Below, one piece after another: positions 1 through 64,000 of a stretch of DNA of 64,000 nucleotides (position 1 is its first letter; every line of letters starts with the position of its first letter). A program made the translations under genes and the position numbers. The DNA is from Candidatus Mailhella excrementigallinarum. GTDB taxonomy: Bacteria > Desulfobacterota > Desulfovibrionia > Desulfovibrionales > Desulfovibrionaceae. Under the pieces are notes generated by a model. The model made no database searches. It saw only the letters and a list, made by a program, of their open reading frames with translations, and was not told the DNA's origin. The DNA is taken from the NCBI GenBank assembly GCA_944324075.1, contig CALUUZ010000001.1:372001-436000 (forward strand). Reading direction: 5' to 3'.

Positions 1-1
1 G

Positions 2-709
2 CTCGCCGCAAGCCTCGTCTCCTTTTATTATCATCTTGCCCTGCCCTTTTCCGCCAAGGTGCTGAGTATGGGCATTCCCGGCCTTTGTCTGGTTTTCGGC
101 GGAATGGTTCTTGAACGCGGTTCCCGTTCCGCCTCCGCCAACAGCAAGAGCGATACCGAATCCGGCGATAATCCCGTCCTTCTTCCGCGCTCAGTCTTCT
201 TCCGCCGCGCCGCACCGCTTGTCGCGACAAGTCTGATCCTGCCCATCCTGTTTTCTCTGGCAATTTCAGATCGGCGCGCCCTGCTGCGTGACGGCAGAGA
301 GATTCTTCTTGCCCTTGCGCCGCGCGATCCACGCGCCTTCATGCTGGGCGACTACATGACGCTGGAATACGATCTGGAACGGCAATTCCAAATCGACAAA
401 AACGGCTGCCTTCCGCTGATACCTGATGAACAGGGCATTGCCCGCGCCGATCCGGAGCATTTTGTGCAGGGCAAAAGCTGCAACGGCGTTCCGGCTCCGG
501 CGTTGCGCACGGAACGGAACAGCCCCCGCAGTGCCCGTCTGCGCCTGCCCCGCCGCTATTACTTCGAGGAAGGAATGGCCCGGTTCTATGAAGATGCACA
601 CTATGCTGTACTGCGCTGTAATGAGAACAACGACTGCCTGCTGGCCGGGCTGGCCGATAGCGCGGGGCAACGCATCGAGCCGTGTTCTGACGCGCATGGA
701 GGAGAATAG
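2..709 (+). CDS. GDYXXLXY domain membrane protein, 5' end outside window
   Basis: The reading frame is open from base 2, so the gene starts before the window. The first 35 residues look like the last membrane segment of a DUF4401-type integral membrane protein. After a serine-rich linker a second membrane segment follows (around bases 215-265), then the periplasmic-type GDYXXLXY domain, with its hallmark GDYMTLEY at about bases 349-372 preceded by LAPRDPRAF. In many genomes DUF4401 and GDYXXLXY are neighbouring genes; here they appear to be fused in one frame (inference, because the N-terminus is missing). The function of the family is unknown. The stop is TAG at 707-709. The start codons inside the frame are not needed. 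Confidence 0.75.
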   Translation, partial: LAASLVSFYYHLALPFSAKVLSMGIPGLCLVFGGMVLERGSRSASANSKSDTESGDNPVLLPRSVFFRRAAPLVATSLILPILFSLAISDRRALLRDGREILLALAPRDPRAFMLGDYMTLEYDLERQFQIDKNGCLPLIPDEQGIARADPEHFVQGKSCNGVPAPALRTERNSPRSARLRLPRRYYFEEGMARFYEDAHYAVLRCNENNDCLLAGLADSAGQRIEPCSDAHGGE

Positions 710-816
710 CGCATGAAGGGCGGCTCCTCCGACACCTCATCTTGTCCCCGCCGGAAGGGCGGACGGATAAAAAAGTCAAACAAGCGAAATTCCTTGCTCA
801 GGCTTTGGGTGTACAG

Positions 817-3462
817 CTAGCCCATCAATTCCCGCATTTGCCGCTCAAATGTCAATTCCGGCACGTCTTCCGATACCAGCAGGAACAGCCCGCGTCCGCG
901 GCTTTTTTCCGCCCACAGTTCTCCGATATTCCGCTTTTCCCTGGTATCGTCACTACTCAGCAGATGTTTGCCCTTGTATTCCACCAGCAGGATACGCCCG
1001 TCATTCAGCATGGCGGCAAAGTCGGGGTAGAACCTGTCGCTGGAAGTCGGCAGCCAGAAGGAACCTGCCTGTCTGTCCACATTCCTCACCCATGTTTTCA
1101 CAGCGGGACAAAGGTCTATGGCCTGCGCACAGCGGAACTCCTCGCCGGACGCCTTCAAATCACGCGGCCGATCGTAGTAGTGCTTCGTGAACCGGTATGC
1201 CCCGGCATAGGGCGGGATACTTTCGGCATAACCGTATCGCGGAAAGGAAAAAGCGGCATCAAAGGAAACTTCCACACGTGCGGACGGCGACAGCAAAAGC
1301 TGCTGAAAGCCACGTTTTCTCGCCTCTTCCCTCAGCCGGACAATTTTTTCCCGAATACACCGCTCAAGCACATCCTTTCCCAGAAACAGGTCGGAAAGCT
1401 CCACGCCGTCCCGATCCATCAATCCCTGCACGCAGCGGCGGCAGAACTCGAGCATGACCGGCTGATCGACATCGTCGAACCTGCACTTTCTGTCCAGCTT
1501 CCGCGCCAGCTCCCGCACGCTCAGACCTTCTTCGGGCGCATACAGCCATCCCTGCTCATGGGAATCCACGGGATGCCAGACAAGCTTTTCTCCGTCCAGA
1601 TCGAACTGGAACACATGCTCTTTGCCGTCGAACTGAAATTCCCCCCTTTCCAGCGGGCATTCCCCGTCCCGAAGCAGCTCCAGCGGAGACCATGCGCCGG
1701 CCAGAAGTTCCGGTTCCGGGATTTCCAGTTCCCCATCCATTTCCACCAGAAGCATGGGAACGGCAAAGGGAACCCCCCGGCTTGCCGGAGGCTTCGGCAG
1801 TTGCGCGGCCACGGCGCTGCGGTGGAGCGCCACTGCACGCCGTATTTCATCCCTCTGCCTTTCCGCCGCGCAGGCCAGGACAACGTTTTCGGCTTCCCGC
1901 GACATCATGCCGCTGCTGACCACCTCAAACCCCGATTCCGTCTTCCGTACCTCAATGCCTTCCGCGGCCTCCGCCAGTTGGGAAAAGTCCGGCGCTCTTT
2001 TCAGAGGGATAACCAGCGGCGGAACACTTTTCCCGCCGCTCATCCATTGCCCGATGGGAGTATTCTCAAAATTGCCCCCGGTATCCACGCCCGGCAGCTC
2101 AAGCTGCCGAATCTGACCTGCCGCCTCATCCTCGCCGAAGCCCATGTTCAGCATTCTGCCGTACATGGCGGCGGCCGCCTCGCTGAAGGAATGCGCCGTC
2201 ACATGCGCATAGGCCATGTTCAGGCGCGGCTCCTTTCTTGCCTGCGCATACGGCATGCGCATCACGCGCCCGAGAAGCTGCTCCACGTCTATGCCGGAAC
2301 GGATATTCGCCACGGAGCAGAACACATAGGCAAAGGAACAGTCCCAGCCTTCTTTCAGGGCTTCCACGGTAATCACATAGTTCACCGGACAGTCGCGGCT
2401 GAAAATATCCAGCGCGTCCAGTTCCCGCTGCTCACCTGTGGCAACAGCTATTTCCGCCGCCGGGATATCGTGATCCAGCAAAAACCGCTTCAGCTTGTCC
2501 ACTGTGCAGCTCTGGTTCTTCTTCTCCGCCTGGAACAGCACCAGCGGGCGGATATACCTTTCGTCTTTCGCGGCAAGTCCGGCCAGCGTCTTCCTTGTCT
2601 CCACCGCCCGCAGCACCGCCTCTTCCCATGACGGATGCTCAGCGACGTTGAACGGCAGTTTGACCATTTCTTCCGCTTTCAGCCTGGAAGGAAAGACCCG
2701 ATAGAGCACGTTGCTTTCCACGGGGGTTGCCGTGAATTCGATAACGCACGCCGGATTGAGCCGCCGCATCACCTCGCCGGAAAGCTGGGAAATCATCTTG
2801 TGCGCTTCATCCACCAGCACCAGAGGCCGCAACTGATGCGCCATATTCACAAAGGAATACAGCACACGCCCGTCCTCTCCCCTGTCCAGATCGGAATCCG
2901 TGCTGGAGAGCCGCTGAAAATGCTGCTCGAAGTTTTCATTATGCCCGTAAATCTTCCGGGCGTCCTTGTTGCTTTCCCCGACCCGGAACGTCTGCATGGT
3001 GGAAACGACAATGCAGGTTGTCCCGAAAATATCGGCAGGCCGGATGTTGTTGATATCCTCAACGTCGAAAACCGTCACCCCCTGCATCCCAAACGCCGCG
3101 CTCAGCGCTTCCCGGCAGGGATGGGAAGGATTCCGCAACGCCTGTACCGTCTGCCTGCGTATGGTGTTGGTCGGAACCAGCCACAGCACGAACGGATATT
3201 CCCTGTGCAAACAGGCATCGGCGGCCACGCCCACACTGTGGGCGGCAAGCAGCGTCTTTCCCCCGCCCGTGGGGAGGCGCAGACAGACATAAGGCACATC
3301 GTCCATGTTCCAGCGCGCATGGTAGACGGACGGACGCACATCGGAAGGATGCTTTGCCGTCACTTTTCCGAACGCCGCTTTCGGCCCCCGCAAGGCCGCC
3401 TCTTCCAGGTATTCCCTGAGCACGCGCAGCGTTTCTTTCTGGTATTCCTTCAGCTCAAACAT
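817..3462 (-). CDS. res: Type III restriction endonuclease subunit R (Res)
   Basis: An 881-residue helicase-nuclease that cleaves DNA together with the Mod subunit encoded just upstream. It begins MFELKEYQKETL. The SF2 helicase Walker A motif (LPTGGGKT) is near residue 68, the DEAH-type box (VLVDEAHK) near 220, and the SAT-like motif (FTATP) near 245; motif VI (QLLGRVMRMP) follows further on. A C-terminal nuclease-like section has the PD-(D/E)XK-like run LLVEYKGKHL near the end. The frame is open for 53 more codons upstream, but that part is the dispersed repeat at 3476-3630, so I place the start at 3462. It lies about 165 bp downstream of mod on the same strand. Complete and without frameshift, so probably active. 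Confidence 0.9.
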   Translation of the reverse strand: MFELKEYQKETLRVLREYLEEAALRGPKAAFGKVTAKHPSDVRPSVYHARWNMDDVPYVCLRLPTGGGKTLLAAHSVGVAADACLHREYPFVLWLVPTNTIRRQTVQALRNPSHPCREALSAAFGMQGVTVFDVEDINNIRPADIFGTTCIVVSTMQTFRVGESNKDARKIYGHNENFEQHFQRLSSTDSDLDRGEDGRVLYSFVNMAHQLRPLVLVDEAHKMISQLSGEVMRRLNPACVIEFTATPVESNVLYRVFPSRLKAEEMVKLPFNVAEHPSWEEAVLRAVETRKTLAGLAAKDERYIRPLVLFQAEKKNQSCTVDKLKRFLLDHDIPAAEIAVATGEQRELDALDIFSRDCPVNYVITVEALKEGWDCSFAYVFCSVANIRSGIDVEQLLGRVMRMPYAQARKEPRLNMAYAHVTAHSFSEAAAAMYGRMLNMGFGEDEAAGQIRQLELPGVDTGGNFENTPIGQWMSGGKSVPPLVIPLKRAPDFSQLAEAAEGIEVRKTESGFEVVSSGMMSREAENVVLACAAERQRDEIRRAVALHRSAVAAQLPKPPASRGVPFAVPMLLVEMDGELEIPEPELLAGAWSPLELLRDGECPLERGEFQFDGKEHVFQFDLDGEKLVWHPVDSHEQGWLYAPEEGLSVRELARKLDRKCRFDDVDQPVMLEFCRRCVQGLMDRDGVELSDLFLGKDVLERCIREKIVRLREEARKRGFQQLLLSPSARVEVSFDAAFSFPRYGYAESIPPYAGAYRFTKHYYDRPRDLKASGEEFRCAQAIDLCPAVKTWVRNVDRQAGSFWLPTSSDRFYPDFAAMLNDGRILLVEYKGKHLLSSDDTREKRNIGELWAEKSRGRGLFLLVSEDVPELTFERQMRELMG

Positions 3463-3475
3463 GGCAGCGCTCCCG

Positions 3476-3630
3476 GAGCGTTTTGTTATTGAAAATGTCT
3501 GCGCAGGTTTCGCGCCGCCGGAGCTGCACGCCGCAAGTGAATTGCGGCGACAGCGGAGAAGAGGGGGCGGCGCGGCTTCAGTCTCGCCTCGCTCGACTGA
3601 AGGAGAGCATTTCATAAGCAAAATGCTCTA
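3476..3630. repeat. Dispersed repeat R1, copy A
   Basis: This 155-bp copy lies between mod and res. It starts GAGCGTTTTG, contains the internal palindrome CCGCAAGTGAATTGCGG (about 3530-3547), then the CTTCAGTCTCGCCTCGCTCG stretch, and ends with AGAGCATTT/AAATGCTCT arms (3604-3629). Full or partial relatives are at 15476, 22916, 28072, 42511 and 61959. The TAG stop of mod lies in its right edge. It probably acts as a transcription-termination or REP-like element (inference). Confidence 0.75.
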
Positions 3631-5298
3631 ACGGCCTTTGATATCATAAGGAATCTGCCTGAAAACCAGGTTCAGTTCCTTCATGCGCTGCGGGCTGAAC
3701 ATGCTTCTTTCCCCGTAGATGACTTTCGGCCCGTCCCACGGGGGGAGGCTTTCAAGGACGCGCCGGGTCAGCACGTTGCCGCCCTGCGGCTTTTTGTCCC
3801 CCAGGATGCCGTTGTACAGCAGATAGCAGGCCGTTCCGTCATGCACGCCCAGAAGCGGCGACTCCGCCCTGCCTGAAAGCGGTTCCCCGGTTTCGCAGAA
3901 CCATACATGCGCCGCAAGCTGAGCAAAGGTTATCCGTTCCCGGATTGCGCCGTCTTCATCGAAAATGCTTTCCCCAAGCCTGTAGAAACGGAATCCGCCC
4001 CCGCCTTTCCAGTTCACGGCTTCCGATATGCCGCCCTGTTCGCCCTCAATGACCTTCCGGAGCCGGGGAACACAGTGTGTCAGCGCATGTTCTCCCATTT
4101 CTATGCCGATGTAGCGGCGGCCCATCTTGTGGGCAGCCGCCGCCGTCGTGCCGGAACCGAGAAAGGAATCCAGCACCAGATCGCCGGGGTTCGTGGCGAT
4201 ATGCAAAATGCGCCGGATCAGGCGTTCCGGCTTCGGCGTGGCGAAAACGTCGTTGCCGAACAGGGCCAGTATTTCCTTCTTGGCTTCATCGGTATGACCG
4301 GTTTCCGCATAGGGCCAGAAGTTTGTCGGCAACTTGCCCCCCACTTTGTCCAAGTAGGTTTTCCGACGGATGCCTCCTTTTCCCATGCTACTGAAATAAA
4401 AAAGGGGCCATTGCCCGCGCTCGTACACGGCCCTGGCCTTTGCCGAAGCCACGTCCAGCGGCTCCGCAAGAACAATGCCCAGAACGCCCGGCCTCACCGC
4501 TTCTTCCGATACGCCGCATACGGCGGCGCGTTCCCTAGCGTCGTGCAAATCTTCCAGCTTGTACGGGCACCAGCTGTTCATAATTTGGAGAACATCGTCT
4601 TGGCCAAAAGTCCAGCATCTACCTGACGTGGGATAGATCATCTTCCCCGTGAACGGATGCTGCACGGCATACACCATCCCCTGATGCGTGGCCGCGCCGG
4701 GAGCAAATGCGTCACTACCTTTCCACGACATAGCATCGTTGTCCGGGTTCTTATACCTCGCATCCATTTCCGCCGTGCGGGGAAGCTTGTTGGGCATCCA
4801 GCCGGAGTTCACGGCATAGGACAGAATATGCTCCACCTCTGTGACCATACCCTTGGCATCGTTGCGGGTGGAATACGTTCTCTGCCATGACACGTCGGCA
4901 AGAAAATTCCCGCGCCCGAACACCTCATCCATGATAACTTTCAGGTAATGCCCTTCGTTGTCGTCACAGCTTACCCAGATGCTTCCATCCTCGCTCAGAA
5001 AATCGCGCAGGAGTTCAAGACGCGGGTACATCATGGACAGCCACCGCGTATGCTCCAGATTGTCGTCGTAATGTTCAAAGGCGCTTCTGGTGTTGTACGG
5101 CGGGTCTATGTAAATGCACTTCACCTTGCCCGCATAGTACGGCAACAGGGCTTTGAGGGCGTGCAGGTTGTCGCCCTGAATGAGCATGTTCCGGGCGCAG
5201 CCGTCGCCATGGCGCCCGGCTTCTTCCAGCAGGCGGTAGGGCGCGCGTCCGGCGGCGCGAAGATCCTTGTCACGGGTAAGCCATTGCAGAACGGGCAT
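3628..5298 (-). CDS. mod: Type III DNA-methyltransferase subunit (Mod)
   Basis: A 556-residue site-specific adenine (N6) or cytosine (N4) DNA methyltransferase, the modification and recognition subunit of the type III system. The catalytic motif DPPY is in CIYIDPPYNTRSAF near residue 66, and the SAM-binding motif FLGSGTT comes later, near residue 370; this DPPY-before-FxGxG order is the beta class typical of Mod proteins. The central 150-350 region should carry the target recognition domain. A GGAG ribosome-binding site lies 10 bp before the ATG at 5298. No simple-sequence repeat suggesting phase variation was seen in the reading frame. The stop codon TAG (3628-3630) is shared with the edge of repeat copy A. 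Confidence 0.92.
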   Translation of the reverse strand: MPVLQWLTRDKDLRAAGRAPYRLLEEAGRHGDGCARNMLIQGDNLHALKALLPYYAGKVKCIYIDPPYNTRSAFEHYDDNLEHTRWLSMMYPRLELLRDFLSEDGSIWVSCDDNEGHYLKVIMDEVFGRGNFLADVSWQRTYSTRNDAKGMVTEVEHILSYAVNSGWMPNKLPRTAEMDARYKNPDNDAMSWKGSDAFAPGAATHQGMVYAVQHPFTGKMIYPTSGRCWTFGQDDVLQIMNSWCPYKLEDLHDARERAAVCGVSEEAVRPGVLGIVLAEPLDVASAKARAVYERGQWPLFYFSSMGKGGIRRKTYLDKVGGKLPTNFWPYAETGHTDEAKKEILALFGNDVFATPKPERLIRRILHIATNPGDLVLDSFLGSGTTAAAAHKMGRRYIGIEMGEHALTHCVPRLRKVIEGEQGGISEAVNWKGGGGFRFYRLGESIFDEDGAIRERITFAQLAAHVWFCETGEPLSGRAESPLLGVHDGTACYLLYNGILGDKKPQGGNVLTRRVLESLPPWDGPKVIYGERSMFSPQRMKELNLVFRQIPYDIKGR

Positions 5299-5360
5299 GG
5301 GTAAAACTCCGCAAATACCCCATCCCGCGGATGGGTATGGGTAGTCACTGTGGCCGGATC

Positions 5361-6536
5361 TCAGCGCGAGGGAATGGCCTCCACAGGTTCTGTCAGCAGA
5401 AATTCTCCGGCCTCAATCCAGCTCTTGAGCTTTTCCGCCACCTCGAGGGACATGGTATAGGAAGTCAGGGGAGAAGTTTCCACCCGCTGTCCCTCAATCT
5501 CGATGTGTCCGGAACGCAGCTCCTCATAGCTGACATGCCTGATTACCCGGCCGACGCCGTTGGGGTAGTCACGCCCGTAATCCTTGACGGGCAGCAGGAT
5601 ATCCGCGTCGGAAACGCCGGTGAACGCCGCCATTTCCGCATTGAGCACAGGGATGGGAATCCCCACGCCCACGGCCAGTGTGCAGCCGTACCCCAGAAAG
5701 GAATGCCCGCGCAGATAGCGGCCGTCCATGCCCTTGAGGTCACCCTTGAGCATCAGCGTGCCGGAACCGGCCAGAGGAACGCCGTTCGGCGCGCGCTTCG
5801 GTTCGGCCACATGCTGGCTGCCCGCGCCGATGACATATCCCACGCCGCCGCCCAGAAAAATGCGTGTGCCCAGCCCGATGGTACGCAGATAGGGATCATT
5901 GAGCAGCGGGGAAAGACAACCCGCCGTGGCATAGTTGGCGTTGCGCATGCCGGGCTTGAGCGGCCCCATGTAGGTGTAGGCGATTTTCTTCCCGCCGTTC
6001 ACCGCCACGTTATAATTCTGGTAGCAGTTGCGCGGATTGACAAGCTGCGCCCAGGGCAGATCGTCCAGCGTCACGTCGCGTTCAAGGGAACGCCGGGGAT
6101 AGCAGTCCGTGCCGTAGCTCTCGGCCCGCAGATGCACCGCGCGGCCCGAGGCGAGATCCTCGATCACATGCCCGCCGCCGTACTTGAAGCGGCCGGGATG
6201 CACCTTGTTCAGCGGGTCGTCTTCGGCCGGCTCCGTGGCGCCGATAAATCCATCCACCGCAGCAAGACCGCCCGCGCAGGGAACATTGTTCAGCCAGATG
6301 CGCGAGGCGCGGATCACCGGAGGCTCGGGCTGCCCGAAGTTGAAGAACAGGCCGGAAGAACACATGGGGGAAAAGGTGCCCGTCGTCACAACGTCCACTT
6401 CTCTGGCCGCAAGCTCCGGCCCCATGTCGCGCACGGCCCTGGTCATGGCTTCCGCCGTGAGCACCACGGCCTTGCCCTGCCGTATGCGCGCGTTGATCTC
6501 CGCGATAGTCTTGCTGGTCCTGCACCTGTCAGCCAC
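5361..6536 (-). CDS. DUF39 homocysteine biosynthesis protein (aspartate semialdehyde sulfurtransferase)
   Basis: A 391-residue member of the DUF39/HcyBio family, which in methanogens and Desulfovibrionaceae inserts sulfide-derived sulfur into aspartate semialdehyde to form homocysteine. Family features include SKTIAEINARI near the start, the Gly/Cys-rich TTGTFSPMCSSG near residue 53, and NNVPCAGGLAAVDGFIGATE near residue 85. The start is GTG at 6536 with GGAGC about 10 bp upstream. The archaeal partner is a ferredoxin-type protein; none is adjacent here, although bacterial versions often act with an unlinked partner. It begins 12 bp after the receiver-TPR gene and is likely co-transcribed with it. 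I see no CBS or ferredoxin domain fused to it. Confidence 0.88.
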   Translation of the reverse strand: MADRCRTSKTIAEINARIRQGKAVVLTAEAMTRAVRDMGPELAAREVDVVTTGTFSPMCSSGLFFNFGQPEPPVIRASRIWLNNVPCAGGLAAVDGFIGATEPAEDDPLNKVHPGRFKYGGGHVIEDLASGRAVHLRAESYGTDCYPRRSLERDVTLDDLPWAQLVNPRNCYQNYNVAVNGGKKIAYTYMGPLKPGMRNANYATAGCLSPLLNDPYLRTIGLGTRIFLGGGVGYVIGAGSQHVAEPKRAPNGVPLAGSGTLMLKGDLKGMDGRYLRGHSFLGYGCTLAVGVGIPIPVLNAEMAAFTGVSDADILLPVKDYGRDYPNGVGRVIRHVSYEELRSGHIEIEGQRVETSPLTSYTMSLEVAEKLKSWIEAGEFLLTEPVEAIPSR

Positions 6537-6548
6537 GAAAAAGCTCCG

Positions 6549-7913
6549 TTAAAGGCCCAGCTTGAGCAGGGCGCGCTGCGCCTGCTCCATGCCGGGGTTG
6601 AGTTCCAGCGCAACCTCAAAGCAGCGGCGGGCCTGCTCCCGGGCGTCCGACTGCATGTAGACGAAACCGATATTGAACGCAATGCCCGCGGAGGTGCGGA
6701 CGATGTCCGGATTCAGCTTCATGGCCTCGGCCATGCTCATGCGGGCGTTGCGGAACTGCCGTCCCTCGGCGTACGCCATTCCTATGTTGTAGTAAAGATT
6801 CTCGTCCCTGGGAGCCACATGCAGCGCCTTGCGGTATTCCTCTACGGCCTCTTCCCACTTTCCCTGCTGGCGCAGCGCGATGCCGAGCTTGTTGAACAGC
6901 TTGACGTCATCGCGGGTCAGGTTCTTGCCCTTGGCATCCAGCGCCTTGCGCAGAAACATGACCGCCTGCTCGGGGTTCCTGTCGCCGTAGGCGGCGGCAA
7001 TGCGTTCCGCCACATTGCCGATCAGGGTCATGGCATCCTTGACTACCTGGGCGACAGCGGCATTGAACAGCTCTTCGGCCCCGGCCATGTCTCCCTTTTT
7101 CAGCAGCAGTTCGCCCATGTTCAGCTTGCGCTCGGAATTGAAGGGAGACAGGCGATCCAGCTTTTCCAGATATTCGTAGCAGCCCTCCGTGTCCCCGGTC
7201 TCCTGCGCCAGCTCCGCCAGCTTGTGCAGAGGTTCAAGGTACAGATCGGCGTTGTCGCTGGCTGCGATATATGCTTCCTTCGCGGCCTGCGTGTTGCCCA
7301 GCAGCCTTTCGGCGTCCCCCAGCACAATATAGCCAGCGGCGCTGCCCGGCTTGAGTTCCAGCACCTGCCGCGCCACTTCCCTGGCCTTCTCCGCATCGCC
7401 CCTGGCCAGCAGTCCCTTGGCCAGATCCAGCACCTGCCCGAGCTTGCTCTGGGGCTTGAGCGTGAAGGCCAGCTTTTCAATGATGGTGTTGGCCGAGACA
7501 GGCTTGGTGATGAAATTGTCCGCGCCCACCTCGTGCAGATACATGAGACGGGCCTGCTCGATTTCCACGGTCACCACCACGATATAGACCTTGGGATAGG
7601 CCAGTTTCAGCTGACGCACCAGAAAGGTGAGATCCTGCCCATGGATCATGCGCTCCATGAACACGACAATATTCGGGCTGGCCTCGTCCGCCTTGCGGAA
7701 CTCCTTGAGCAACTGGCTCGGTTCGGGAATCCAGTTCAGCAGATCCGGGGAAGTCAGCGCCAGATCCTTGGTCAGAACCGTTCTCAGGACGGAAAGAAAC
7801 GCCTGATCGTCCGTGACGGCCAGAAAATGCCCCTTCTGATTCTTCACAAAATCAATGACGGTATCTTCATACTGCTTCTGCCTGCCCCGGACGGCCGCTT
7901 CATTGATCGCCAT
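6549..7913 (-). CDS. Atypical response-regulator receiver with TPR repeats
   Basis: A 454-residue cytoplasmic protein. Residues about 27-150 fold like a receiver domain: acidic pair D35/D36 (TDDQ), switch Thr115 (VVTVE) and Lys137 (FITKP) are present. The residue aligned with the phosphoacceptor Asp is Glu87 (VVFMERMI), so normal phosphorylation is unlikely. Residues about 155-450 hold a run of TPR helices, including GKWEEAVEEYRKALHVAPRD and AREQARRCFEVALELNP. The ATG at 7913 is preceded by AAGGGGGA, so I rejected an upstream in-frame extension. It sits between an NtrX-like regulator and DUF39. It probably works as a protein-interaction scaffold; the partner is unknown. Confidence 0.85.
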   Translation of the reverse strand: MAINEAAVRGRQKQYEDTVIDFVKNQKGHFLAVTDDQAFLSVLRTVLTKDLALTSPDLLNWIPEPSQLLKEFRKADEASPNIVVFMERMIHGQDLTFLVRQLKLAYPKVYIVVVTVEIEQARLMYLHEVGADNFITKPVSANTIIEKLAFTLKPQSKLGQVLDLAKGLLARGDAEKAREVARQVLELKPGSAAGYIVLGDAERLLGNTQAAKEAYIAASDNADLYLEPLHKLAELAQETGDTEGCYEYLEKLDRLSPFNSERKLNMGELLLKKGDMAGAEELFNAAVAQVVKDAMTLIGNVAERIAAAYGDRNPEQAVMFLRKALDAKGKNLTRDDVKLFNKLGIALRQQGKWEEAVEEYRKALHVAPRDENLYYNIGMAYAEGRQFRNARMSMAEAMKLNPDIVRTSAGIAFNIGFVYMQSDAREQARRCFEVALELNPGMEQAQRALLKLGL

Positions 7914-8043
7914 TGCTGTCCCCCTTCTCTGCACCCGCCCGCTCCTCACGCGGGCATCATGATATATATGACGGAACACGCTCCTTCGCCATGTGTTCCG
8001 TCTCTCCTTTCATGCTCCCTGCCGCAAATGATGTCAAAGAACT

Positions 8044-9492
8044 TCAGCGGCCCCTGTGTTCCTGCCGCCCGGCCTTCAGCTTGCGATGCACATAGCTGCG
8101 CTCCAGCCCGACAAGTTCGGCCAGCCGGGTGATATTGCCGCCCGCCTCTTTCAGCTTTCTTTCCAGATACCATGTTTCGAACGCGGCCTTCGCGCTCTTG
8201 AAATCCATGTCCGAAGCAAGAAAGCGTTCCAGCCCGGACTCATTTTCCGCCGATGCGGAAACATCCGCCCCCGGGGACAGCGCGCCCTTCCCGGCGGATG
8301 CGCCGGAAATTCCGGCATTCCCCGCCGCGGGCCTTCTCATTTCGGACGGAAGCCCGGAAGGTTCGATGACTTCGCCGGGATGCAGGATGCTCAGACGCTC
8401 CACCAGATGCGCCAGTTCACGCACGTTGCCGGGCCAGGGCCAGCGCTTCAGCGCCTCCACAGCGGCGGCGGAGAAGAGCGGCGGCGTAAGCCCGCGCCTG
8501 TTCATGCGCGCGGCAAAGGCGGCCAGAAGCAGAGGGATGTCCTCCGCGCGTTCTCTCAGAGGGGGGAGACGAAGCGGGAACACCCTCAGCCGATAATAGA
8601 GATCGGCCCGGAACTCCCCGCGCGCAATGGCATCCTCAAGATTCTTGTTGGTCGCGGCAATGACGCGCACGTCCACCCTGAGCGTGTTCATGCCCCCCAC
8701 CCGCTCGAAACTCTGCTCCTGAAGAATGCGCAGAATCTTGGCCTGTGTCTTGAGGCTCATGTCGCCGATTTCGTCAAGGAACAGCGTGCCCTTGTGCGCC
8801 AGTTCGAACTTGCCCGCCCGGGCGCTGTCCGCTCCGGTGAAGGCGCCTTTCTCATGGCCGAACAGTTCGCTTTCAATCAGCTCTTCGGGAATGGCCGCGC
8901 AGTTCACCGCCACCAGCGGGGCATCCGCCCTCCTGCTGTTGCGGTGTACGGCCCGTGCCGCAAGCTCCTTGCCCGTTCCGTTCTCGCCGGTGATCAGAAC
9001 CCATGCGTCGGTGGGAGCCACGTGCGCCAGCTCCTGCCGGAACTCGGTCATGGCCGGAGACTGCCCCACGATTTCGTCCTCGTTCTGATCCATGGCCGCG
9101 CGCAGGGCCTTGTTTTCCCGGCGCAGCTCGCCCATTTCCAGCGTATGCTGGACAAGCAGGAGGATCTTTTCCAGCGACAGGGGCTTTTCGATGAAATCAT
9201 GCGCTCCGCGCCGCAGCGCGCCCACGGCGGTTTCAATATTGCCGTGGCCGGAAATCATGACCACGGGCATATCCGGAAAGCGCAGCTTGAACAGATCCAG
9301 CGCCTCCATCCCGTCCATGCCCGGCAGCCAGATATCGAGAAAGATCATGTCGGGCGGGGAGGCTTCGGCCTTTTGCAGCCCTTCCTCGGCGGAGGAAGCC
9401 TCTTCCACCGCATAGCCCTCATCTTCAAGTATGCCGCGCAGTGAAAGGCGTATGCCCTCCTCGTCGTCTATGATCATGATGGATGAAGCCAT
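8044..9492 (-). CDS. NtrX-like sigma-54-dependent response regulator
   Basis: A 482-residue transcription activator. An N-terminal receiver (residues 4-120) has the acidic pair DDEE at 9-12, phosphoacceptor D53 (FLDIWLPGMDG) and KP in FIEKPLS. The AAA+ domain has Walker A GENGTGKE, the sigma-54-contacting loop GAFTGA, and Walker B LFLDEIGD. A low-complexity Ala/Gly/Ser linker of about 60 residues separates it from a Fis-type helix-turn-helix at the C-terminus (ITRLAELVGLERSYVHRKLK), the pattern seen in NtrX. No histidine kinase gene is adjacent in the window. It is 6 bp from livF on the same strand, so it may be read with the branched-chain amino acid operon and respond to nitrogen or amino-acid status (inference). 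Confidence 0.88.
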   Translation of the reverse strand: MASSIMIIDDEEGIRLSLRGILEDEGYAVEEASSAEEGLQKAEASPPDMIFLDIWLPGMDGMEALDLFKLRFPDMPVVMISGHGNIETAVGALRRGAHDFIEKPLSLEKILLLVQHTLEMGELRRENKALRAAMDQNEDEIVGQSPAMTEFRQELAHVAPTDAWVLITGENGTGKELAARAVHRNSRRADAPLVAVNCAAIPEELIESELFGHEKGAFTGADSARAGKFELAHKGTLFLDEIGDMSLKTQAKILRILQEQSFERVGGMNTLRVDVRVIAATNKNLEDAIARGEFRADLYYRLRVFPLRLPPLRERAEDIPLLLAAFAARMNRRGLTPPLFSAAAVEALKRWPWPGNVRELAHLVERLSILHPGEVIEPSGLPSEMRRPAAGNAGISGASAGKGALSPGADVSASAENESGLERFLASDMDFKSAKAAFETWYLERKLKEAGGNITRLAELVGLERSYVHRKLKAGRQEHRGR

Positions 9493-9498
9493 GACGTT

Positions 9499-10203
9499 CT
9501 ACATGCCGAGGTAGGCCCGGCGCACGGACTGATCGTTGAGCAGGGCTTCGGCGCTGTTTTCCATGACCACACGCCCGTTTTCCATCACATAGCCGCGATG
9601 GGCGATCTTGAGCGCCTGATTGGCGTTCTGTTCCACCAGGAACACGGTGGTGCCGTCATGATTGATCTTCTGGATAATGCTGAAAATCTGCTGGATGATG
9701 ATCGGCGCGAGCCCGAGAGATGGCTCATCCAGCAGGAGCAGCCGGGGCCGCCCCATAATCGCGCGGGAAATGGCCAGCATCTGCTGTTCCCCGCCGGAAA
9801 GCGTGCCGCCGGCCTGGCGGCGGCGCTGGGCGAGGATGGGAAAGAGCGAGAAAATATAGTCCATGTCCCGCCGGATATTTTCCTTGTCGCTGCGCAGAAA
9901 CGCTCCAAGATCCAGATTTTCCTGCACGGTCAGTTCCGGAAAGATCAGCCTCCCCTCCGGCACCTGGCTGATGCCCAGGCGCACAATCTGATTGGGACGC
10001 AGGCGCTGAATGGGGCTGCCCTCGTACAGGATCTCGCCGCTGCGGGCCTGAATGCCGCCGCAGATGGTCATGAGCGTGGTGGTCTTGCCCGCGCCGTTGG
10101 CCCCGATCAGGGTGACGATCTCGCCCTCGTTCACCCTGAGGCTGATGCCGTGCAGCGCGGGAATATTGCCGTAGAAGGTGCATACGTCGCGAAGCTCAAG
10201 CAT
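9499..10203 (-). CDS. livF: Branched-chain amino acid ABC transporter ATPase LivF
   Basis: A 234-residue cytoplasmic ATPase of the high-affinity leucine/isoleucine/valine importer. It begins MLELRDVCTFYG. Walker A is GANGAGKT near residue 37, the ABC signature is LSGGEQQML near 137, and Walker B is LLLLDEPSLGLAP near 155. The length fits LivF (about 234). The start at 10203 overlaps the end of livG by 8 bp, which supports translational coupling; an upstream in-frame extension lies inside livG and is not used. Confidence 0.95.
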   Translation of the reverse strand: MLELRDVCTFYGNIPALHGISLRVNEGEIVTLIGANGAGKTTTLMTICGGIQARSGEILYEGSPIQRLRPNQIVRLGISQVPEGRLIFPELTVQENLDLGAFLRSDKENIRRDMDYIFSLFPILAQRRRQAGGTLSGGEQQMLAISRAIMGRPRLLLLDEPSLGLAPIIIQQIFSIIQKINHDGTTVFLVEQNANQALKIAHRGYVMENGRVVMENSAEALLNDQSVRRAYLGM

Positions 10204-11002
10204 TGTCGGACTCTCCAAGATAGGCGCGGATGACTTCGGGGTTGTGGCGGATCTCCTCCGGCGTTCCGGCGGCGATGCGCGATCCGTATTCCATGACGAA
10301 AATACGGTCGGACAGGGACATGACCATGCCCATGTCATGCTCGATGAGCAGCACGGAAAGCCTGAACTTTTCCCGCAGTTCCAGCACCAGCTCCTTAAGC
10401 TCCAGCGTCTCCTGCGGGTTCATGCCCGCCGCGGGTTCATCCAGAAGCAGAAGAAAGGGTTCCGTGGCCAGTGCGCGGGCGATCTCGAGGCGCCGCTGCG
10501 CCCCGTAGGGCAGATTGCGGGCCTCTTCCTTCCAGTGTTCGGCCAGATTGAGTTCCCTCAGCAGATCGTAGGCGCGATCCACGCTGTCCTGCTCTTCGGC
10601 ACGGGTTCTGCCGTCGCGCAGGATGGCGCCGAGGATGCCCGCCTTCGTCCGGCAGTGACGTCCGATCATCACATTTTCCAGCACGGTCATGCTGGGGAAA
10701 AGCCGGATGTTCTGAAAGGTGCGGGCCAGCCCCAGCTCGGTGATGCGGAACGGCTTCATGCCGTTGAGCCGGACAGGCGTCTCCATGCCGGGACGGCAGG
10801 CGAATACATCACCTTCCGTCGGCACATAGATGCCGGTCACACAGTTGAAAAAGGTGGTCTTGCCCGCGCCGTTGGGGCCGATAAGGGCCACGATTTCCCC
10901 GGCGCGGATATCCAGATCCACATCGTTCAGGGCGCGCAGGCCGCCGAAATTGCGGGACAGGGAACTCACCCTGAGTACGGGATGCGCTGCGTTCCGGTTC
11001 AT
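10196..11002 (-). CDS. livG: Branched-chain amino acid ABC transporter ATPase LivG
   Basis: A 268-residue ATPase partner of LivF. Walker A is GPNGAGKTTFFNCVTG near residue 42. The Walker B is LLLDEPAAGMNP, with the LivG-typical AAGMNP variant, and H-loop IEHDMGMVM follows. The ABC signature region reads LPYGAQRRLEIARAL, in which YGAQRR replaces the canonical LSGGQ, as is usual for LivG. The start overlaps the livM stop by four bases (ATGA), so translation is probably coupled. Confidence 0.95.
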   Translation of the reverse strand: MNRNAAHPVLRVSSLSRNFGGLRALNDVDLDIRAGEIVALIGPNGAGKTTFFNCVTGIYVPTEGDVFACRPGMETPVRLNGMKPFRITELGLARTFQNIRLFPSMTVLENVMIGRHCRTKAGILGAILRDGRTRAEEQDSVDRAYDLLRELNLAEHWKEEARNLPYGAQRRLEIARALATEPFLLLLDEPAAGMNPQETLELKELVLELREKFRLSVLLIEHDMGMVMSLSDRIFVMEYGSRIAAGTPEEIRHNPEVIRAYLGESDNA

Positions 11003-12246
11003 GCGCGGCCTCCTTCGGCGGACCCGGAGGCCGCCCCCGCCGGGCTGTAAGCGCGCTTGCGGCTGGGAATAAGGCCCTGCGGGCGGAAAATCATCATCAG
11101 CACCATGAGCGCCCCGAACAGCAGCATGCGGTATTCGGAAAAGGCGCGCAGGTATTCCGGAGCCAGAGTCAGCACCAGAGCGGCCACAACCACGCCGCTG
11201 ATGGACCCCATGCCGCCGAGCACCACCATGGACAGCACCATGGCTGAATCCATGAAGGTGAAACTGGCGGGGCTGATGAAGTTGATGCGCGCGGCCAGCA
11301 GGACTCCGGCGAAACCGGCCCAGCAGGACCCGAGAGCGAACGCCTGAAGCTTGACGGTCCTGAGGTCGATGCCCATGGCCTCGCTGGCGATTTCGTCATC
11401 GCGCAGCGCCTGAAGGGCAAGCCCCACACGGGAATTCTTGAGCCGGGCCACCACGACAATGGTGACGAGCATGGCCGCGAAGGTAAGGTAGTACATATAG
11501 TTCATGGACTGCTCGGCAGACAGTTCCATGAAGAACGCCGGCCGGGGGATACTGGCCACGCCCTGGGAGCCGCCGGTAATGTCGCGCAGATTGTTGAGCA
11601 GCAGGCGCACGATTTCACCGAAGCCAAGCGTGACAATGGCCAGATAGTCGCCCTGCAGGCGCAGCACGGGAAAGCCGAGCAGCAGACCGGCAAGCGCGGC
11701 CAGCAGGCCGCCCAGAGGCAGGCAGACCCAGAACCCCAGTCCGAAATACTGGTTCAGCAGACCGTAGGCGTATGCCCCGATGGCATAGAACGCGGCGTAG
11801 CCCAGCACCAGTTGTCCGGCGATGCCCACGGCAATGTTCAGCCCCAGCGCCAGCATGACATAAAGAAAGGCGTTGGCGAAAATGGTGGTCTGATACATGG
11901 AGCCGACAAGCGGCAGAAGCACGCCCACGGCCAGCAGCACCCCCATGCCGGATGAGGAAAAGACGCGGTTGGAGGTCAGGCCGTGCCATTTTTCGGAAAA
12001 TCCGGCCAGGGCGCTGCTCACGGCGGACGATCCGGATTCCGCGCCGTGTTCCTTGCGGTGGAAATACCACATCCAGAGAAGGGAGCAGCCGATCATCACG
12101 GCAAACATGCCGACGGCGCGCTCCCACAGAACGGTCACCGTATGCTGACGCGCGGCCACCTTGACGCAGAGCACGGGGAAGGTCAGCAGCACAAACCATG
12201 CGCTGACCATGAGGGAACGAAGCAGTATTCTCATTGTGACGTTCAT
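10999..12246 (-). CDS. livM: Branched-chain amino acid ABC transporter permease LivM
   Basis: A 415-residue inner-membrane permease. It has two N-terminal membrane segments with a short loop carrying a charged HRKEHGAE patch, then the LivM core: ANAFLYVMLALGLNIAVGIAGQLVLGYAAFYAIGAY is split over residues near 145-180, and QGDYLAIVTLGFGEIVRL marks the family EAA-like region. The long N-terminal part before the core (about 130 residues) matches the extended LivM type. The start at 12246 (MNVTMRILL) has AAGGTG about 7 bp upstream; ATG at 12234 is the alternative. It is 4 bp from the livH stop. Confidence 0.93.
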   Translation of the reverse strand: MNVTMRILLRSLMVSAWFVLLTFPVLCVKVAARQHTVTVLWERAVGMFAVMIGCSLLWMWYFHRKEHGAESGSSAVSSALAGFSEKWHGLTSNRVFSSSGMGVLLAVGVLLPLVGSMYQTTIFANAFLYVMLALGLNIAVGIAGQLVLGYAAFYAIGAYAYGLLNQYFGLGFWVCLPLGGLLAALAGLLLGFPVLRLQGDYLAIVTLGFGEIVRLLLNNLRDITGGSQGVASIPRPAFFMELSAEQSMNYMYYLTFAAMLVTIVVVARLKNSRVGLALQALRDDEIASEAMGIDLRTVKLQAFALGSCWAGFAGVLLAARINFISPASFTFMDSAMVLSMVVLGGMGSISGVVVAALVLTLAPEYLRAFSEYRMLLFGALMVLMMIFRPQGLIPSRKRAYSPAGAASGSAEGGRA

Positions 12247-12250
12247 GGAG

Positions 12251-13168
12251 CTACACCTTCTGGATCGCGGCCCTGCCGAGCAGTCCGGCGGGCCGGAATA
12301 TGAGGATGAGCACAAGCAGCGCGAAGGCCAGCACATCTTCATAGTCGCTGGAGAAGTAACCGGCGGTGAAGCCCTCCGCCAGCCCAAGCACAAGACCGCC
12401 CAGCATGGCCCCCGGAATGGAGCCTATGCCTCCGAGAACCGCCGCGGTGAAGGCTTTCATCCCGGCCAGAAACCCGATGGCGAAGCCCACCTGCCCGGTG
12501 CGGGCGGCAATAAGCGTGCCGCCCAGCGCGGCAAGGGCGGAGCCGATGATGAAGGTCAGGGAAATGATGCGATCAGCGTCAATGCCCAGCAGCATGGCCA
12601 TCTTGCGGTTCTGGGCCGTGGCGCGCATGGCCTTGCCCATTTTGGTGTAGCGGATGAACAGGGCCAGTGCCACCATGATCAGCAGACTGGTCACCAGCAT
12701 GATGAAATCCCCGGGAGCCATGAAATTGCCCATATCCTGCAGAAAACTGAAGCGCCGGGGAATGAGGCGGGGAAAGGGCACGGAGTTGGATGTCTGAGCC
12801 AGCTGCACATAATTCTGCAGGAAGGTGGACATGCCGATGGCGGAAATCAGCGGGGCCAGCCGGGATGCCCCGCGCAGGGGCTTGTAGGCCACCTTTTCCA
12901 CGGTATAGCCGTAGGCTGAACACCAGACCATCGCCACCAGCGCGGCAATCACCAGAATGCCCCACCAGGGCAGACCGATGCCGCCCAGGATTCCGGCCAC
13001 GATCAGGGCGGTGAACGCGCCCAGCATGTAGATTTCGCCATGCGCGAAGTTGATCAGCCCGATGATGCCGTACACCATGGTGTAGCCGAGCGCTATGAGC
13101 GCGTAAATACTGCCGCGCGTCAGACCGCTGAAGAAAATGCCCAGAAAATATTGAAAATCGAATTCCAT
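12251..13168 (-). CDS. livH: Branched-chain amino acid ABC transporter permease LivH
   Basis: A 305-residue inner-membrane permease pairing with LivM. It begins MEFDFQYFLGIFFSGL and shows the family stretches GSIYALIALGYTMVYGIIGL near residue 20 and NFAHGEIYMLGAF after it, then about eight hydrophobic segments, ending LILIFRPAGLLGR. This is the first gene of the livHMGF run. The gap to livK (about 530 bp) holds a strong hairpin, so livK and livHMGF may be expressed at different levels from one promoter. Confidence 0.94.
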   Translation of the reverse strand: MEFDFQYFLGIFFSGLTRGSIYALIALGYTMVYGIIGLINFAHGEIYMLGAFTALIVAGILGGIGLPWWGILVIAALVAMVWCSAYGYTVEKVAYKPLRGASRLAPLISAIGMSTFLQNYVQLAQTSNSVPFPRLIPRRFSFLQDMGNFMAPGDFIMLVTSLLIMVALALFIRYTKMGKAMRATAQNRKMAMLLGIDADRIISLTFIIGSALAALGGTLIAARTGQVGFAIGFLAGMKAFTAAVLGGIGSIPGAMLGGLVLGLAEGFTAGYFSSDYEDVLAFALLVLILIFRPAGLLGRAAIQKV

Positions 13169-13700
13169 CCCGTCCGCCTTGCAGGGAGCTGAAAGGTACG
13201 GCGCAGCCGCCCGGAAAGGGCAAAACGGCTTGCCTTCGCGGCAGAGTACAGTCCCTCGCCGCAAGAGGCAAGCCAAAAGCCCGAAATATGAGCTGTTTCA
13301 AAAAGGCTGTGTAAAGTTTCCGGCTGATACAGCAATCGGAGGTCGTTCATCTGCCCCGGTTTCAGCGGCAACATTCGCTGCCGTGAAGGCAGCCGCGCTT
13401 CCGGCGCGGTGAAAGGCCCCCTCCGGCAACGGCTGATGACGCTTCGTCTCGCGCGGCTTCGCCGCTCTCGACCGCGCTTCGCGAGACATTCGGCCGCTCC
13501 TCGCCCTCCCATGCCGCATTGCCATGCGGCATGGGAGGGGCGTCGCTCAAGGCTCGCTGACGCCCGCGCCTCCGGCGGTTAAAGGTGCATACTTCCCCTG
13601 ATCAACCGTAAACTTGAACAGAGCCTTGAAAAAAGCCTGTTCAGAGCAAGGCCGCTTCAGATCATTCCGCGCCCGCTCCGAAACATTTCATGCCATAGTG
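13169..13700. other. livK-livH intergenic region
   Basis: This 532-bp gap has no convincing gene on either strand. It holds the 16-bp stem hairpin at 13504-13539 and GC-rich flanks with smaller inverted repeats (for example CGCGCGGCTTCGCCGCTC near 13450). I see no obvious promoter for livH. Confidence 0.6.
13504..13539. terminator. Perfect 16-bp hairpin between livK and livH
   Basis: The left arm is CCCTCCCATGCCGCAT (13504-13519), the loop TGCC, and the right arm is the exact reverse complement (13524-13539). There is no long T tract, so it is more likely an attenuator or RNA-stabilising stem downstream of livK than a full Rho-independent terminator. Such stems often protect the abundant binding-protein message (inference). 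Confidence 0.7.
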
Positions 13701-14825
13701 CTAGTTCTTGAACACTTCCTTGTACTGCCCGCCCTCAATCTTGTAGATCGACATGCCCACGCCGATGGCGTCGCCCTTGTCGTCGAACTTGATGCGTCCG
13801 ATGGGGGTGTCCACTTCGCTGCTGCGCAGAGCCGCCATGATCTTGTCGGTATCGGTACTCTGGGCCACGTTGATGGCGTTCAGCAGCGCGATGGTCGCGG
13901 CCACGCCGTTGTCAAAGAACGCGCCGGGCGCGGTTCCGAACTTCTCCTGATGCTTCCCGGCGTAGTACACGCTCAGAGGATTGGCGCTGGTATCCGTGGG
14001 ACCGGAAGCATATACGCCTTCGGCATCCTCTCCGGCCAGCTGCACAAAGCCCATATCCTTCAGGCCGTCCGGGCCGACCATGGGAATTTCCACTCCGGCG
14101 GTGTACATATTGGAAAGAATCTTGGCCGCTTCAGGGTAGTAGCCGCCCCACATGAGCGCCTGAGCCCTGGACTGGGCAACCTTGCGCACGGCGGAGGAGT
14201 AGTCGGTGGCGCCGGGAGTCACGGCCTCGAACAGCACGACCTGAGTCTTGCCGCTCTTCTCCAGCTCTTCCCTGGCCTTTTCGGCGTAGCCGCGGCCGTA
14301 TTCGCTGTTGTCATGCAGAATGGCGACCTTGTCCGGCTTCAGCGCCTCGACAATGAATTTCGCGCCGACGACGGCGGAATCGTTGTCGTTGGCGATGGTG
14401 CGGAAAAACGTGGGGTTCTGGCCGCTCTGGGTCAGGGAGGGGGTGGTCGCGGAAGGCGACATGGAAATCATGTTGGCGTTGGTATACAGGGGCAGGGTAG
14501 CCTTGCAGGGACCGGAACAGATATGCCCCATAACGGCGGCCACACCGTCGGAAATCAGCTTGGTGGCGGCGGCGGTGGCGACTTCTGCCTTGCACAGATC
14601 GTCCTGGGCCACAATTTCCACCTGCTTGCCCATGACGCCGCCCTTGGCGTTGAATTCCTCCGCCACCAGCATGGCGGCGTTCAGACTGGGAGTGCCGTAG
14701 GAAGCCAGTTCACCGGAATGAGCGCCGGCCACGCCGAGTTTGATCGTATCCGCGGCGAACGCGGGAGCGGCGGCGAAAAGCGCGGCCACCCCGCAGGCCA
14801 GGGTTTGCATCCAACGTTTGGACAT
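13701..14825 (-). CDS. livK: Branched-chain amino acid periplasmic binding protein LivK
   Basis: A 374-residue periplasmic substrate-binding protein of the LIV importer. It starts MSKRWMQTLACGVAALFAAAP with signal-peptidase cleavage likely after AFA, giving a mature protein beginning ADTIKLGVAGAHSG. The mature part shows the type I periplasmic binding protein fold, with paired cysteines (DLCKAE and ICSGPCK) as in LivJ/K proteins and the ligand-loop region SPSATTPSLT. A GGAGG ribosome-binding site lies 10 bp before the ATG at 14825. It heads the liv cluster and is separated from livH by a stem-loop. Repeat H1 lies just upstream, starting about 105 bp before the gene. Confidence 0.94.
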   Translation of the reverse strand: MSKRWMQTLACGVAALFAAAPAFAADTIKLGVAGAHSGELASYGTPSLNAAMLVAEEFNAKGGVMGKQVEIVAQDDLCKAEVATAAATKLISDGVAAVMGHICSGPCKATLPLYTNANMISMSPSATTPSLTQSGQNPTFFRTIANDNDSAVVGAKFIVEALKPDKVAILHDNSEYGRGYAEKAREELEKSGKTQVVLFEAVTPGATDYSSAVRKVAQSRAQALMWGGYYPEAAKILSNMYTAGVEIPMVGPDGLKDMGFVQLAGEDAEGVYASGPTDTSANPLSVYYAGKHQEKFGTAPGAFFDNGVAATIALLNAINVAQSTDTDKIMAALRSSEVDTPIGRIKFDDKGDAIGVGMSIYKIEGGQYKEVFKN

Positions 14826-14930
14826 GGGAAAAACCTCCGCACATAAAAATGACAAAATTGTAAACACCACCCTACAAAAAACACCCCGGCACTTTCGCGA
14901 AGGGGGAACTTTCAAAGTGCCGCAACCCGG

Positions 14931-15127
14931 CGAGAATTGTCAAGGGATACATTTTTCAATCCACAGTCGTCCCGTCCGCCGACTGACTCCGCGGCCGACG
15001 GACAGGGGGCGTGCGCATTGCCCCTCCCTGAAGGGAAGAATTGCAGAAAAGGATTTCTTCGGCTTCGCCGTCGCGTCAACCGCTCTTTTCCCCTGAAGGC
15101 GGAGCTTTCAAACCACAAAGGAATTTT
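14931..15127. repeat. Dispersed hairpin repeat H, copy 1 (diverged)
   Basis: About 190 bp that match 32870-33055: TTTTCAATCC, then CCGCCGACTGACT, then CGACGGACAGGGGGCGTGC, a CTTCCCTGAAGGGAAG-like mini-palindrome, AAAAGGATTTC, CGGCTTCGCCGTC and ACAAAGGAATTTT. In this copy the left arm of the big stem has mutated (ACAGTCGTCCCGTCCG), so the stem is imperfect. It lies upstream of livK. Confidence 0.7.
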
Positions 15128-15128
15128 G

Positions 15129-15154
15129 GGGAAACGCTGATTAAAGCGTTTCCC
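15129..15154. repeat. Inverted repeat next to repeat H1
   Basis: Perfect 10-bp arms GGGAAACGCT (15129-15138) and AGCGTTTCCC (15145-15154) with loop GATTAA. A second small stem, GGGAAAA-TTTAC-TTTTCCC, lies near 15181-15199. Confidence 0.6.
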
Positions 15155-15475
15155 GCGGCCTTGCTCCGCAAGTCGTGAACAGGGAAAATTTACTTTTCCC
15201 GTTAAATGAACGAGTTGACGTGCCTTTTCCAAGGAGGCTCTTGCCTCTTTGGGCATGGAGCTGATTTATTCGCAGAATAACTCAGCGGTTCCCCTGATGA
15301 AAAAGATTTGCTGCGGCGCTCTCATGTTGAAAACATCCCCGACCGCCGGAGGCGCAAGCGATCCGGCCGTGGACACATGCCGCCTTTGCGGCAACGCATG
15401 TTGCCGCCCATGCCGGAACAAAGCCGCACGTCACGCACAGCGTCGTCAGCACAATCAACTGAGCGCCCGTCATGA
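15155..15475. other. Intergenic region without recognised gene
   Basis: This stretch between repeat H1 and repeat R1 copy B holds short open frames on both strands, but none has a ribosome-binding site or recognisable motif. I see no gene here. Confidence 0.5.
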
Positions 15476-15616
15476 GAGCGTTTTGCTTTCGAAAATATCT
15501 GCCGGCCAGACCCCATGTTCCGGCCCGCAGGTTTCACGCCTCCGCCGGGGCTGTACGCCGCAAGTGAATTGCGGCTATTCCGGCGTCGCGGCTTCAGTCT
15601 CGCCCTGCTCTGCTTC
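15476..15616. repeat. Dispersed repeat R1, copy B
   Basis: Starts GAGCGTTTTGCTTTCGAAAA like copy C at 61959, continues ATATCTGCCGGCCAGACCCC and CGCAGGTTTCACGCC, then the CCGCAAGTGAATTGCGG palindrome and GCTTCAGTCTCGCC. The terminal AGAGCATTT palindrome is missing, and the copy runs straight into the TAA stop of the TPR lipoprotein gene. Confidence 0.72.
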
Positions 15617-16285
15617 TTATCGGCACAATCCGCCGGACTCGGCCTGCTGCCGCGCGCCGCACATGCCCAGTTCACACGCCCTGCCCAGATCCGCGCAGCC
15701 TTCGGCGTCCTTCCCGCGCAGGAACTCCAGCGCGCCGCGGTACAGGTAGGCAGTCGGCTCGCTTGGATCCGCCTCCAGCGCCGACGCCAGATCCCGCTCC
15801 GCCCCCTGTTCCCGCGCCATGCGCAGCGCCGTATACGCCCTTGCCGCATAGGCTCGCGCGCGCAGACGCGCGCCTTCGGGCTGTCCTCCGCCCGGCAGCA
15901 GGCGCACGGCCATGGTCAGATCGTCAAACGCATCCTCAAGATATCCCTGCGCCGTCAGCGCCTTGCCGCGCCAGATCAGCGCGTCGGCATAGTCCGGAAC
16001 CTCCTCCAGCACCGCATCCAGCAGCAGCGTCGCCCGTTCCGGCTCCACACAGTTATCCTCAATCCACAGCGACCTTGCTTCCATCAGTTTCCGCTCGCCT
16101 TCCGGGGAAAGCAGCGGCAGCAGTGAAGGCCGCTCCGCCCCGGAAGCGGCGGAAGCAGCCGGAGAAGCATTTCGCGAGTCCTCCGGAACGGAACCGGAAA
16201 ACACGCCGCCCATCCGCGCGCAGCCGCTCAGCGCGACCAGCGCCAGACACAGCGCGGCCATGCGCGCCGCCCGCATGCCGCTCAT
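15617..16285 (-). CDS. TPR-repeat lipoprotein
   Basis: A 222-residue predicted lipoprotein. The lipobox LVALSGC places the acylated Cys at residue 22. After a Ser/Ala-rich linker (about 30-60), the rest is TPR-like: VPDYADALIWRGKALTAQGY, LEDAFDDLTMAVRLLP and DPSEPTAYLYRGALEFLRG. It overlaps the ygiQ stop by four bases (ATGA), so it is translated from the same message. This could be a small outer-membrane assembly or cell-envelope scaffold protein; no precise family is recognised. A repeat element abuts its 3' end. Confidence 0.75.
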   Translation of the reverse strand: MSGMRAARMAALCLALVALSGCARMGGVFSGSVPEDSRNASPAASAASGAERPSLLPLLSPEGERKLMEARSLWIEDNCVEPERATLLLDAVLEEVPDYADALIWRGKALTAQGYLEDAFDDLTMAVRLLPGGGQPEGARLRARAYAARAYTALRMAREQGAERDLASALEADPSEPTAYLYRGALEFLRGKDAEGCADLGRACELGMCGARQQAESGGLCR

Positions 16286-18324
16286 CGCGCGCGCCTCCCC
16301 TTGTCACGCGCGTCGTCCGCGCGCGGACGCCCGCCGCGTTCCGGCCTGCCGCCGCGTTTTGTCCGCCCGTCAAATTCCGCCCCCGCATTCCGCGCCGTCC
16401 CGAGCAGTATCCCATGCTGACGCAGCCGCGCGGCATCGCTCCTGGCAACATACAGAGGCCGCCCTTCGGTGTCCGCCTCCGCATAATACATGGCCGTGGC
16501 CACCGTGCCCGGCGTGGGAATGAAGCACTGCACCTGCCGGGGACTCCAGTGCCGCTCCGCCAGCCAGTCGGCCAGCTGACGCATGTGCGCGTCGGTACAG
16601 CCGGGGAAGGCGCTGAGCAGATAGGGGATGACGTACTGTTCCTTGCCGTGCGCGCGGGAATAGGCGCGGAACGCGTCAAGAAAACGCTCGAACTCCTCCA
16701 TGCCCGGCTTGCGCATCAGGCGCAGCACGTCCGGCGCGCAGTGTTCCGGCGCGACCTTGAGCTGACCCCCGGTAAACTCGCCCGCATAGGCTTCCAGCGC
16801 CTCCTTCTGTTTCAGAGCGAGGTCGAAGCGCACCCCGCTGGCCACACGCACATGCCGCACGCCGGGGATATCCCGGATTTCATGCAGCAGGCTGATATGC
16901 TCACGCTGATCCACGACAAAGCCGGGACAGACGGAAGGCACCATGCAGCTCGCTCTGCGGCAGTGCGAAGGGTCCAGAGAACATTCCGCCCGCCACATGT
17001 TGGCGGAAGGCCCGCCCACATCGCTGATCGCGCCGGGAAAATCCCGGCGGGAAGCCATGAGCCGGGCTTCTTCCAGCAGGGATTCCCGGCTGCGCGAGGC
17101 AATGCGCCGTCCCTGATGCAGGGCGAGGGAACAGAAGGAGCAGCCGCCCCCGCACCCCCTGTGACATGTCATGCTGGTCAGCATCATTTCCACGGCGGGA
17201 ATCGCCGCCGTGTAGGAAGGATGGGGCCTTCGGGTGAACGGCAGGGCATAGAGGGAATCCAGTTCCTCTGTGGAAAGCGGCGCGGCGGGGATTTCCAGCA
17301 GCACGGCGCGGGCCTTGCCGGAGTCCCCCTCTCCGCCCAGCGGCTGCACGGCGCGGGCGCGCATCTGGTGAACCTGCCGTTCCAGCAGAAGCGTGGCCTG
17401 TATCAGCAGCGCGGGCCGGGCCAGAATGTCCTCATGGGACGGCAGGCGGACAATTTCCTCCACATGCGCGCCGCCTTCCGGAGCCGCCAGTTCGCCCATG
17501 CGGATCATGCGGGCCGTGCCGGGAATCCCGGCCAGAGCCGACGCAACTTCTTCCCTGGGCAGGATATCGGCGGCATCCACAAAGTTCGCCGCGCAGGCCG
17601 CATCCAGACGGCGGGCGATATCCAGTACCGCGGCTTCCCCCATGCCGTACACGATCAGATCCAGCCTGGCGTCCGGCAAAAGCGACTTGCGCAGGCTGTC
17701 CGTCCAGAAGTCATAATGGCTGACGCGCCGCAGGGACGCCTCTATGCCCCCCGCAACGACCGGCAGACCGGGAAAGGCCCTGCGCACCAGAGAGGCGTAC
17801 ACGCTCACCGCCCGGTTCGGACGCGCTCCGGCTCTGCCGCCCGGCGTGTAGGCGTCGTCATGCCGCTTTTTGCGGAACGCCGTATAGTGAGCCAGCATGG
17901 AGTCCACCGCACCCGCCGTCACGCCGACAAACAGACGTGGACGCCCCATGCGCATGATATCATCCGCCGTGTCCCAGCGGGGCTGGGCCACAACGCCCAC
18001 CCTGTACCCGTGCGACTCCAGCCAGCGCCCAAGAAGCGCCGTGCCGAAGGCGGGATGATCCACATAGGCGTCGCCGGACACCAGCAATACATCCAGCTCC
18101 TCCCAGCCGCGCCGCCCCATGTCTTCCCGGCTCATGGGCAGAAAGAGCCCGCTGTCGCTGAATTCGCCCGGCGCAGACGCGCTCCGGGAGCGCCGCCCTT
18201 CACGGCCCTGCCTCACGGGAGAATCGAGCGAAACCCGCGCGCGCTCCGGCTTCCTGAACGGATGAAACGAACCGCCGCCGCAAGCGGCTTCCCTGCGCAG
18301 ACGAACAGGCTTCTTTTCCGGCAT
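16282..18324 (-). CDS. YgiQ family radical SAM protein
   Basis: A 680-residue UPF0313/YgiQ protein of unknown reaction. An N-terminal cobalamin-binding-like domain (YFLPMSREDM-type opening, here LFLPMSREDMGRRGWEELDV near residue 60) is followed by the radical SAM core with the cluster motif CxxxCxxC in CHRGCGGGCSFCSLALHQGR. Further family marks are PSANMW, CPGFVVDQREH and KVAPEHC. The ATG at 18324 has GAGGA 9 bp upstream; the longer frame back to 18489 lacks a ribosome-binding site. The C-terminal 45 residues are Arg/Gly-rich and low in complexity (RGGRPERGGRP), which could bind nucleic acid (inference). Confidence 0.9.
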   Translation of the reverse strand: MPEKKPVRLRREAACGGGSFHPFRKPERARVSLDSPVRQGREGRRSRSASAPGEFSDSGLFLPMSREDMGRRGWEELDVLLVSGDAYVDHPAFGTALLGRWLESHGYRVGVVAQPRWDTADDIMRMGRPRLFVGVTAGAVDSMLAHYTAFRKKRHDDAYTPGGRAGARPNRAVSVYASLVRRAFPGLPVVAGGIEASLRRVSHYDFWTDSLRKSLLPDARLDLIVYGMGEAAVLDIARRLDAACAANFVDAADILPREEVASALAGIPGTARMIRMGELAAPEGGAHVEEIVRLPSHEDILARPALLIQATLLLERQVHQMRARAVQPLGGEGDSGKARAVLLEIPAAPLSTEELDSLYALPFTRRPHPSYTAAIPAVEMMLTSMTCHRGCGGGCSFCSLALHQGRRIASRSRESLLEEARLMASRRDFPGAISDVGGPSANMWRAECSLDPSHCRRASCMVPSVCPGFVVDQREHISLLHEIRDIPGVRHVRVASGVRFDLALKQKEALEAYAGEFTGGQLKVAPEHCAPDVLRLMRKPGMEEFERFLDAFRAYSRAHGKEQYVIPYLLSAFPGCTDAHMRQLADWLAERHWSPRQVQCFIPTPGTVATAMYYAEADTEGRPLYVARSDAARLRQHGILLGTARNAGAEFDGRTKRGGRPERGGRPRADDARDKGRRAR

Positions 18325-18681
18325 GGCTATCCTCGCTGACATATCCACGGGGGCGGGCTGCAATCCGACTCCCCTCCGGAATACCCCGGCATTTCCACCC
18401 ACAGGGAAAATCCGGAAAAAATGCTTCGGAGGGATTACGGCTTTCCGACCGGCGGCTTCATGCACAAAGCCGGTTCCCGCCCCGCGCATGACACGGCGTC
18501 ACGGGCGGGAAAGCCCCCACGGCGGAGTTCATACCCTAAACCATGCCCTCCCGGGCGACAAGCCCGCCGTCCGGAACCATTCCGAAAAAGTGCCGCACAG
18601 CCGTGGTGCAGGCAAAAAATCTGCTATTACACCGTATTATGAAAAATTAAAAACTTTTTTCACTCCTCCGCATTTTTTTGC
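18325..18681. other. Intergenic region between ygiQ and tRNA-Ala
   Basis: No gene seen. The GC content falls towards the tRNA promoter (ATTATGAAAAATTAAAAACT near 18640). Confidence 0.5.
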
Positions 18682-18711
18682 TTGACCTCCGGCCTCCTTT
18701 CAGGCAAATAT
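18682..18711 (+). promoter_or_regulatory. Promoter of tRNA-Ala
   Basis: TTGACC (18682-18687) followed after 17-18 bp by CAAATA/AAATAT (18705-18711); the tRNA starts 13 bp later. It is GC-poor just around the -10 box. Confidence 0.55.
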
Positions 18712-18723
18712 TTTTTTCGCCGT

Positions 18724-18799
<76 letters not shown>

Positions 18800-18811
18800 T
18801 CCAATGAAATC

Positions 18812-18846
18812 AACCGGTTAGGATAAAATCCTGACCGGTTTTCTTG
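18812..18846 (+). terminator. Terminator after tRNA-Ala
   Basis: A 13-bp stem, AACCGGTTAGGAT against ATCCTGACCGGTT (one G-T pair), with loop AAA and a TTTTCTTG tail. Confidence 0.85.
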
Positions 18847-18950
18847 TATATAAAATCGGACATTCAAGAGCGCGAGCCAAAGGGAGGGGTGGGACGGGAG
18901 AGATTGAGAAAGAGGGAGAAATGGGGTAGATGACAAATATGAGGTGATAT

Positions 18951-19172
18951 ATGATTGTAGATGTTAGAGATGAATTTAAGAAATTATTGGAAGCATACCG
19001 CTCCGAGAAACCAGATAATAATGAGATTAATATTAAAAACTTAAGGCTTACAGAAGCACTCGTAAAAAATCTTAGCTATACTTAAACAGATTGGGAGGAT
19101 ATTTCTAAACCATATGCACCAGTTTTGTACTATAATGAGTTAGAGAAACAAGATAAATATAAATATTGGTAA
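18951..19172 (+). pseudogene. Small AT-rich gene interrupted by a stop codon
   Basis: An ATG at 18951, preceded by GAGGTGATAT, opens a 44-codon frame (MIVDVRDEFKKLLEAYRSEK...) ending at TAA (19083-19085). The same frame continues for 28 sense codons (TDWEDISKPYAPVLYYNELE...) to a second TAA at 19172. The part after the first stop looks like ordinary protein, so this is probably one gene cut by a nonsense mutation. I do not recognise the family. A genuine 44-residue product is the alternative. Confidence 0.4.
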
Positions 19173-19502
19173 TTAGCGATGTCTGATTTATTAAAACATT
19201 TAACAAAATCCACAAACTAATTATGAGTAGTTATTGCATGCTGCTAGCAAAATTTAATTTATTTATTATTGTAAATATATACTCTTTCTCCCCGTTTATA
19301 TTATAACAAACTAAATTTATTTCTAGATTTATATAAGGTGCTAACACCATATAACGGTGAATACTTCTGCGAAATAAGAGCTGACCATTTGTATATAGAA
19401 TCTTGAATCAGGAAAAATTACAATTAGCACCAACTATAGAAGTATTTCTGACGATTCCATGACATAGCGAATCACTACTAACTTTAATAATGCAGGACAG
19501 TT

Positions 19503-20180
19503 ATGCAAATCAAATGGACTGATGAAGAGTTATTGGCTTCAGTAAAGGTATATTTAGACATGCTTAATAAGCAAAATAATAATATATCTTTTGTAAAGAA
19601 AGAATATTACAAAAATTTAAGTAATACCTTTAATAGAACTGAAAAATCGTTCGAATATAGGATGCAAAACATATCATATGTTCTATTATTAATGGGTAGA
19701 ACATGGATTAAAGGCTTACCTCCCGCTAAAAATGTTGGCTCTACAAATATTAGAAAAATTGAACAATTCATTAATAATCTAGAGCATAAGAGCAACGATG
19801 AAAATGCTTACTTCGAATCTTTAGTAAAAGAAACTATTAATAAAGATAGTATGGATACGCCTAGTGGAATTTCAAAACCAAATATTATATCATCAGCAGT
19901 TACAACTTATCAAAGAGATCCGTATGTTAAAGCTTGGGTTTTAAAAAACTCTAATTGGATTTGTGAATGTTGTAAAAAACATAGCCCCTTCATAACAAGT
20001 GATGGACATCCATATCTTGAAGTTCATCATATGAAAAGACTGTCAGATGGAGGTTCAGATACTGTTACTAATGTAGTCGCTTTGTGTCCAAATTGTCATC
20101 GCGAAATACACTATGGTATTAATAGTAGTTTATTAGTAGATCAAATTTATAAATATGTAAAAAGATTGATAAAGGAATAA
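19503..20180 (+). CDS. HNH endonuclease (McrA-like)
   Basis: A 225-residue protein. The C-terminal HNH fold is clear: C154xxC157, the catalytic pair in EVHHMKRL (H175/H176), N190 in TVTNVVALCPNCHREIH, C195xxC198 and H199. The N-terminal WTDEELLASVKVYLDML region is the domain that often precedes HNH in McrA-type and modification-dependent restriction endonucleases. It is AT-rich with codon use unlike its neighbours, and isolated in the patch beside tRNA-Ala. A likely role is defence against modified foreign DNA (inference). No methyltransferase gene accompanies it, which favours a modification-dependent enzyme. Confidence 0.85.
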   Translation: MQIKWTDEELLASVKVYLDMLNKQNNNISFVKKEYYKNLSNTFNRTEKSFEYRMQNISYVLLLMGRTWIKGLPPAKNVGSTNIRKIEQFINNLEHKSNDENAYFESLVKETINKDSMDTPSGISKPNIISSAVTTYQRDPYVKAWVLKNSNWICECCKKHSPFITSDGHPYLEVHHMKRLSDGGSDTVTNVVALCPNCHREIHYGINSSLLVDQIYKYVKRLIKE

Positions 20181-20569
20181 CCATTTTTGATTAATTATTC
20201 TTTCTTAATTATAAACAGTATTATAAATCTTTAAATAAATATCGGTGAGATTTTAATTTTATAGGTAATAAGATTGTTAATCGGCAACACTTAATTTCTG
20301 TCGCATTATTTATCGGTTAAAAACGGACATTCACCCCCTCCTCCAAAAATCCAGCCAGACCTCCATATCCAGCCAAAACAGGACCTTCCTGGGTCGATTT
20401 TAAAAATCCTGTATAATTGGTCAGATTTTTCATTTCCGGCTGTTAGGAGCTAAATATGGCCCAATGTCCGTTTTCATATCTGAAAGTTTGATCAATTTTT
20501 TTCGTGGCAGCTTTCTCTATAACATATGAATATCTTTTCTAAAATTCAGTTTATGGAGAAATCACAAAA
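20181..20569. other. AT-rich intergenic region
   Basis: No gene seen. It contains the right-hand CGGACATTCA copy and the AAAACGGACATT inverted repeat. Confidence 0.5.
20320..20474. repeat. Short inverted repeat pair, possible mobile-element ends
   Basis: AAAACGGACATT at 20320-20331 and its exact reverse complement AATGTCCGTTTT at 20463-20474, enclosing about 130 bp with no open frame. Similar ends occur in miniature inverted-repeat elements, but the arms are only 12 bp. Confidence 0.35.
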
Positions 20570-20695
20570 ATGGAACATTCAGACAATCATTATGTGATCT
20601 TCGCTTACACGAGGAAACAGGCCATTGAGGATGGCGTACTGGTGGATCTTACCGAGATTGCGAAACAATTCGGTTTTGTCATTCCAGGGCTATAA
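20570..20695 (+). pseudogene. Truncated DUF6573-family gene
   Basis: A 41-residue frame (MEHSDNHYVIFAYTRKQAIE, then DGVLVDLTEIAKQFGF and VIPGL) with GGAG upstream. It matches the N-terminus of DUF6573 proteins carried by conjugative and integrative elements, in which the YTRKQAIEDGVLVD motif is typical, but those proteins are much longer. This is a remnant of an integrative element. Confidence 0.6.
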
Positions 20696-20709
20696 CGGCA
20701 ACCTTTCCG

Positions 20710-21204
20710 TCAGGATGCGGGCTCGATCCTGGGGCAGTTCATGCAGCGGGATTCAATCACGGCTTCCGCGCGGCGCAGGCCGTCAATGAGCAGAAGCATC
20801 ATTTCATCACTTACGGAAGCAGGCCCGCCCCGCTCAAGCAGGCCCGCGAGTATGTTCAGGAGTACGCGCAGATACAGCGCTGCCGCACGGAGAGGATATA
20901 TCTCCTGCAGCAGTTCCATGCGCGCGGCCATGCTCCGCCTGGCGCTTCCTTCCTCGATACAGCCGCGCAGCCCGTCCCGTTCCTCCCGAACGCCGTTTCC
21001 GCCGCCCATGAACAGGCGCGGATATTCGGAATCCGTGTGCCGCGCAGCCAGCAGGGCCATATCCAGCCCCGCACTCATGGATGGGAGAAGATCCGCCGGA
21101 AAATGCTCTTCCATCTGCCGGGCAATCTCCCGTGCGTCTTCCGGAGGAAGAAAGGCGGAAAGTTTGAAAAGAATTTGAGCCAGCGTCGGTGTTGCTTCGG
21201 ACAT
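20710..21204 (-). CDS. Hypothetical protein
   Basis: A 164-residue, probably all-helical cytoplasmic protein without recognised domains. It begins MSEATPTLAQILFKLSAFLP with a GGGAG ribosome-binding site, and is rich in Leu, Ala, Arg and Glu. Codon use fits the host, in contrast to the AT-rich patch next to it. The opposite strand also carries an open frame, but without a ribosome-binding site. It might be part of the integrated element's border or a native gene. Confidence 0.55.
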   Translation of the reverse strand: MSEATPTLAQILFKLSAFLPPEDAREIARQMEEHFPADLLPSMSAGLDMALLAARHTDSEYPRLFMGGGNGVREERDGLRGCIEEGSARRSMAARMELLQEIYPLRAAALYLRVLLNILAGLLERGGPASVSDEMMLLLIDGLRRAEAVIESRCMNCPRIEPAS

Positions 21205-21646
21205 GCCCGGACTCCCTGAACATGAGGTGCGGCATATCCGATATGAACATGCCGGGAGCCGTAAGCCGCTCCCGAAGCAGCGGCGGGCTTATTCCCTGCA
21301 TGCAGGTATTTTATTAGCCGCACTCCCGGCAGACACATGCGAAGACCACCAGGCGGAAAGACCGTCTGGGTATCGCGCATGTGCTGCCGGGAGCTGATGC
21401 CGCCCGGGATTCGGGACATACGTTATGTAAGTAGCGCTTACGGCACTACGCGGGCTAGGAAAAGGGATTTGCGGGGGAAAGTCAACCGCATGGCAAACAG
21501 GCGGTCCTCCGCGGGGGCGGGCGGCGGGACTGTTTCATGATAAATCTTCACGTTTCCCTGATACGGGATTGAAGAGGGAGCAGGCGGAGGGTATCCTGAC
21601 GCGGACACGGCGGGCCATACACCGCTCCGTGCAAGGAGAGGATTCC
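21205..21646. other. Intergenic region before acid phosphatase gene
   Basis: About 440 bp with no supported gene. The two flanking genes diverge from here, so it should contain their promoters; I cannot point to clear -35/-10 boxes. Confidence 0.45.
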
Positions 21647-22870
21647 ATGTTCAAGATGCTCGGCATTCTTTTTCTGGCGCTTGCCGCTGCCGCGGGTGAC
21701 GCCCAGGCGGCGGGACTCCGGGGCAATGTTCCGGAAAACGGCCGTCTGCTCAGGCTTGTGGTGCTCAGCCGTCACGGCGTGCGCTCGCCCACCCAGTCTC
21801 CGGAAGAACTGGCCCGGTGGGCATCGCGTCCCTGGCCCCGGTGGCCGGTCGGGAAAGGGGAACTTACCGCCCGGGGCGGGGAGCTGCTGACGATCCAGTG
21901 GCGGGAAATGCGGCGGATGCTGGCGGAAGAAGGCCTTCTTCCCGAGCGGGGCTGCCCCGGCCCGGAAGACGTGCTTTGCGTCGCGGATGCCGAGCAGCGC
22001 ACCAGAGAAAGCGCGGCCGCGATCATGAGAGGACTGGCCCCGGAATGCGGTCTGCCCGTCGCCTCGGAACCGGCTGAGGTCACTCCCCTGTTTCATCCCG
22101 TCAGAGCGGGACAGGCCGGGCTGGATGCGCGGGCAGTCCGCGCCGAACTGGAAAGGGCGCTGGCCGGGCTGAACATTCCGCCCGGAGCGCTGGAACTCAT
22201 CCAGCGGGTTACGGGCTGCTGTTCGCCCCGCCTGTGCGACGGAAGCACGCGCGGCTGCGCTCTGGCGGATATTCCCGACACGGTGGGGTTCAGCAGGGGC
22301 GACGTCAAGCTGGGCGGAAGGCTGGCCATGGCTTCCAGCCTGGCAGAAATATTTCTGCTGGAATACGGCCAGTGGCCGGAGCGGAACGCGGGCTGGGGAG
22401 AAGTGGACGCCGAGGCGCTGAAGACGATGCTGCCCGTCCATAACATGGTGTTCGACGCGCTCAACCGCGCCCCGGACGTGGCGGCGGCCAGAGGCGGAGC
22501 CATGCTGCGGGCGATCCGCTCCTCGCTGCTGGCAGAAGCGGGCGCGCGCGTCATCATCTACGCGGGGCACGACACCAACATCGCCAATCTGGGCGGCCTG
22601 CTCGATCTGCACTGGGATATCCCGGAGCAGGGGCACAACGCCATCCCCCCCGGCGGAGCGCTGCTCTTTACCCTGTGGGAAAACGCTCCGGGCAGGCGGG
22701 AGATCCGCGCCTCCTTCCTCGCTCCCACGCTGGAAACACTGCATGCGCCGTCTCCCGGAGGTGAACCTGTCATCCTCGACGCGGGGCTGCTCTGCGGCGG
22801 CGCGCCCTGCACGCCGGAAGCCTTTTCCCTGCTGACGGAACGGATGCCCGCAGCGCATGAGAACCCGTAA
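21647..22870 (+). CDS. Histidine acid phosphatase (phytase / glucose-1-phosphatase type)
   Basis: A 407-residue periplasmic phosphatase. A signal peptide (MFKMLGILFLALAAAAGDAQA) is followed by the catalytic RHGVRSPT near residue 42 and the proton-donor motif HDTN near 307 (YAGHDTNIANLGGLL). Eight or so cysteines suggest disulfides, normal for the AppA/Agp branch. The AAGGAGAGG box sits just before the ATG at 21647. The substrate could be inositol phosphates or sugar phosphates; the sequence does not decide. It stands alone in its orientation group with mtgA and the dehydrogenase downstream. Confidence 0.9.
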   Translation: MFKMLGILFLALAAAAGDAQAAGLRGNVPENGRLLRLVVLSRHGVRSPTQSPEELARWASRPWPRWPVGKGELTARGGELLTIQWREMRRMLAEEGLLPERGCPGPEDVLCVADAEQRTRESAAAIMRGLAPECGLPVASEPAEVTPLFHPVRAGQAGLDARAVRAELERALAGLNIPPGALELIQRVTGCCSPRLCDGSTRGCALADIPDTVGFSRGDVKLGGRLAMASSLAEIFLLEYGQWPERNAGWGEVDAEALKTMLPVHNMVFDALNRAPDVAAARGGAMLRAIRSSLLAEAGARVIIYAGHDTNIANLGGLLDLHWDIPEQGHNAIPPGGALLFTLWENAPGRREIRASFLAPTLETLHAPSPGGEPVILDAGLLCGGAPCTPEAFSLLTERMPAAHENP

Positions 22871-22915
22871 GCGCCGCGCCGCATATCCTCACCTTTCAGA
22901 ATGCCAGAGCATTTC

Positions 22916-22985
22916 ACTCGTGAAAAGCCCCGCGGCGTCGGGCAAGGCGAGACGCCGGAGCAGCCGCAGTTCGCCTGCGGAAACT
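22916..22985. repeat. Dispersed repeat R1, copy E (partial, inverted)
   Basis: AGAGCATTTCACTCGTGAAA, then GGCGAGACGCCGGAGCAGCC and CGCAGTTCGCCTGCGG; this matches the end of copy D at 28072 and, inverted, the end of copy C. Confidence 0.6.
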
Positions 22986-23070
22986 CATGGCAGTTTTCTG
23001 GCATGGAGGCGGCTCCCCGCCGGAATTCCGGCTTGGCAAACGGCGGAAGAGAACATACTCTTTCCCGGTC

Positions 23071-23805
23071 ATGACTGCGGATATGGTGCGAAACTCTGCC
23101 CGGCGCCGCGGGTTCCCGGCGCGCGGCATCCTGCTCGGCCTTGCGCTGCTGCTGGCTCTGGACATCGGCCGTTACCTGTTCTGGCCGCCCGTGAGCAGGC
23201 TGGCCTTCATCAATCCGCCGTTCACCTCCATGATGGAGTACCGCAGGGAACAACAGGAAGCAAGACAGACGGAACAGGGGAAAAAGCCCCACCCCCCCGC
23301 CCCTCGCCAGACATGGGTTCCGCTCAAGCGCATTTCGCCCCATCTGCGCAAGGCCGTGGTCATTTCCGAGGATGACACGTTCTGGAAGCACAGCGGGTTC
23401 AACTTCAGCACCATGCGGGACGCGCTGGAACGCAATCTGAAAAAGGGACGGCTGGCCGCCGGAGGAAGCACCATCACCCAGCAGTTGGCAAAAAACCTGT
23501 GGTTCAGTCCGGAAAAGTCCATCCTGCGCAAAGTAAAGGAAGCCATCATGGCCTGCCGCCTGGAACTGGCGCTGGACAAGGAACGCATACTGGAACTGTA
23601 TCTCAACGTGGCGGAATGGGGCAGCGGCATCTACGGCGCGGAGGCGGCGGCCCGGCATTACTTCGGCAAGTCCGCCGCGGCCCTTACCACATACGAGGCG
23701 GCGAGCATGGCGGCCGTTCTTCCCGCTCCGCTCAAGCGCACGCCCTCCTCGCCCCTGGTCAGGAAGCTGGCCGCCCGGCTGGTAAAACGCATGCCCCTGT
23801 ATTGA
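23071..23805 (+). CDS. mtgA: Monofunctional biosynthetic peptidoglycan transglycosylase
   Basis: About 244 residues. One N-terminal membrane anchor (GILLGLALLLALDIGRYLFW) is followed by the GT51 glycosyltransferase domain, with the signature EDDTFWKHSGFN, AGGSTITQQLAKNLWF and ILELYLNVAEWG. It polymerises lipid II glycan strands at the outer face of the inner membrane. The start is uncertain: ATG codons at 22987, 23071 and 23083 share the frame and none has a strong ribosome-binding site. I chose 23071 because the 22987 start lies at the end of a repeat. The next gene is 180 bp downstream. Confidence 0.9.
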   Translation: MTADMVRNSARRRGFPARGILLGLALLLALDIGRYLFWPPVSRLAFINPPFTSMMEYRREQQEARQTEQGKKPHPPAPRQTWVPLKRISPHLRKAVVISEDDTFWKHSGFNFSTMRDALERNLKKGRLAAGGSTITQQLAKNLWFSPEKSILRKVKEAIMACRLELALDKERILELYLNVAEWGSGIYGAEAAARHYFGKSAAALTTYEAASMAAVLPAPLKRTPSSPLVRKLAARLVKRMPLY

Positions 23806-23985
23806 GCCGCCCCGGTCCGTCCGGCGCGCCGTGTTGATCGCGCCCGGCAAATTCCGTATGATTCTTTCCCTGTCGCCGGGAACGGCCCCGCCGTTCCTGC
23901 CTGTCTTTTTCCGTACCTTTCCCGGCCGGACGGGGAGGCCTCTGCGCCATTTCCGGGCCGGACGCACAGCGCAAGGAGAATACTC

Positions 23986-24888
23986 ATGTCCGACAAAGCG
24001 CGCATAGGCTGGATCGGCACCGGCGTCATGGGTTCCGCCATGGCCGGTCATCTGCTGGCCGCGGGATATCCCCTGACCGTCCACAGCCGCACGAAATCCA
24101 AATGTCAGCCCCTGCTGGACGGCGGTGCGGCGTGGGCCGCCTCTCCCGCCGAAGTAGGCGAAGCCAGCGACATCGTCTTTTCCATCGTCGGCTACCCCCG
24201 CGATGTGGAAGAGGTCACCATCGGCGGGCACGGCTGCCTCGCGGGCCTGAGCGAAGGCGGCATCATATGCGACATGACCACCTCCAGCCCCGCCCTTGCA
24301 AGACGCATCGCGGAGGAAGCGGCAGGAAGGGGCCGCACGGCACTGGATGCCCCCGTCACCGGCGGCGACATCGGCGCGCGGGAAGCCCGCCTGTCCATCT
24401 TCGTGGGCGGAGAACGCGCCGCCTATGAAAAGATTCTGCCCTGTCTTGAAGTCATGGGCAAAAAAATCCTGCACTGCGGCGAAGCGGGCGCGGGGCAGTC
24501 CGCCAAGCTGGCGAATCAGGTGGCCATTGCCGGAGTCATGTTCAGCGTGTGCGAATCTCTGCTTTTTGCGCAGGAAGCCGGAATCGACGTGGCCAAATGG
24601 CGGGATCTGGTCGGCTCCGGAGCCGCCGGAAGCGCGGCCATGAACACGCTCGGCGTCCGCCTGCTTGGTCTGGACTATGAACCGGGGTTCTTTGTCGATC
24701 ACTTCATCAAGGACCTGGGGCTGTGTCTGGAGGAGTGCCGCCGCATGGGCCTTGTCCTGCCCGGAACGGAACTGGCCGAAGAGCTGTACCGCTCTGTTCA
24801 GGCCAGGGGCGAAGGCGGAAAGGGCACGCAGATTCTGATCAAGACGCTGGCGGAACTGTCCGGCAAGACATGGAAGGCCCATTCCTGA
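23986..24888 (+). CDS. NAD(P)-dependent 3-hydroxyacid dehydrogenase (3-hydroxyisobutyrate dehydrogenase family)
   Basis: A 300-residue beta-hydroxyacid dehydrogenase. The N-terminal Rossmann motif is IGWIGTGVMGSAMAGHLLAAG, the substrate-binding motif DAPVTGGDIGAREA lies near residue 123, and the catalytic Lys is in GAGQSAKLANQ near 170. The substrate may be 3-hydroxyisobutyrate, tartronate semialdehyde or a related short acid such as a sulfonate breakdown product; this cannot be fixed from the sequence. It has AAGGAG before ATG at 23986 and a perfect terminator about 140 bp downstream. Confidence 0.88.
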   Translation: MSDKARIGWIGTGVMGSAMAGHLLAAGYPLTVHSRTKSKCQPLLDGGAAWAASPAEVGEASDIVFSIVGYPRDVEEVTIGGHGCLAGLSEGGIICDMTTSSPALARRIAEEAAGRGRTALDAPVTGGDIGAREARLSIFVGGERAAYEKILPCLEVMGKKILHCGEAGAGQSAKLANQVAIAGVMFSVCESLLFAQEAGIDVAKWRDLVGSGAAGSAAMNTLGVRLLGLDYEPGFFVDHFIKDLGLCLEECRRMGLVLPGTELAEELYRSVQARGEGGKGTQILIKTLAELSGKTWKAHS

Positions 24889-25028
24889 TTTCCTCTCCGG
24901 CAACCGGCTCCCGCCTCCTGCCCCGGATTCTCCGCGGCGGCAGGCCGCGCCCGGAACCGGAGTTCAGGCCGCAAATGAACTGAGGCGACACCGCACAGGG
25001 GGCGGCGCGATACCGACCCGCATTTCCG
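24889..25028. repeat. Partial repeat R1 relic
   Basis: GCCGCAAATGAACTGAGGCG near 24968-24988 is a diverged form of the R1 core palindrome. No palindromic end remains. Confidence 0.35.
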
Positions 25029-25066
25029 ACAACAGCCGGGATCAACCGATCCCGGCTGTTGTTTTA
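25029..25066 (+). terminator. Rho-independent terminator
   Basis: Perfect 14-bp stem CAACAGCCGGGATC/GATCCCGGCTGTTG (loop AACC) followed by TTTTAT. It ends the dehydrogenase transcript. Confidence 0.9.
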
Positions 25067-25331
25067 TCCGCCTTCCATGCTCAGATACATTGGAAATCAT
25101 ATAACTACGCCATTTTCAATCTGAATGTTTCACAGCATTCAGATTTTCCGGCAAAAAAATAATAGCAATATATCTTATAATCATACAAGCTTCCGTAAGC
25201 AGTCAATATAAATTCATTTACATCACAACAAGCTCATCCCGACAGAACTTGTCAATATATCACGTTTGCTTCAGATTCCGGACAATGCGATGTTCCCAGA
25301 ACCGGAAAGCAAACCAGGAGGGAGCAATTTC
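25067..25331. promoter_or_regulatory. AT-rich leader upstream of the autotransporter gene
   Basis: About 265 bp clearly richer in A/T than average, with GAACTTGTCAATATATCACG near 25240 as a possible promoter element. No gene seen. AT-rich upstream regions are common for surface proteins with silencer control (inference). Confidence 0.4.
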
Positions 25332-28073
25332 ATGCTGTTTCACACACTTGCTTTCAATGCCCGCACAGACCGCCGTTTCCGGCGAACTGTCCGTATCGCC
25401 CTTCTCCTGCTGGCGGGCCAGATGTTCCCCGCCGCGGGAGCAACGGCGGAAGACCGCATAGGCAGCGGCTCCGTCACGGTTTCGGACGGACAGATCTATG
25501 ACAATGTCTACGGCGACCGCAGCGAAGGCGGCGATGCCGCAAGCTCCGGCTCCCGCGTTTCCGTCATCGGAGGAACCGTGCACAGGGAAGTTTATGGCGG
25601 CTTTGCCGGAACCGCAAACGGCGCCGCCTCGGCGCGCGGCGGCAGTGTGAACATCAGCGGCGGACTGCTGGACGGCGACTTCGGAAACAATATTTACGGC
25701 GGCTATGCGCAAAGTTCCAACGGCAACGCCGTGGCGGAGGCAAACAGCGTCGTTCTGGACGGAACGGCCAGCCTGAATGTGGAAAAGTATATCTACGGGG
25801 GATACGCGCAGGGAAACGGCAGCGCGGCAAGCCGGGTTGCGGCCCGGTACAACGAGATAAGCCTCGGAAATGGAACGGTTGAAAACATTTACGGCGGTTA
25901 CGCCAATGACGGCCCGGAGTTCAACGGAGTGCTTCTGGCCGTGGAAAACAGCGTTCTCGTCACGGGGGGAACGGTGACGAACGTCGTCTATGGCGGCAAG
26001 GCCGACAGCGATTTCGACAACACGGTTTACTCCAGAGCCGACAGAAACCTGGTGACCGTCACCGGCGGCACGCTGGAAATCCTTTATGGCGGAAAGGCGG
26101 ATTCCGATATCGACGCCTCCGCGGACGGCAATATTGTGGAAATCAGCGGCGGCCGGATTCACTTTCCCGTAGGCGGCGATGCGGTCAGCGAATTCGGCGT
26201 GGCCAATGCCGACAACAATTCCGTATTCATAAGCGGCGGCAGCATCACCGGAGCCGTCATCGGCGGCTCCGCCGAAAGCATAGAAGGAAGTGACGCTTCC
26301 TCCAGCTACAACACGGTGAGCATCCAAAATGCCGCAGCGGAAGACAGCGTCAGCGGCGGTCTGGCGCAAAGCGCCAGGGGAGGGGCCGTGGCCGGACATA
26401 ACAGTGTGATCATCGGCCCGGGAGCTTCCGCAGCGCTCAACGTGCACGGAGGCGATACCACAGGCGGAGGCGGAAGCGCCGATTTCAACAGGGTCACAGT
26501 TTACGGAGGAGGCGCCGTCAGGGGCGACATCTACGGCGGAAAGGCGGAATCCGCCGGTTCCGCCAGCCATAACGTCCTGCTTCTCAACAACGGTACGGCG
26601 GAAGGTGATATCTACGGCGGAGACGGCGGCATCGGCGGCGTTGCCGTGGGGAACAGCGTGATCATAGGCGGTGCGACGCAGCTTGGCGCAGCCACTTCCA
26701 TTTACGGCGGGGCGGCAGGAACGGATAATCCCGTCTCTGCGCGCGGCAGCGGCAATACGCTCTTTCTGGACAGTTGGCAGGGGAGCGCCAGACGCGCTGC
26801 GGGTTTTGAATATCTCCATTTTGTGCTGCCCCGGCCCGGCGCTCCTGCGGATGTGCCCATGCTCACCCTGACAGATGCCCGCAACGGCGACTTTGACGGA
26901 ACGTCCGTGACCGTACAGATGCCGGACATCATGACCGGCGGCAGGGCAAGTGTAGGCGACAGTTTTACGTTGATCCGCGACGACAGCGGCGCTGTCGACG
27001 ACATCACGGTCGGCAGCGGCGCACTTACGCTGAAACAGGGGCTGGCCGTCCTTTTCGACGGGCAGTTGACCAGCAGAGGGCAGAGTCTCACCTTCGATCT
27101 TGTCAACTTCCGCGCCAATCCGCAGCTCAAGGCTCTGAACGAGGCGCGCGCCGCCGCTCTGGGCTCGCTCATTCAGGGCGCGGATCTGATCGCGGACGAA
27201 GGCATGCGCCAGGCGCGCGCCGCCGCACAGCGCGGAACGGAACTGCCCGGCTGGGCGGCATTTGCCGCCATATCCGGCAGCGGAATGCGTTACCATACCG
27301 GCTCCCATGCGGATGTCACGGGATTTTCGCTGATGACGGGCGCGGCAAGAAACTTCCCCGCACCGGACGGGGATTTTCTGCTGGGCGCGTTTTTTGAACT
27401 CGGATACGCCAGCCTCGGCACATTCAACAGCTCCGAACCGGGCGACATCAACGGCAGAGGACACAGCCGCTATCTCGGCGGAGGCCTGCTGACCCGTTTC
27501 GATGTTTCCGCCTCTCCCCTCAGGGGGCTTTACGCGGAGGCCGCCTTCCGCACGGGACGGCTCAAGATGTCATGGAACAGCGACGATCTGACCGACAACA
27601 TGGATCGCGCGGCTGCCTTTGACACGTCTTCCCCGTATTACGGAGGACATGCCGGTATGGGCTATGTCCGGCAGATTACGGAAAAACTGCGGGCCGATAC
27701 GCACATCAGGTATTTCTGGACGAGACAGGACGGGCAGGGAACAGACATGCTGGGAGACCGCTTTGACTTCGACGACGCGGACTCGCACCGTCTGCGTCTC
27801 GGCACACGGCTGGAATATGAAGCATCGGAAGGGATTGTTCCCTATGTCGGAGCAGCCTGGGAACACGAATTCGACGGCACGACCCGTTCCTCCGTCGCCT
27901 TCTATGCCCTGGACACCCCTTCCGTTTCCATGCGGGGCGACAGCGGCGTGTTTGATCTGGGGCTGGACATGAAGCCCGCCTCTCTCCCCCTGACCCTCAG
28001 CGCCGGTCTGCGTGGCAGTGTGGGAGCGCGGGAAGGCATCGGCGGCCATATGAACGTCGTATTCAGATTTTAG
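25332..28073 (+). CDS. Autotransporter with YGG-repeat passenger
   Basis: A 913-residue type Va secreted protein. A long signal peptide ends near ATA-ED (residue 38-40). The passenger (about 40-620) is a beta-helix of some 13 degenerate repeats of 33-42 residues, each ending in IYGGYA, VYGGKA, VIGGSA or similar and containing an NSVxISGG-type strand. The C-terminal autotransporter beta-barrel (about 650-913) has alternating strands (FFELGYASLG, LRLGTRLEYEA, YVGAAWEHEF) and ends in Phe (NVVFRF), as BamA substrates do. The start at 25332 has AGGAGGGA upstream. The passenger is probably a surface adhesin; its ligand is unknown. The TAG stop is the first part of repeat R1 copy D. Confidence 0.9.
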   Translation: MLFHTLAFNARTDRRFRRTVRIALLLLAGQMFPAAGATAEDRIGSGSVTVSDGQIYDNVYGDRSEGGDAASSGSRVSVIGGTVHREVYGGFAGTANGAASARGGSVNISGGLLDGDFGNNIYGGYAQSSNGNAVAEANSVVLDGTASLNVEKYIYGGYAQGNGSAASRVAARYNEISLGNGTVENIYGGYANDGPEFNGVLLAVENSVLVTGGTVTNVVYGGKADSDFDNTVYSRADRNLVTVTGGTLEILYGGKADSDIDASADGNIVEISGGRIHFPVGGDAVSEFGVANADNNSVFISGGSITGAVIGGSAESIEGSDASSSYNTVSIQNAAAEDSVSGGLAQSARGGAVAGHNSVIIGPGASAALNVHGGDTTGGGGSADFNRVTVYGGGAVRGDIYGGKAESAGSASHNVLLLNNGTAEGDIYGGDGGIGGVAVGNSVIIGGATQLGAATSIYGGAAGTDNPVSARGSGNTLFLDSWQGSARRAAGFEYLHFVLPRPGAPADVPMLTLTDARNGDFDGTSVTVQMPDIMTGGRASVGDSFTLIRDDSGAVDDITVGSGALTLKQGLAVLFDGQLTSRGQSLTFDLVNFRANPQLKALNEARAAALGSLIQGADLIADEGMRQARAAAQRGTELPGWAAFAAISGSGMRYHTGSHADVTGFSLMTGAARNFPAPDGDFLLGAFFELGYASLGTFNSSEPGDINGRGHSRYLGGGLLTRFDVSASPLRGLYAEAAFRTGRLKMSWNSDDLTDNMDRAAAFDTSSPYYGGHAGMGYVRQITEKLRADTHIRYFWTRQDGQGTDMLGDRFDFDDADSHRLRLGTRLEYEASEGIVPYVGAAWEHEFDGTTRSSVAFYALDTPSVSMRGDSGVFDLGLDMKPASLPLTLSAGLRGSVGAREGIGGHMNVVFRF

Positions 28074-28200
28074 AGCATTTTGCTTATGAAATGCTCTCCT
28101 TCAGTCGGGCGAGGCGAGACTGAAGCCGCGCCGCCGGAGCAGCCGCAGTTCACCTGCGGCGTCATGTTCCGGCAGAAGCATGAAACCCGCGGGCCGGGGC
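28072..28200. repeat. Dispersed repeat R1, copy D (inverted)
   Basis: AGAGCATTTTGCTTATGAAATGCTCT (palindrome, 28072-28097, first 9 and last 9 bases pairing), CTTCAGTCGGGCGAGGCGAG, CCGCAGTTCACCTGCGG core, then CATGAAACCCGCGGGCCGG, which is the reverse of the copy B/C front part. The palindrome probably terminates the autotransporter message. Confidence 0.72.
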
Positions 28201-28613
28201 ACAGCGGTTCATCAGGATGCCCCGGCCGGATCGCCGTTTCATCCGCGGGCGGAGGCATTTCCGCCTCCGCAGGGAACTCAGCGTGATCTTCAGCCGGATA
28301 TCCCCGCTTCGCAGCGCGGGGGCGGGCCAGGCTCCCGGAAAGGGCGAACGCCCCTCCCCTTCCCCCGCGCGAAGCCCGCGCACGCCTTGCCTCAGGAGGG
28401 AATGCGCAGTCCCCGCAGGAACGAAAAAGAGGCAGGGGGACGCCCCGCCGCCGTCTCCGGAAACAGGATGCAGGGCGCGGGGGGAGCGCCGCGCTTCCCG
28501 GCCTGCCGCCCGCTACCCTGCGCAGGTGCATGCGCGATCCGGACATCCCCCCTGCCGCGTCGGAAAAGACAGGGCAGGACATAATGCTCCCGGCACAGCG
28601 GACGCTTCCGCGC
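28201..28613. other. GC-rich intergenic region
   Basis: Open frames exist on both strands, as expected at this base composition, but none has a ribosome-binding site, a start in a sensible place or a known motif. I see no gene. Confidence 0.5.
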
Positions 28614-28657
28614 AAAAAAAGCCGCCGCGCGGCGAATCCTTCGCGCCGCGCGGCGGC
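28614..28657 (-). terminator. Terminator of the DUF362 gene
   Basis: Perfect 14-bp stem GCCGCCGCGCGGCG (28621-28634) / CGCCGCGCGGCGGC (28644-28657) with seven A residues at 28614-28620, which read as a U tract on the minus strand. Confidence 0.92.
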
Positions 28658-28712
28658 CCCGGCCCTTTCGGAGGTGCTGAGCCGCAATGTCTGCCCGCTC
28701 TGCGGGCCGGAA

Positions 28713-29819
28713 CTACAGCCTGATCAGCTCGTATTCCCCGTTGCCGAGCCCAATGGCTTCGGCATGCGCAATCTGGCTGCGCCAGTCGGTAACGGGGTGA
28801 ATGCTGGTAAAGTGATCATGCCCGGCGTGATCGCACTGGCCCAGCACGCTTGAGGCGATGACCGGCGCGGCGTTCACGGCATCAATGCAGGCATGATCCA
28901 GCGCGACCGGATCGAAACCGGCGAACATGCCGATATCCGGCACCACAGCGGCATCATTTTCACCGTGGCAGTCGCAGCACGGGGAAACCTGATTGACGAT
29001 GCTGACATGGAAATGGGGCCGCCCGTCCACCACCGCCTTGGCATATTCCGCCATGCGGCTGTTGACGTCCGCGCTGTTGGCATCGATATCGCTTGCAATG
29101 GCGCTGAAGTTGCAGACGCCGATACAGCGGCCGCAGCCCACGCATTTCTCATGATCGATGTGCGCCTTGTGTTCCGTGATGCTGATGGCTTCCTGCGCGC
29201 AGTACCGGGTACAGGTGCGGCATCCCCGGCATTTTTCCGCATCCACGGAGGGCTTGCCGTTGCAGTGCATGGCCATCTTGCCCGCGCGGCTGCCGCAGCC
29301 CATGCCGATATTCTTGATCGCCCCGCCGAAGCCGGTAAGCTCGTGCCCCTTGAAATGGGTAAGGGAAATGAAGATATCCGCATCCATGACCGCCCGTCCG
29401 ATGAACGCGGTCCTGAGAATCCTGCCGCCGTTCACGGGCACTTCCACATCGTCCGTCCCCTTCAGGCCGTCGCCGATAATAATCTGGCAGCCTGTGGACA
29501 GCATGGAAAACCCGTTTTCATTGGCGGCAGTCATGTGTTCCAGCGCATCCTTGCGCCGCCCGACATACAGCGTATTGCAATCCGTGAGAAAAGGCCTGCC
29601 GCCAAGAGCCTTCACCCTGTCGGCCACCGCCTTGGCGAAGTTCGGCCGCAGGAAGGAAAGATTCCCGGGTTCGCCGAAATGCAGCTTGATCGCCACGAAC
29701 TTGTTTTCAAAATCAATCTCTCCGATGCCTGCGGCGATCATCAGCTTGTCCAGCTTTTCCAGCAGGCTGGTGCCTACCTTGCAGCGCATGTCGGTAAAAT
29801 ACACTTTCGAAACGCTCAT
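28713..29819 (-). CDS. DUF362 domain protein with two [4Fe-4S] ferredoxin motifs
   Basis: A 368-residue cytoplasmic iron-sulfur protein. Residues 1-180 are DUF362 (KVYFTDMR, KLHFGEPGN, LTHFKGHELTGFGGAIKNIG). A bacterial 2x[4Fe-4S] segment follows: CRGCRTCTRYC near residue 194 and CVGCGRCIGVC near 223. The C-terminal part has CCDCHGEND and DPVALDHACIDAVN. Such proteins are common in anaerobes and their redox partner is not known. The gene is monocistronic, ends in a clear terminator, and its upstream region is shared with the divergent chemoreceptor gene. Confidence 0.87.
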   Translation of the reverse strand: MSVSKVYFTDMRCKVGTSLLEKLDKLMIAAGIGEIDFENKFVAIKLHFGEPGNLSFLRPNFAKAVADRVKALGGRPFLTDCNTLYVGRRKDALEHMTAANENGFSMLSTGCQIIIGDGLKGTDDVEVPVNGGRILRTAFIGRAVMDADIFISLTHFKGHELTGFGGAIKNIGMGCGSRAGKMAMHCNGKPSVDAEKCRGCRTCTRYCAQEAISITEHKAHIDHEKCVGCGRCIGVCNFSAIASDIDANSADVNSRMAEYAKAVVDGRPHFHVSIVNQVSPCCDCHGENDAAVVPDIGMFAGFDPVALDHACIDAVNAAPVIASSVLGQCDHAGHDHFTSIHPVTDWRSQIAHAEAIGLGNGEYELIRL

Positions 29820-30448
29820 GGGCGCAACCTCCTCGCTTGGCGACGCGCATGCCCCCGCATCGTTTCAGGAAGGCCGGTTCCCGAAACGCCGGACAGTCGC
29901 AATCATTGGTCAGATTATTTCAGATATTTTACGGCAAGACCGGGTGGGACGCAAGAACACGGCAAAGCGCGCTCCGCAGAGAAATGGTGCGGCGGCGGCC
30001 GGACATGCTGCTCTGCTCCGGCATGGAAGGCAATGCCTGCTGCCGCGACGACTTCCATAATCTAAATGCAGGCCCCTCTGACACCTGCCGTTCTCCTGGC
30101 GTCACCAGCGGAACATGTTCTGCCGCGCCCCTCCATGCAGCCTCCAGCCGGAAGAAGTTCGTCTTTCCTGCCCCGCCGGCGCCCGCCCTCCGATACTCTG
30201 AGCCAGCCGGCACCATTTTGCAGCAGTATTGGAAAATACATATTAATAAAACTATCTTTCAAAAAATGGATTGACTTTGCATGTCATTCGACAAGAATAA
30301 TACGAAGTAAAATTTAAAAACCCTGGCCCCTGCTTTTTAATATCAAATAAACAGTGACGGCTGCCACGGAACACTTTTTCTTTATCCCCACATTTCAAAA
30401 AACAGCCTTGTCTGTTTCACCCGTCTGTGATGCATGAGGATTCCTGTC
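29820..30448. other. Divergent intergenic region
   Basis: About 630 bp between DUF362 and the chemoreceptor. The left half is GC-rich; the part from 30225 to 30430 is AT-rich and probably holds the receptor promoter. No canonical sigma-28 flagellar promoter is obvious. No gene supported. Confidence 0.5.
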
Positions 30449-32782
30449 ATGTCCTGGAACGATATTGCCGTCAGAAAAAAACTGTACGCCTTTTTTCTTT
30501 TCAACAGTATTTTCTTTATCGCCGTCATGGCGCTGATAACCCATAACCTGTATATCGTGGGCGATGATGCCGAACTGTTGAGCAGACCCCGCAGCGATAC
30601 CAGACTGCTGGCCGCCGAAGTCAGCCATCTGCAATGGGCGCTGAACGTGCAGAACTACGTCATGGACGGTGGAGAACATGAACTGGGCGTCGTTCTTGAC
30701 GGCCGCAAATGCGCGTTCGGCACATGGTTCTACAGCGGAGGCCGTGAACAGATGGCGCAGGCCCTTCCCTCCACACGCGCCGTTCTTTCCGATCTGGAGG
30801 AACATCATCTCAGGCTGCACGAAAGCGCGGGGCTTATCCACGACGACATCACGCGCGGCGACACCGCGGCTGCGCGTGTACACTTTGAAAGCGCAACCAT
30901 GCCCCTTCTGGCCCGGATTCAGGAGGATCTGGGCAGGGCCGTCGCGCTTTCCCGCGATTCGGAGTCCGGCATCATCGCCAGGCTGAACGCCAGCCTGAGG
31001 GATATGATCCGGCTGGCTCTCATGACCTCGGCTGCTTTCCTGCTTGCGGGAATACTGGCCGCGTTCATGCTCGTGCGCGGGATCTGCAATCCGCTCGGCT
31101 GTCTGACTGCGGCGGCCCGGCGCGTGGCGAACGGCGAGTTCGCGCCTGTGGAACTCGACCGGAAGGATGAAGTCGGGCAACTGGCCGCAGCCTTCAACAC
31201 CATGACCGGAGTCGTCAAGGAAAAACTTGGCGTGGCGGAGGGGATCATGCGCGGCATGACCGTGCCCTTTGCGGCCTGCGATTTGCAGGGCCGTCTGACC
31301 CATGTCAACCGCAACATGCTGGACTGCTGGGGCAGAACAGGCCATCCGGAAGATTACATCGGCGTGCCTTCCGGGGATTTTTTCCTTGCCGGCGCGTCAA
31401 AGGATGCCGTTTTCGCCCATACGCTGCATGACAGCGCGGCCGTCATCGACCGTGCTCTTACCATCGTCACGCCGACCGGCTCACGAAAGCATCTGAGACT
31501 GGACACCGCTCCGCTGCGGAATCTCGACGGCGAGATCGTGGGCGCATTCACCATACATACGGATCTGACCGAAATTTACGCGCAGAAAGATCACATCGCC
31601 GAACTTGTCAATAATACCTATCGCTCGGCCGGTACGGCGCGGGAGATTTCCCGCACCCAGTCCGAAGCCTTTGAAAACCTGCTGATCGAACTGACCGCCA
31701 CCAGACAAAAGGCGGAAGAGCAGGATCGGGACGCCACAGCGGCCGCAGGCACCGTACGGGACATGAATGACGCCATGCGCGGTATGGCGGAAAATGTGGC
31801 CCAGAGCATGGAAAAATCCAGAAATGCCCAGATAGAGGCCGAACAGGGCACGGACGTGGTGCGACAGACCATTTCCTGTATCGGAGAAGTGGCGGAACAA
31901 ACCGCGGATGTGGCCGCCAGGATGAAGGAGCTGGACTCCCGCGCCACAGACATCGGCAAGATTCTGGAACTGATAAAGGATGTGGCGGATCAGACCAATC
32001 TGCTGGCCCTGAATGCCGCCATAGAAGCGGCAAGGGCGGGCGAAGCGGGCAAGGGCTTCGCGGTGGTGGCCGATGAAGTGCGCAAGCTGGCGGAAAAAAC
32101 CATGCGCGCCACTGACGAGGTTTCCGGCGCGGTTTCGGCGATCCAGAGCAGTGTGCAGGCCAGTGCGGATGCAACGGACAAGGCTGTCGCGCTTACCCGC
32201 AGGGCAACCGAACTGGCCGACTCGTCGGGTACCCGGCTGAATCATATCCAGCAGGTCATAGGACAGGCGGTGGACGACATCGCATCCATAACGGAAGAAA
32301 CGACCAGACAATCCCGGGTCAGCGAGCATGTCATGCTCATGATGGAAAACTTCAGCAAGCAGGCCCACCTTACTTCCATGAATATGGAAAATTCTTCCGG
32401 CCATGCCTCTGAACTGCGAAGCCTTTCCGAGGAGTTGTGCAAAATCATCGAGTCCCTGCGCAGCGAACGCAGGATAGAAGAACGCCACGATATTACTTTC
32501 CCCTGTCGTTTGCATCTCTCCTCCCGGGGCGGCTGCCAGTGCCCGGCCAGGCTTCTGGACATCAGCGCATCCGGGCTGCGCGTACAGCTTGAAGACGCGG
32601 CCTGTACCTGCAGGCAGGGCGAAGAAGTCCGCATTGATTCGGCCCCGACCTTTTTCAACGGCCTGTTGGACGGAAAAGATTCACAGGTCGTATGGACTCA
32701 TGGCGACATGCTCGGCCTGCATTTCGACGAGCCCCTGAGCCCCGACACTCTCAAAAGCTTTCTGACTTTCCGCAAGGATTAG
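30449..32782 (+). CDS. Methyl-accepting chemotaxis protein with CZB-like, HAMP, PAS and PilZ domains
   Basis: A 777-residue receptor. Membrane segments lie at about 12-32 and 187-208. The periplasmic loop carries a CZB-like zinc site: H60, C88 in [12 protein letters not shown]120 and H124, with the family spacing (H-x27-C, and H-x3-H). HAMP (about 209-262) and a PAS domain (about 270-378) follow. The signalling tip reads [20 protein letters not shown] near 509. The C-terminus (about 671-765) is a PilZ domain: RRIEER gives RxxxR and DISASGL gives DxSxxG, the c-di-GMP-binding pair. The start at 30449 is chosen for its GAGG box; an ATG at 30434 lacks one. It probably senses a periplasmic zinc- or hypochlorite-like signal and integrates c-di-GMP (inference). 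Confidence 0.9.
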
Positions 32783-32869
32783 GCTTTGTCACACTCGGAA
32801 CCTTCTGCCGCCGGAAGTTCCGCCGACAAGCCTCCTGCTCTGTGTTCCGGTCCGCAGATTTCACACCTG

Positions 32870-33055
32870 AAATGTTTCAATCCGCACGCCCCCTGTCCGC
32901 CGACTGACTGAAGCAGCCGACGGACAGGGGGCGTGCGGATTGCCCCTTCCCTGAAGGGAAGGGGGACGGAAAAGGATTTCAGCGGCTTCGCCGTCTTGTC
33001 AACTCCTCTTTTCCCCATAAAGGGGGAGGTCTCAAAACACAAAGGAATTTTTGAT
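32870..33055. repeat. Dispersed hairpin repeat H, copy 2 (perfect 21-bp stem)
   Basis: Left arm 32879-32899 (AATCCGCACGCCCCCTGTCC plus G) and right arm 32921-32941 are exact reverse complements, with a 21-nt loop. A CTTCCCTGAAGGGAAG palindrome (32947-32962), AAAAGGATTTC, CGGCTTCGCCGTC and ACAAAGGAATTTTT follow, in the same order as copy H1 at 14931. Confidence 0.8.
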
Positions 33056-33158
33056 GGACTGCGGACCGGACTGTGAGTGGCCGCAGCGCCCCGGGCCGTC
33101 AGTACAGGGCGCCTTGCACTATGAAGAAGAGATACTGCCCTGCTCCGCTTGATTTCGG

Positions 33159-33182
33159 GAGCGTTTTCAAAGCAAAACGCTT
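33159..33182. repeat. R1-type palindrome alone
   Basis: GAGCGTTTTCAAAGCAAAACGCTT: arms AGCGTTTT/AAAACGCT with loop CAAAGC, an isolated relative of the R1 ends. Confidence 0.45.
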
Positions 33183-33502
33183 ATGCCTCGACATGCCGTG
33201 GAGAATACGCGGAGAACAGGTTCTGCTCCATTCAGCTTCGGGAATAATTCCAACGTGAAGCCGCTTCAGAAAAACGGCTTCATTTCCTTTCTTCCCCCTC
33301 CGGCAAGTCCTGCTTCAAGGCAGCATCATTGCCGCAGGGAACCGGCTGCGCCTCTCCCATATTCCTGCATAGCCCACAGGCGGCACCTTTTCGAGTCCGA
33401 ACCGGGAGGCGGCATTCAGACAGTCCGGTTTCTCCGCAATCGTTCTCCCCGGCCGGCCCGCGCTCACGCATCCGTTCCGCGCGGAAAGAAAGCGGGATCA
33501 TG

Positions 33503-33530
33503 AAAAGCCCCGCACAGGGGCGGGGCTTTT
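33503..33530 (-). terminator. Terminator of the dsr operon
   Basis: Perfect 11-bp stem AAAAGCCCCGC (33503-33513) / GCGGGGCTTTT (33520-33530), loop ACAGGG. The A run gives a U tract on the minus strand 30 bp after the dsrP stop; the T run could also serve the plus strand. Confidence 0.9.
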
Positions 33531-33558
33531 ACTGCTTTGAATCCAGGGCTGAGCGAGC

Positions 33559-34737
33559 TTATTCGGACAGTTCGAACTCCTCGCCGGCTTCCTTTTTCAC
33601 ATCCAGGGCAATCTTCCAGAGAACGGAGACAATCAGCGCCCCCAGGGCAAAAATGCCGAGTCCCACGGAAATTTCCCAGAAAGAAGGTGTGTAGATTTCA
33701 ATGGTTTCATACGGAGTCGGGGTAAAGCCGCCGATAAGAAGTCCCAGACTCTTGTCGATCCATGTGGCGATGAACAGCATGATCAGCGCCCAGGGGAGGA
33801 TCTTGTCGTTTGTGCGGAAACGCGGCGTAATCAGCAGGATCAGCGAGGCAAAGGCGAATACCACGGCCGTCCACATCCAGCCGTTCACCCAGGCGTCAAC
33901 ACCCTCATGCCCCATGAACAGGAACACGATGGGGTCGGCATGGCCGGGAATGCCGCTGTAGAAGGCGGTGAACAGTTCCAGACAGTACAGGAACACGTTG
34001 ATGCCCATGGCGTAGGTGATGATCAGCGAAAGCGGACGCACCACAGCCTTGCCGGGATCAAACTTCGTCAGCTTCTTCAACAGAAAGAGCAGCAGAAGCA
34101 GCAGCGCCGGACCGGAACAGAAGGCGGAGGCCAGGAAACGCGCGGCCATGACGGCGGTAAGCCAGTAATGGCGGCCGGGAAGCCCCGCATACAGGAAACC
34201 GGTGACGGTATGGATGGAGAAGGCCCAGAAAATGGACAGGTACACAAGGTACTTGATCCACCTGGGCGGGTTTACGTCATAGCGTTCGGCTTCCAGCGTG
34301 GTCCAGCCGATGATCGCGTTCAGGAACAGGTAGCCCAGCAGCACCGTGGCGTCCCAGAACATGACGGAGTTCGGCGTGGGATGAAGGAACATGTTCAGCA
34401 CGCGCTGCGGCTGGCCCATATCCACCACGATGAACAGCATGCACATGACCACCGCGCCGATGGCGAGGAATTCCCCGAAGATGATCACCCGCTTGAATGG
34501 CTTGTAATGATGGAAGTAGGCAGGCAGCACCAGCATGACGGCGCCCGCCGCCACACCCACCAGATAGGTGAACTGAGCGATGTAGAAGCCCCATGAGATA
34601 TTGCGGGAAAGCCCGGTGATCTTGAGACCGTAACAGAGCTGGAACACATAGACGATGAAGGCGTAACCTATGATGCACAGCAGGAAGCTGAGCCAGAGAT
34701 AGAACTTGGGCGTACCCTTGAGCACTCGTTCGAGCAT
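33559..34737 (-). CDS. dsrP: DsrP, NrfD-family membrane subunit of DsrMKJOP
   Basis: A 392-residue polytopic quinone-interacting subunit with about ten membrane segments. Family features include MLERVLKGTPKFYLWLSFLL at the start, QFTYLVGVAAGAVMLVLPAYFHHY near 53, GQPQRVLNMFLHPTPNSVMFWD near 107, and HTVTGFLYAGLPGRHYW near 178. The charged C-terminus is cytoplasmic. It is the last gene of dsrMKJOP, 9 bp after dsrO. It takes electrons from menaquinol together with DsrO in the proposed complex. Confidence 0.96.
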   Translation of the reverse strand: MLERVLKGTPKFYLWLSFLLCIIGYAFIVYVFQLCYGLKITGLSRNISWGFYIAQFTYLVGVAAGAVMLVLPAYFHHYKPFKRVIIFGEFLAIGAVVMCMLFIVVDMGQPQRVLNMFLHPTPNSVMFWDATVLLGYLFLNAIIGWTTLEAERYDVNPPRWIKYLVYLSIFWAFSIHTVTGFLYAGLPGRHYWLTAVMAARFLASAFCSGPALLLLLLFLLKKLTKFDPGKAVVRPLSLIITYAMGINVFLYCLELFTAFYSGIPGHADPIVFLFMGHEGVDAWVNGWMWTAVVFAFASLILLITPRFRTNDKILPWALIMLFIATWIDKSLGLLIGGFTPTPYETIEIYTPSFWEISVGLGIFALGALIVSVLWKIALDVKKEAGEEFELSE

Positions 34738-34746
34738 GGCGTCCTC

Positions 34747-35529
34747 CTAGATGATGTAGTAGACGCCGGGGTCGGTGCCCAGAGAGGGCTTGCGGCGTAT
34801 GCTGTAGTTTTCCGCCAGGGCCTTGCTCACCACGGAGTCGGGGTCGCGCAGATCCCCGAAGAGAATGGCTCCTTCGGAAGCCTCCACGCACACCGGGAGC
34901 AGACCCTTTTCAAGGCGCTCGGCGCAGAAGGTGCATTTTTCCACCACGCCGCGCATGCGGGTAGGATAGGCGGGATTCAGGTCCTTGATGAAAGGACGGG
35001 GATCCTGGAAATTGAAGCTGCGGGACCCGTACGGGCAGGCGGCCATGCAGAAACGGCATCCGATGCAGCGGTGGTAGTCAATGGCCACCAGCCCCTGCTC
35101 CGTCTTGTAGGTGGCCTTTACCGGGCACACCCGTACACAGGAAGGATTTTCGCAGTGGTTGCACAGCATGAAGAAGCGGCTTTCCTCCACGCGGGTGGGA
35201 AGCACGGGATGCACCTCGTCGGAAAAGGCGTGGTGGTAGGTGTCGTCCCACAGCCATTTCACTTCCTGCGTGCCGGGAATATCGGGCACATTATGGTATT
35301 TGTGACAGGCGTCGATGACCTTGCGCATCCGCTCCACGGTATTGAGCTTGCGCGTATCAATGACCATGGCCCAGCGTCCGGCCTTCAGCGCCTTTTCCGA
35401 GGCCTCGTAAGACCCCCTGCCCGCCGGAGCCGGCGCGGACCCGGCGGCCATGGCCGCGCCCGCGCCGCCGGCCAGCGCGAACGCCGAGAGCCCGGCCACT
35501 TTCAGAAAATAACGTCTACTCGAATTCAT
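34747..35529 (-). CDS. dsrO: DsrO, periplasmic iron-sulfur subunit of DsrMKJOP
   Basis: A 260-residue periplasmic ferredoxin-like protein exported by the Tat pathway: the leader has SSRRYFLKVAGLSAFALAGG. Cluster-binding cysteines are in CNHCENPSCVRVCPVKA, CIGCRFCMAACPYGSR and CTFCAERLEKGLLPVC. The C-terminal GTDPGVYYII is typical of DsrO. It overlaps the dsrJ stop by 14 bp and is 9 bp from dsrP. Confidence 0.96.
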   Translation of the reverse strand: MNSSRRYFLKVAGLSAFALAGGAGAAMAAGSAPAPAGRGSYEASEKALKAGRWAMVIDTRKLNTVERMRKVIDACHKYHNVPDIPGTQEVKWLWDDTYHHAFSDEVHPVLPTRVEESRFFMLCNHCENPSCVRVCPVKATYKTEQGLVAIDYHRCIGCRFCMAACPYGSRSFNFQDPRPFIKDLNPAYPTRMRGVVEKCTFCAERLEKGLLPVCVEASEGAILFGDLRDPDSVVSKALAENYSIRRKPSLGTDPGVYYII

Positions 35530-35941
35530 GGTTATTCCCCTGAGGTATGACGTGGCAATCCCAGCAGTACGGGTTCACGCTGTTGGTATCATGGCATTTG
35601 TCGCAGAAGGCTTCCTTGTCGCCGTGGCAGGCCATGCAGGTATTCTGCAGGCTGGTTTCCCACTTGCGGCCGTCGCTCGCGACATACACGCGCTTTTCGT
35701 TGCGCAGCGCCTGATCCCTCCATTCAATGAGCAGGCTCATATGATTGGCGCGCATCCACTCCTTCGGTTCGATGCAGGCAGCTCCCGCATCCACGGACTG
35801 ACCGTCGATCACGATCTGCCCCTTGGGCAGAGCGACTTCCGGATACCTGTACTCTTCCGAACCGAAGTTCAGCCAGAACGGCATGGTGAAGATCCCCACG
35901 AAGACCGCAAGGCCGGGGATGACATACTTTGCGTTATACAT
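35516..35941 (-). CDS. dsrJ: DsrJ, triheme cytochrome c subunit
   Basis: A 141-residue membrane-anchored periplasmic cytochrome. The N-terminal anchor is VIPGLAVFVGIFTMPFWLNF. Three CxxCH heme sites are visible: CMACH, CDKCH and CWDCH. A conserved Cys in GAACIEPKEWMR is the proposed unusual His/Cys ligand of one heme. It overlaps the dsrK stop by one base and dsrO by 14. Confidence 0.95.
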   Translation of the reverse strand: MYNAKYVIPGLAVFVGIFTMPFWLNFGSEEYRYPEVALPKGQIVIDGQSVDAGAACIEPKEWMRANHMSLLIEWRDQALRNEKRVYVASDGRKWETSLQNTCMACHGDKEAFCDKCHDTNSVNPYCWDCHVIPQGNNHEFE

Positions 35942-37629
35942 TACGCGTCCTCCTCAGACTTCGGCTCAGTCGCGGCTCCGGTGCCGATTTCCTCCGGTTC
36001 CTGCGTTTCAGGCTCTTCCGGCTCAGGATCGGGGAAAGGCAGATCTTCCTGGCGCATATCCATGGTACGGGGGATTTCGCCCTTCATCACCAGCGCGTTG
36101 GCGACCAGTTCATGCAGGCCGCTGACCGTAACCTCGGGCACCCAGTATTCCGTCAGAGGAGGCAGGGCCGCGCGGTCAAGCGCGCACACGCAGGCCATCC
36201 AGTTGACGTTGTGCTTGTCCGCCACATAGCGCAGGGCATTGGCCCGGGGGAAGCCGCCGCGCATGCGGATATCCATGATTTCCTCCGTGTTCAGGCCGGA
36301 ACCGGAACCGCAGCAGAACGTTTCCTCGCGGATGGTATGTTCGGGCATTTCCACAAAATTGTTGCACACCGCGCGCAGAACGGCGCGAGGCTCTTCCAGC
36401 AGCCCCATGCCGCGGGCCGGGTTGCACGAATCGTGCCACGTCGTGATGATGTGGTTGTTGCGTTCCGGCCGCAGATTGAGCTTGTCGTGATGGATGAGAT
36501 CCGCGGTGAATTCCGCGATATGCACCATTTTGGTGGCCGCCGCGTTTTTGAACACCGTTCCGGTGATCGGCGATACGGGCTGTTCCAGATTCGGCGGGGT
36601 GGGACCGTTGTAGGTGGCCATATACTGGTTCACCACACGCCACATATGTCCGCACTCGCCGCCGAGAATCCATTTTGACCCCAGGCGTTCGGCCTCCGCG
36701 TACATTTTGGCGTTCAGCTTCTTGGCCACGTCGAAGGACACGAAGGAACCGAAGTTGCCGCCTTCCGAGGCGTAGGTGGAAAGGGTGTAGTCCAGCCCCA
36801 GCTCATGGAAGAGCATGAGGTACCCCATGAAGGTATAGATGCCCGGATCGGCGAAATAGTCGCCGGACGGGGTGATGAACAGGATTTCGTGCCCCTTTTC
36901 GTTGAAGGGAGGATCAATGCGGATACCCGTGATCGTCTCGATATCGTCGCACAGGAATTCGACGATTTCCTTCATTGCATGGGGCTGGATGCCGAGATGG
37001 TTGCCGGTGCGGTTGCAGTTGGACACCGGGTCCATGATCCAGTTGGAGGCAAGGCCCAGTTCCAGCAGCATCTCGCGCACCAGAACCGTCAGTTCGGCGG
37101 TGTCGATGCCGTAGGGGCAGTACAGGGAGCAGCGGCGGCACTCGGAACACTGGTAGAAGTAGCTGTACCACTCCTTGATGATGCCGGCGTCCAGCCTGCG
37201 GGCTCCGGCCACCTTGCCGAGCAGCCTGCCCGCCAGGGTGAAGTCCTTGCGGTACACCGAACGCAGAAGTTCGGCGCGCAGTACGGGCATGTTCTTGGGA
37301 TCATTGGTGCCGAGGAAGAAATGACACTTGTCCGCGCACGCGCCGCAGCGCACGCATACATCCATGAACACCTTGAGGGAACGGTGCTTGTCAAGCCGTT
37401 CCTTCAGGGCGTTGTACATGATGTCTTCCCAGTTGGCGGGAAGGTTCCAGTCCTGATCCTCCGGCGCCCAGGCATGGGCGCGCTTGAAGCCGAGGCCGAG
37501 CAGGGTATCCGGCTTGGCCGGATAACAGTAGTTCCCGGGACGGATCTCCGATTTGACGTCCATCCATCCCTTGGCGGGAAAAGCCGGCGTGGCGGCCAGC
37601 AATTCAGCGGGTGTGGGCATTTTGGGCAT
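35941..37629 (-). CDS. dsrK: DsrK, HdrD-like iron-sulfur subunit
   Basis: A 562-residue cytoplasmic subunit related to heterodisulfide reductase HdrD. It interacts with DsrC trisulfide during sulfite reduction. Two [4Fe-4S] ferredoxin motifs lie at CVRCGACADKC (about 92) and CSECRRCSLYCPYG (about 155). A CCG-type special cluster site is present with TWHDSCNPARGMG (about 390) and ETFCCGSGSGLN (about 440). The C-terminal 40 residues are acidic and Pro/Glu-rich. It is preceded by dsrM (11 bp gap). Confidence 0.96.
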   Translation of the reverse strand: MPKMPTPAELLAATPAFPAKGWMDVKSEIRPGNYCYPAKPDTLLGLGFKRAHAWAPEDQDWNLPANWEDIMYNALKERLDKHRSLKVFMDVCVRCGACADKCHFFLGTNDPKNMPVLRAELLRSVYRKDFTLAGRLLGKVAGARRLDAGIIKEWYSYFYQCSECRRCSLYCPYGIDTAELTVLVREMLLELGLASNWIMDPVSNCNRTGNHLGIQPHAMKEIVEFLCDDIETITGIRIDPPFNEKGHEILFITPSGDYFADPGIYTFMGYLMLFHELGLDYTLSTYASEGGNFGSFVSFDVAKKLNAKMYAEAERLGSKWILGGECGHMWRVVNQYMATYNGPTPPNLEQPVSPITGTVFKNAAATKMVHIAEFTADLIHHDKLNLRPERNNHIITTWHDSCNPARGMGLLEEPRAVLRAVCNNFVEMPEHTIREETFCCGSGSGLNTEEIMDIRMRGGFPRANALRYVADKHNVNWMACVCALDRAALPPLTEYWVPEVTVSGLHELVANALVMKGEIPRTMDMRQEDLPFPDPEPEEPETQEPEEIGTGAATEPKSEEDA

Positions 37630-37640
37630 GGCCGTACTCC

Positions 37641-38669
37641 TTAGGCTCCGGCGCCGTTGCCGGTTTCCGTTGCGGGTTCAGGCTGCTTTTCCAGCGGCAG
37701 ACCGGCTTCGGCCATGGCATCGCGGAAGTCGTCCTCATATTCGGCATAGGTATGGAACTTCTTGGGCGGGTTCCAGGGGTTCACATGCCGTTCTTCGCGG
37801 GTATTCACCTTCATGTTGCGGGTGGGGGACATGAACACGCCGCCCATGTGCATCAGCTTGGAGAAGGGGAAATAGGCCAGCAGCACGCTCACGAAGGTGA
37901 GATGGATGAAGAAGATGGGGCTCAGACCTTCCGTGGAGACGGAAGAGAACGTGAACAGCCCCATGATGAACACCTTGGCCTGGGCGATGTCCACCTTGTC
38001 AACGTAACGCATGCAGATGCCCGAACCGGCCACGCAGATCAGCAGAAACAGCGCGAACCAGTCGGCGGGCTGGGAAATGTAGCGCAGCTTTTCGGTATAC
38101 AGGCGGCGCAGGAACAGAAAGCCGAGACCGGCCAGAATGAAGGCGTCGGTAAGATAGAAGCGGGGATGTCCCACCTGCATCACGCCGTCAAGAAATTCGA
38201 TGACCTGAATGCATACCGGCACAGGTTCAAGGAAAAAGCGGGCATGGCGCACGACGATGACCAGCATGCTGTAGTGGAACAGCAACGCGAACACCCACAG
38301 CCACTTGGAAGAATAATAGGTCAGCCGGGGCACGCCGTTGATGGTGGTGCGTTCGGCCGCGGTATTGCGGAACAGGGAGCGGAAGGTCAGCACTTCCAGC
38401 GCCATGCGCCCGACCACCGCGGCGGTGGTCCAGGGAGCGTCCAGCCGCGAGGGCTTGATCCAGTCCAGAGAACGCTGCTGACCGCCCACGGTAGGTATGG
38501 CGAACGGCACGGGCGACTTGGCCCAGTACACCACTCTCCAGACAAAACCAACGATAAACACGGCCAGAGCGGCCAGAGGCAATGCGCCGAGCACGCCTTG
38601 CAGGCCAATCATTGAGCCACCCCACCCCACGATCAGGATGAGCAGGGTCGCTACCAATGCGATGGTCAT
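37641..38669 (-). CDS. dsrM: DsrM, cytochrome b subunit
   Basis: A 342-residue membrane subunit related to NarI/HdrE, with about six hydrophobic segments and histidines for two b hemes (FALLFHYSMLVIVVRHARFF and PIFFIHLTFVSVLLAY). It oxidises menaquinol and passes electrons to DsrK. The start at 38669 (MTIALVATLL) has GAGGGG upstream; the longer frame lacks one. It is the first gene of the dsr operon, 120 bp from the RsbRD-type gene. Confidence 0.95.
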   Translation of the reverse strand: MTIALVATLLILIVGWGGSMIGLQGVLGALPLAALAVFIVGFVWRVVYWAKSPVPFAIPTVGGQQRSLDWIKPSRLDAPWTTAAVVGRMALEVLTFRSLFRNTAAERTTINGVPRLTYYSSKWLWVFALLFHYSMLVIVVRHARFFLEPVPVCIQVIEFLDGVMQVGHPRFYLTDAFILAGLGFLFLRRLYTEKLRYISQPADWFALFLLICVAGSGICMRYVDKVDIAQAKVFIMGLFTFSSVSTEGLSPIFFIHLTFVSVLLAYFPFSKLMHMGGVFMSPTRNMKVNTREERHVNPWNPPKKFHTYAEYEDDFRDAMAEAGLPLEKQPEPATETGNGAGA

Positions 38670-38789
38670 TCCACTACCCCTCGGATTGACGGTTTCAGGA
38701 AGAGGATTTCCCGCCGGCGCGGGTTGTCCCTCCCTATGCGCTGTCGGCGCAAGCCGATGCAAGCCCTTGTCCGGCGCGGTACGCCCGCG

Positions 38790-39404
38790 CTACGCGTTCC
38801 CTTCTCCGGAACAGGAGTTTCCGCTCCCTTCCGGCGACAGCCCCTGGCGCTGCGCCCAGCGCAGCAGCGAGGACTGGGCACGCTTCACCTCATCCACACG
38901 CATCCGGAAAATCCGCTCCCGGTCGGCGGCATACAGGTCAAGCGCGAGCAGTGCCAGACTGTCCAGGCGGGCCTCCGCCTCGAAACAGCCGTCCAGAATC
39001 TCTCCGGCGGACGGACGGGCGCGGGGGAGTTCCTCGCGGCCGGACTGGCCCATCCTGCCTTTCGGTTCTGCGGAATCCGGATCAAGCAGCGCGGTCCGCA
39101 AGATGTCCTTGAGCAGAAACAGCGGCCCCACAGCCTGCGACGGGGTGAAATCCTGCACCGCGCGCAGCCGGATCAGATCGTCCAGCGCGGCCTTTACCTG
39201 ACGAGGCGAGGCGTCCAGCCCGATAACGGCGTCAAAGAGCACGCCCAGGCTGGCCCTGGTGGTCTGCCCCACCGGATTGGCGAAGGGGTCCGTGCTGGTG
39301 CGCATGAAGCCCGCGCTCTGCAGGGGATAGGACGAGATGAATCTTTCCACCCACATCCCGAGAAGTTCCTCACGCCGCGCGGCGCACATTTCCGTCACAT
39401 TCAT
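38790..39404 (-). CDS. RsbRD N-terminal domain protein
   Basis: About 204 residues with the RsbRD-N type fold: REELLGMWVERFISSYPLQS near the start, FANPVGQTTRASLGVLFDAV and LDDLIRLRAVQDFTPSQAVG. The C-terminal part is a charged helix (YAADRERIFRMRVDEVKRAQ). No kinase, STAS or DNA-binding domain is visible. It lies directly upstream of dsrM in the same direction, as in other Desulfovibrionaceae, so a role in control or assembly of the Dsr complex is likely (inference). The start is uncertain between 39404 and 39389. Confidence 0.8.
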   Translation of the reverse strand: MNVTEMCAARREELLGMWVERFISSYPLQSAGFMRTSTDPFANPVGQTTRASLGVLFDAVIGLDASPRQVKAALDDLIRLRAVQDFTPSQAVGPLFLLKDILRTALLDPDSAEPKGRMGQSGREELPRARPSAGEILDGCFEAEARLDSLALLALDLYAADRERIFRMRVDEVKRAQSSLLRWAQRQGLSPEGSGNSCSGEGNA

Positions 39405-39604
39405 GTCGACCCATGACAATTGCCGGACGGCATCCGGATGCTCCCGGAACGCGGCCGGATATGATGTACACAAAACCACAGAGAACCTGAACGATTCAGC
39501 ATAGCGGATTTATAACAAATACACAAGACGCAGGAACACCAATTTTTCGGCAGGACCGCGGAAAATCTGCGGAAAAATCCATATTCGCCGCCGGTTCGGC
39601 CAAT

Positions 39605-40645
39605 TCAGATGCCGTTCATGAGTTCGTGCAGAGAGCCGCTCGCAGGATGTTCCGGCTTTTCACACGGCTCTTCACCCGCGCAGAAACCGCTGACTCCGAA
39701 CAGGGATTCATCCACGGTTCTTCCCGCCCCCTCCGCCGCGCCGGGAAAATCCCCGGCGGAAGACTCTCCGCGCAGCAGCATCGCCGGCGCTCCGGCGAAC
39801 TCCACAAAGGGCAATCGATCCGATCCCGCTTCCAGCACATGCGCCCGGTTGCGCCACAGACGCAGTTGCAGCGCCGCCCGCTGAGCAGGAGACAGCGCAC
39901 GGACGGCGGATTCTCCGGCAGAATCCCCCCCGGCCCGGACGGATTCCAGCGCGGCGGGCAGACTCTCCCCCGCCTCCGTGCGAAGGAGAAGCGCCGCAAT
40001 CGCGGCGAGATCCTCCTCCCTCTCGGCTACGGGATACCACGCTATGTCCGGCGCCGCTCCCGCCGAGGCCGCGACCAGGTCACGGCATGCCCCGCAGGAG
40101 GGCGAAAAATAGATGCGTGTCGCGGCGGCAGCGTTCCCGGCGGGCAGAGGCCAGGTCTTCATGAGACCATGCGCGACGACTCCCGCGTCAAGGAGAAAAA
40201 GCACCCCCCAGACGGCAAACAGGAGAGATACCGAATGTCCGGCCCGCGGGCGCTCTCCGATGCGCCTGCCTCCGCTTCTTCCCCCGCAGGCGGAGCGGAA
40301 CGCCAGAAACGTCAGGGCCAGCAGCAGCCCGATGATCAGACAGTTGAAGCAGGGGGCGGCGGCAATCATCACGCACAGCAACGCGCAGTCCAGGGCCAGG
40401 CCGAACGCCGAGGCGCAGCGCCCCAGCGGGGCCAGGCCGAGCAGCGCAGCAAGCAGAAGCCCGGCAAAGGCCCCCGCGCCGACAGCCCATAACGAAACTC
40501 CCGCCACGGCGACATTCTGGAACAGACGGCATCCTTCCGTCACGCACAGGGCTTCGGGCGCGCCCCACAGGTTCCAGCAACAGAACAGCATCCCCGCCAG
40601 GGACAACAGAAAGGGCAGGGCCAGAAAACGCGGACGTGTCATCAT
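39605..40645 (-). CDS. VKOR-family membrane protein fused to a thioredoxin-like domain
   Basis: A 346-residue inner-membrane protein. Residues about 7-170 form a VKOR-like bundle with the loop cysteines C34 and C39 (ALCVTEGC) and the active-site pair C99/C102 (APCFNC). Residues about 180-340 are a periplasmic thioredoxin-like domain with CGAC in IYFSPSCGACRDLV. It probably forms disulfides in exported proteins, coupling to quinone as VKOR homologues do. The start is ATG 40645 or the next codon. It is divergent from lgt. The Trx part has a long Ala-rich insertion that may weaken the fold. Confidence 0.75.
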   Translation of the reverse strand: MMTRPRFLALPFLLSLAGMLFCCWNLWGAPEALCVTEGCRLFQNVAVAGVSLWAVGAGAFAGLLLAALLGLAPLGRCASAFGLALDCALLCVMIAAAPCFNCLIIGLLLALTFLAFRSACGGRSGGRRIGERPRAGHSVSLLFAVWGVLFLLDAGVVAHGLMKTWPLPAGNAAAATRIYFSPSCGACRDLVAASAGAAPDIAWYPVAEREEDLAAIAALLLRTEAGESLPAALESVRAGGDSAGESAVRALSPAQRAALQLRLWRNRAHVLEAGSDRLPFVEFAGAPAMLLRGESSAGDFPGAAEGAGRTVDESLFGVSGFCAGEEPCEKPEHPASGSLHELMNGI

Positions 40646-40817
40646 GCGATCCTCCGGAAACGGGATGAGTCCAGCCTAGCGCAGTCCGGGCCGCTGCGCA
40701 AAGGGGAAATCCCCGGACTGGCGCAACAGGCCCGTTCATGGTATGGATTTCCCGCATCTTCCGTTCCGGTTTCACCGGCGCGGTGTCTCATGAAACATGA
40801 CCTTCCCCGAGGAACGT

Positions 40818-41660
40818 ATGCTCGCCTATCCCGCCATCGATCCCGTTGCCGTCTCCTTCGGCCCCGTGCGTCTGCACTGGTACGGCCTCATGTACGTGAT
40901 AGCCTTTCTGCTGGCCTGGCTGCTGGGGCGTTACCGGGCGTCCCGCCCCGGCTCCGGCTGGAAGAAGGATCAGGTGGACGACTTCGTCACCTGGGCCATG
41001 CTCGGCGTGGTGGCGGGGGCGCGCCTGGGCTACATACTGTTCTATGATCTTGACGCCTACAGGGCCGACCCCATGGAGATACTGCGGGTGTGGAACGGCG
41101 GCATGTCCTTTCACGGCGGTCTTCTCGGGGTCATGCTGGCCTCCTTTCTCTGGTCGAAAAAACAGGGCAAGCGTTTTCTCGACGTGCTGGACTTCGTCGC
41201 GCCTCTCGTGCCGCTGGGCCTGTTCTGCGGGCGTATCGGCAACTTCATCAACGGCGAGCTGTGGGGCAGGATCAGCGACGTGGAGTGGGCCATGGTTTTC
41301 CCCGGCGCGGGGGAACTGCCGCGCCACCCCACCCAGCTCTATGAAGCCGGGCTGGAAGGACTGCTGCTCTTTCTTGTACTCTGGACGTATTCCCGCAAGC
41401 CCCGCCCCCTGGGCGCGGTGTCCGGTCTGTTCGCCGTCGGGTACTCTCTTGCCCGCATCACGGTGGAATTCTTCCGCATGCCAGACCCGCAGATGGGCTA
41501 CCTCTACGGCGGCTGGCTGACCATGGGGCAGGTTCTCTGCCTGCCGCTGCTTTTCGCCGGTCTCTGCCTGCTGTGCTATGCGTGGAGTCAGTACAAGAAT
41601 CCCAGCCGTGAACGTGTCGAGCTGGAAGACGGAAGTGTTATCTATATCCGGCGGCGCTAG
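40818..41660 (+). CDS. lgt: Prolipoprotein diacylglyceryl transferase
   Basis: A 280-residue inner-membrane enzyme that adds diacylglyceryl from phosphatidylglycerol to the lipobox Cys. It has seven membrane segments, and the signature GRIGNFINGELWGR near residue 138 holds the essential Arg and Asn. HWYGLMYVIAF and GGMSFHGGLLG are also typical. The start at 40818 has GAGGA 6 bp upstream; 40797 is a weaker alternative. The TAG stop abuts an R1-like GAGCATT motif. Confidence 0.96.
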   Translation: MLAYPAIDPVAVSFGPVRLHWYGLMYVIAFLLAWLLGRYRASRPGSGWKKDQVDDFVTWAMLGVVAGARLGYILFYDLDAYRADPMEILRVWNGGMSFHGGLLGVMLASFLWSKKQGKRFLDVLDFVAPLVPLGLFCGRIGNFINGELWGRISDVEWAMVFPGAGELPRHPTQLYEAGLEGLLLFLVLWTYSRKPRPLGAVSGLFAVGYSLARITVEFFRMPDPQMGYLYGGWLTMGQVLCLPLLFAGLCLLCYAWSQYKNPSRERVELEDGSVIYIRRR

Positions 41661-41868
41661 GAGCATTCCGCCCATGAAACGCGCTGCGGAGTCGAGCGGG
41701 GCGGGATTCATCCCTTGCAGCGGAATGCCCGGGCGGGGCCTTCCGCAAGGCTGAAGTCCGGAGCGGCACTGTCCGCGGCAGCGCGGCGGACAAGGTACAT
41801 ATTGACAGACACGCGTCTTTAATGAAAGGGTTCACAGATCTGTTTGTTCAGTCTGATCTGGAGGAGAT

Positions 41869-42087
41869 ATGGCCAAGGAAGATGCCATTGAAGTTGACGG
41901 CGTGGTGGAAGAAGCTCTGCCCAACGCCATGTTCCGCGTAGAACTGGAAAACGGGCATGAAGTGCTGGCCCATATTTCCGGCAAGATGCGTAAGTTCTAT
42001 ATCCGTATCCTGCCCGGCGACAAGGTCAAGGTGGAGCTTTCTCCCTATGATCTGTCCCGCGGACGCATCACCTACCGCATGAAGTAG
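41869..42087 (+). CDS. infA: Translation initiation factor IF-1
   Basis: A 72-residue OB-fold protein that binds the ribosomal A site. The N-terminus [20 protein letters not shown] and the [20 protein letters not shown] end are characteristic. GGAGGAGAT precedes the ATG. It is followed, one base after its stop, by the DUF4911 gene, so the two are probably co-translated. Confidence 0.98.
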
Positions 42088-42088
42088 C

Positions 42089-42379
42089 ATGTTCGCTCCC
42101 GGCGCAGGCATCTCCCGCCCCCAGCGCAGACACAAGCCCGTCAGCCTGCCGCCCGCGCATGATTCCGCATTTGCCCTGATCCGCATTGCTCCCGGCGACG
42201 CGGGTCTTTTTCGTTACCTGCTGGAAGCTCACGACAATCTTGCTCTCTTTACCGTCATCGATCCTGGCAGGGGACTGCTTAAACTCATATTTTCCCCGCA
42301 CCAGAAAGAGCAGGTCAGAGAAGCTCTTGCGGCCATGCGGCCCCTGGTGACATTTGAAGTGGGCGACTGGCCCCTCTAG
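42089..42379 (+). CDS. DUF4911 domain protein
   Basis: A 96-residue protein. The core is FALIRIAPGDAGLFRYLLEA, HDNLALFTVIDPGRGLLKLI and FSPHQKEQVREALAAM, matching the small DUF4911 family found in Desulfobacterota. The function is unknown. It starts one base after the infA stop, with no ribosome-binding site of its own except the infA tail, which suggests translational coupling. Its TAG stop reads into an AGAGC-like sequence. Confidence 0.8.
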   Translation: MFAPGAGISRPQRRHKPVSLPPAHDSAFALIRIAPGDAGLFRYLLEAHDNLALFTVIDPGRGLLKLIFSPHQKEQVREALAAMRPLVTFEVGDWPL

Positions 42380-42510
42380 AGCCGCATGAATCGAACGCAA
42401 TGTATTCAATTCATGAATCGCTATCGCCGAAAGCGCGATTCCGGCTTGCTCACGGCGGCCATGTTCAGCTCTGCATGGCTTCAGGTGGAGTTCAGGACGA
42501 AACAGTCCGA
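42380..42510. other. Intergenic region
   Basis: No gene seen; short frames only. Confidence 0.4.
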
Positions 42511-42731
42511 GGGCGTTTTGCGATTGAAACCATCTTCCAGCCAGCCCCGGGTTCCGCCCCGCAGTTTTCACGTCTGGAGCCGGAGCCTGACGCCGCAGGC
42601 GATTTGCGGCAATATCTGAGAGGAGGGTCGGCGCCCTCAGCCGTTCGGGCGAAGCGGATTGCGGATGAAGAAAGCGGAGATGAGTCCCGCCCTGCCCGGC
42701 TCCGTGGAGCATTTCAATGGCGAAATGCTCT
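42511..42731. repeat. Dispersed repeat R1, copy F (longest)
   Basis: GGGCGTTTTGCGATTGAAAC, CATCTTCCAGCCAGCCCCGG, CCCGCAGTTTTCACG, a diverged core (GCCGCAGGCGATTTGCGG), then a stretch of about 60 extra bases, and finally GAGCATTTCAATGGCGAAATGCTC, a perfect 9-bp palindrome pair at 42708-42731. Confidence 0.65.
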
Positions 42732-42971
42732 GAAACCGTATCAATAGCGCTGTGTCGGTCATGCGTCTGCGCCCCGGCATGTGCGCCGCCAGACGCTTTC
42801 GCAGGGGCGGAAAAGACATCCCGGATTTCGCAGGCAAGGCAGACACTGTCAAGCACGGGACGCTCCATCGGCGGAGAAGCCTTCCCTTGCCCGCCCTCAT
42901 CAAAACCGCTACCATGTTTCCGCCCCGGGCATATCTGTTCCTTTTTCCGTTTCAAACTCCGGAGTTCCGTC
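42732..42971. other. Region upstream of cutA
   Basis: No gene supported. The cutA frame is open upstream through this region, but without a start with ribosome-binding site. Confidence 0.4.
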
Positions 42972-43292
42972 ATGCCGCTGTTCATCTACATTACCTGCGC
43001 CAGTGAAGATGAAGCCGAACGCATTGCCTCCGCGCTGCTGGACGAGCGCCTGATCGCCTGCGCCAATATCCTGCCGGGCATGCGTTCTCTCTATCTGTGG
43101 AAAGGCAGGCGCGAACAGGCGCAGGAAACCGCACTTATCTGCAAAACCATGACAGACAGGCTGGACGCGCTTACGGAAAAAATACGCGAACTGCACAGTT
43201 ATGAAACGCCCTGCGTGACGGCATTCCCGATTACGGGAGGAAACCCCGATTTTCTGGCCTGGATTGAAGAAAGCACCAGGCCTCTACCCTGA
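42972..43292 (+). CDS. cutA: Divalent-cation tolerance protein CutA
   Basis: A 106-residue trimeric ferredoxin-fold protein of the CutA1 family. Characteristic segments are TCASEDEAERIASALLDERL, IACANILPGMRSLYLWKG and HSYETPCVTAFPITGGNPDFLAWI. GGAG precedes the ATG at 42972; the longer frame starting in the upstream repeat area is not used. The biochemical role of the family is not settled. Confidence 0.93.
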   Translation: MPLFIYITCASEDEAERIASALLDERLIACANILPGMRSLYLWKGRREQAQETALICKTMTDRLDALTEKIRELHSYETPCVTAFPITGGNPDFLAWIEESTRPLP

Positions 43293-43315
43293 ACGCCAAG
43301 CTTACGGAGCGTCAC

Positions 43316-44269
43316 ATGTCCATCCATCTTTCCGGTTCTCTCGCCTACGACCGCATCATGACTTTTCCCGGCAGGTTTGAGGAACATATCCTTCCGGAAA
43401 AACTCCATATCCTCAATGTCTGTTTTCTGATCGACCGCATTGAGGAAAAACGCGGCGGCACGGCGGGCAACATCGCCTTCAACCTTGCCCTGCTGAAGGA
43501 ACGCCCCCGGATCTGCGCCAGCGTGGGCAAGGACTTTGAGGAATACGCCCGCGCCCTTGAAGGCATGGGACTGCCGCTGGACGGCATCCGTCGTCTGGCC
43601 CAGAACTTCACGGCCTGCGCCTATATCACCACCGACCAGCAGGGCAACCAGATCACCGGCTTCAGCCCCGCGGCCATGAACACGCCGTGCGACCCGGCCT
43701 TTCGCCCCGACGTGAAGCCCGGCGACTGGGCCGTGGTTGCCCCGGGCAACGTGGATGATATGCTCGATCTTCCCGAACTGTACCGCTCTCACGGCATTCC
43801 CTATATTTATGATCCCGGCCAGCAGGTGCCTGCCCTTGGGGCGGAGCGGCTGGTGAGCGGCTTCACCGGAGCGGAGGCGCTTATCGGCAACGACTATGAA
43901 ATCGAACTGATCTGCAAGATGACAGGACTTTCCAAGACAGCCCTTCTCGACCGCGTAGGATGGCTGATCACCACCCTTGGCGAGAACGGTTCCATGCTCA
44001 TGAAGAAGGGCTGGGACACTCCCCGGCGCATCGCGGCTGTCAAGGTCCCCGCTGTGGCCGATCCCACCGGAGCGGGCGACGCCTACCGCGCGGGCCTGAT
44101 CAAGGGACTGCACAGCGGTCTGGACATGGAAACCTCCGCCGAGCTCGGGGCGGTATGTTCCAGCTTCTGTATCGAAAAATACGGCACGCAGGAGCACGGC
44201 TTTACCAGGGAAACCTTTTCCAGGCGCTATGAAGAGACTTACGGCCCCATGCCCGAACTTCCCTGGTAA
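43316..44269 (+). CDS. PfkB-family carbohydrate/nucleoside kinase
   Basis: A 317-residue ribokinase-fold kinase. The GG switch (RGGTAGNIAFNLALL) lies near residue 46, and the catalytic PfkB signature 2 DPTGAGDAYRAG near 253, with Asp of GAGD as the base. The opening MSIHLSGSLAYDRIM is typical of adenosine-kinase-like or sugar kinases. The substrate cannot be assigned. It follows cutA by about 23 bp in the same direction and may share its transcript. Confidence 0.88.
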   Translation: MSIHLSGSLAYDRIMTFPGRFEEHILPEKLHILNVCFLIDRIEEKRGGTAGNIAFNLALLKERPRICASVGKDFEEYARALEGMGLPLDGIRRLAQNFTACAYITTDQQGNQITGFSPAAMNTPCDPAFRPDVKPGDWAVVAPGNVDDMLDLPELYRSHGIPYIYDPGQQVPALGAERLVSGFTGAEALIGNDYEIELICKMTGLSKTALLDRVGWLITTLGENGSMLMKKGWDTPRRIAAVKVPAVADPTGAGDAYRAGLIKGLHSGLDMETSAELGAVCSSFCIEKYGTQEHGFTRETFSRRYEETYGPMPELPW

Positions 44270-44302
44270 ACTGTCGCGCCGGCATCCGGCAAGGAAAAGC
44301 AT

Positions 44303-44860
44303 ATGGACGCACTGCAATGCATAAGAACGCGCCGTTCCTGCCGCTCCTACGAGGATCGGCCCATTCCGCATGAAAGGATTCTGGAGCTGCTGACCCTCGG
44401 CACGCGGGCCGCCACCGGATCAGGCTTGCAGCCCTGGGGCTTTGCCGTTCTGGACGGCAGGGCGGAAATCGCCGCTCTCTCCGACGAAATCAAGGCGTGG
44501 CTGCTCGAGAACTTCAGCGATTTTCCCTACCTGGCGCAATATGAAGAGTGGCTGCGCAAGGATTCCTATAACATCTTCAACAAGGCCCACAATGTTCTCT
44601 GCATCTATGGCAGCACGGCATCCCACTGGCATGTATATGACGCCACGCTGTGCGCCGCGAACATCATGCTGGCCGCGCACGCGCAGGGCATGGGCACCTG
44701 CTGGATCGGATTCGCCGAGTCCTTCATGGACAGACCGGAAATCAAGGCCCGCTACAGCGTGCCGGAGACATTCCGGCTGGTCAGCGTGCTCAGCATCGGA
44801 TACGCAAAGGGGCAGATGCCGGAGGCCGCCCGCGAGGCCCCGCGCATATTCAACCGGTAA
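44303..44860 (+). CDS. Nitroreductase family protein
   Basis: A 185-residue FMN-dependent oxidoreductase. RRSCRSYEDRPIP near residue 11 binds FMN phosphate, and the AAHAQGMGTCWIGF stretch near 125 is the second FMN-binding element. The compact size fits the NfnB/FMN reductase group of anaerobes. The substrate is unknown. It is 33 bp downstream of the PfkB kinase. Confidence 0.88.
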   Translation: MDALQCIRTRRSCRSYEDRPIPHERILELLTLGTRAATGSGLQPWGFAVLDGRAEIAALSDEIKAWLLENFSDFPYLAQYEEWLRKDSYNIFNKAHNVLCIYGSTASHWHVYDATLCAANIMLAAHAQGMGTCWIGFAESFMDRPEIKARYSVPETFRLVSVLSIGYAKGQMPEAAREAPRIFNR

Positions 44861-44991
44861 TGACTTCCGGGAGACTCCGGGCACAGGACGAGACACATCC
44901 CTGTTCTCCCATCCGCGAAATGTCCCGTCAGCAGGCGCGAAGCCCGCGGGGCGAAAAGACATGGTCAGGCGCAGAATGCGCCGTTCACTCC

Positions 44992-45996
44992 CTATGCGGA
45001 TTCTTCCTTGAGAGAACGCCGCATGAGCAGCTCCACCGCCTGCTGCGGAGCAAGGCGCCCATCCAGCAGGGCGTTCATGACGGAAGTGATGGGCATTTCC
45101 ACGTTCAGCTTACGGGCCAGCCCGTCCACCGCCCGTGTGGTTTTGACCCCTTCGGCCACCATGTGCATGTCCGCTGCGATATCATCGAGCCTTTCCCCCT
45201 CGCCGAGACGCAGTCCCACCTGCCGGTTGCGGGAAAGATCGCCGGTGCAGGTAAGCATAAGATCGCCCAGACCGGAAAGCCCCATGAACGTGGACGCCCG
45301 CGCTCCCATGGCCACGCCGAGGCGGGTGATCTCCGCCAGGCCGCGCGTTACCAGCGCGGCGCGCGCGTTGTCCCCGAATCTCAGGCCGTCACAGACGCCG
45401 GCGGCTATGGCGATGACGTTCTTGACCGCTCCGCCCAGTTCCACGCCGCGCACATCCGGGCTGGAATAGCAGCGGAACCACGGCGTCGCGAACATGGCGC
45501 GCAGCCGCGCGCCAAGCGTTTCCTCCGCACAGCCCAGCACCACCGCGCTCGGCTTGTTCTCGACGACCTCACGGGCAAAGGACGGCCCGGAAAGCATGGC
45601 ATAGCGGCAGCGCACATCTTCTTCCGTCCCGCCCAGCGCTTCGCGCGTCACCACGGAAAGCGGCTTGAGCGTATCCAGTTCGATGCCTTTCGCGGCATTG
45701 ACAATAACGGTTTCCGGGCGCAGCAGCGTCCGCGCGGCTTCCAGCGCCCCGCGCTGGTTCTGGCAGGGAACGGCCAGCACCCATACGTCGGATGCGCCCA
45801 GCACGGAGCTGTCCGTCACAGCCCGCAGGGAAGGCGCCAGCGGCAATCCGGGCAGATAGCGGGGGTTCTCGTGTCGTTCGTTGACAGCCGCGGCCACGGC
45901 TTCATCCCGCAGCAGCAGCGACACTTCACGCCCTGCGCTCGCCAGCACATGGGCCAGCGCCGTCCCCCAGCTTCCTCCTCCGTACACCGTGATCAT
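44992..45996 (-). CDS. gpsA: Glycerol-3-phosphate dehydrogenase [NAD(P)+]
   Basis: A 334-residue cytoplasmic enzyme that makes sn-glycerol-3-phosphate for phospholipid synthesis. The N-terminal MITVYGGGSWGTALAHVLA is the Rossmann loop. LSGPSFAREVV near residue 140, GGAVKNVIAIAAGVCDGL near 184 and GLSGLGDLMLTCTGDLSRNR follow. GGAGGAAGCC precedes the ATG at 45996. It converges on the nitroreductase gene, and the upstream neighbour in the same orientation is the RluD-CoaE gene. Confidence 0.96.
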   Translation of the reverse strand: MITVYGGGSWGTALAHVLASAGREVSLLLRDEAVAAAVNERHENPRYLPGLPLAPSLRAVTDSSVLGASDVWVLAVPCQNQRGALEAARTLLRPETVIVNAAKGIELDTLKPLSVVTREALGGTEEDVRCRYAMLSGPSFAREVVENKPSAVVLGCAEETLGARLRAMFATPWFRCYSSPDVRGVELGGAVKNVIAIAAGVCDGLRFGDNARAALVTRGLAEITRLGVAMGARASTFMGLSGLGDLMLTCTGDLSRNRQVGLRLGEGERLDDIAADMHMVAEGVKTTRAVDGLARKLNVEMPITSVMNALLDGRLAPQQAVELLMRRSLKEESA

Positions 45997-46026
45997 GGCT
46001 TCCTCCAGCAATATCGCGGCATGGCC

Positions 46027-47658
46027 CTATTCCGGGCAGGCCCACGCCTGTTCCCATTCCGCCCGAAGAGCGGCGTTCCGCTCCGCTCCGCGCGCGGCCG
46101 CACGGAGCAGAAGCTCTGCGCCGTGCGCCCGCAGCGCATCCTCATCTCCGCCGTTGTCCACGACAAAATCCGATGCTTTCGCCTTGTCTTCCTGTGAAAA
46201 CTGCCATGAATCCACCAGCGCAATGCGTTCCGCGCTCCATCCCCGCCGGACGCGCAGACGTTCCCGCCTGGCGTCGTCCGGGCAAAGAACAGCTACCGAA
46301 ATCTCTTCACCCCCATTCTCTCCGGAAGAGCGGGCGGCGCGACGCGTCTCGTGCCACAGCGGCACCTCGGCGGCGGCCAGCTCGGCTCCGTCTTGTTCGG
46401 CTTTCCCGAAAAACGTGCGAAGAGCGTGGAAGACCATGGGATGAACGGCTGTCTCGATTTCCCGCCGCAGCCCCGGTTCTTCCGCCAGTGCAGCGGCAAG
46501 AGCCGTCTTGTTCACAGGAGAATCGTCACCTGCGACAAATCTGTCTCCGTACAGTCCGCGCAGGATACGCCAGCCGTCTCCGCCCGGCGCATACAGAGCG
46601 GCTACGGCTGCATCCGCGCTCCAGGTCGGCACGCCCGCATCGCCCAGAACGCGCAGCAGGCTGGACTTGCCGCAACCCGCCACGCCTGTGAGTACAAGGC
46701 GGACCGTGCGCCGCGACAGTGCGGCCATGCAGTCCGGAATATCCGCGGGAGGAGGACAGCAGAAACGCATTGCGCGCCCCGTGACCGGATGCCGGAACTC
46801 CAGCTTCCATGCATGGAGCATCTGGCGCGGCGCGGCCTTTTCCTCGGCCGGAGAAAGTGCCGGACCGTAAAGAGCGTCTCCCCACAGGGGATGCCCCGCC
46901 TGGGCCAGATGCACCCGGATCTGGTGAGTTCGCCCGGTGTGAATGCGTACGGCCAGCAGCGTGAACCGCCCGCCGGGATCGCGGTACAGACTTTCCCACT
47001 CGCTGTGCGCGGGCTTCCCTCCCCTGTTCTCCGCCACCACAGCCATACGGGTTTTCAGTGTGGGATGCCGCCCCAGCGGCAGGCGGCTTTCCCCTCGCGC
47101 CGGGAGCAGACCGCGCGCCACGGCCAGATAGGTCTTGGAAATCTCGCGCGCAGCAAAGGCGCGGGTCAGCTCCAGCCGGGCAGACTCGGTCAGCGCCACG
47201 ACCAGCAGTCCGGACGTATCCTTGTCCAGACGATGAACGATGCCCGGGCGCAGACCCTCCAGACGTCCCAGCTCCGGCACACGGGCAAGCAGGCGATGCA
47301 CCAGCGTGCCCTCCGGGCAACTGGGGCAGGGATGCACCGTCAGATGCGGCGGCTTGTTCACCACCGCCATGTGTTCATCCCGGTACAGGATATCCAGCTC
47401 GCCCGCTTCCGGTTCCAGTACTGTCTCACAGCGGGGCACGCCGAAGGTCAGATCCATGCCCGGCTCCAGACGCAGATCCGCATCGACGCACAATCTGCCG
47501 TTCACCAGGCAACGGCCTTCCTGCACGGCTTTCTTGACTTTCGATCGGGAAAGCCCGAATTCCGCGCTCAGAAACGCGTCAAGCCGCCTTCCCCTCCCTT
47601 CGGGGCCGACATTCAGCCGCACGGCGTCATCTCCGCCGGAGGAAAGGCAGAAGCTCAT
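46027..47658 (-). CDS. Fusion of RluA-family pseudouridine synthase and dephospho-CoA kinase
   Basis: A 543-residue two-enzyme protein. Residues about 22-300 are RluD-like: an S4 domain (RLDAFLSAEFGLSRSKVKKA) and the catalytic GIVHRLDKDTSGLLVVA with D145. Residues about 319-540 are CoaE: a P-loop GVAGCGKSSLL at 325-335, WSADAAVAALYAPGG, and KTALAAALAEEP. The kinase would phosphorylate the 3'-OH of dephospho-CoA, the last CoA step; the synthase would modify 23S rRNA. The stretch 300-318 is the linker. The start codon overlaps the thioesterase stop (ATGA). No frameshift or stop separates the halves, so it is a real fusion. Confidence 0.92.
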   Translation of the reverse strand: MSFCLSSGGDDAVRLNVGPEGRGRRLDAFLSAEFGLSRSKVKKAVQEGRCLVNGRLCVDADLRLEPGMDLTFGVPRCETVLEPEAGELDILYRDEHMAVVNKPPHLTVHPCPSCPEGTLVHRLLARVPELGRLEGLRPGIVHRLDKDTSGLLVVALTESARLELTRAFAAREISKTYLAVARGLLPARGESRLPLGRHPTLKTRMAVVAENRGGKPAHSEWESLYRDPGGRFTLLAVRIHTGRTHQIRVHLAQAGHPLWGDALYGPALSPAEEKAAPRQMLHAWKLEFRHPVTGRAMRFCCPPPADIPDCMAALSRRTVRLVLTGVAGCGKSSLLRVLGDAGVPTWSADAAVAALYAPGGDGWRILRGLYGDRFVAGDDSPVNKTALAAALAEEPGLRREIETAVHPMVFHALRTFFGKAEQDGAELAAAEVPLWHETRRAARSSGENGGEEISVAVLCPDDARRERLRVRRGWSAERIALVDSWQFSQEDKAKASDFVVDNGGDEDALRAHGAELLLRAAARGAERNAALRAEWEQAWACPE

Positions 47659-48059
47659 GCGGCGGGCCGGGGCGTCATGACGTAACCTGTGACCGTGGCC
47701 AGGGCCAGCAGTTCACCGTCCGCGTCAAGCACACGAACCTCGCAGGTAACCAGCTTGCGGCCAGCGTTGATCATCCGCGATTCAGCGCGAAGAGGTCCCG
47801 TCCGCCCCGCCCTGATATAGGAAATGGACGTCTGGGCGTTGACGCAGGTCAGCCCGTTGGCCACCACCAGAGCGGCAAAGGCCATGTCTGCGAGGGAGAA
47901 GATCAGCCCGCCGTGCGCACTGCCGTGGGCGTTGATATACCGCTCTTCCAGCGGAACTCCGGTCACCGCCCGTTCTCTGGAGGCTTCCAGCACCTCGATG
48001 CCGAGAAGACGAGCGAAACGATCCGGCGCGATCCGGGCACGGATCTCATTGATATCCAT
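47655..48059 (-). CDS. PaaI-family hotdog thioesterase
   Basis: A 134-residue acyl-CoA thioesterase-like protein. NAHGSAHGGLIFSLADMAFA near residue 43 holds the HGG-type active site motif, and the chain fits one hotdog domain. The CAGGAGA box precedes ATG 48059. It is the upstream partner of the RluD-CoaE gene, with a four-base overlap. The co-localisation with a CoA-synthesis enzyme is suggestive but does not establish a pathway. Confidence 0.87.
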   Translation of the reverse strand: MDINEIRARIAPDRFARLLGIEVLEASRERAVTGVPLEERYINAHGSAHGGLIFSLADMAFAALVVANGLTCVNAQTSISYIRAGRTGPLRAESRMINAGRKLVTCEVRVLDADGELLALATVTGYVMTPRPAA

Positions 48060-48232
48060 AATATTCTCCTGAAATATACGGCATATTTCAAGCAGCCGCG
48101 ATTCTTGCGGAGCCGGTGGCAGAATACGGCATGCGCCCGAACCTGACAAGCCGCGCCGCGCGGGGGTGGACAGCGCCTGAAACTGCGCTTATAGAAACGG
48201 GGCAACATAATGATTTATGGAGGAGACCTCTC

Positions 48233-48343
48233 ATGGCTCACAAAAAAATCGAACGCAAGAAGGAACTGGACCGTCGCCGTCATCGCCGGGCAAAGCGTCT
48301 GAAGGCGCGTATCCACGAGGCCCAGGCCGCCGCCAAGAAGTAA
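48233..48343 (+). CDS. Very short basic protein
   Basis: 36 codons, MAHKKIERKKELDRRRHRRA followed by KRLKARIHEAQAAAKK, with a strong GGAGGAGA ribosome-binding site. About half of the residues are Lys or Arg, and the pattern is a single amphipathic helix. It may bind RNA or DNA, or be a small ribosome-associated protein (inference). No family name is certain. It is divergent from the thioesterase gene. Confidence 0.6.
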   Translation: MAHKKIERKKELDRRRHRRAKRLKARIHEAQAAAKK

Positions 48344-48487
48344 CGGTTCCCGGCTTTCCGTCCAGCGAGAAGGATTTTGCGGGGCGCTTTTTTTCACGAT
48401 GAGAAAGCGTCCGGCAAAGTCTTTTTCCGTGTTTTCTCTCCGGCGGGCCATCCCGTTCCGCCGTCAACCCGAATCCCGTCACGCGCC

Positions 48488-48790
48488 ATGCCCATTTACG
48501 AATACAGTTGTCCGCACTGCCGCAAGACCTTTGAAGAATGGTTGAAAACCCCTGACGAGTCCGCGGCGCATCCCTGCCCGTCCTGCGGGACTCCGTCTCC
48601 CCGCGTTCTGTCCAACACCTCGTTTCTCCTCAAGGGGGGCGGCTGGTTCGTCAACCATGAATCGCCCCGTGACGAGGCAAAAAAATCCGATTCTCCCGCG
48701 GACGCTCCGGCTTCAGCGGATGCCGGGTCCGGCACGCCCGGCGGCGAAAAAACAACTGCCGCTCCGGATTCCGGTTCCGGATCGAACTAG
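48488..48790 (+). CDS. FmdB-family zinc-ribbon protein
   Basis: A 100-residue protein. MPIYEYSCPHCRKTFEEWLK and AAHPCPSCGTPSPRVLSNTS contain the two CxxC pairs of the FmdB zinc ribbon. The tail from residue 62 is Ser/Pro/Asp-rich and probably disordered. It was thought to be regulatory in methylamidase operons; its general role is unknown. Start at 48488; the longer frame has no ribosome-binding site. purB follows after 65 bp. Confidence 0.88.
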   Translation: MPIYEYSCPHCRKTFEEWLKTPDESAAHPCPSCGTPSPRVLSNTSFLLKGGGWFVNHESPRDEAKKSDSPADAPASADAGSGTPGGEKTTAAPDSGSGSN

Positions 48791-48855
48791 TCCACTGCCC
48801 TTTATCCCGGACACGCCGCCCGCCCGCCGGAGCGCCGTTCCCTGCGAGGTATATC

Positions 48856-50151
48856 ATGATCGCACGCTACACCCGGCCCGAAATGGCTGAACTGTGGTCC
48901 CTGGAAAGCCGTTACCGCGCATGGCTTGAAGTTGAACTGGCCGTCTGCGAGGCATGGCACGAACAGGGTGTCATTTCCGTCGAGGATATGGCCGCCATCC
49001 GCGACAAGGCCGCCATCAACGTGGACCGCATCGAGGAAATCGAGGCAACCACCCGCCACGACGTCATTGCCTTCCTCACCTCGCTGGAAGAAAAAATCGG
49101 CCCGGCGGCCCGGTTCATTCACCTCGGCTGCACATCTTCGGACATTGTGGACAGCGCGGGTGCGCTGCTGCTGGTGCGGGCGGGGGAGCGGCTGCTTGAG
49201 GACTTCGATCTGGTGCTCGACGCGCTCAAAAAATTCAGCCTCGGACACAAGGGGGTGATCTGCATGGGCCGCACCCACGGCATCCACGCCGAACCCACCA
49301 CCTATGCTCTCAAGTTCGCGGGGTTCCATGCCGAATTCCAGCGTCATCGGGAACGCTTTGCCGCTGCGGTGGAGGATATCCGTGTGGGCAAAATCTCCGG
49401 AGCAGTCGGCACCTATGCGTTCCTTTCCCCGGATATCGAACGCCGGGCCTGCGAAATTCTCGGCCTGAAGCCGGATACCATTTCCACCCAGATCATTCAG
49501 CGGGATCGCTACGCTCACTACTTTACCGCGCTTGCCGTCGCCGGAGGCGGCATAGAGCGTTTGTGTACCGAACTGCGCCATCTTCAGCGCACCGAAGTGC
49601 ATGAAGTGGAGGAAGGCTTCGCCAAAGGCCAGAAAGGCTCCTCCGCCATGCCCCACAAGCGCAATCCCATCTCGGCGGAGAACCTGTGCGGCGTGGCCCG
49701 CCTGCTGCGCGGCAACGCCCTTGCGGCCCTTGAGAATCAGGCGCTGTGGCATGAGCGCGATATCAGCCATTCCTCGGTGGAACGGGTGATAATGCCCGAC
49801 TCCACCATTCTCATGGACTACGCCCTGCATCGCCTGGCCTCCCTGATCAACGGTCTGCGCGTCCTGCCGGAAAACATCGAACGCAACCTGTGGGGAAGCC
49901 ACGGCATCTTCTTCTCGCAGCGAGTGCTGACCACCCTGATCGGCAAGGGTCTGCCCAGACAGGAAACCTATGTCATGGTGCAGCGCTGCGCCATGGAAAG
50001 CTGGGAAAGCGGGCGCCCGTTCCCTGACATCGTGCGCGGAGACGCCGAAATCACAAAGCATCTGAGCCGGCATGAGCTTGATCTGCTTTTTGATACTTCC
50101 TATTATACCCGCTACGAAAATGTCTCTCTTTCCCGCGTGTTCGGAGACTGA
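48856..50151 (+). CDS. purB: Adenylosuccinate lyase
   Basis: A 431-residue homotetrameric enzyme that cleaves SAICAR and adenylosuccinate in purine synthesis. The start [56 protein letters not shown] and the fumarase/lyase signature [17 protein letters not shown] are all seen, the last carrying the catalytic Ser loop. GCGAGGTATATC precedes the ATG. It probably forms one transcript with fmdB upstream and pyrE, ldt and the membrane protein downstream. Confidence 0.97.
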
Positions 50152-50255
50152 GGCAAAAGCGCCGTTCCCGTCATGCGCGGCATGTTCCGGAGTGCAGAGG
50201 GACAGCCCCTCACCTTCCCTTTTCGGGCAGGGCCGCGTCAACGCAAGGATACTTC

Positions 50256-50843
50256 ATGAATTCCGCCAATCTTTCCATCCCCGACATGAAGCGCCGTCTC
50301 GCGGCGCTGCTGCTGGAAAAGTCCTACCGGGAAGGGCACTTCGTCCTTGCCTCGGGCCGCGAAAGCGATTTCTATTTCGACGGCAGGCAGACGGCTCTCC
50401 ATCCCGAGGGCGCATGGCTCATCGGGAATCTGTTTTATGATCTGCTTTCCGACCTGCCTGCACTGGATGCGGTGGGAGGCATGACACTGGGCGCGGATCC
50501 GCTGGTTACCGCAACCTCGGTCATCTCATGGACCAGGGAACGTCCCGTGGCCGCATTCATTGTGCGTAAAAGCCCCAAGGGACATGGCACGAACCAGTAT
50601 ATCGAAGGGCTGGCCAATCTGAGGCCCGGCTCCCCGGTGGCCATGCTGGAAGATGTGGTGACCACGGGAGGTTCCCTGCTGACCGCCTGCGAACGTGTCA
50701 GGGATGCCGGTTTCAACATTGCAGCCGTATGTACGGTACTGGATCGCGAGGAGGGCGGCAGCGACGCCATTGAGGCCGCCGGATACAAACTGCGCGCTCT
50801 TTTCCGCCGCAAGGAACTTCTCGAACTCGGCCGCACGGCCTGA
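50256..50843 (+). CDS. pyrE: Orotate phosphoribosyltransferase
   Basis: A 195-residue enzyme that makes OMP from orotate and PRPP. FVLASGRESDFYFDGRQTAL near the start is typical, and MLEDVVTTGGSLLTACERV near residue 130 is the PRPP-binding loop. The 104-bp gap to purB carries no gene. ldt follows 9 bp later. Confidence 0.95.
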   Translation: MNSANLSIPDMKRRLAALLLEKSYREGHFVLASGRESDFYFDGRQTALHPEGAWLIGNLFYDLLSDLPALDAVGGMTLGADPLVTATSVISWTRERPVAAFIVRKSPKGHGTNQYIEGLANLRPGSPVAMLEDVVTTGGSLLTACERVRDAGFNIAAVCTVLDREEGGSDAIEAAGYKLRALFRRKELLELGRTA

Positions 50844-50852
50844 CGGAGATTC

Positions 50853-52610
50853 ATGCGCCGCCTGCTCCCCGCTCTCGGACTGTCCGCCGCTCTCCTGTGG
50901 CAGCCTGTTTCTGTATTCGCCTGGCAGACGACCATCACGGACGCGCCCGGCCTGCCGCCGGAATTTGTTGCCGTGGACAAATCCAGCCAACGTCTTTTTC
51001 TCCTCGCCCGACGCAGCCCCCTGACCGTGGAAGAAGCCTTCCCCAGTATTCACGGCCGGGTGGAAGGCGACAAGCAGGTAGAAGGAGATCTGCGCACTCC
51101 GGAAGGAGTGTATTTCGTGCGGGGCAAAATTCAGGCCCAGCTTGACTTCGACGAATACGGCAGTCAGGCGCACGCCCTGAACTATCCCAACCCCGTGGAT
51201 CGTCTGCGCGGCAAAACGGGCTACGGCATCTGGATTCACAGCAAGGGCCGCCCCATCGCCACACAGAAGACGCAGGGCTGTATCGCCATTGATCTGGCTG
51301 ATATTGATCGCCTTGCCCCCCGGCTCAAGCCCGGCATGCCGGTGCTGGTCGCCCAGCGCGTGGACGGCCCGGTACTGCGCGTTTCCGGCAGCAAGCAGGC
51401 CGTTCAGCCTTCTTCCGCGGCTGTCCTGACGGGAACCTCCGCCGATACCCAGTCGGGCGCGACGCCCCTGTTCCAGACGGCTGCACTGAACGGAACATCT
51501 CCGCATTCCCCGTCTGAACCGCCCGCAGCCGTTGCGCTTCCGGCTGAGGCTCCCGTTTCCGGAGAAATGAATCCGACAATCCCCGCCGACACATCCTTCC
51601 ATATTTCCGCCTCTGAGTCGGCCGGGAAAACGGGCAACACCTTCAATGAAGAACAGAACACAGCAGCCGTGGGGAACAAGGAGGGAAGCGCTTCTTCCTC
51701 AGGTGACGCGGAACTGTCTTCCGGGTATGGCATTTCCGCAGATCTCGCGCTTCCCTCTTCGGAAGATGACGCGCCAATCCCCGCCGTTACCGAAGACGTG
51801 ACGGAAGAAAGCGCGCAGGGGAATTCCAGCCTGCCGATCCTTTTTGACAGTTCCGCGCTGAAATCCATAGCGGACGAAGCCAGCCTGCGCGAAGTGGCCA
51901 GATGCAGCGCGGAATGGAACAAGGCATGGGCAGCGCGTTCCCCGGCCTTTTTCGACTTCTATGAGCCGGACGCGTACACCAGAACAAGCGAGGACTTTGC
52001 CGCCTTCAAACTGCTGAAAAGTTCCCTGTTCCAGCGCTTTTCATGGATCTCCATCGAGCAGGGGGATATCAGCGTCCTGCCCGGCCCGGGCTACTGGGTT
52101 TCATGGTTCACCCAGTATTACCGTGCCCCCAACCTGCACACCGAAGGCATCCGCCGTCTGTACTGGATGCCCCGGGAAAACGGGGAACTGAAAATCGTCG
52201 CCATGGAATGGCTGCCCAAGGAGCTGGGCCTGCACGACGCCTTCATGAAGCGCGTTACTCCGGATATCCTGCGGTTGGTGGAAGACTGGCGCAGGGCATG
52301 GGAAGACGGAGACCTGGAGCGCTATGCCTCCTTTTACAGACCTACGGCGGATCAGGGGAATCTGAGGGGACTTTCCGCCATTCTGGAAAATAAAAAAAAT
52401 ATCTGGGCGCGCAAAAAACCTGCGAAAGTTGAATTTCAGGGGACAACAGTGTATGTGGAAGACAGGGGGGTACGCGTGCGCATGACCCAGCTCTACAGCG
52501 ACAGCTCCGGTTACCATGACAAGGGCGTCAAGGAGCTGCTGCTGTATCCTCAGGACGATAGCTGGCGCATTGCGTCGGAATCGTGGACAGTCATCCGGGA
52601 CAAGACATGA
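50853..52610 (+). CDS. L,D-transpeptidase with C-terminal NTF2-like domains
   Basis: A 585-residue exported enzyme. A signal peptide (LLPALGLSAALLWQPVSVFA) is followed by a YkuD catalytic domain (about 35-170) with GIWIHSKGR and TQKTQGCIAID, carrying the catalytic His and Cys. A long Ser/Ala/Pro-rich linker (about 180-330) connects to two NTF2-like domains (about 345-450 and 465-585), each starting with a W-rich helix (EWNKAWAARSPAFFDFY and DWRRAWEDGDLERYASFY). It should cross-link peptidoglycan or attach proteins to it; the NTF2-like parts are probably binding modules. The stop overlaps the next gene by four bases. Confidence 0.87.
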   Translation: MRRLLPALGLSAALLWQPVSVFAWQTTITDAPGLPPEFVAVDKSSQRLFLLARRSPLTVEEAFPSIHGRVEGDKQVEGDLRTPEGVYFVRGKIQAQLDFDEYGSQAHALNYPNPVDRLRGKTGYGIWIHSKGRPIATQKTQGCIAIDLADIDRLAPRLKPGMPVLVAQRVDGPVLRVSGSKQAVQPSSAAVLTGTSADTQSGATPLFQTAALNGTSPHSPSEPPAAVALPAEAPVSGEMNPTIPADTSFHISASESAGKTGNTFNEEQNTAAVGNKEGSASSSGDAELSSGYGISADLALPSSEDDAPIPAVTEDVTEESAQGNSSLPILFDSSALKSIADEASLREVARCSAEWNKAWAARSPAFFDFYEPDAYTRTSEDFAAFKLLKSSLFQRFSWISIEQGDISVLPGPGYWVSWFTQYYRAPNLHTEGIRRLYWMPRENGELKIVAMEWLPKELGLHDAFMKRVTPDILRLVEDWRRAWEDGDLERYASFYRPTADQGNLRGLSAILENKKNIWARKKPAKVEFQGTTVYVEDRGVRVRMTQLYSDSSGYHDKGVKELLLYPQDDSWRIASESWTVIRDKT

Positions 52611-53542
52611 AGCGCAGCTACAGCCTTATCTTCATGACCGATCAGGGCAAAACCTCGCGTGTGAGGATAGGCTCGGGCACCTTGCGTTTCATCATCATCC
52701 TGTGTATTGCTCTGCCCCTCCTGCTGGGAGGAACTCTCTGGGCCGGCTGGGAACTGCTTCAGCGCTATTCCGCACTCCGTGCGGAAAATGCCGCGTTAAG
52801 CGCAAAGCTGACGGAGCAAAGCGACATCATCACCCGACTCGGCAATCTTGAACAGTTTCTGCGCGCCGCCGACCCCGAACTGTTGCAACAGGTTCTCGGG
52901 CCGACCCGTACCGCTCTGGAAAACGCCGTCCCCACGACGGCAGAGGAAAAAAGGATGCCGGAACCTGCCGATGGCCCGGCGGAATCTTCCGAAATTTCCG
53001 CCGAACATGCGGAAAAACAGGAAACTACGCCGGCGTCCCCTCCATCACGGGCGGCGGAGGCTCCGGACACCGCTTCTTCCCCCCCTGCCGCGCAGGAAGA
53101 ACCGGCAAAGGGTGAAAGCGTCAAACCCAATCTGCCTCCCCGTCACGAAAATTCTTCCGGAGAAGCCGCCGTACCACCTCTCTCCTCCCCCGGGTCCTCC
53201 GCGGATGCCGCGCAGATTGACAAGGGGCTGGCGGAAATCAAGAACATGAAGGCCCGCCGGGTCGGAACCCGCAATCTGCGCATATCTCTCGATCTTTATA
53301 ATACTGCCCGGGGCAAACAACTGGCCGGCAAAGTGGATTTTGAGCTTGTTCTTGCCGATGGAAGCATCCTCCCCCTTACGGGCGGAGGAGATACCAGCTA
53401 TCGTATCAATCGACTGAAAAAAATCGTCAGCAACCCCATTCTGCCCGCTGACTCCGGAAATATGGATGGCGCAGCCGTACGAGCAAAAGTCTACGCCGGA
53501 AACGAACTGATTTACAGCGGTTCCATGCCTCTCCAGCAGTAG
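52607..53542 (+). CDS. Membrane-anchored coiled-coil protein
   Basis: A 311-residue protein starting in the stop codon of the L,D-transpeptidase gene (ATGA). One membrane segment (FIIILCIALPLLLGGTLWAG) is followed by a coiled coil (LQRYSALRAENAALSAKLTE), a disordered Pro/Ala/Glu-rich middle (about 115-205) and a compact C-terminal domain (about 205-311, GTRNLRISLDLYNTARGKQL). This looks like a periplasmic cell-envelope protein; no known family is recognised. The tight coupling suggests it works with the transpeptidase. Confidence 0.7.
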   Translation: MKRSYSLIFMTDQGKTSRVRIGSGTLRFIIILCIALPLLLGGTLWAGWELLQRYSALRAENAALSAKLTEQSDIITRLGNLEQFLRAADPELLQQVLGPTRTALENAVPTTAEEKRMPEPADGPAESSEISAEHAEKQETTPASPPSRAAEAPDTASSPPAAQEEPAKGESVKPNLPPRHENSSGEAAVPPLSSPGSSADAAQIDKGLAEIKNMKARRVGTRNLRISLDLYNTARGKQLAGKVDFELVLADGSILPLTGGGDTSYRINRLKKIVSNPILPADSGNMDGAAVRAKVYAGNELIYSGSMPLQQ

Positions 53543-53601
53543 CGCTTCCCACGGGCCACACCGGGTTCCTTCATGATCTGTCTGAATGCTGAAAAAAAGA
53601 G

Positions 53602-53631
53602 TTGACTTCTCTCTCCCCGGAAGGCTATACA
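53602..53631 (+). promoter_or_regulatory. Promoter of tRNA-Glu
   Basis: TTGACT (53602-53607), 17-18 bp spacer, CTATAC/TATACA (53625-53631), 16 bp before the tRNA. Confidence 0.8.
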
Positions 53632-53647
53632 ACAGCTTCCGTTCAGC

Positions 53648-53724
53648 GTCCCTATCGTCTAGACGGCCCAGGACAACGGCCTTTCACGCCGTCAACGCCG
53701 GTTCGAATCCGGCTGGGGACGCCA
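53648..53724 (+). tRNA. tRNA-Glu (anticodon TTC)
   Basis: A 77-nt cloverleaf. Acceptor GTCCCTA pairs with TGGGGAC, anticodon stem ACGGC/GCCGT encloses CTTTCAC, giving anticodon TTC (reads GAA), T arm GCCGGTTCGAATCCGGC. CCA is encoded. It is followed by a terminator and then a mobile-element remnant zone. Confidence 0.96.
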
Positions 53725-53733
53725 AATGAAATC

Positions 53734-53764
53734 AAAGGGTTGCATAAAAATGCAGCCCTTTTTT
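53734..53764 (+). terminator. Terminator after tRNA-Glu
   Basis: An 11-bp stem AAAGGGTTGCA/TGCAGCCCTTT (one G-T pair) with a short A-rich loop and a TTTTTT tail. Confidence 0.87.
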
Positions 53765-53892
53765 CGTATGTGGGGCAAATTTGCCCCACGCTCTGCCCCA
53801 CAAATTTGGAAAATTTTGATAATTGTGTAGGATACAATTTATGGGTATCCTCTTTATCGCCAAAACTAACTCCTAAGATTCAAAGGAAAAAC

Positions 53893-54642
53893 ATGCCACC
53901 GATCAAAAAGATGAGTGTGGAAGATGTCCTCACCATTCGTAGGCTTTTGAGTTCCTGTGAGCTAGCTGAAAGAGATTCTTTTGGCATGATTGAACCCCTT
54001 AACCGTGGGAAACTTGAATCAGCTGTTGCTCGTCAAATGACGGGACATGGTGAAATATTCAAATACGATACAGTTGAAGCGGTTGGGGCAACTCTATTTT
54101 ATGGTATTGTCATGAGTCATTCTTTTGAAAATGGAAATAAGCGTACTGGGCTGATTACATTACTTATATTTTTGGACCAAAATCGGAGTATGCTTGTTGA
54201 AGTTGACGAAGATGAACTTTATCAATTTACACGTTCTGTCGCAGCACATGAAATTGCTCTACCTGATGGACTAGAACGAAACAGCGACTCCGAGGTTGAA
54301 TCAATCACTCGATGGATTGAACAGCATTCACGCACAAAAATTCTTGGCGACCGCGCAATAAAATTCCCTGAACTAAGAGTAATCTTGGAAGCTCTCGGAT
54401 GTACCTTCGAATCACCAAAGAAAAATTTTATCAAGATTCGCCGGAGACCTTATATGACGAATATTGGATACCCTAGACAGGATTTTGAGTTGTCCATTGA
54501 CACTATTAAAAAAATACGGAAAGATTTACATTTGTCAGAGATAGATGGTGTGGACTCATCTGGTTTTTATGACTACGCAGCTGGTGTTACTACTTTTGTG
54601 AATACGCATAGAAACTTGCTGAAAAGGTTGGCTGCACTATAG
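53893..54642 (+). CDS. Doc/Fic-type toxin with HicA-like C-terminal region
   Basis: A 249-residue protein. Residues about 1-145 are a death-on-curing domain with HSFENGNKRTG at 76-86, the Doc form of the Fic motif (HxFxNGNKR), which in P1 Doc phosphorylates EF-Tu. Residues about 155-215 (KFPELRVILEALGCTFESPK and KNFIKIRRRP) resemble the HicA/YcfA RNase fold, though the catalytic His is not evident. AAGGAAA precedes the ATG at 53893; the longer frame through the tRNA is false. No Phd- or HicB-like antitoxin gene is adjacent. The lower GC marks it as acquired. Confidence 0.75.
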   Translation: MPPIKKMSVEDVLTIRRLLSSCELAERDSFGMIEPLNRGKLESAVARQMTGHGEIFKYDTVEAVGATLFYGIVMSHSFENGNKRTGLITLLIFLDQNRSMLVEVDEDELYQFTRSVAAHEIALPDGLERNSDSEVESITRWIEQHSRTKILGDRAIKFPELRVILEALGCTFESPKKNFIKIRRRPYMTNIGYPRQDFELSIDTIKKIRKDLHLSEIDGVDSSGFYDYAAGVTTFVNTHRNLLKRLAAL

Positions 54643-54666
54643 TCGACAACAGACTGAATTGATTAA

Positions 54667-55210
54667 ACTTTTCGTGCAGCTGAAAAAACTGTCGGTGTGC
54701 ATCGTAATACTGCCGCCTCATATTTTATGCGGCTTCGACGTTTGATTGCCCACATTTACCCTGTTATCGGCTGTCAGGAGAGATTGAAGCCGATGAAAGC
54801 TACTTCGACAGAGTCAGAAAAGGGAAACGAGGGCGAGGCGTTGCCGGAAAGATTGCTGTTTTGGGCCTGCTAAAACAAAATGCCAGAGTCTATACAGCGA
54901 TAATTTCCAACGCCCGGACAGAAACGCTGCTGCCTATTATCAAGGAATAGGTGATCCGAACAGTATTGTTTATACAGATACCTATCCAGCCTATAATGCA
55001 CTGGATGTCAGTGAGTTTCACCATCATCGGATAAACCATTCCCATCAATTTTTTGAATAAACGAATTATATTAATGTGATAAAAAATTTTTGGAATCAGA
55101 CCGAGCGGCATCTACTGCGCTATAACGGTGTCAAGCCGGAATATTTTATTGGTTTTTTAAGGAATGTGAATGACGCTTCAATGAGGGCAACCATAAGCAG
55201 CTTTTCATAA
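54667..55210 (+). pseudogene. IS1595-family (ISXO2-like) transposase remnant
   Basis: Three frames must be joined to read it. They give FRAAEKTVGVHRNTAASYF, then GEIEADESYFDRVRKGKRGR (DDE motif start), VAGKIAVLGLLKQNARVYTA, then TDTYPAYNALDVSEFHHHRINH, and finally NFWNQTERHLLRYNGVKPEY. These match ISXO2-type transposases in order. Several frameshifts and in-frame stops, such as TAG near 54948 and TAA near 55060, make it inactive. Clear terminal inverted repeats were not identified. Confidence 0.8.
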
Positions 55211-55352
55211 AGCTAAATTTTTGGGTAACACAGGCAAAACACTAGCTTTAGCTAGGATAGCCCCTTTAATAATTTCAGATTATTAAAAAATGCCGAGTTG
55301 TGTGATGTGCCGCAAAAAATATTTCACAGAGCTGAGAGATTTGAGCGGAAAT

Positions 55353-55894
55353 TCAGCTTTCCCTGTCGCGTCTTGGACGTGTTTGAACATACTCACCCAA
55401 GGCAAGACGAATTTCTTCCATCGCCCAGCCTTCCAGATCAAAGGGAGTGTTGTTTTTGGTTTTTTGGGATGTATGAAGCGCGTTCCGAACAGCGGGCTTG
55501 AGTTCCGGGAAAGCTTCGAGTTCTCGCAAAAATTCTTCCTGAATTTTGGTACGGGTGTACTTTGTTCCAGGCTTGGCCTCGGCAATGATTGGAGTTTTGC
55601 GGCCTGTCTGATAATAAGCAAACCGATAACTCCGCAAAAAGTTCCAATAAAAATAAGCTTGAGGAAAAACATTCCCTCACGTGATTCAATGAGAATGGTA
55701 AAAGCATTGACAGCCTGCTCAGAAATAGAGCCTTGTGCATTTACTTCATGGACGATATTCAGAAAAGTTTTTTTGTCCAACCAATCGAGAATAAGTGCTG
55801 TAACAGTAATACTGATAATGTATGTACAAAATACAATACATTTTTGTGCTATACCACGCTGAAAAATAGTTAGCCTTGTTGATGAAGGGAGCAT
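55353..55894 (-). pseudogene. Frameshifted two-membrane-segment protein
   Basis: From ATG 55894 the frame reads two hydrophobic segments (FCTYIISITVTALILDWL and FFLKLIFIGTFCGVIGLLII) separated by a loop. Near 55610 the reading should move by one base into a frame that gives a well-behaved charged tail (GRKTPIIAEAKPGTKYTRTK and EEFLRELEAFPELKPAVRNA) ending at 55353. Without the shift the first frame goes on to 55283 with unnatural composition. So it is probably one broken gene of about 178 residues. Family unknown. AGGAAT precedes the start. Confidence 0.5.
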
Positions 55895-55903
55895 AAGTTA
55901 TTC

Positions 55904-56220
55904 CTATTTATCTGTATCCATTTCTTTTTCAATCTCTTCAACGCTGGGCAGACTTGTTTTGAGTTCTTCAGGGATGGCCCGTGTCAGAGCGTATTCTGAA
56001 ACAGCCAAATGGCACGGGACCAACCATGCTCTATGGCTTGCAGGCCGTACCAGAGGCGCTCGTTTTCCGTATAATTTGTAGGGATAGGGGCATTTTTTAC
56101 CATGCTCTGCTCCAGAATCAATTTTGCAGCAACTTGCTGCAAAATTGTAAAATTGTCGTGCAGGGTTTCAATTATCGTTCTGGGCAGGGAAATGGCACCT
56201 GCCCGGAACTGACCAGCCAC
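55904..56220 (-). pseudogene. DUF1016 (YhcG-like PDDEXK nuclease) remnant
   Basis: Two pieces in different frames: FTILQQVAAKLILEQSMVKN, ERLWYGLQAIEHGWSRAIWL (the DUF1016 N-terminal domain marks) and LTRAIPEELKTSLPSVEEIE, ending at TAG 55904-55906 (its C-terminal end). The middle, including the nuclease core, is deleted. At its upstream end it runs into a copy of the integrase motif (see 56186-56247). Confidence 0.6.
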
Positions 56221-56247
56221 GCGGCAAAGAAATGACTCAGGCCATTA
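56186..56247 (-). pseudogene. Integrase fragment (first copy)
   Basis: About 20 codons reading GLSHFFAAWLVSSGQVPFPC on the minus strand, closely similar to GLRHSFASWLASSGQVSM in the integrase fragment at 57540-57660. The DNA is about 80% alike over 48 bp. A tyrosine-recombinase box II relic, with the catalytic Arg changed to Ser. Confidence 0.6.
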
Positions 56248-56253
56248 TCAGGT

Positions 56254-57279
56254 TCACCTTGACCGGTGAGCATTGTCGTTGGCGATTCTTCTTCCCGCCG
56301 CTGTCAATCTGTATCGTTGCAAGGGGCTACGGGGAGCATCCGGTTTCGTTCTCTCAACAAGAGCGGCTTCCAGAGCGGGTGACAGATAATTTTTGCGAAA
56401 CGTAGGGGCGTGACGCAGCCCCAGTTCGGTCATCAGTTCCGTCGCGCTCTTTTCTCCTTGTCCAAGGACATCCAGCAAACGTCGTACTTGATCGCTTACT
56501 TGGTCGTCTACTTGATCGCTTCGGATATCGGCCACGGCATCGCCCAGGGCTGTGAGCATAAACTCCACAAAGACTGTTGCTTCTCCCTGAGCGTCGGCAC
56601 GGCCGAGGCTGTCATAATATTCGGCTTGCCGGTTGCGGACAATGGTTTCCACCGGCAAGTAGGCGAAGAGGGAATTCCATTTGCTGAGGATAAGCGTCTG
56701 CCAAAGACGCCCCATTCGACCATTCCCGTCCGCAAACGGATGGATGAATTCAAATTCGTAGTGAAAGACACAACTTGAAACCAGTGGATGCTCGTCCGTC
56801 TTTTCCAGCCAGCCAAGAAGTTTTTTCAGGTGTTCATGCACCAGGTGTGCGGGCGGGGCCATGTGTACGACCCTGTTGCCCTGAAAAACGCCTACGCCGC
56901 CAGTGCGGAGACTGCCGGGCTTTTCCACAAGATCGCGCATGAGTATCGCGTGAGCCGACAGCATGTCATCCAGTTTGTGCGGCTGCCATGTATCCAGTTT
57001 TTCGTAGGCGGACACAGCGCCGTGGACTTCCTGAATGTCACGGGGCGGACCTATGACTGCTTTTCCGTTAATGATGTCGGTCACCTGTTCCAGACTGAGC
57101 GTATTGTTTTCAATGGCGAGAGAGGCATGGATGGTACGAATGCGATTTTCCCGCCGCAGATGCGGAGACAGAAGCTCCACGGCAAGTCCCCTGACGGCGG
57201 CAAGTGCGGCAAGCTGTTCACTGATGCCTGCCACACGCTTGAGAATGGCGCTGGTGATGGTGTATGGCGGATACGTCAT
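56254..57279 (-). CDS. Fic family protein
   Basis: A 341-residue protein. The Fic motif HPFADGNGRMGR lies near residue 185, and an inhibitory helix motif SLAIEN ((S/T)xxxE(G/N)) lies near residue 53, so it belongs to the class II self-inhibited group. The C-terminal 80 residues (GEKSATELMTELGLRHAPTF) are a winged-helix-like domain. It would transfer AMP from ATP to a protein target once released. It appears intact, with stop at 56254, in an otherwise decayed island and between two integrase fragments. Confidence 0.88.
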   Translation of the reverse strand: MTYPPYTITSAILKRVAGISEQLAALAAVRGLAVELLSPHLRRENRIRTIHASLAIENNTLSLEQVTDIINGKAVIGPPRDIQEVHGAVSAYEKLDTWQPHKLDDMLSAHAILMRDLVEKPGSLRTGGVGVFQGNRVVHMAPPAHLVHEHLKKLLGWLEKTDEHPLVSSCVFHYEFEFIHPFADGNGRMGRLWQTLILSKWNSLFAYLPVETIVRNRQAEYYDSLGRADAQGEATVFVEFMLTALGDAVADIRSDQVDDQVSDQVRRLLDVLGQGEKSATELMTELGLRHAPTFRKNYLSPALEAALVERTKPDAPRSPLQRYRLTAAGRRIANDNAHRSR

Positions 57280-57370
57280 GCGGCGTATTCCTCCCTGTTC
57301 AGATAAATATCAAGGCAAGTTACAGCAAGGTGCATTTGATGCGGGTACAGGAGTTGGTTGCAAGGATGGT

Positions 57371-57885
57371 TCATGCGTCCTTTTCCCGGACAGACCGTTT
57401 CGTTCTACGAATCTTTAGCGTATCCGGCTCGTCTTGAGAAGACGGCGCTTCGGGAGTGTTTTGTATAGCCCCAAACAGGGCGCCTGCCACACCGGAAGCC
57501 TTTTTCAACGCGTCATCATGCAAATGAGCGTAGCGTTGGGTCATCTGCGGACTGGAATGAGTCAGCAATTTTGTAGCTCGTACATGGAAACCTGCCCGGA
57601 ACTGGCCAGCCACGAGGCAAAGGAATGGCGCAGGCCATGCAGAGGACGGAACGATTCGGGCAATCCGGCCTTCTCTTTCACACGCCTGAGCATATCCGTA
57701 ATATTGCCCCTCGGCTTGTCGTCATATCCACCGGGAAAAACGTAGGGGCTTTTGGTCTGCGGCAGGGCAGCCAGGATAGCCCGTGCCTGCTCATTCATGG
57801 GGATGGTTTCCGTTTTGCCTTTCTTGGCGACCGTACCGCATGTTCAACGCTGACAGTTTGGGATTTTCCCTGGGAGGCTGAGAGG
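57371..57885 (-). pseudogene. Tyrosine-type integrase, C-terminal part with frameshifts
   Basis: On the minus strand the pieces read TVAKKGKTETIPMNEQARAI, PYVFPGGYDDKPRGNITDML, LHGLRHSFASWLASSGQVSM and, after a one-base deletion in an A run (near 57577), KLLTHSSPQMTQRYAHLHDD. The HxxR box and the nucleophile Tyr (TQRYAHL) are both there. The N-terminal half, including the DNA-binding domain, is absent or unreadable. A further frameshift lies near 57840. It was the integrase of the tRNA-Glu island. Confidence 0.8.
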
Positions 57886-58043
57886 ATTGAAGCTTTCATG
57901 CGAGACGCCTCCGCTTGTCATCGGCCTCGGCATCATTATAAGAGTGATCTGCCTTGAGCCGGTTTACACGTTCTGCTACACGGAAAGGGCATTTTTGGAT
58001 GCGCCGGAATCCGCAGCAGAGCATGCTGGCGAATCAGAATTCA

Positions 58044-58071
58044 GGTCGAGTGTACCGCACTCGGCCTTTTT
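58044..58071 (+). terminator. Rho-independent terminator without an obvious upstream gene
   Basis: 9-bp stem GGTCGAGTG/CACTCGGCC (one G-T pair), loop TACCG, then TTTTT. No plus-strand gene ends nearby. Confidence 0.75.
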
Positions 58072-58141
58072 CATTCTCCCAATCACGGCCGACTCCCCAG
58101 CCGCGGGCCTGCTCGCAGAATCTCCTGCCAGCACGGGCAGA

Positions 58142-58161
58142 GTGACAATGCTTATTGTCAC
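58142..58161. promoter_or_regulatory. Perfect palindrome, possible operator
   Basis: GTGACAAT-GCTT-ATTGTCAC, 8-bp arms, about 190 bp upstream of the lipoprotein gene. The spacing and symmetry suit a dimeric regulator; the regulator is unknown. Confidence 0.35.
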
Positions 58162-58347
58162 AGCAGCATCTCTGCGGCTGTACCGTCCCTGAGCCCACGC
58201 TGCGAACCTTTTCCCCGTATGCCATTTCCCCCTCGACCTCTGTTCGCAACTCTGGCAATCTTGCTCTCCTCACGGGACATGAAATACGGTTCCGCGCGAA
58301 CAGAGCATCTCTTCCCGCTGTCCAGACAGCCATCCAAGCAGCATATC

Positions 58348-58752
58348 ATGAAGGCTTCCCATCTCTTCTTATTATCGCTTATCCTGCCTCTTTCCTCCTG
58401 CGGTTTCATAGCTCCGCAGCAAATCCTGCCCACCCTGCTGTCCATGTATACTCCGAAAAAAATAAACAAGGTCGGCATGTATTATACAGAAGCATCATTA
58501 ATTGAAGGAAAGACACAGAAAACATATGTTGTGGAAACTCTTGGACTTCCTGACTCTTCATTGACAAACCGCAGCTATTCATTTGTTAAATACAATTATT
58601 CCTCCAGACCTGTTCATATCAAGGCAAAAATCCGCGTAGTCCGGAGAGACGGCTCAGACATGGAACTTGTTGTGGGAAACGGGGAAAGGTATTCTTCCGT
58701 CACCATCTATTTTGACGGCAGAAATATCATAAAAACAATACAAATAGAATAA
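58348..58752 (+). CDS. Small lipoprotein
   Basis: A 134-residue protein. The signal peptide MKASHLFLLSLILPLSSC has an SSC lipobox with Cys at residue 18. The rest is beta-rich (YVVETLGLPDSSLTNRSYSF, then HIKAKIRVVRRDGSDMELVV). No family recognised. Its ribosome-binding site is weak. It stands alone between the island and the DNA glycosylase gene. Confidence 0.65.
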   Translation: MKASHLFLLSLILPLSSCGFIAPQQILPTLLSMYTPKKINKVGMYYTEASLIEGKTQKTYVVETLGLPDSSLTNRSYSFVKYNYSSRPVHIKAKIRVVRRDGSDMELVVGNGERYSSVTIYFDGRNIIKTIQIE

Positions 58753-58809
58753 ATTTTGACTTCATACCGTTTCTGCATCTGCTCTGACGACATCAGTACA
58801 TGACGAAAA

Positions 58810-59442
58810 TCATATCTTGTCGGGGGAGTTGTCCCGGCTGGCCCACAGATACCAGCAGGCCACCGAGCAGAACGGTGACCAGATTTCCCTGAAATCCGCA
58901 ATCCGGGCATCCTCCCCGTACAGTTCCCTTACCGCGTTGTTCAAGCCCTGATCCCCCAGCGGAAGCACATCGGCACGCGCGAGAGAAAAAATCAGAAACA
59001 TTTCCGCTGTCCAGCGTCCTATACCCCTGACGCTGACCAGCGACTTGATCACGGCTTCATCATCAAGTTTCCGGAACGCGCGAAAGTTCACTTCTCCCGC
59101 AAGCACTGCCCGTGACAACGCCCTGACGTACTCTGCCTTCCTGGTGGAAAGACCAGCCGCGCGCAGCGCGCTTTCTCCACAGGCCAGCAGCCGTTCGGGA
59201 GATATTCCCCCTGCGGCGAGCGTACATTTTTCAAAAATGGAACGGGCAGCTCCGGCTGAAACCTGCTGCCCCACAACGGCGCGTACCAGATGGACAAAGG
59301 GTTCCGCCCGTTCCCCTCCAAGGGAACACGGGCCATGCAGACGAATCAGACGCCGCATGACAGGGTCGGCCTTCCGCAGATGACTCGCTGCGCGTCTGCA
59401 CGCTGTCATGCTGAGCGTCGCGGGATGGGGAAAACATGCCAT
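58810..59442 (-). CDS. DNA-3-methyladenine glycosylase II (AlkA-like)
   Basis: A 210-residue HhH-GPD repair enzyme that removes alkylated purines. FVHLVRAVVGQQVSAGAARS near residue 48, the hairpin LVSVRGIGRWTAEMFLIFSL, and catalytic Asp in DVLPLGDQGLN are the family marks. AGGAGGTG sits just before the ATG at 59442. The short N-terminus lacks the AlkA N-terminal domain, which is common in this subgroup. Confidence 0.92.
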   Translation of the reverse strand: MACFPHPATLSMTACRRAASHLRKADPVMRRLIRLHGPCSLGGERAEPFVHLVRAVVGQQVSAGAARSIFEKCTLAAGGISPERLLACGESALRAAGLSTRKAEYVRALSRAVLAGEVNFRAFRKLDDEAVIKSLVSVRGIGRWTAEMFLIFSLARADVLPLGDQGLNNAVRELYGEDARIADFREIWSPFCSVACWYLWASRDNSPDKI

Positions 59443-59588
59443 GCGCACCTCCTGCGGCATTCAGCATTCCGCCCGAAAATCGGCCTGCCCCGGCATTGAC
59501 ATTCTCGCGGCGAGCATCAAGGATACAGCCCAATCTGCACAAGAACTTCTGAGGTTCGATATACCGCAGAAGCCCCCGGAGGGAAACC

Positions 59589-59810
59589 ATGGATACAGGG
59601 AAACGTCTTGCACGTCTTGAGGAGCAGCTCTACTTTCAGGAACATGCGATTCAGGAACTGAACGACGCGCTTCTGGCCCAGCAGAGACAGATGGATGCCA
59701 TGGAACACGCGCTGAAGATCATGGCGGAACGAGAGCAGAAACTTCTGGACATGCTGGCGGACAGGCCGGAAAATGCCATGCCTCCACACTACATGCCGGA
59801 ACGATACTGA
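59589..59810 (+). CDS. SlyX family protein
   Basis: A 73-residue coiled-coil protein: RLARLEEQLYFQEHAIQELN followed by LLAQQRQMDAMEHALKIM and the C-terminal PPHYMPERY box typical of Sly[12 protein letters not shown] precedes the ATG. Function unknown. Confidence 0.9.
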   Translation: MDTGKRLARLEEQLYFQEHAIQELNDALLAQQRQMDAMEHALKIMAEREQKLLDMLADRPENAMPPHYMPERY

Positions 59811-59815
59811 ACAGG

Positions 59816-60721
59816 CTATACTGTCCCGCGCGTATCCTGTCCGTTTTTTTCCCCCTTTGTTCGCAGGCTGCTGATCAGCACCCCCGCGATAACCAGCGCG
59901 CCGCCGCACAGCGCAAGCGCGGGCAGCCGCTCTCCCGCAAGGCGTCCGAACACGCCGCCCCAGACCGGCTCACAGGAGTAGATCAGCGTGGCCCGGGTGG
60001 GGCTGACGCGTCTCTGCGCCCAGTTGATCACACTCTGGATCAGCGCGCTGGCCAGGCCCAGTCCGCAGGCGGCGCATACGACGATCCAGGAAAATCCGGG
60101 AACCTGCTCTCCCGTCACGGGCATAAGAGCAAAGCTCAGAAGAGAGGCCACCGTCACCTGCACCAGCGTGATGCGCCGCGCGTTCACTTCGGGCGCAACC
60201 AGACCGATAAGAATAATCTCCGCCGCAATAGCCAGAGCCCCCAGTGCGGTGAGAATCTCCCCCCGGCCGAACCCGGCCGAAACGCCGTCCGGTCCGGAGA
60301 GCAGGATCAACCCGGGAAAGGCCAGAGCGATGCCTGTCCAGGCCATGCGCCCCGGGGCCTGCCGCATCACGATCCATTGCAGCAGCGGCACCAGGGGTAC
60401 ATAAAACGCGGTAATGAAGGCCGACTTGCTGGCGGTGATGGTTTGCAGACCGCAAGTTTGAAGCGCATACCCCGCGAATATGGAAACGCCTATGCCCGCT
60501 CCCGCCAGCAGCTCACGCCGGGTGAACCCGCGCAATACGGGAAGAGAAAGCGCCAGTACCACAAATGCGGCGCTGGCGAAACGAATCCCCACAAAAAACA
60601 GCGGTCCTGTTTCCTCAAGGGCGCAACGAATGATCAGAAAGGTCGCTCCCCAGATCATGGTAATGAACAGGAGAGCCGATTCTTCCACATTTAAACGCAG
60701 AGGCGCGCGGTTTCGCTTCAT
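59816..60721 (-). CDS. EamA/DMT-family transporter
   Basis: A 301-residue inner-membrane protein with ten predicted helices arranged as two EamA repeats (ESALLFITMIWGATFLIIRC near the start and WAQRRVSPTRATLIYSCEPV in the second). These often export metabolites or amino acids; the substrate is unknown. The start at 60721 (MKRNRAPL) is preferred to a longer frame without a ribosome-binding site. Confidence 0.87.
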   Translation of the reverse strand: MKRNRAPLRLNVEESALLFITMIWGATFLIIRCALEETGPLFFVGIRFASAAFVVLALSLPVLRGFTRRELLAGAGIGVSIFAGYALQTCGLQTITASKSAFITAFYVPLVPLLQWIVMRQAPGRMAWTGIALAFPGLILLSGPDGVSAGFGRGEILTALGALAIAAEIILIGLVAPEVNARRITLVQVTVASLLSFALMPVTGEQVPGFSWIVVCAACGLGLASALIQSVINWAQRRVSPTRATLIYSCEPVWGGVFGRLAGERLPALALCGGALVIAGVLISSLRTKGEKNGQDTRGTV

Positions 60722-60886
60722 GTCATTCTCTGTCCTGCTTTCATAGAGCAGACTGACTTCAGGATTATATGGACAGGACACACTGTTCCAGCTCACAGCC
60801 TTCACGCCTGGAACCGGAGATGTGCGCCGGGGAAGCCACATGCGGATGAGGAGAGCGGAGGTGATTCTCGCTTCACTCGGCTCCGT

Positions 60887-60912
60887 GAGCAGTTTTTAAA
60901 GTTAAATTGCTC
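60887..60912. repeat. R1-type palindrome relic
   Basis: GAGCAGTTT and AAATTGCTC arms around TTAAAGTT; diverged from the R1 end palindrome. It lies between the EamA and TauE genes, 15 bp beyond the TauE stop. Confidence 0.4.
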
Positions 60913-60926
60913 CAGCCGCCGCAGTC

Positions 60927-61688
60927 TCACGGGAAAAAACGGTATGTCAGCGTCGCAAGCAGCAGCGTCAGGGTCACATACAGCAGAGCGCGCACCGCTC
61001 GTGCGCCTGCTCGGATGGCCAGCCGCACGCCGATCTGATTTCCCGCGATATTGCATATCGCGCAGGGAATGCCCAGCGCATACAGCACCACCCCTCCCGA
61101 GGCAAAAGTCAAAAGCGCCCCCGCATTGGATGCAAGGTTAAACACCTTGGCTGTGGCCGAAGCCCGCACAAGCCCCATATGCAGCAGTATATGCTGGGCA
61201 ATGATGAAGAAACTGCCGGTACCCGGGCCGAAGAAACCGTCATAGGCGCCGATGACGAACCCCATGATCAGCACTCTGGGCCACAGACCATGCTCCGGCA
61301 GATCGCCCTCACGGGTATAGGATCGCCCGGAAAACAGGGAGAGCAGCAGCCCGGCAGGAAGCAGAAAGACCAGTATTCTGCCCATAAGAACGCTTTCCAC
61401 CTGCATGGCCAGCCAGGATCCGGATACGGCGCCGAAAAATGCGGAAGCAAATCCCGCCGGAGCTATGCGCGTCACCACAAGATGATGGCGGGCAAAACTC
61501 CACAGTGCGGTCAGGGAACCGAGTGTGGTGGCAAACTTGCCTGAACCGAGCGCCATATGCGGCGGAACCCCGGCCAGCAGCAGGGCGGGCATGCTGATCA
61601 GACCTCCGCCTCCTGCCACGGCATCGACAAAACCCGCGATCAAAAAGGCGAAAGCGCAAAAAAGAATGACGGGAAGGGAAAGTTCCAT
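60927..61688 (-). CDS. TauE/SafE-family sulfite/anion exporter (TSUP)
   Basis: A 253-residue membrane protein with eight predicted helices. AGFVDAVAGGGGLISMPALL near residue 20 and GAYDGFFGPGTGSFFIIAQH near 135 are the paired TSUP motifs. Such proteins can move sulfite, sulfonate-related anions or other organic anions; in this organism a sulfur-anion role is plausible (inference). Start at 61688, since the longer frame has no ribosome-binding site. Confidence 0.9.
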   Translation of the reverse strand: MELSLPVILFCAFAFLIAGFVDAVAGGGGLISMPALLLAGVPPHMALGSGKFATTLGSLTALWSFARHHLVVTRIAPAGFASAFFGAVSGSWLAMQVESVLMGRILVFLLPAGLLLSLFSGRSYTREGDLPEHGLWPRVLIMGFVIGAYDGFFGPGTGSFFIIAQHILLHMGLVRASATAKVFNLASNAGALLTFASGGVVLYALGIPCAICNIAGNQIGVRLAIRAGARAVRALLYVTLTLLLATLTYRFFP

Positions 61689-61958
61689 ACCGGGCCTGCG
61701 AAAACAGAAAAAGTATGAGTGCAGCGGAAGGCCCACGCAATGCCCTCTTTTCCAGCCCGCGTCAAGACGGATGGGATGAGCCGATTGCGCCCGCCGTTCG
61801 CGGCATCCCGATCATGCCTTGCCGTGCAAACAATATTCGGGCATGAAACCCCGCGGCGGTACGGGCGGCAGTATATACCGGCGCAAAGGCAAGCCCGTGC
61901 CCCCTTCTCGGAAAAAAGGAGACAGACATGACCGGCGTCACTGTTCCCGGTTCCGCTG
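61689..61958. other. Intergenic region
   Basis: No gene seen between the TauE start and the next repeat. Confidence 0.45.
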
Positions 61959-62126
61959 GAGCGTTTTGCTTTCGAAAATATCTGTCGGCCAGACCCCATG
62001 TTCTGCCCCGCAGGCTTCACGCCACCGCCGGGGCTTTACGCCGCAAGTGAATTGCGGATGCTCCGGCGGCGCGACGGAGTCTCGCCTTGCTCGACTCCGT
62101 AGAGCATTTCATAAACGAAATGCTCT
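61959..62126. repeat. Dispersed repeat R1, copy C (most complete)
   Basis: GAGCGTTTTGCTTTCGAAAA, TATCTGTCGGCCAGACCCC, CGCAGGCTTCACGCC, core CCGCAAGTGAATTGCGG, GACGGAGTCTCGCC, TTGCTCGACTCCG and the perfect palindrome AGAGCATTTC-ATAAAC-GAAATGCTCT (62101-62126). It lies just downstream of rtcR (minus strand) and probably ends its transcript. Confidence 0.8.
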
Positions 62127-62139
62127 GATCGGCGTGTCA

Positions 62140-63768
62140 TCAATTTGAGACGCTGCGGCTTTTTCCGAAACTCGTCACGCTCTCCCAGTCCAGCCCGAAC
62201 TTTGCCAGATATTTGCGTAGCCGGTCTGCATCGTTGACATTCCTTTTCCTTTCGCGCGAATGGGCGAAAAGCAGCCGCCCCGCCTCAGAGAGATTGTGCG
62301 CGCGGCGGCAGACGCGAACGACACAGGCAAGCTGCGCGGCGTCAAACAGATCCAGTTTCCGCGCATCCGGACCAAGCACGGAGGAAAGCAGCGCCTCTTC
62401 GCCCTCATGTTCCGCACCGCCCAGCCTGCGCCAGCTTTCCGTCATGCGCTCCCACTCCTCGCGCACAATGTCCGTGGTGATACGGCCGCCCCCGGCCAGA
62501 ACGCTCATGCGCGTAACGGCAGCGGAGAGATCCCGGAAGTTTCCGCGCCATGCGGCGTCACGGCGCACGGCAAGCGACAGGAACAATTCCCGCGCCTCAC
62601 GGTTGAAACGCGCCTGACGGCCTGTTTTCTCCGTTACCCGTTCCAGTTCGTATTCCAGATTCGGCTCTATGTCTTCAGGGCGTTCGGCCAGACCGGGCAG
62701 GCGAAAGGTCCAGAGGTTGATGCGTGCCAGCAGGTCCTCCCGGAATTTCCCGCGCGCGGCCAGCTCCTCCAGCGGTCGGTTGGTTCCGCAAATGAGCTGA
62801 AAGTCACTGCATATTTCCGTATCCGCCCCCAGCGGGTAGAAACGCTTTTCTTCCACGGCGCGCAGCAGCATGGCCTGTTCATCCGCGCCCAGCTCTCCGA
62901 CCTCATCCAGAAAAAGCACCCCGCCGTCAGCCTGTCTCAGCAGACCGGTACGTTCCGCCGCCGCTCCGGTAAACGCGCCTTTTCTGTGCCCGAAGAGCGT
63001 GGACATGGCGGCATCGCCGCGCAAGGTGGCGCAGTTTACCTGCACAAAGTCTCCCTGCACCAGGCGGCGACGGCGACGCAGTTCATAGACCAGACGGGCC
63101 AGGCGCGATTTCCCCGCGCCGGTAGGTCCCATAAGCAGGATAGGCTCCGCCGATTCCGCCCCCACCTTCTCTATGCGGCTGATCATGGTGTTGAATGCCG
63201 TGTTGCGTGTGGCTATGCCGGATTTGAGAAAGTCGGCGTCTCCCTCCGCCTGAGTGCGGAAACGCTCGGCCAGCCGATCATAGCGGGAAAGATCCAGGTC
63301 GATAATCCCAAAGGTTCCCACCGGGTTTTCCTGTCGTCTGCCGGCAGGGTTCGTCTGGAGAATGCGCGCCGGAATGTGACGCGACTCAATGAGCAGGAAA
63401 AGGCAAATCTGCATGACATGCGTGCCGGTAGTGATATGAACCAGATAATCTTCATGCTCGGGATCGAAGGGATAGGAGCGGGCAAAGTCGTAAAAGGCCG
63501 CGTACACCTCTTCAAAATCCCACGGATCTTTCATCTCGAACACATGCCTTCTTACTTTCGTTTCCGGCGACACAAGCTCCAGATCAGCGATCACCGTATC
63601 GGCGATACCCTGATGTTCTCTGCTGTACAGAAGTTCCATACGGTCGATGCGCAGATCCTCCTGCTGTCCGAGAGCCACCGTGGGCCGCCAGCGTTCCCAG
63701 CGCCGGGCCGATACCCCCCGGTCAAGAGTGGAGCCCAGCATACCGATGACAACAGTGGAGTGCGGCAT
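62140..63768 (-). CDS. rtcR: RtcR, sigma-54 activator of RNA repair with CARF domain
   Basis: A 542-residue regulator. The N-terminal CARF-like domain (about 1-185) has VVIGMLGSTLDRG and the ligand-site segment HITTGTHVMQ. The AAA+ domain has Walker A GPTGAGKS (214-221), the sigma-54 loop GAFTGA (264-269) and Walker B VLFLDEVGE. The C-terminal region (about 460-542) includes a helix-turn-helix (RLRKYLAKFGLDWESV). RtcR turns on rtcBA RNA-ligase/cyclase operons when RNA fragments or 2',3'-cyclic ends bind the CARF domain. AGAGGA precedes ATG 63768. It faces away from the sigma-54 promoter at 63883. Confidence 0.95.
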   Translation of the reverse strand: MPHSTVVIGMLGSTLDRGVSARRWERWRPTVALGQQEDLRIDRMELLYSREHQGIADTVIADLELVSPETKVRRHVFEMKDPWDFEEVYAAFYDFARSYPFDPEHEDYLVHITTGTHVMQICLFLLIESRHIPARILQTNPAGRRQENPVGTFGIIDLDLSRYDRLAERFRTQAEGDADFLKSGIATRNTAFNTMISRIEKVGAESAEPILLMGPTGAGKSRLARLVYELRRRRRLVQGDFVQVNCATLRGDAAMSTLFGHRKGAFTGAAAERTGLLRQADGGVLFLDEVGELGADEQAMLLRAVEEKRFYPLGADTEICSDFQLICGTNRPLEELAARGKFREDLLARINLWTFRLPGLAERPEDIEPNLEYELERVTEKTGRQARFNREARELFLSLAVRRDAAWRGNFRDLSAAVTRMSVLAGGGRITTDIVREEWERMTESWRRLGGAEHEGEEALLSSVLGPDARKLDLFDAAQLACVVRVCRRAHNLSEAGRLLFAHSRERKRNVNDADRLRKYLAKFGLDWESVTSFGKSRSVSN

Positions 63769-63790
63769 AATTCCTCTCTTTTTATCTAGT

Positions 63791-63796
63791 ATTATA
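63791..63796 (-). promoter_or_regulatory. Probable -10 box of rtcR
   Basis: TATAAT on the minus strand, about 23 bp before the rtcR start. The best -35 (TTGTCA) is 20 bp away, longer than usual. Confidence 0.45.
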
Positions 63797-63882
63797 GAAA
63801 AATTTCTAGCACCTTCTGACAATCTCGGGCAAGCGCCATAAAAAAATATTTTTATCTCAATATGTTGCATCTTATCTGTATG

Positions 63883-63900
63883 TTGGCACAGTTCATGCTA
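63883..63900 (+). promoter_or_regulatory. Sigma-54 promoter reading out of the window
   Basis: TTGGCACAGTTCATGCTA: the -24 GG (63885-63886) and -12 GC (63897-63898) have the ten-base gap required by sigma-54. It is divergent to rtcR and should be RtcR-dependent, driving an RNA-repair operon to the right. Confidence 0.8.
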
Positions 63901-63911
63901 AAAAGAGCGTG

Positions 63912-63994
63912 ATGCGGATGGAGCACTGTCAATCTCCCCATCCGCATGGCGCGGCGCCCCGTGGGCATATATCATGAGCCGGCTCACGGGGCGC
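63912..63994 (+). other. Two strong hairpins at the start of the sigma-54 transcript
   Basis: Hairpin 1: ATGCGGATGG (63912-63921) with CCATCCGCAT (63938-63947). Hairpin 2: 63954-63966 with 63982-63994, 13 bp including one G-T pair, GCGCCCCGTG paired to CACGGGGCGC at the base. They begin right at the expected transcription start and precede any coding frame visible before the edge. Confidence 0.7.
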
Positions 63995-64000
63995 GGAGGG

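Follow-up and report, generated by a model that had tools for sequence, protein, structure and literature searches.

A conserved hairpin in the rtcA leader of an RtcR-controlled RNA-repair operon of Candidatus Mailhella excrementigallinarum, and a dispersed repeat on its start codon

The rtcA-rtcB operon at the end of the window

The window, which is the whole 64,000-nt stretch of DNA analysed (G000:C1:372001-436000, where G000 is the host genome and C1 the contig), ends in a regulator gene, its divergent promoter and a structured leader. The relevant features are as follows:

62143..63768, minus strand: rtcR, RNA-repair transcriptional activator (CARF and sigma-54 AAA+; NF038308, PF06956, PF00158)
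63883..63899, plus strand: sigma-54 promoter TTGGCACAGTTCATGCT, from the sequence and matching -24/-12 sites in related loci
63907..63952, plus strand: stem I, a 16-nt loop closed by 15 bp if 63948 is C, or by 10+4 bp if it is G as in C1, from folding and the sister species
63948, plus strand: base in the contig overlap that reads G in C1 and C in C5 (C5:18)
63954..63994, plus strand: stem II, 13 bp, with the conserved core GCCCCGYRGGC-loop-GYYYRCGGGGC at 63956-63992, from alignment A1, pair counts and genome scans with model R1
63995..64000, plus strand: first bases of the purine-rich tail that follows stem II (GGAGGG in the host, NRGGG in relatives), continuing beyond the window, from the sequence and the alignment

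The rtcR product matched both PF06956 and PF00158 and scored 784 bits with NF038308, the NCBIfam equivalog for RtcR, against a cut-off of 650. Divergent from this gene, the site at 63883-63899 reads TTGGCAC-N5-ATGCT with a GG-N10-GC spacing, in agreement with the sigma-54 promoter proposed in an earlier, sequence-only reading of this DNA, and the predicted +1, taken 12 nt beyond the C of GC, falls at about U63910. Contig C1 ends 24 nt beyond the window, at 64024 in window terms. Contig C5, which starts within the stem I loop, overlaps it by 95 nt with one mismatch, and the operon continues there with rtcA (C5:286-1353) and then rtcB (C5:1407-2867). With a divergent RtcR equivalog, a sigma-54 -24/-12 site and downstream rtcA and rtcB, the locus belongs to the RtcR-controlled rtc operons, and the end of the window is the genuine start of an rtcA-rtcB RNA-repair operon. 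The rtc genes that the sequence-only reading had placed to the right of position 64000 are thus present; of the other candidates it had named there, neither a Ro60/TROVE gene nor tRNA-like folds were found in this operon. Lacking a Ro60 (rsr) gene, the operon is not of the Ro60/Y RNA variant, and a covariance-model search of the leader and downstream operon matched no Y RNA, tRNA or any other Rfam 15 family.

The closest relative found is Candidatus Mailhella merdavium, whose RtcR is 86% identical, which identifies the host as a Mailhella-like member of Desulfovibrionaceae. The locus shares with the rtcBA operon of E. coli and Salmonella the divergent rtcR and the sigma-54 promoter driving rtcA and rtcB. 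It differs from it, however, in the order rtcA-rtcB, in the divergent type of its RtcB and in having no Rsr/Y RNA; moreover, its leader is structured, whereas the promoter-to-rtcB stretch of E. coli is short. The RtcB encoded at C5:1407-2867 falls below every NCBIfam cut-off among the models matched, is nearest, among single-function models, to the PRK09588/release_rtcB group, and reaches its best solved relatives only at ~1e-31. An RtcR-like paralogue, about 40-45% identical, occurs in many relatives (G000:C40 918-2588, or L003, and L047-L059); in L047-L053, L055 and L059 its divergent neighbour, across a sigma-54 site, is a gene for a fumarate-reductase-like flavoprotein and not an rtc gene.

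Stems I and II of the leader

The 118 nt from 63883 to 64000 fold at -58.9 kcal/mol (z -4.3), and none of 200 dinucleotide shuffles was as stable. The two near-perfect hairpins noticed in the sequence-only reading are both found in this fold, with 10+4 bp in stem I and 13 bp in stem II. The description of stem I as a 10-bp stem holds for C1 and has to be corrected with the base of C5, since C at 63948 makes it a continuous 15-bp helix. Its outer three pairs lie 5' of the predicted +1, with about 12 bp remaining within the predicted transcript. Similarly, the predicted transcript of M. merdavium opens directly with a stem of 12 positions. Of its 12 pairs 11 are kept, 4 of them with both partners changed, and the two leaders share a conserved loop, AGCA(UAC)CUGUCAAUCUCC. 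When the 3' arm was shuffled, 11 pairs were reached in 0.7% of trials, and other registers gave at most 8. In the full-length transcript of M. merdavium, a competing fold is more stable than stem I. Furthermore, the segment 5' of stem II ranges from 11 to about 200 nt and differs between species. Stem I is a local feature, with moderate support that comes from a single sister species; we take it for a lineage-specific 5'-terminal stem, probably a stabiliser of the mRNA.

To follow stem II, RtcR-like loci were gathered from genome collections and their leaders inspected. Stem II is present in ten of the 14 rtcA-first RtcR loci of Desulfovibrionaceae (including a degenerate copy in L037), each time with a G-rich tail; L040 and L044 have a shortened version only, and L034 and L046 no clear one. 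It is also missing from L041, L042 and L043, where rtcB or Ro60 comes first. In the ten rtcA-first leaders, 99.1% of the cells are paired, against 35-46% when the partners are slid by 1-3 columns. Three pairs are changed on both sides, with a covariation score reached by none of 500 shuffles, while 5 of the 11 pairs are invariant and the ten sequences belong to a single family. The loop varies from ~4 to 18 nt with the pairing retained, and the stem lies about 17-54 nt 5' of the native rtcA start codon. The preservation of the stems in homologous regions, on which the sequence-only reading had staked its proposal, is therefore observed for stem II but not for stem I beyond the one sister species.

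A covariance model of stem II, R1, was run over 35 whole genomes and gave 11 hits with E <=3.6e-5 (two of which are the contig overlap of the host genome), all of them rtcR-rtcA leaders; the next-best match had an E of 0.008. Where a genome has a strong match it is the sole one, except for a second rtc locus in G133. Because the model-building sequences were first picked by eye, their own scores are not independent; what is independent is the lack of strong hits elsewhere. Since all strong hits are rtcR-rtcA leaders, stem II is rtc-specific, and the whole-genome scans reject a dispersed palindrome. No Rfam family matched stem II. Taken together, conserved pairing, compensatory change and the tie to rtcA define an rtcA-leader hairpin family. 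On these comparative grounds, stem II is a real conserved element, a new rtcA-leader hairpin that so far appears confined to Desulfovibrionaceae.

Proposed role of the leader and alternative explanations

We consider it probable that the region serves as 5' leader to an rtcA-rtcB mRNA made under the control of RtcR and sigma-54, in which stem II and the G-rich tail act as a cis-acting hairpin belonging to rtcA. Judging from its position alone, stem II could govern how translation of the rtcAB message begins or how stable that message is. It would probably hold the ribosome-entry region open or bind a protein; autoregulation through binding of RtcA or RtcB is one possibility. In the host genome, the dispersed element at the rtcA start codon, described below, would additionally supply its own Shine-Dalgarno and ATG. 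Such leader control of rtcA is apparently undescribed outside enterobacteria: PMC9650030 and PMC7790460 discuss neither a leader nor a hairpin, and nothing relevant was found in the literature on rtc leader motifs and start-codon-seated repeats.

The sequence-only reading had proposed that the operon's first product may be a structured RNA serving the repair system as substrate, sensor or ligand. In a wider form, the leader hairpins would be, or release, a non-coding RNA acting as a repair-system substrate, a tRNA-nuclease decoy or a ligand of RtcR, RtcA or RtcB, in replacement of Y RNA or tRNA-like RNAs. Indeed, in other taxa the RtcR-driven transcript holds such molecules, with a YrlA-type RNA in the RtcR-driven position after Ro60 in L017, L023 and L025, and tRNA-like folds in the leaders of L018 (3093-3164) and L061 (1147-1215). 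The YrlA tRNA-like domain, in turn, has been suggested as a possible competitive inhibitor of a nuclease (PMC7790460). The leaders of L036, L038, L039 and L060 have 99-200 nt before stem II, and the fold z of this 5' segment is -4.8 in L036 and -2.8 in L038 but only -1.3 in L039 and -0.7 in L060. Structured RNA on RtcR-driven transcripts thus stands as a general idea, to which the operon studied here contributes hairpins only. Its leader resembles YrlA (RF02553) and the tRNA-like RNAs of rtc operons as a structured RNA on an RtcR-driven transcript, but matches them neither in sequence nor in structure and forms single hairpins, not a tRNA-like fold; related leaders likewise lack Y RNA, tRNA or Rfam matches, except L061. 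In addition, the 5' segments differ from species to species, and nothing supports a role of the hairpins as substrate, sensor or ligand. Since stem II tracks rtcA rather than the promoter, a cis-acting leader fits better than a free RNA, and a non-coding RNA seems unlikely here. As a separate observation, the long leaders of L039 and L060 look homologous, and those of L036, L038, L039 and L060 belong to no known family.

It is quite improbable that the stems lack any rtc-specific role and are either ordinary GC-rich 5'-UTR structures that do no more than stabilise the mRNA or a dispersed palindrome. The 5' end of the transcript is strongly paired (P 0.89, matched by 3% of shuffles), and GC hairpins are also found after Ro60 genes in other rtc operons, both of which would suit this explanation. 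Across the family, however, 5'-end pairing is not above shuffled controls, as 19 of 60 shuffled sets reach it, and a general 5'-end-protecting stem was rejected for this reason. Stem II itself is conserved in sequence as well as in pairing, and the genome scans described above show that it is not dispersed. The GC hairpins of other proteobacteria are strong and stand directly after the Ro60 gene, before the Y RNAs (L017, L019, L020, L022 and L025); hairpins after Ro60 genes matched the stem II model only weakly (E 0.005-0.01). Finally, bacterial enhancer-binding proteins bind inverted repeats and this palindrome adjoins the RtcR promoter, but hardly any weight can be given to stem II as a DNA operator for RtcR, because half-sites spaced by anything from ~4 to 18 nt, and lying 11 to about 200 nt away from the promoter, are unlike a dimer site, and a loop that varies in length with pairing kept points to RNA rather than DNA.

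A dispersed repeat seated on start codons

The most surprising result concerns the same leader, just outside the window. About 220 nt separate stem II from rtcA in the host, compared with 44 nt in M. merdavium, and the difference is a copy of a repeat that follows stem II and sits precisely on the start codon of rtcA. The native site reads GGAAAGGGACAGCATG-ATG, at ~54 nt from stem II when the repeat is left out of the count. Three copies of the dispersed, ~180-nt repeat, two of them in the window, are located as follows:

C5 117-290: copy in the rtcA leader (L006)
window 14951-15129: repeat copy
window 32872-33057: repeat copy

Contigs C1 and C2 (0.856 Mb, 23% of the genome) carry 54 full or partial copies, and 47 full copies from C1, C2 and other contigs were compared. 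In 38 of these 47, the left edge carries ATG and the right edge GATG. The left ATG opens an 11-codon ORF in 36 copies, usually MFQSTVAPSAD-stop, and the repeat supplies its own AAAGGA and a new ATG. The right ATG opens an ORF of at least 100 aa in twenty copies, which is weak evidence by itself since a random ATG does so in 29% of cases; the argument for the seating therefore relies on gene identities and on a Shine-Dalgarno contrast. Many copies are seated exactly on the start codons of real genes such as nusA, carA and rtcA, and the genes at the right ATG include those for NusA, CarA, FPP synthase, a BilS-like flavodoxin, a MinD-type ATPase and NodT. For CarA and NusA, the alignment to the family model begins at the start of the model, indicating that the right ATG is the native start of the protein. 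A Shine-Dalgarno match of at least 4 nt precedes the left ATG in 14 of the 20 copies with an ORF of at least 100 aa, versus 3 of 17 with a following ORF below 60 aa (background 18%), which suggests that the left ATG is often a native start codon. Since the left ATG also occurs in copies without a gene behind, ATG looks like the target itself; as far as the sequences tell, target duplication and an element ending in ATG both fit. At window 32848-33083, the second of the two window copies is enclosed by the arms of a perfect 12-bp inverted repeat (TCCGGTCCGCAG ... CTGCGGACCGGA), which gives it the look of an insertion into a hairpin loop.

The repeat family is carried by the relatives G016, G019, G021 and G029, and most others are without it. 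Several copies in G016 (L204-L209) are longer, because the apical loop of an internal hairpin contains nested hairpin modules of ~100 nt, one or more per copy. The repeat has no Rfam match, no conventional terminal inverted repeats were seen and its copies contain no ORF. No mobilising enzyme was found for it: none of nine Y1-transposase matches is bounded by repeat ends, and an autonomous partner was found neither among the Y1 loci nor among the longer copies of relatives, whose inserts are the nested hairpin modules. Correia- and REP-type palindromes and IS200/IS605-derived non-autonomous elements are likewise short, multi-copy, hairpin-rich and non-coding, but the copies described here differ from them by an ATG at both edges and by carrying a Shine-Dalgarno, in addition to the unbounded Y1 matches. 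HEARO, or IscB omega-RNA, elements (RF02033) are comparable as dispersed structured elements whose copies reportedly end at ATGA/GTGA. However, the repeat has no RF02033 match above cut-off and no internal ORF. Among five genomes, the host, G016, G019 and G021 gave no HEARO match and G029 a sub-threshold one only, so this identity was rejected; a search for IscB by PF14239 was uninformative, as no control genome matched.

It is quite possible, if short of probable, that besides the new conserved hairpin the rtcA leader holds a member of an undescribed, non-autonomous mobile family that targets ATG, including housekeeping start codons. Insertion would turn the native start into the short uORF, and the Shine-Dalgarno and ATG of the element would restore translation, so that a genome-wide set of genes, RNA repair among them, would share one structured 5' leader. 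For the RNA-repair operons outside enterobacteria, stem II provides a specific, testable cis element. If the repeat is mobile, it shows how selfish DNA can settle at the best-protected site of a gene and still leave that gene alive, and many genes would gain a common translated leader.
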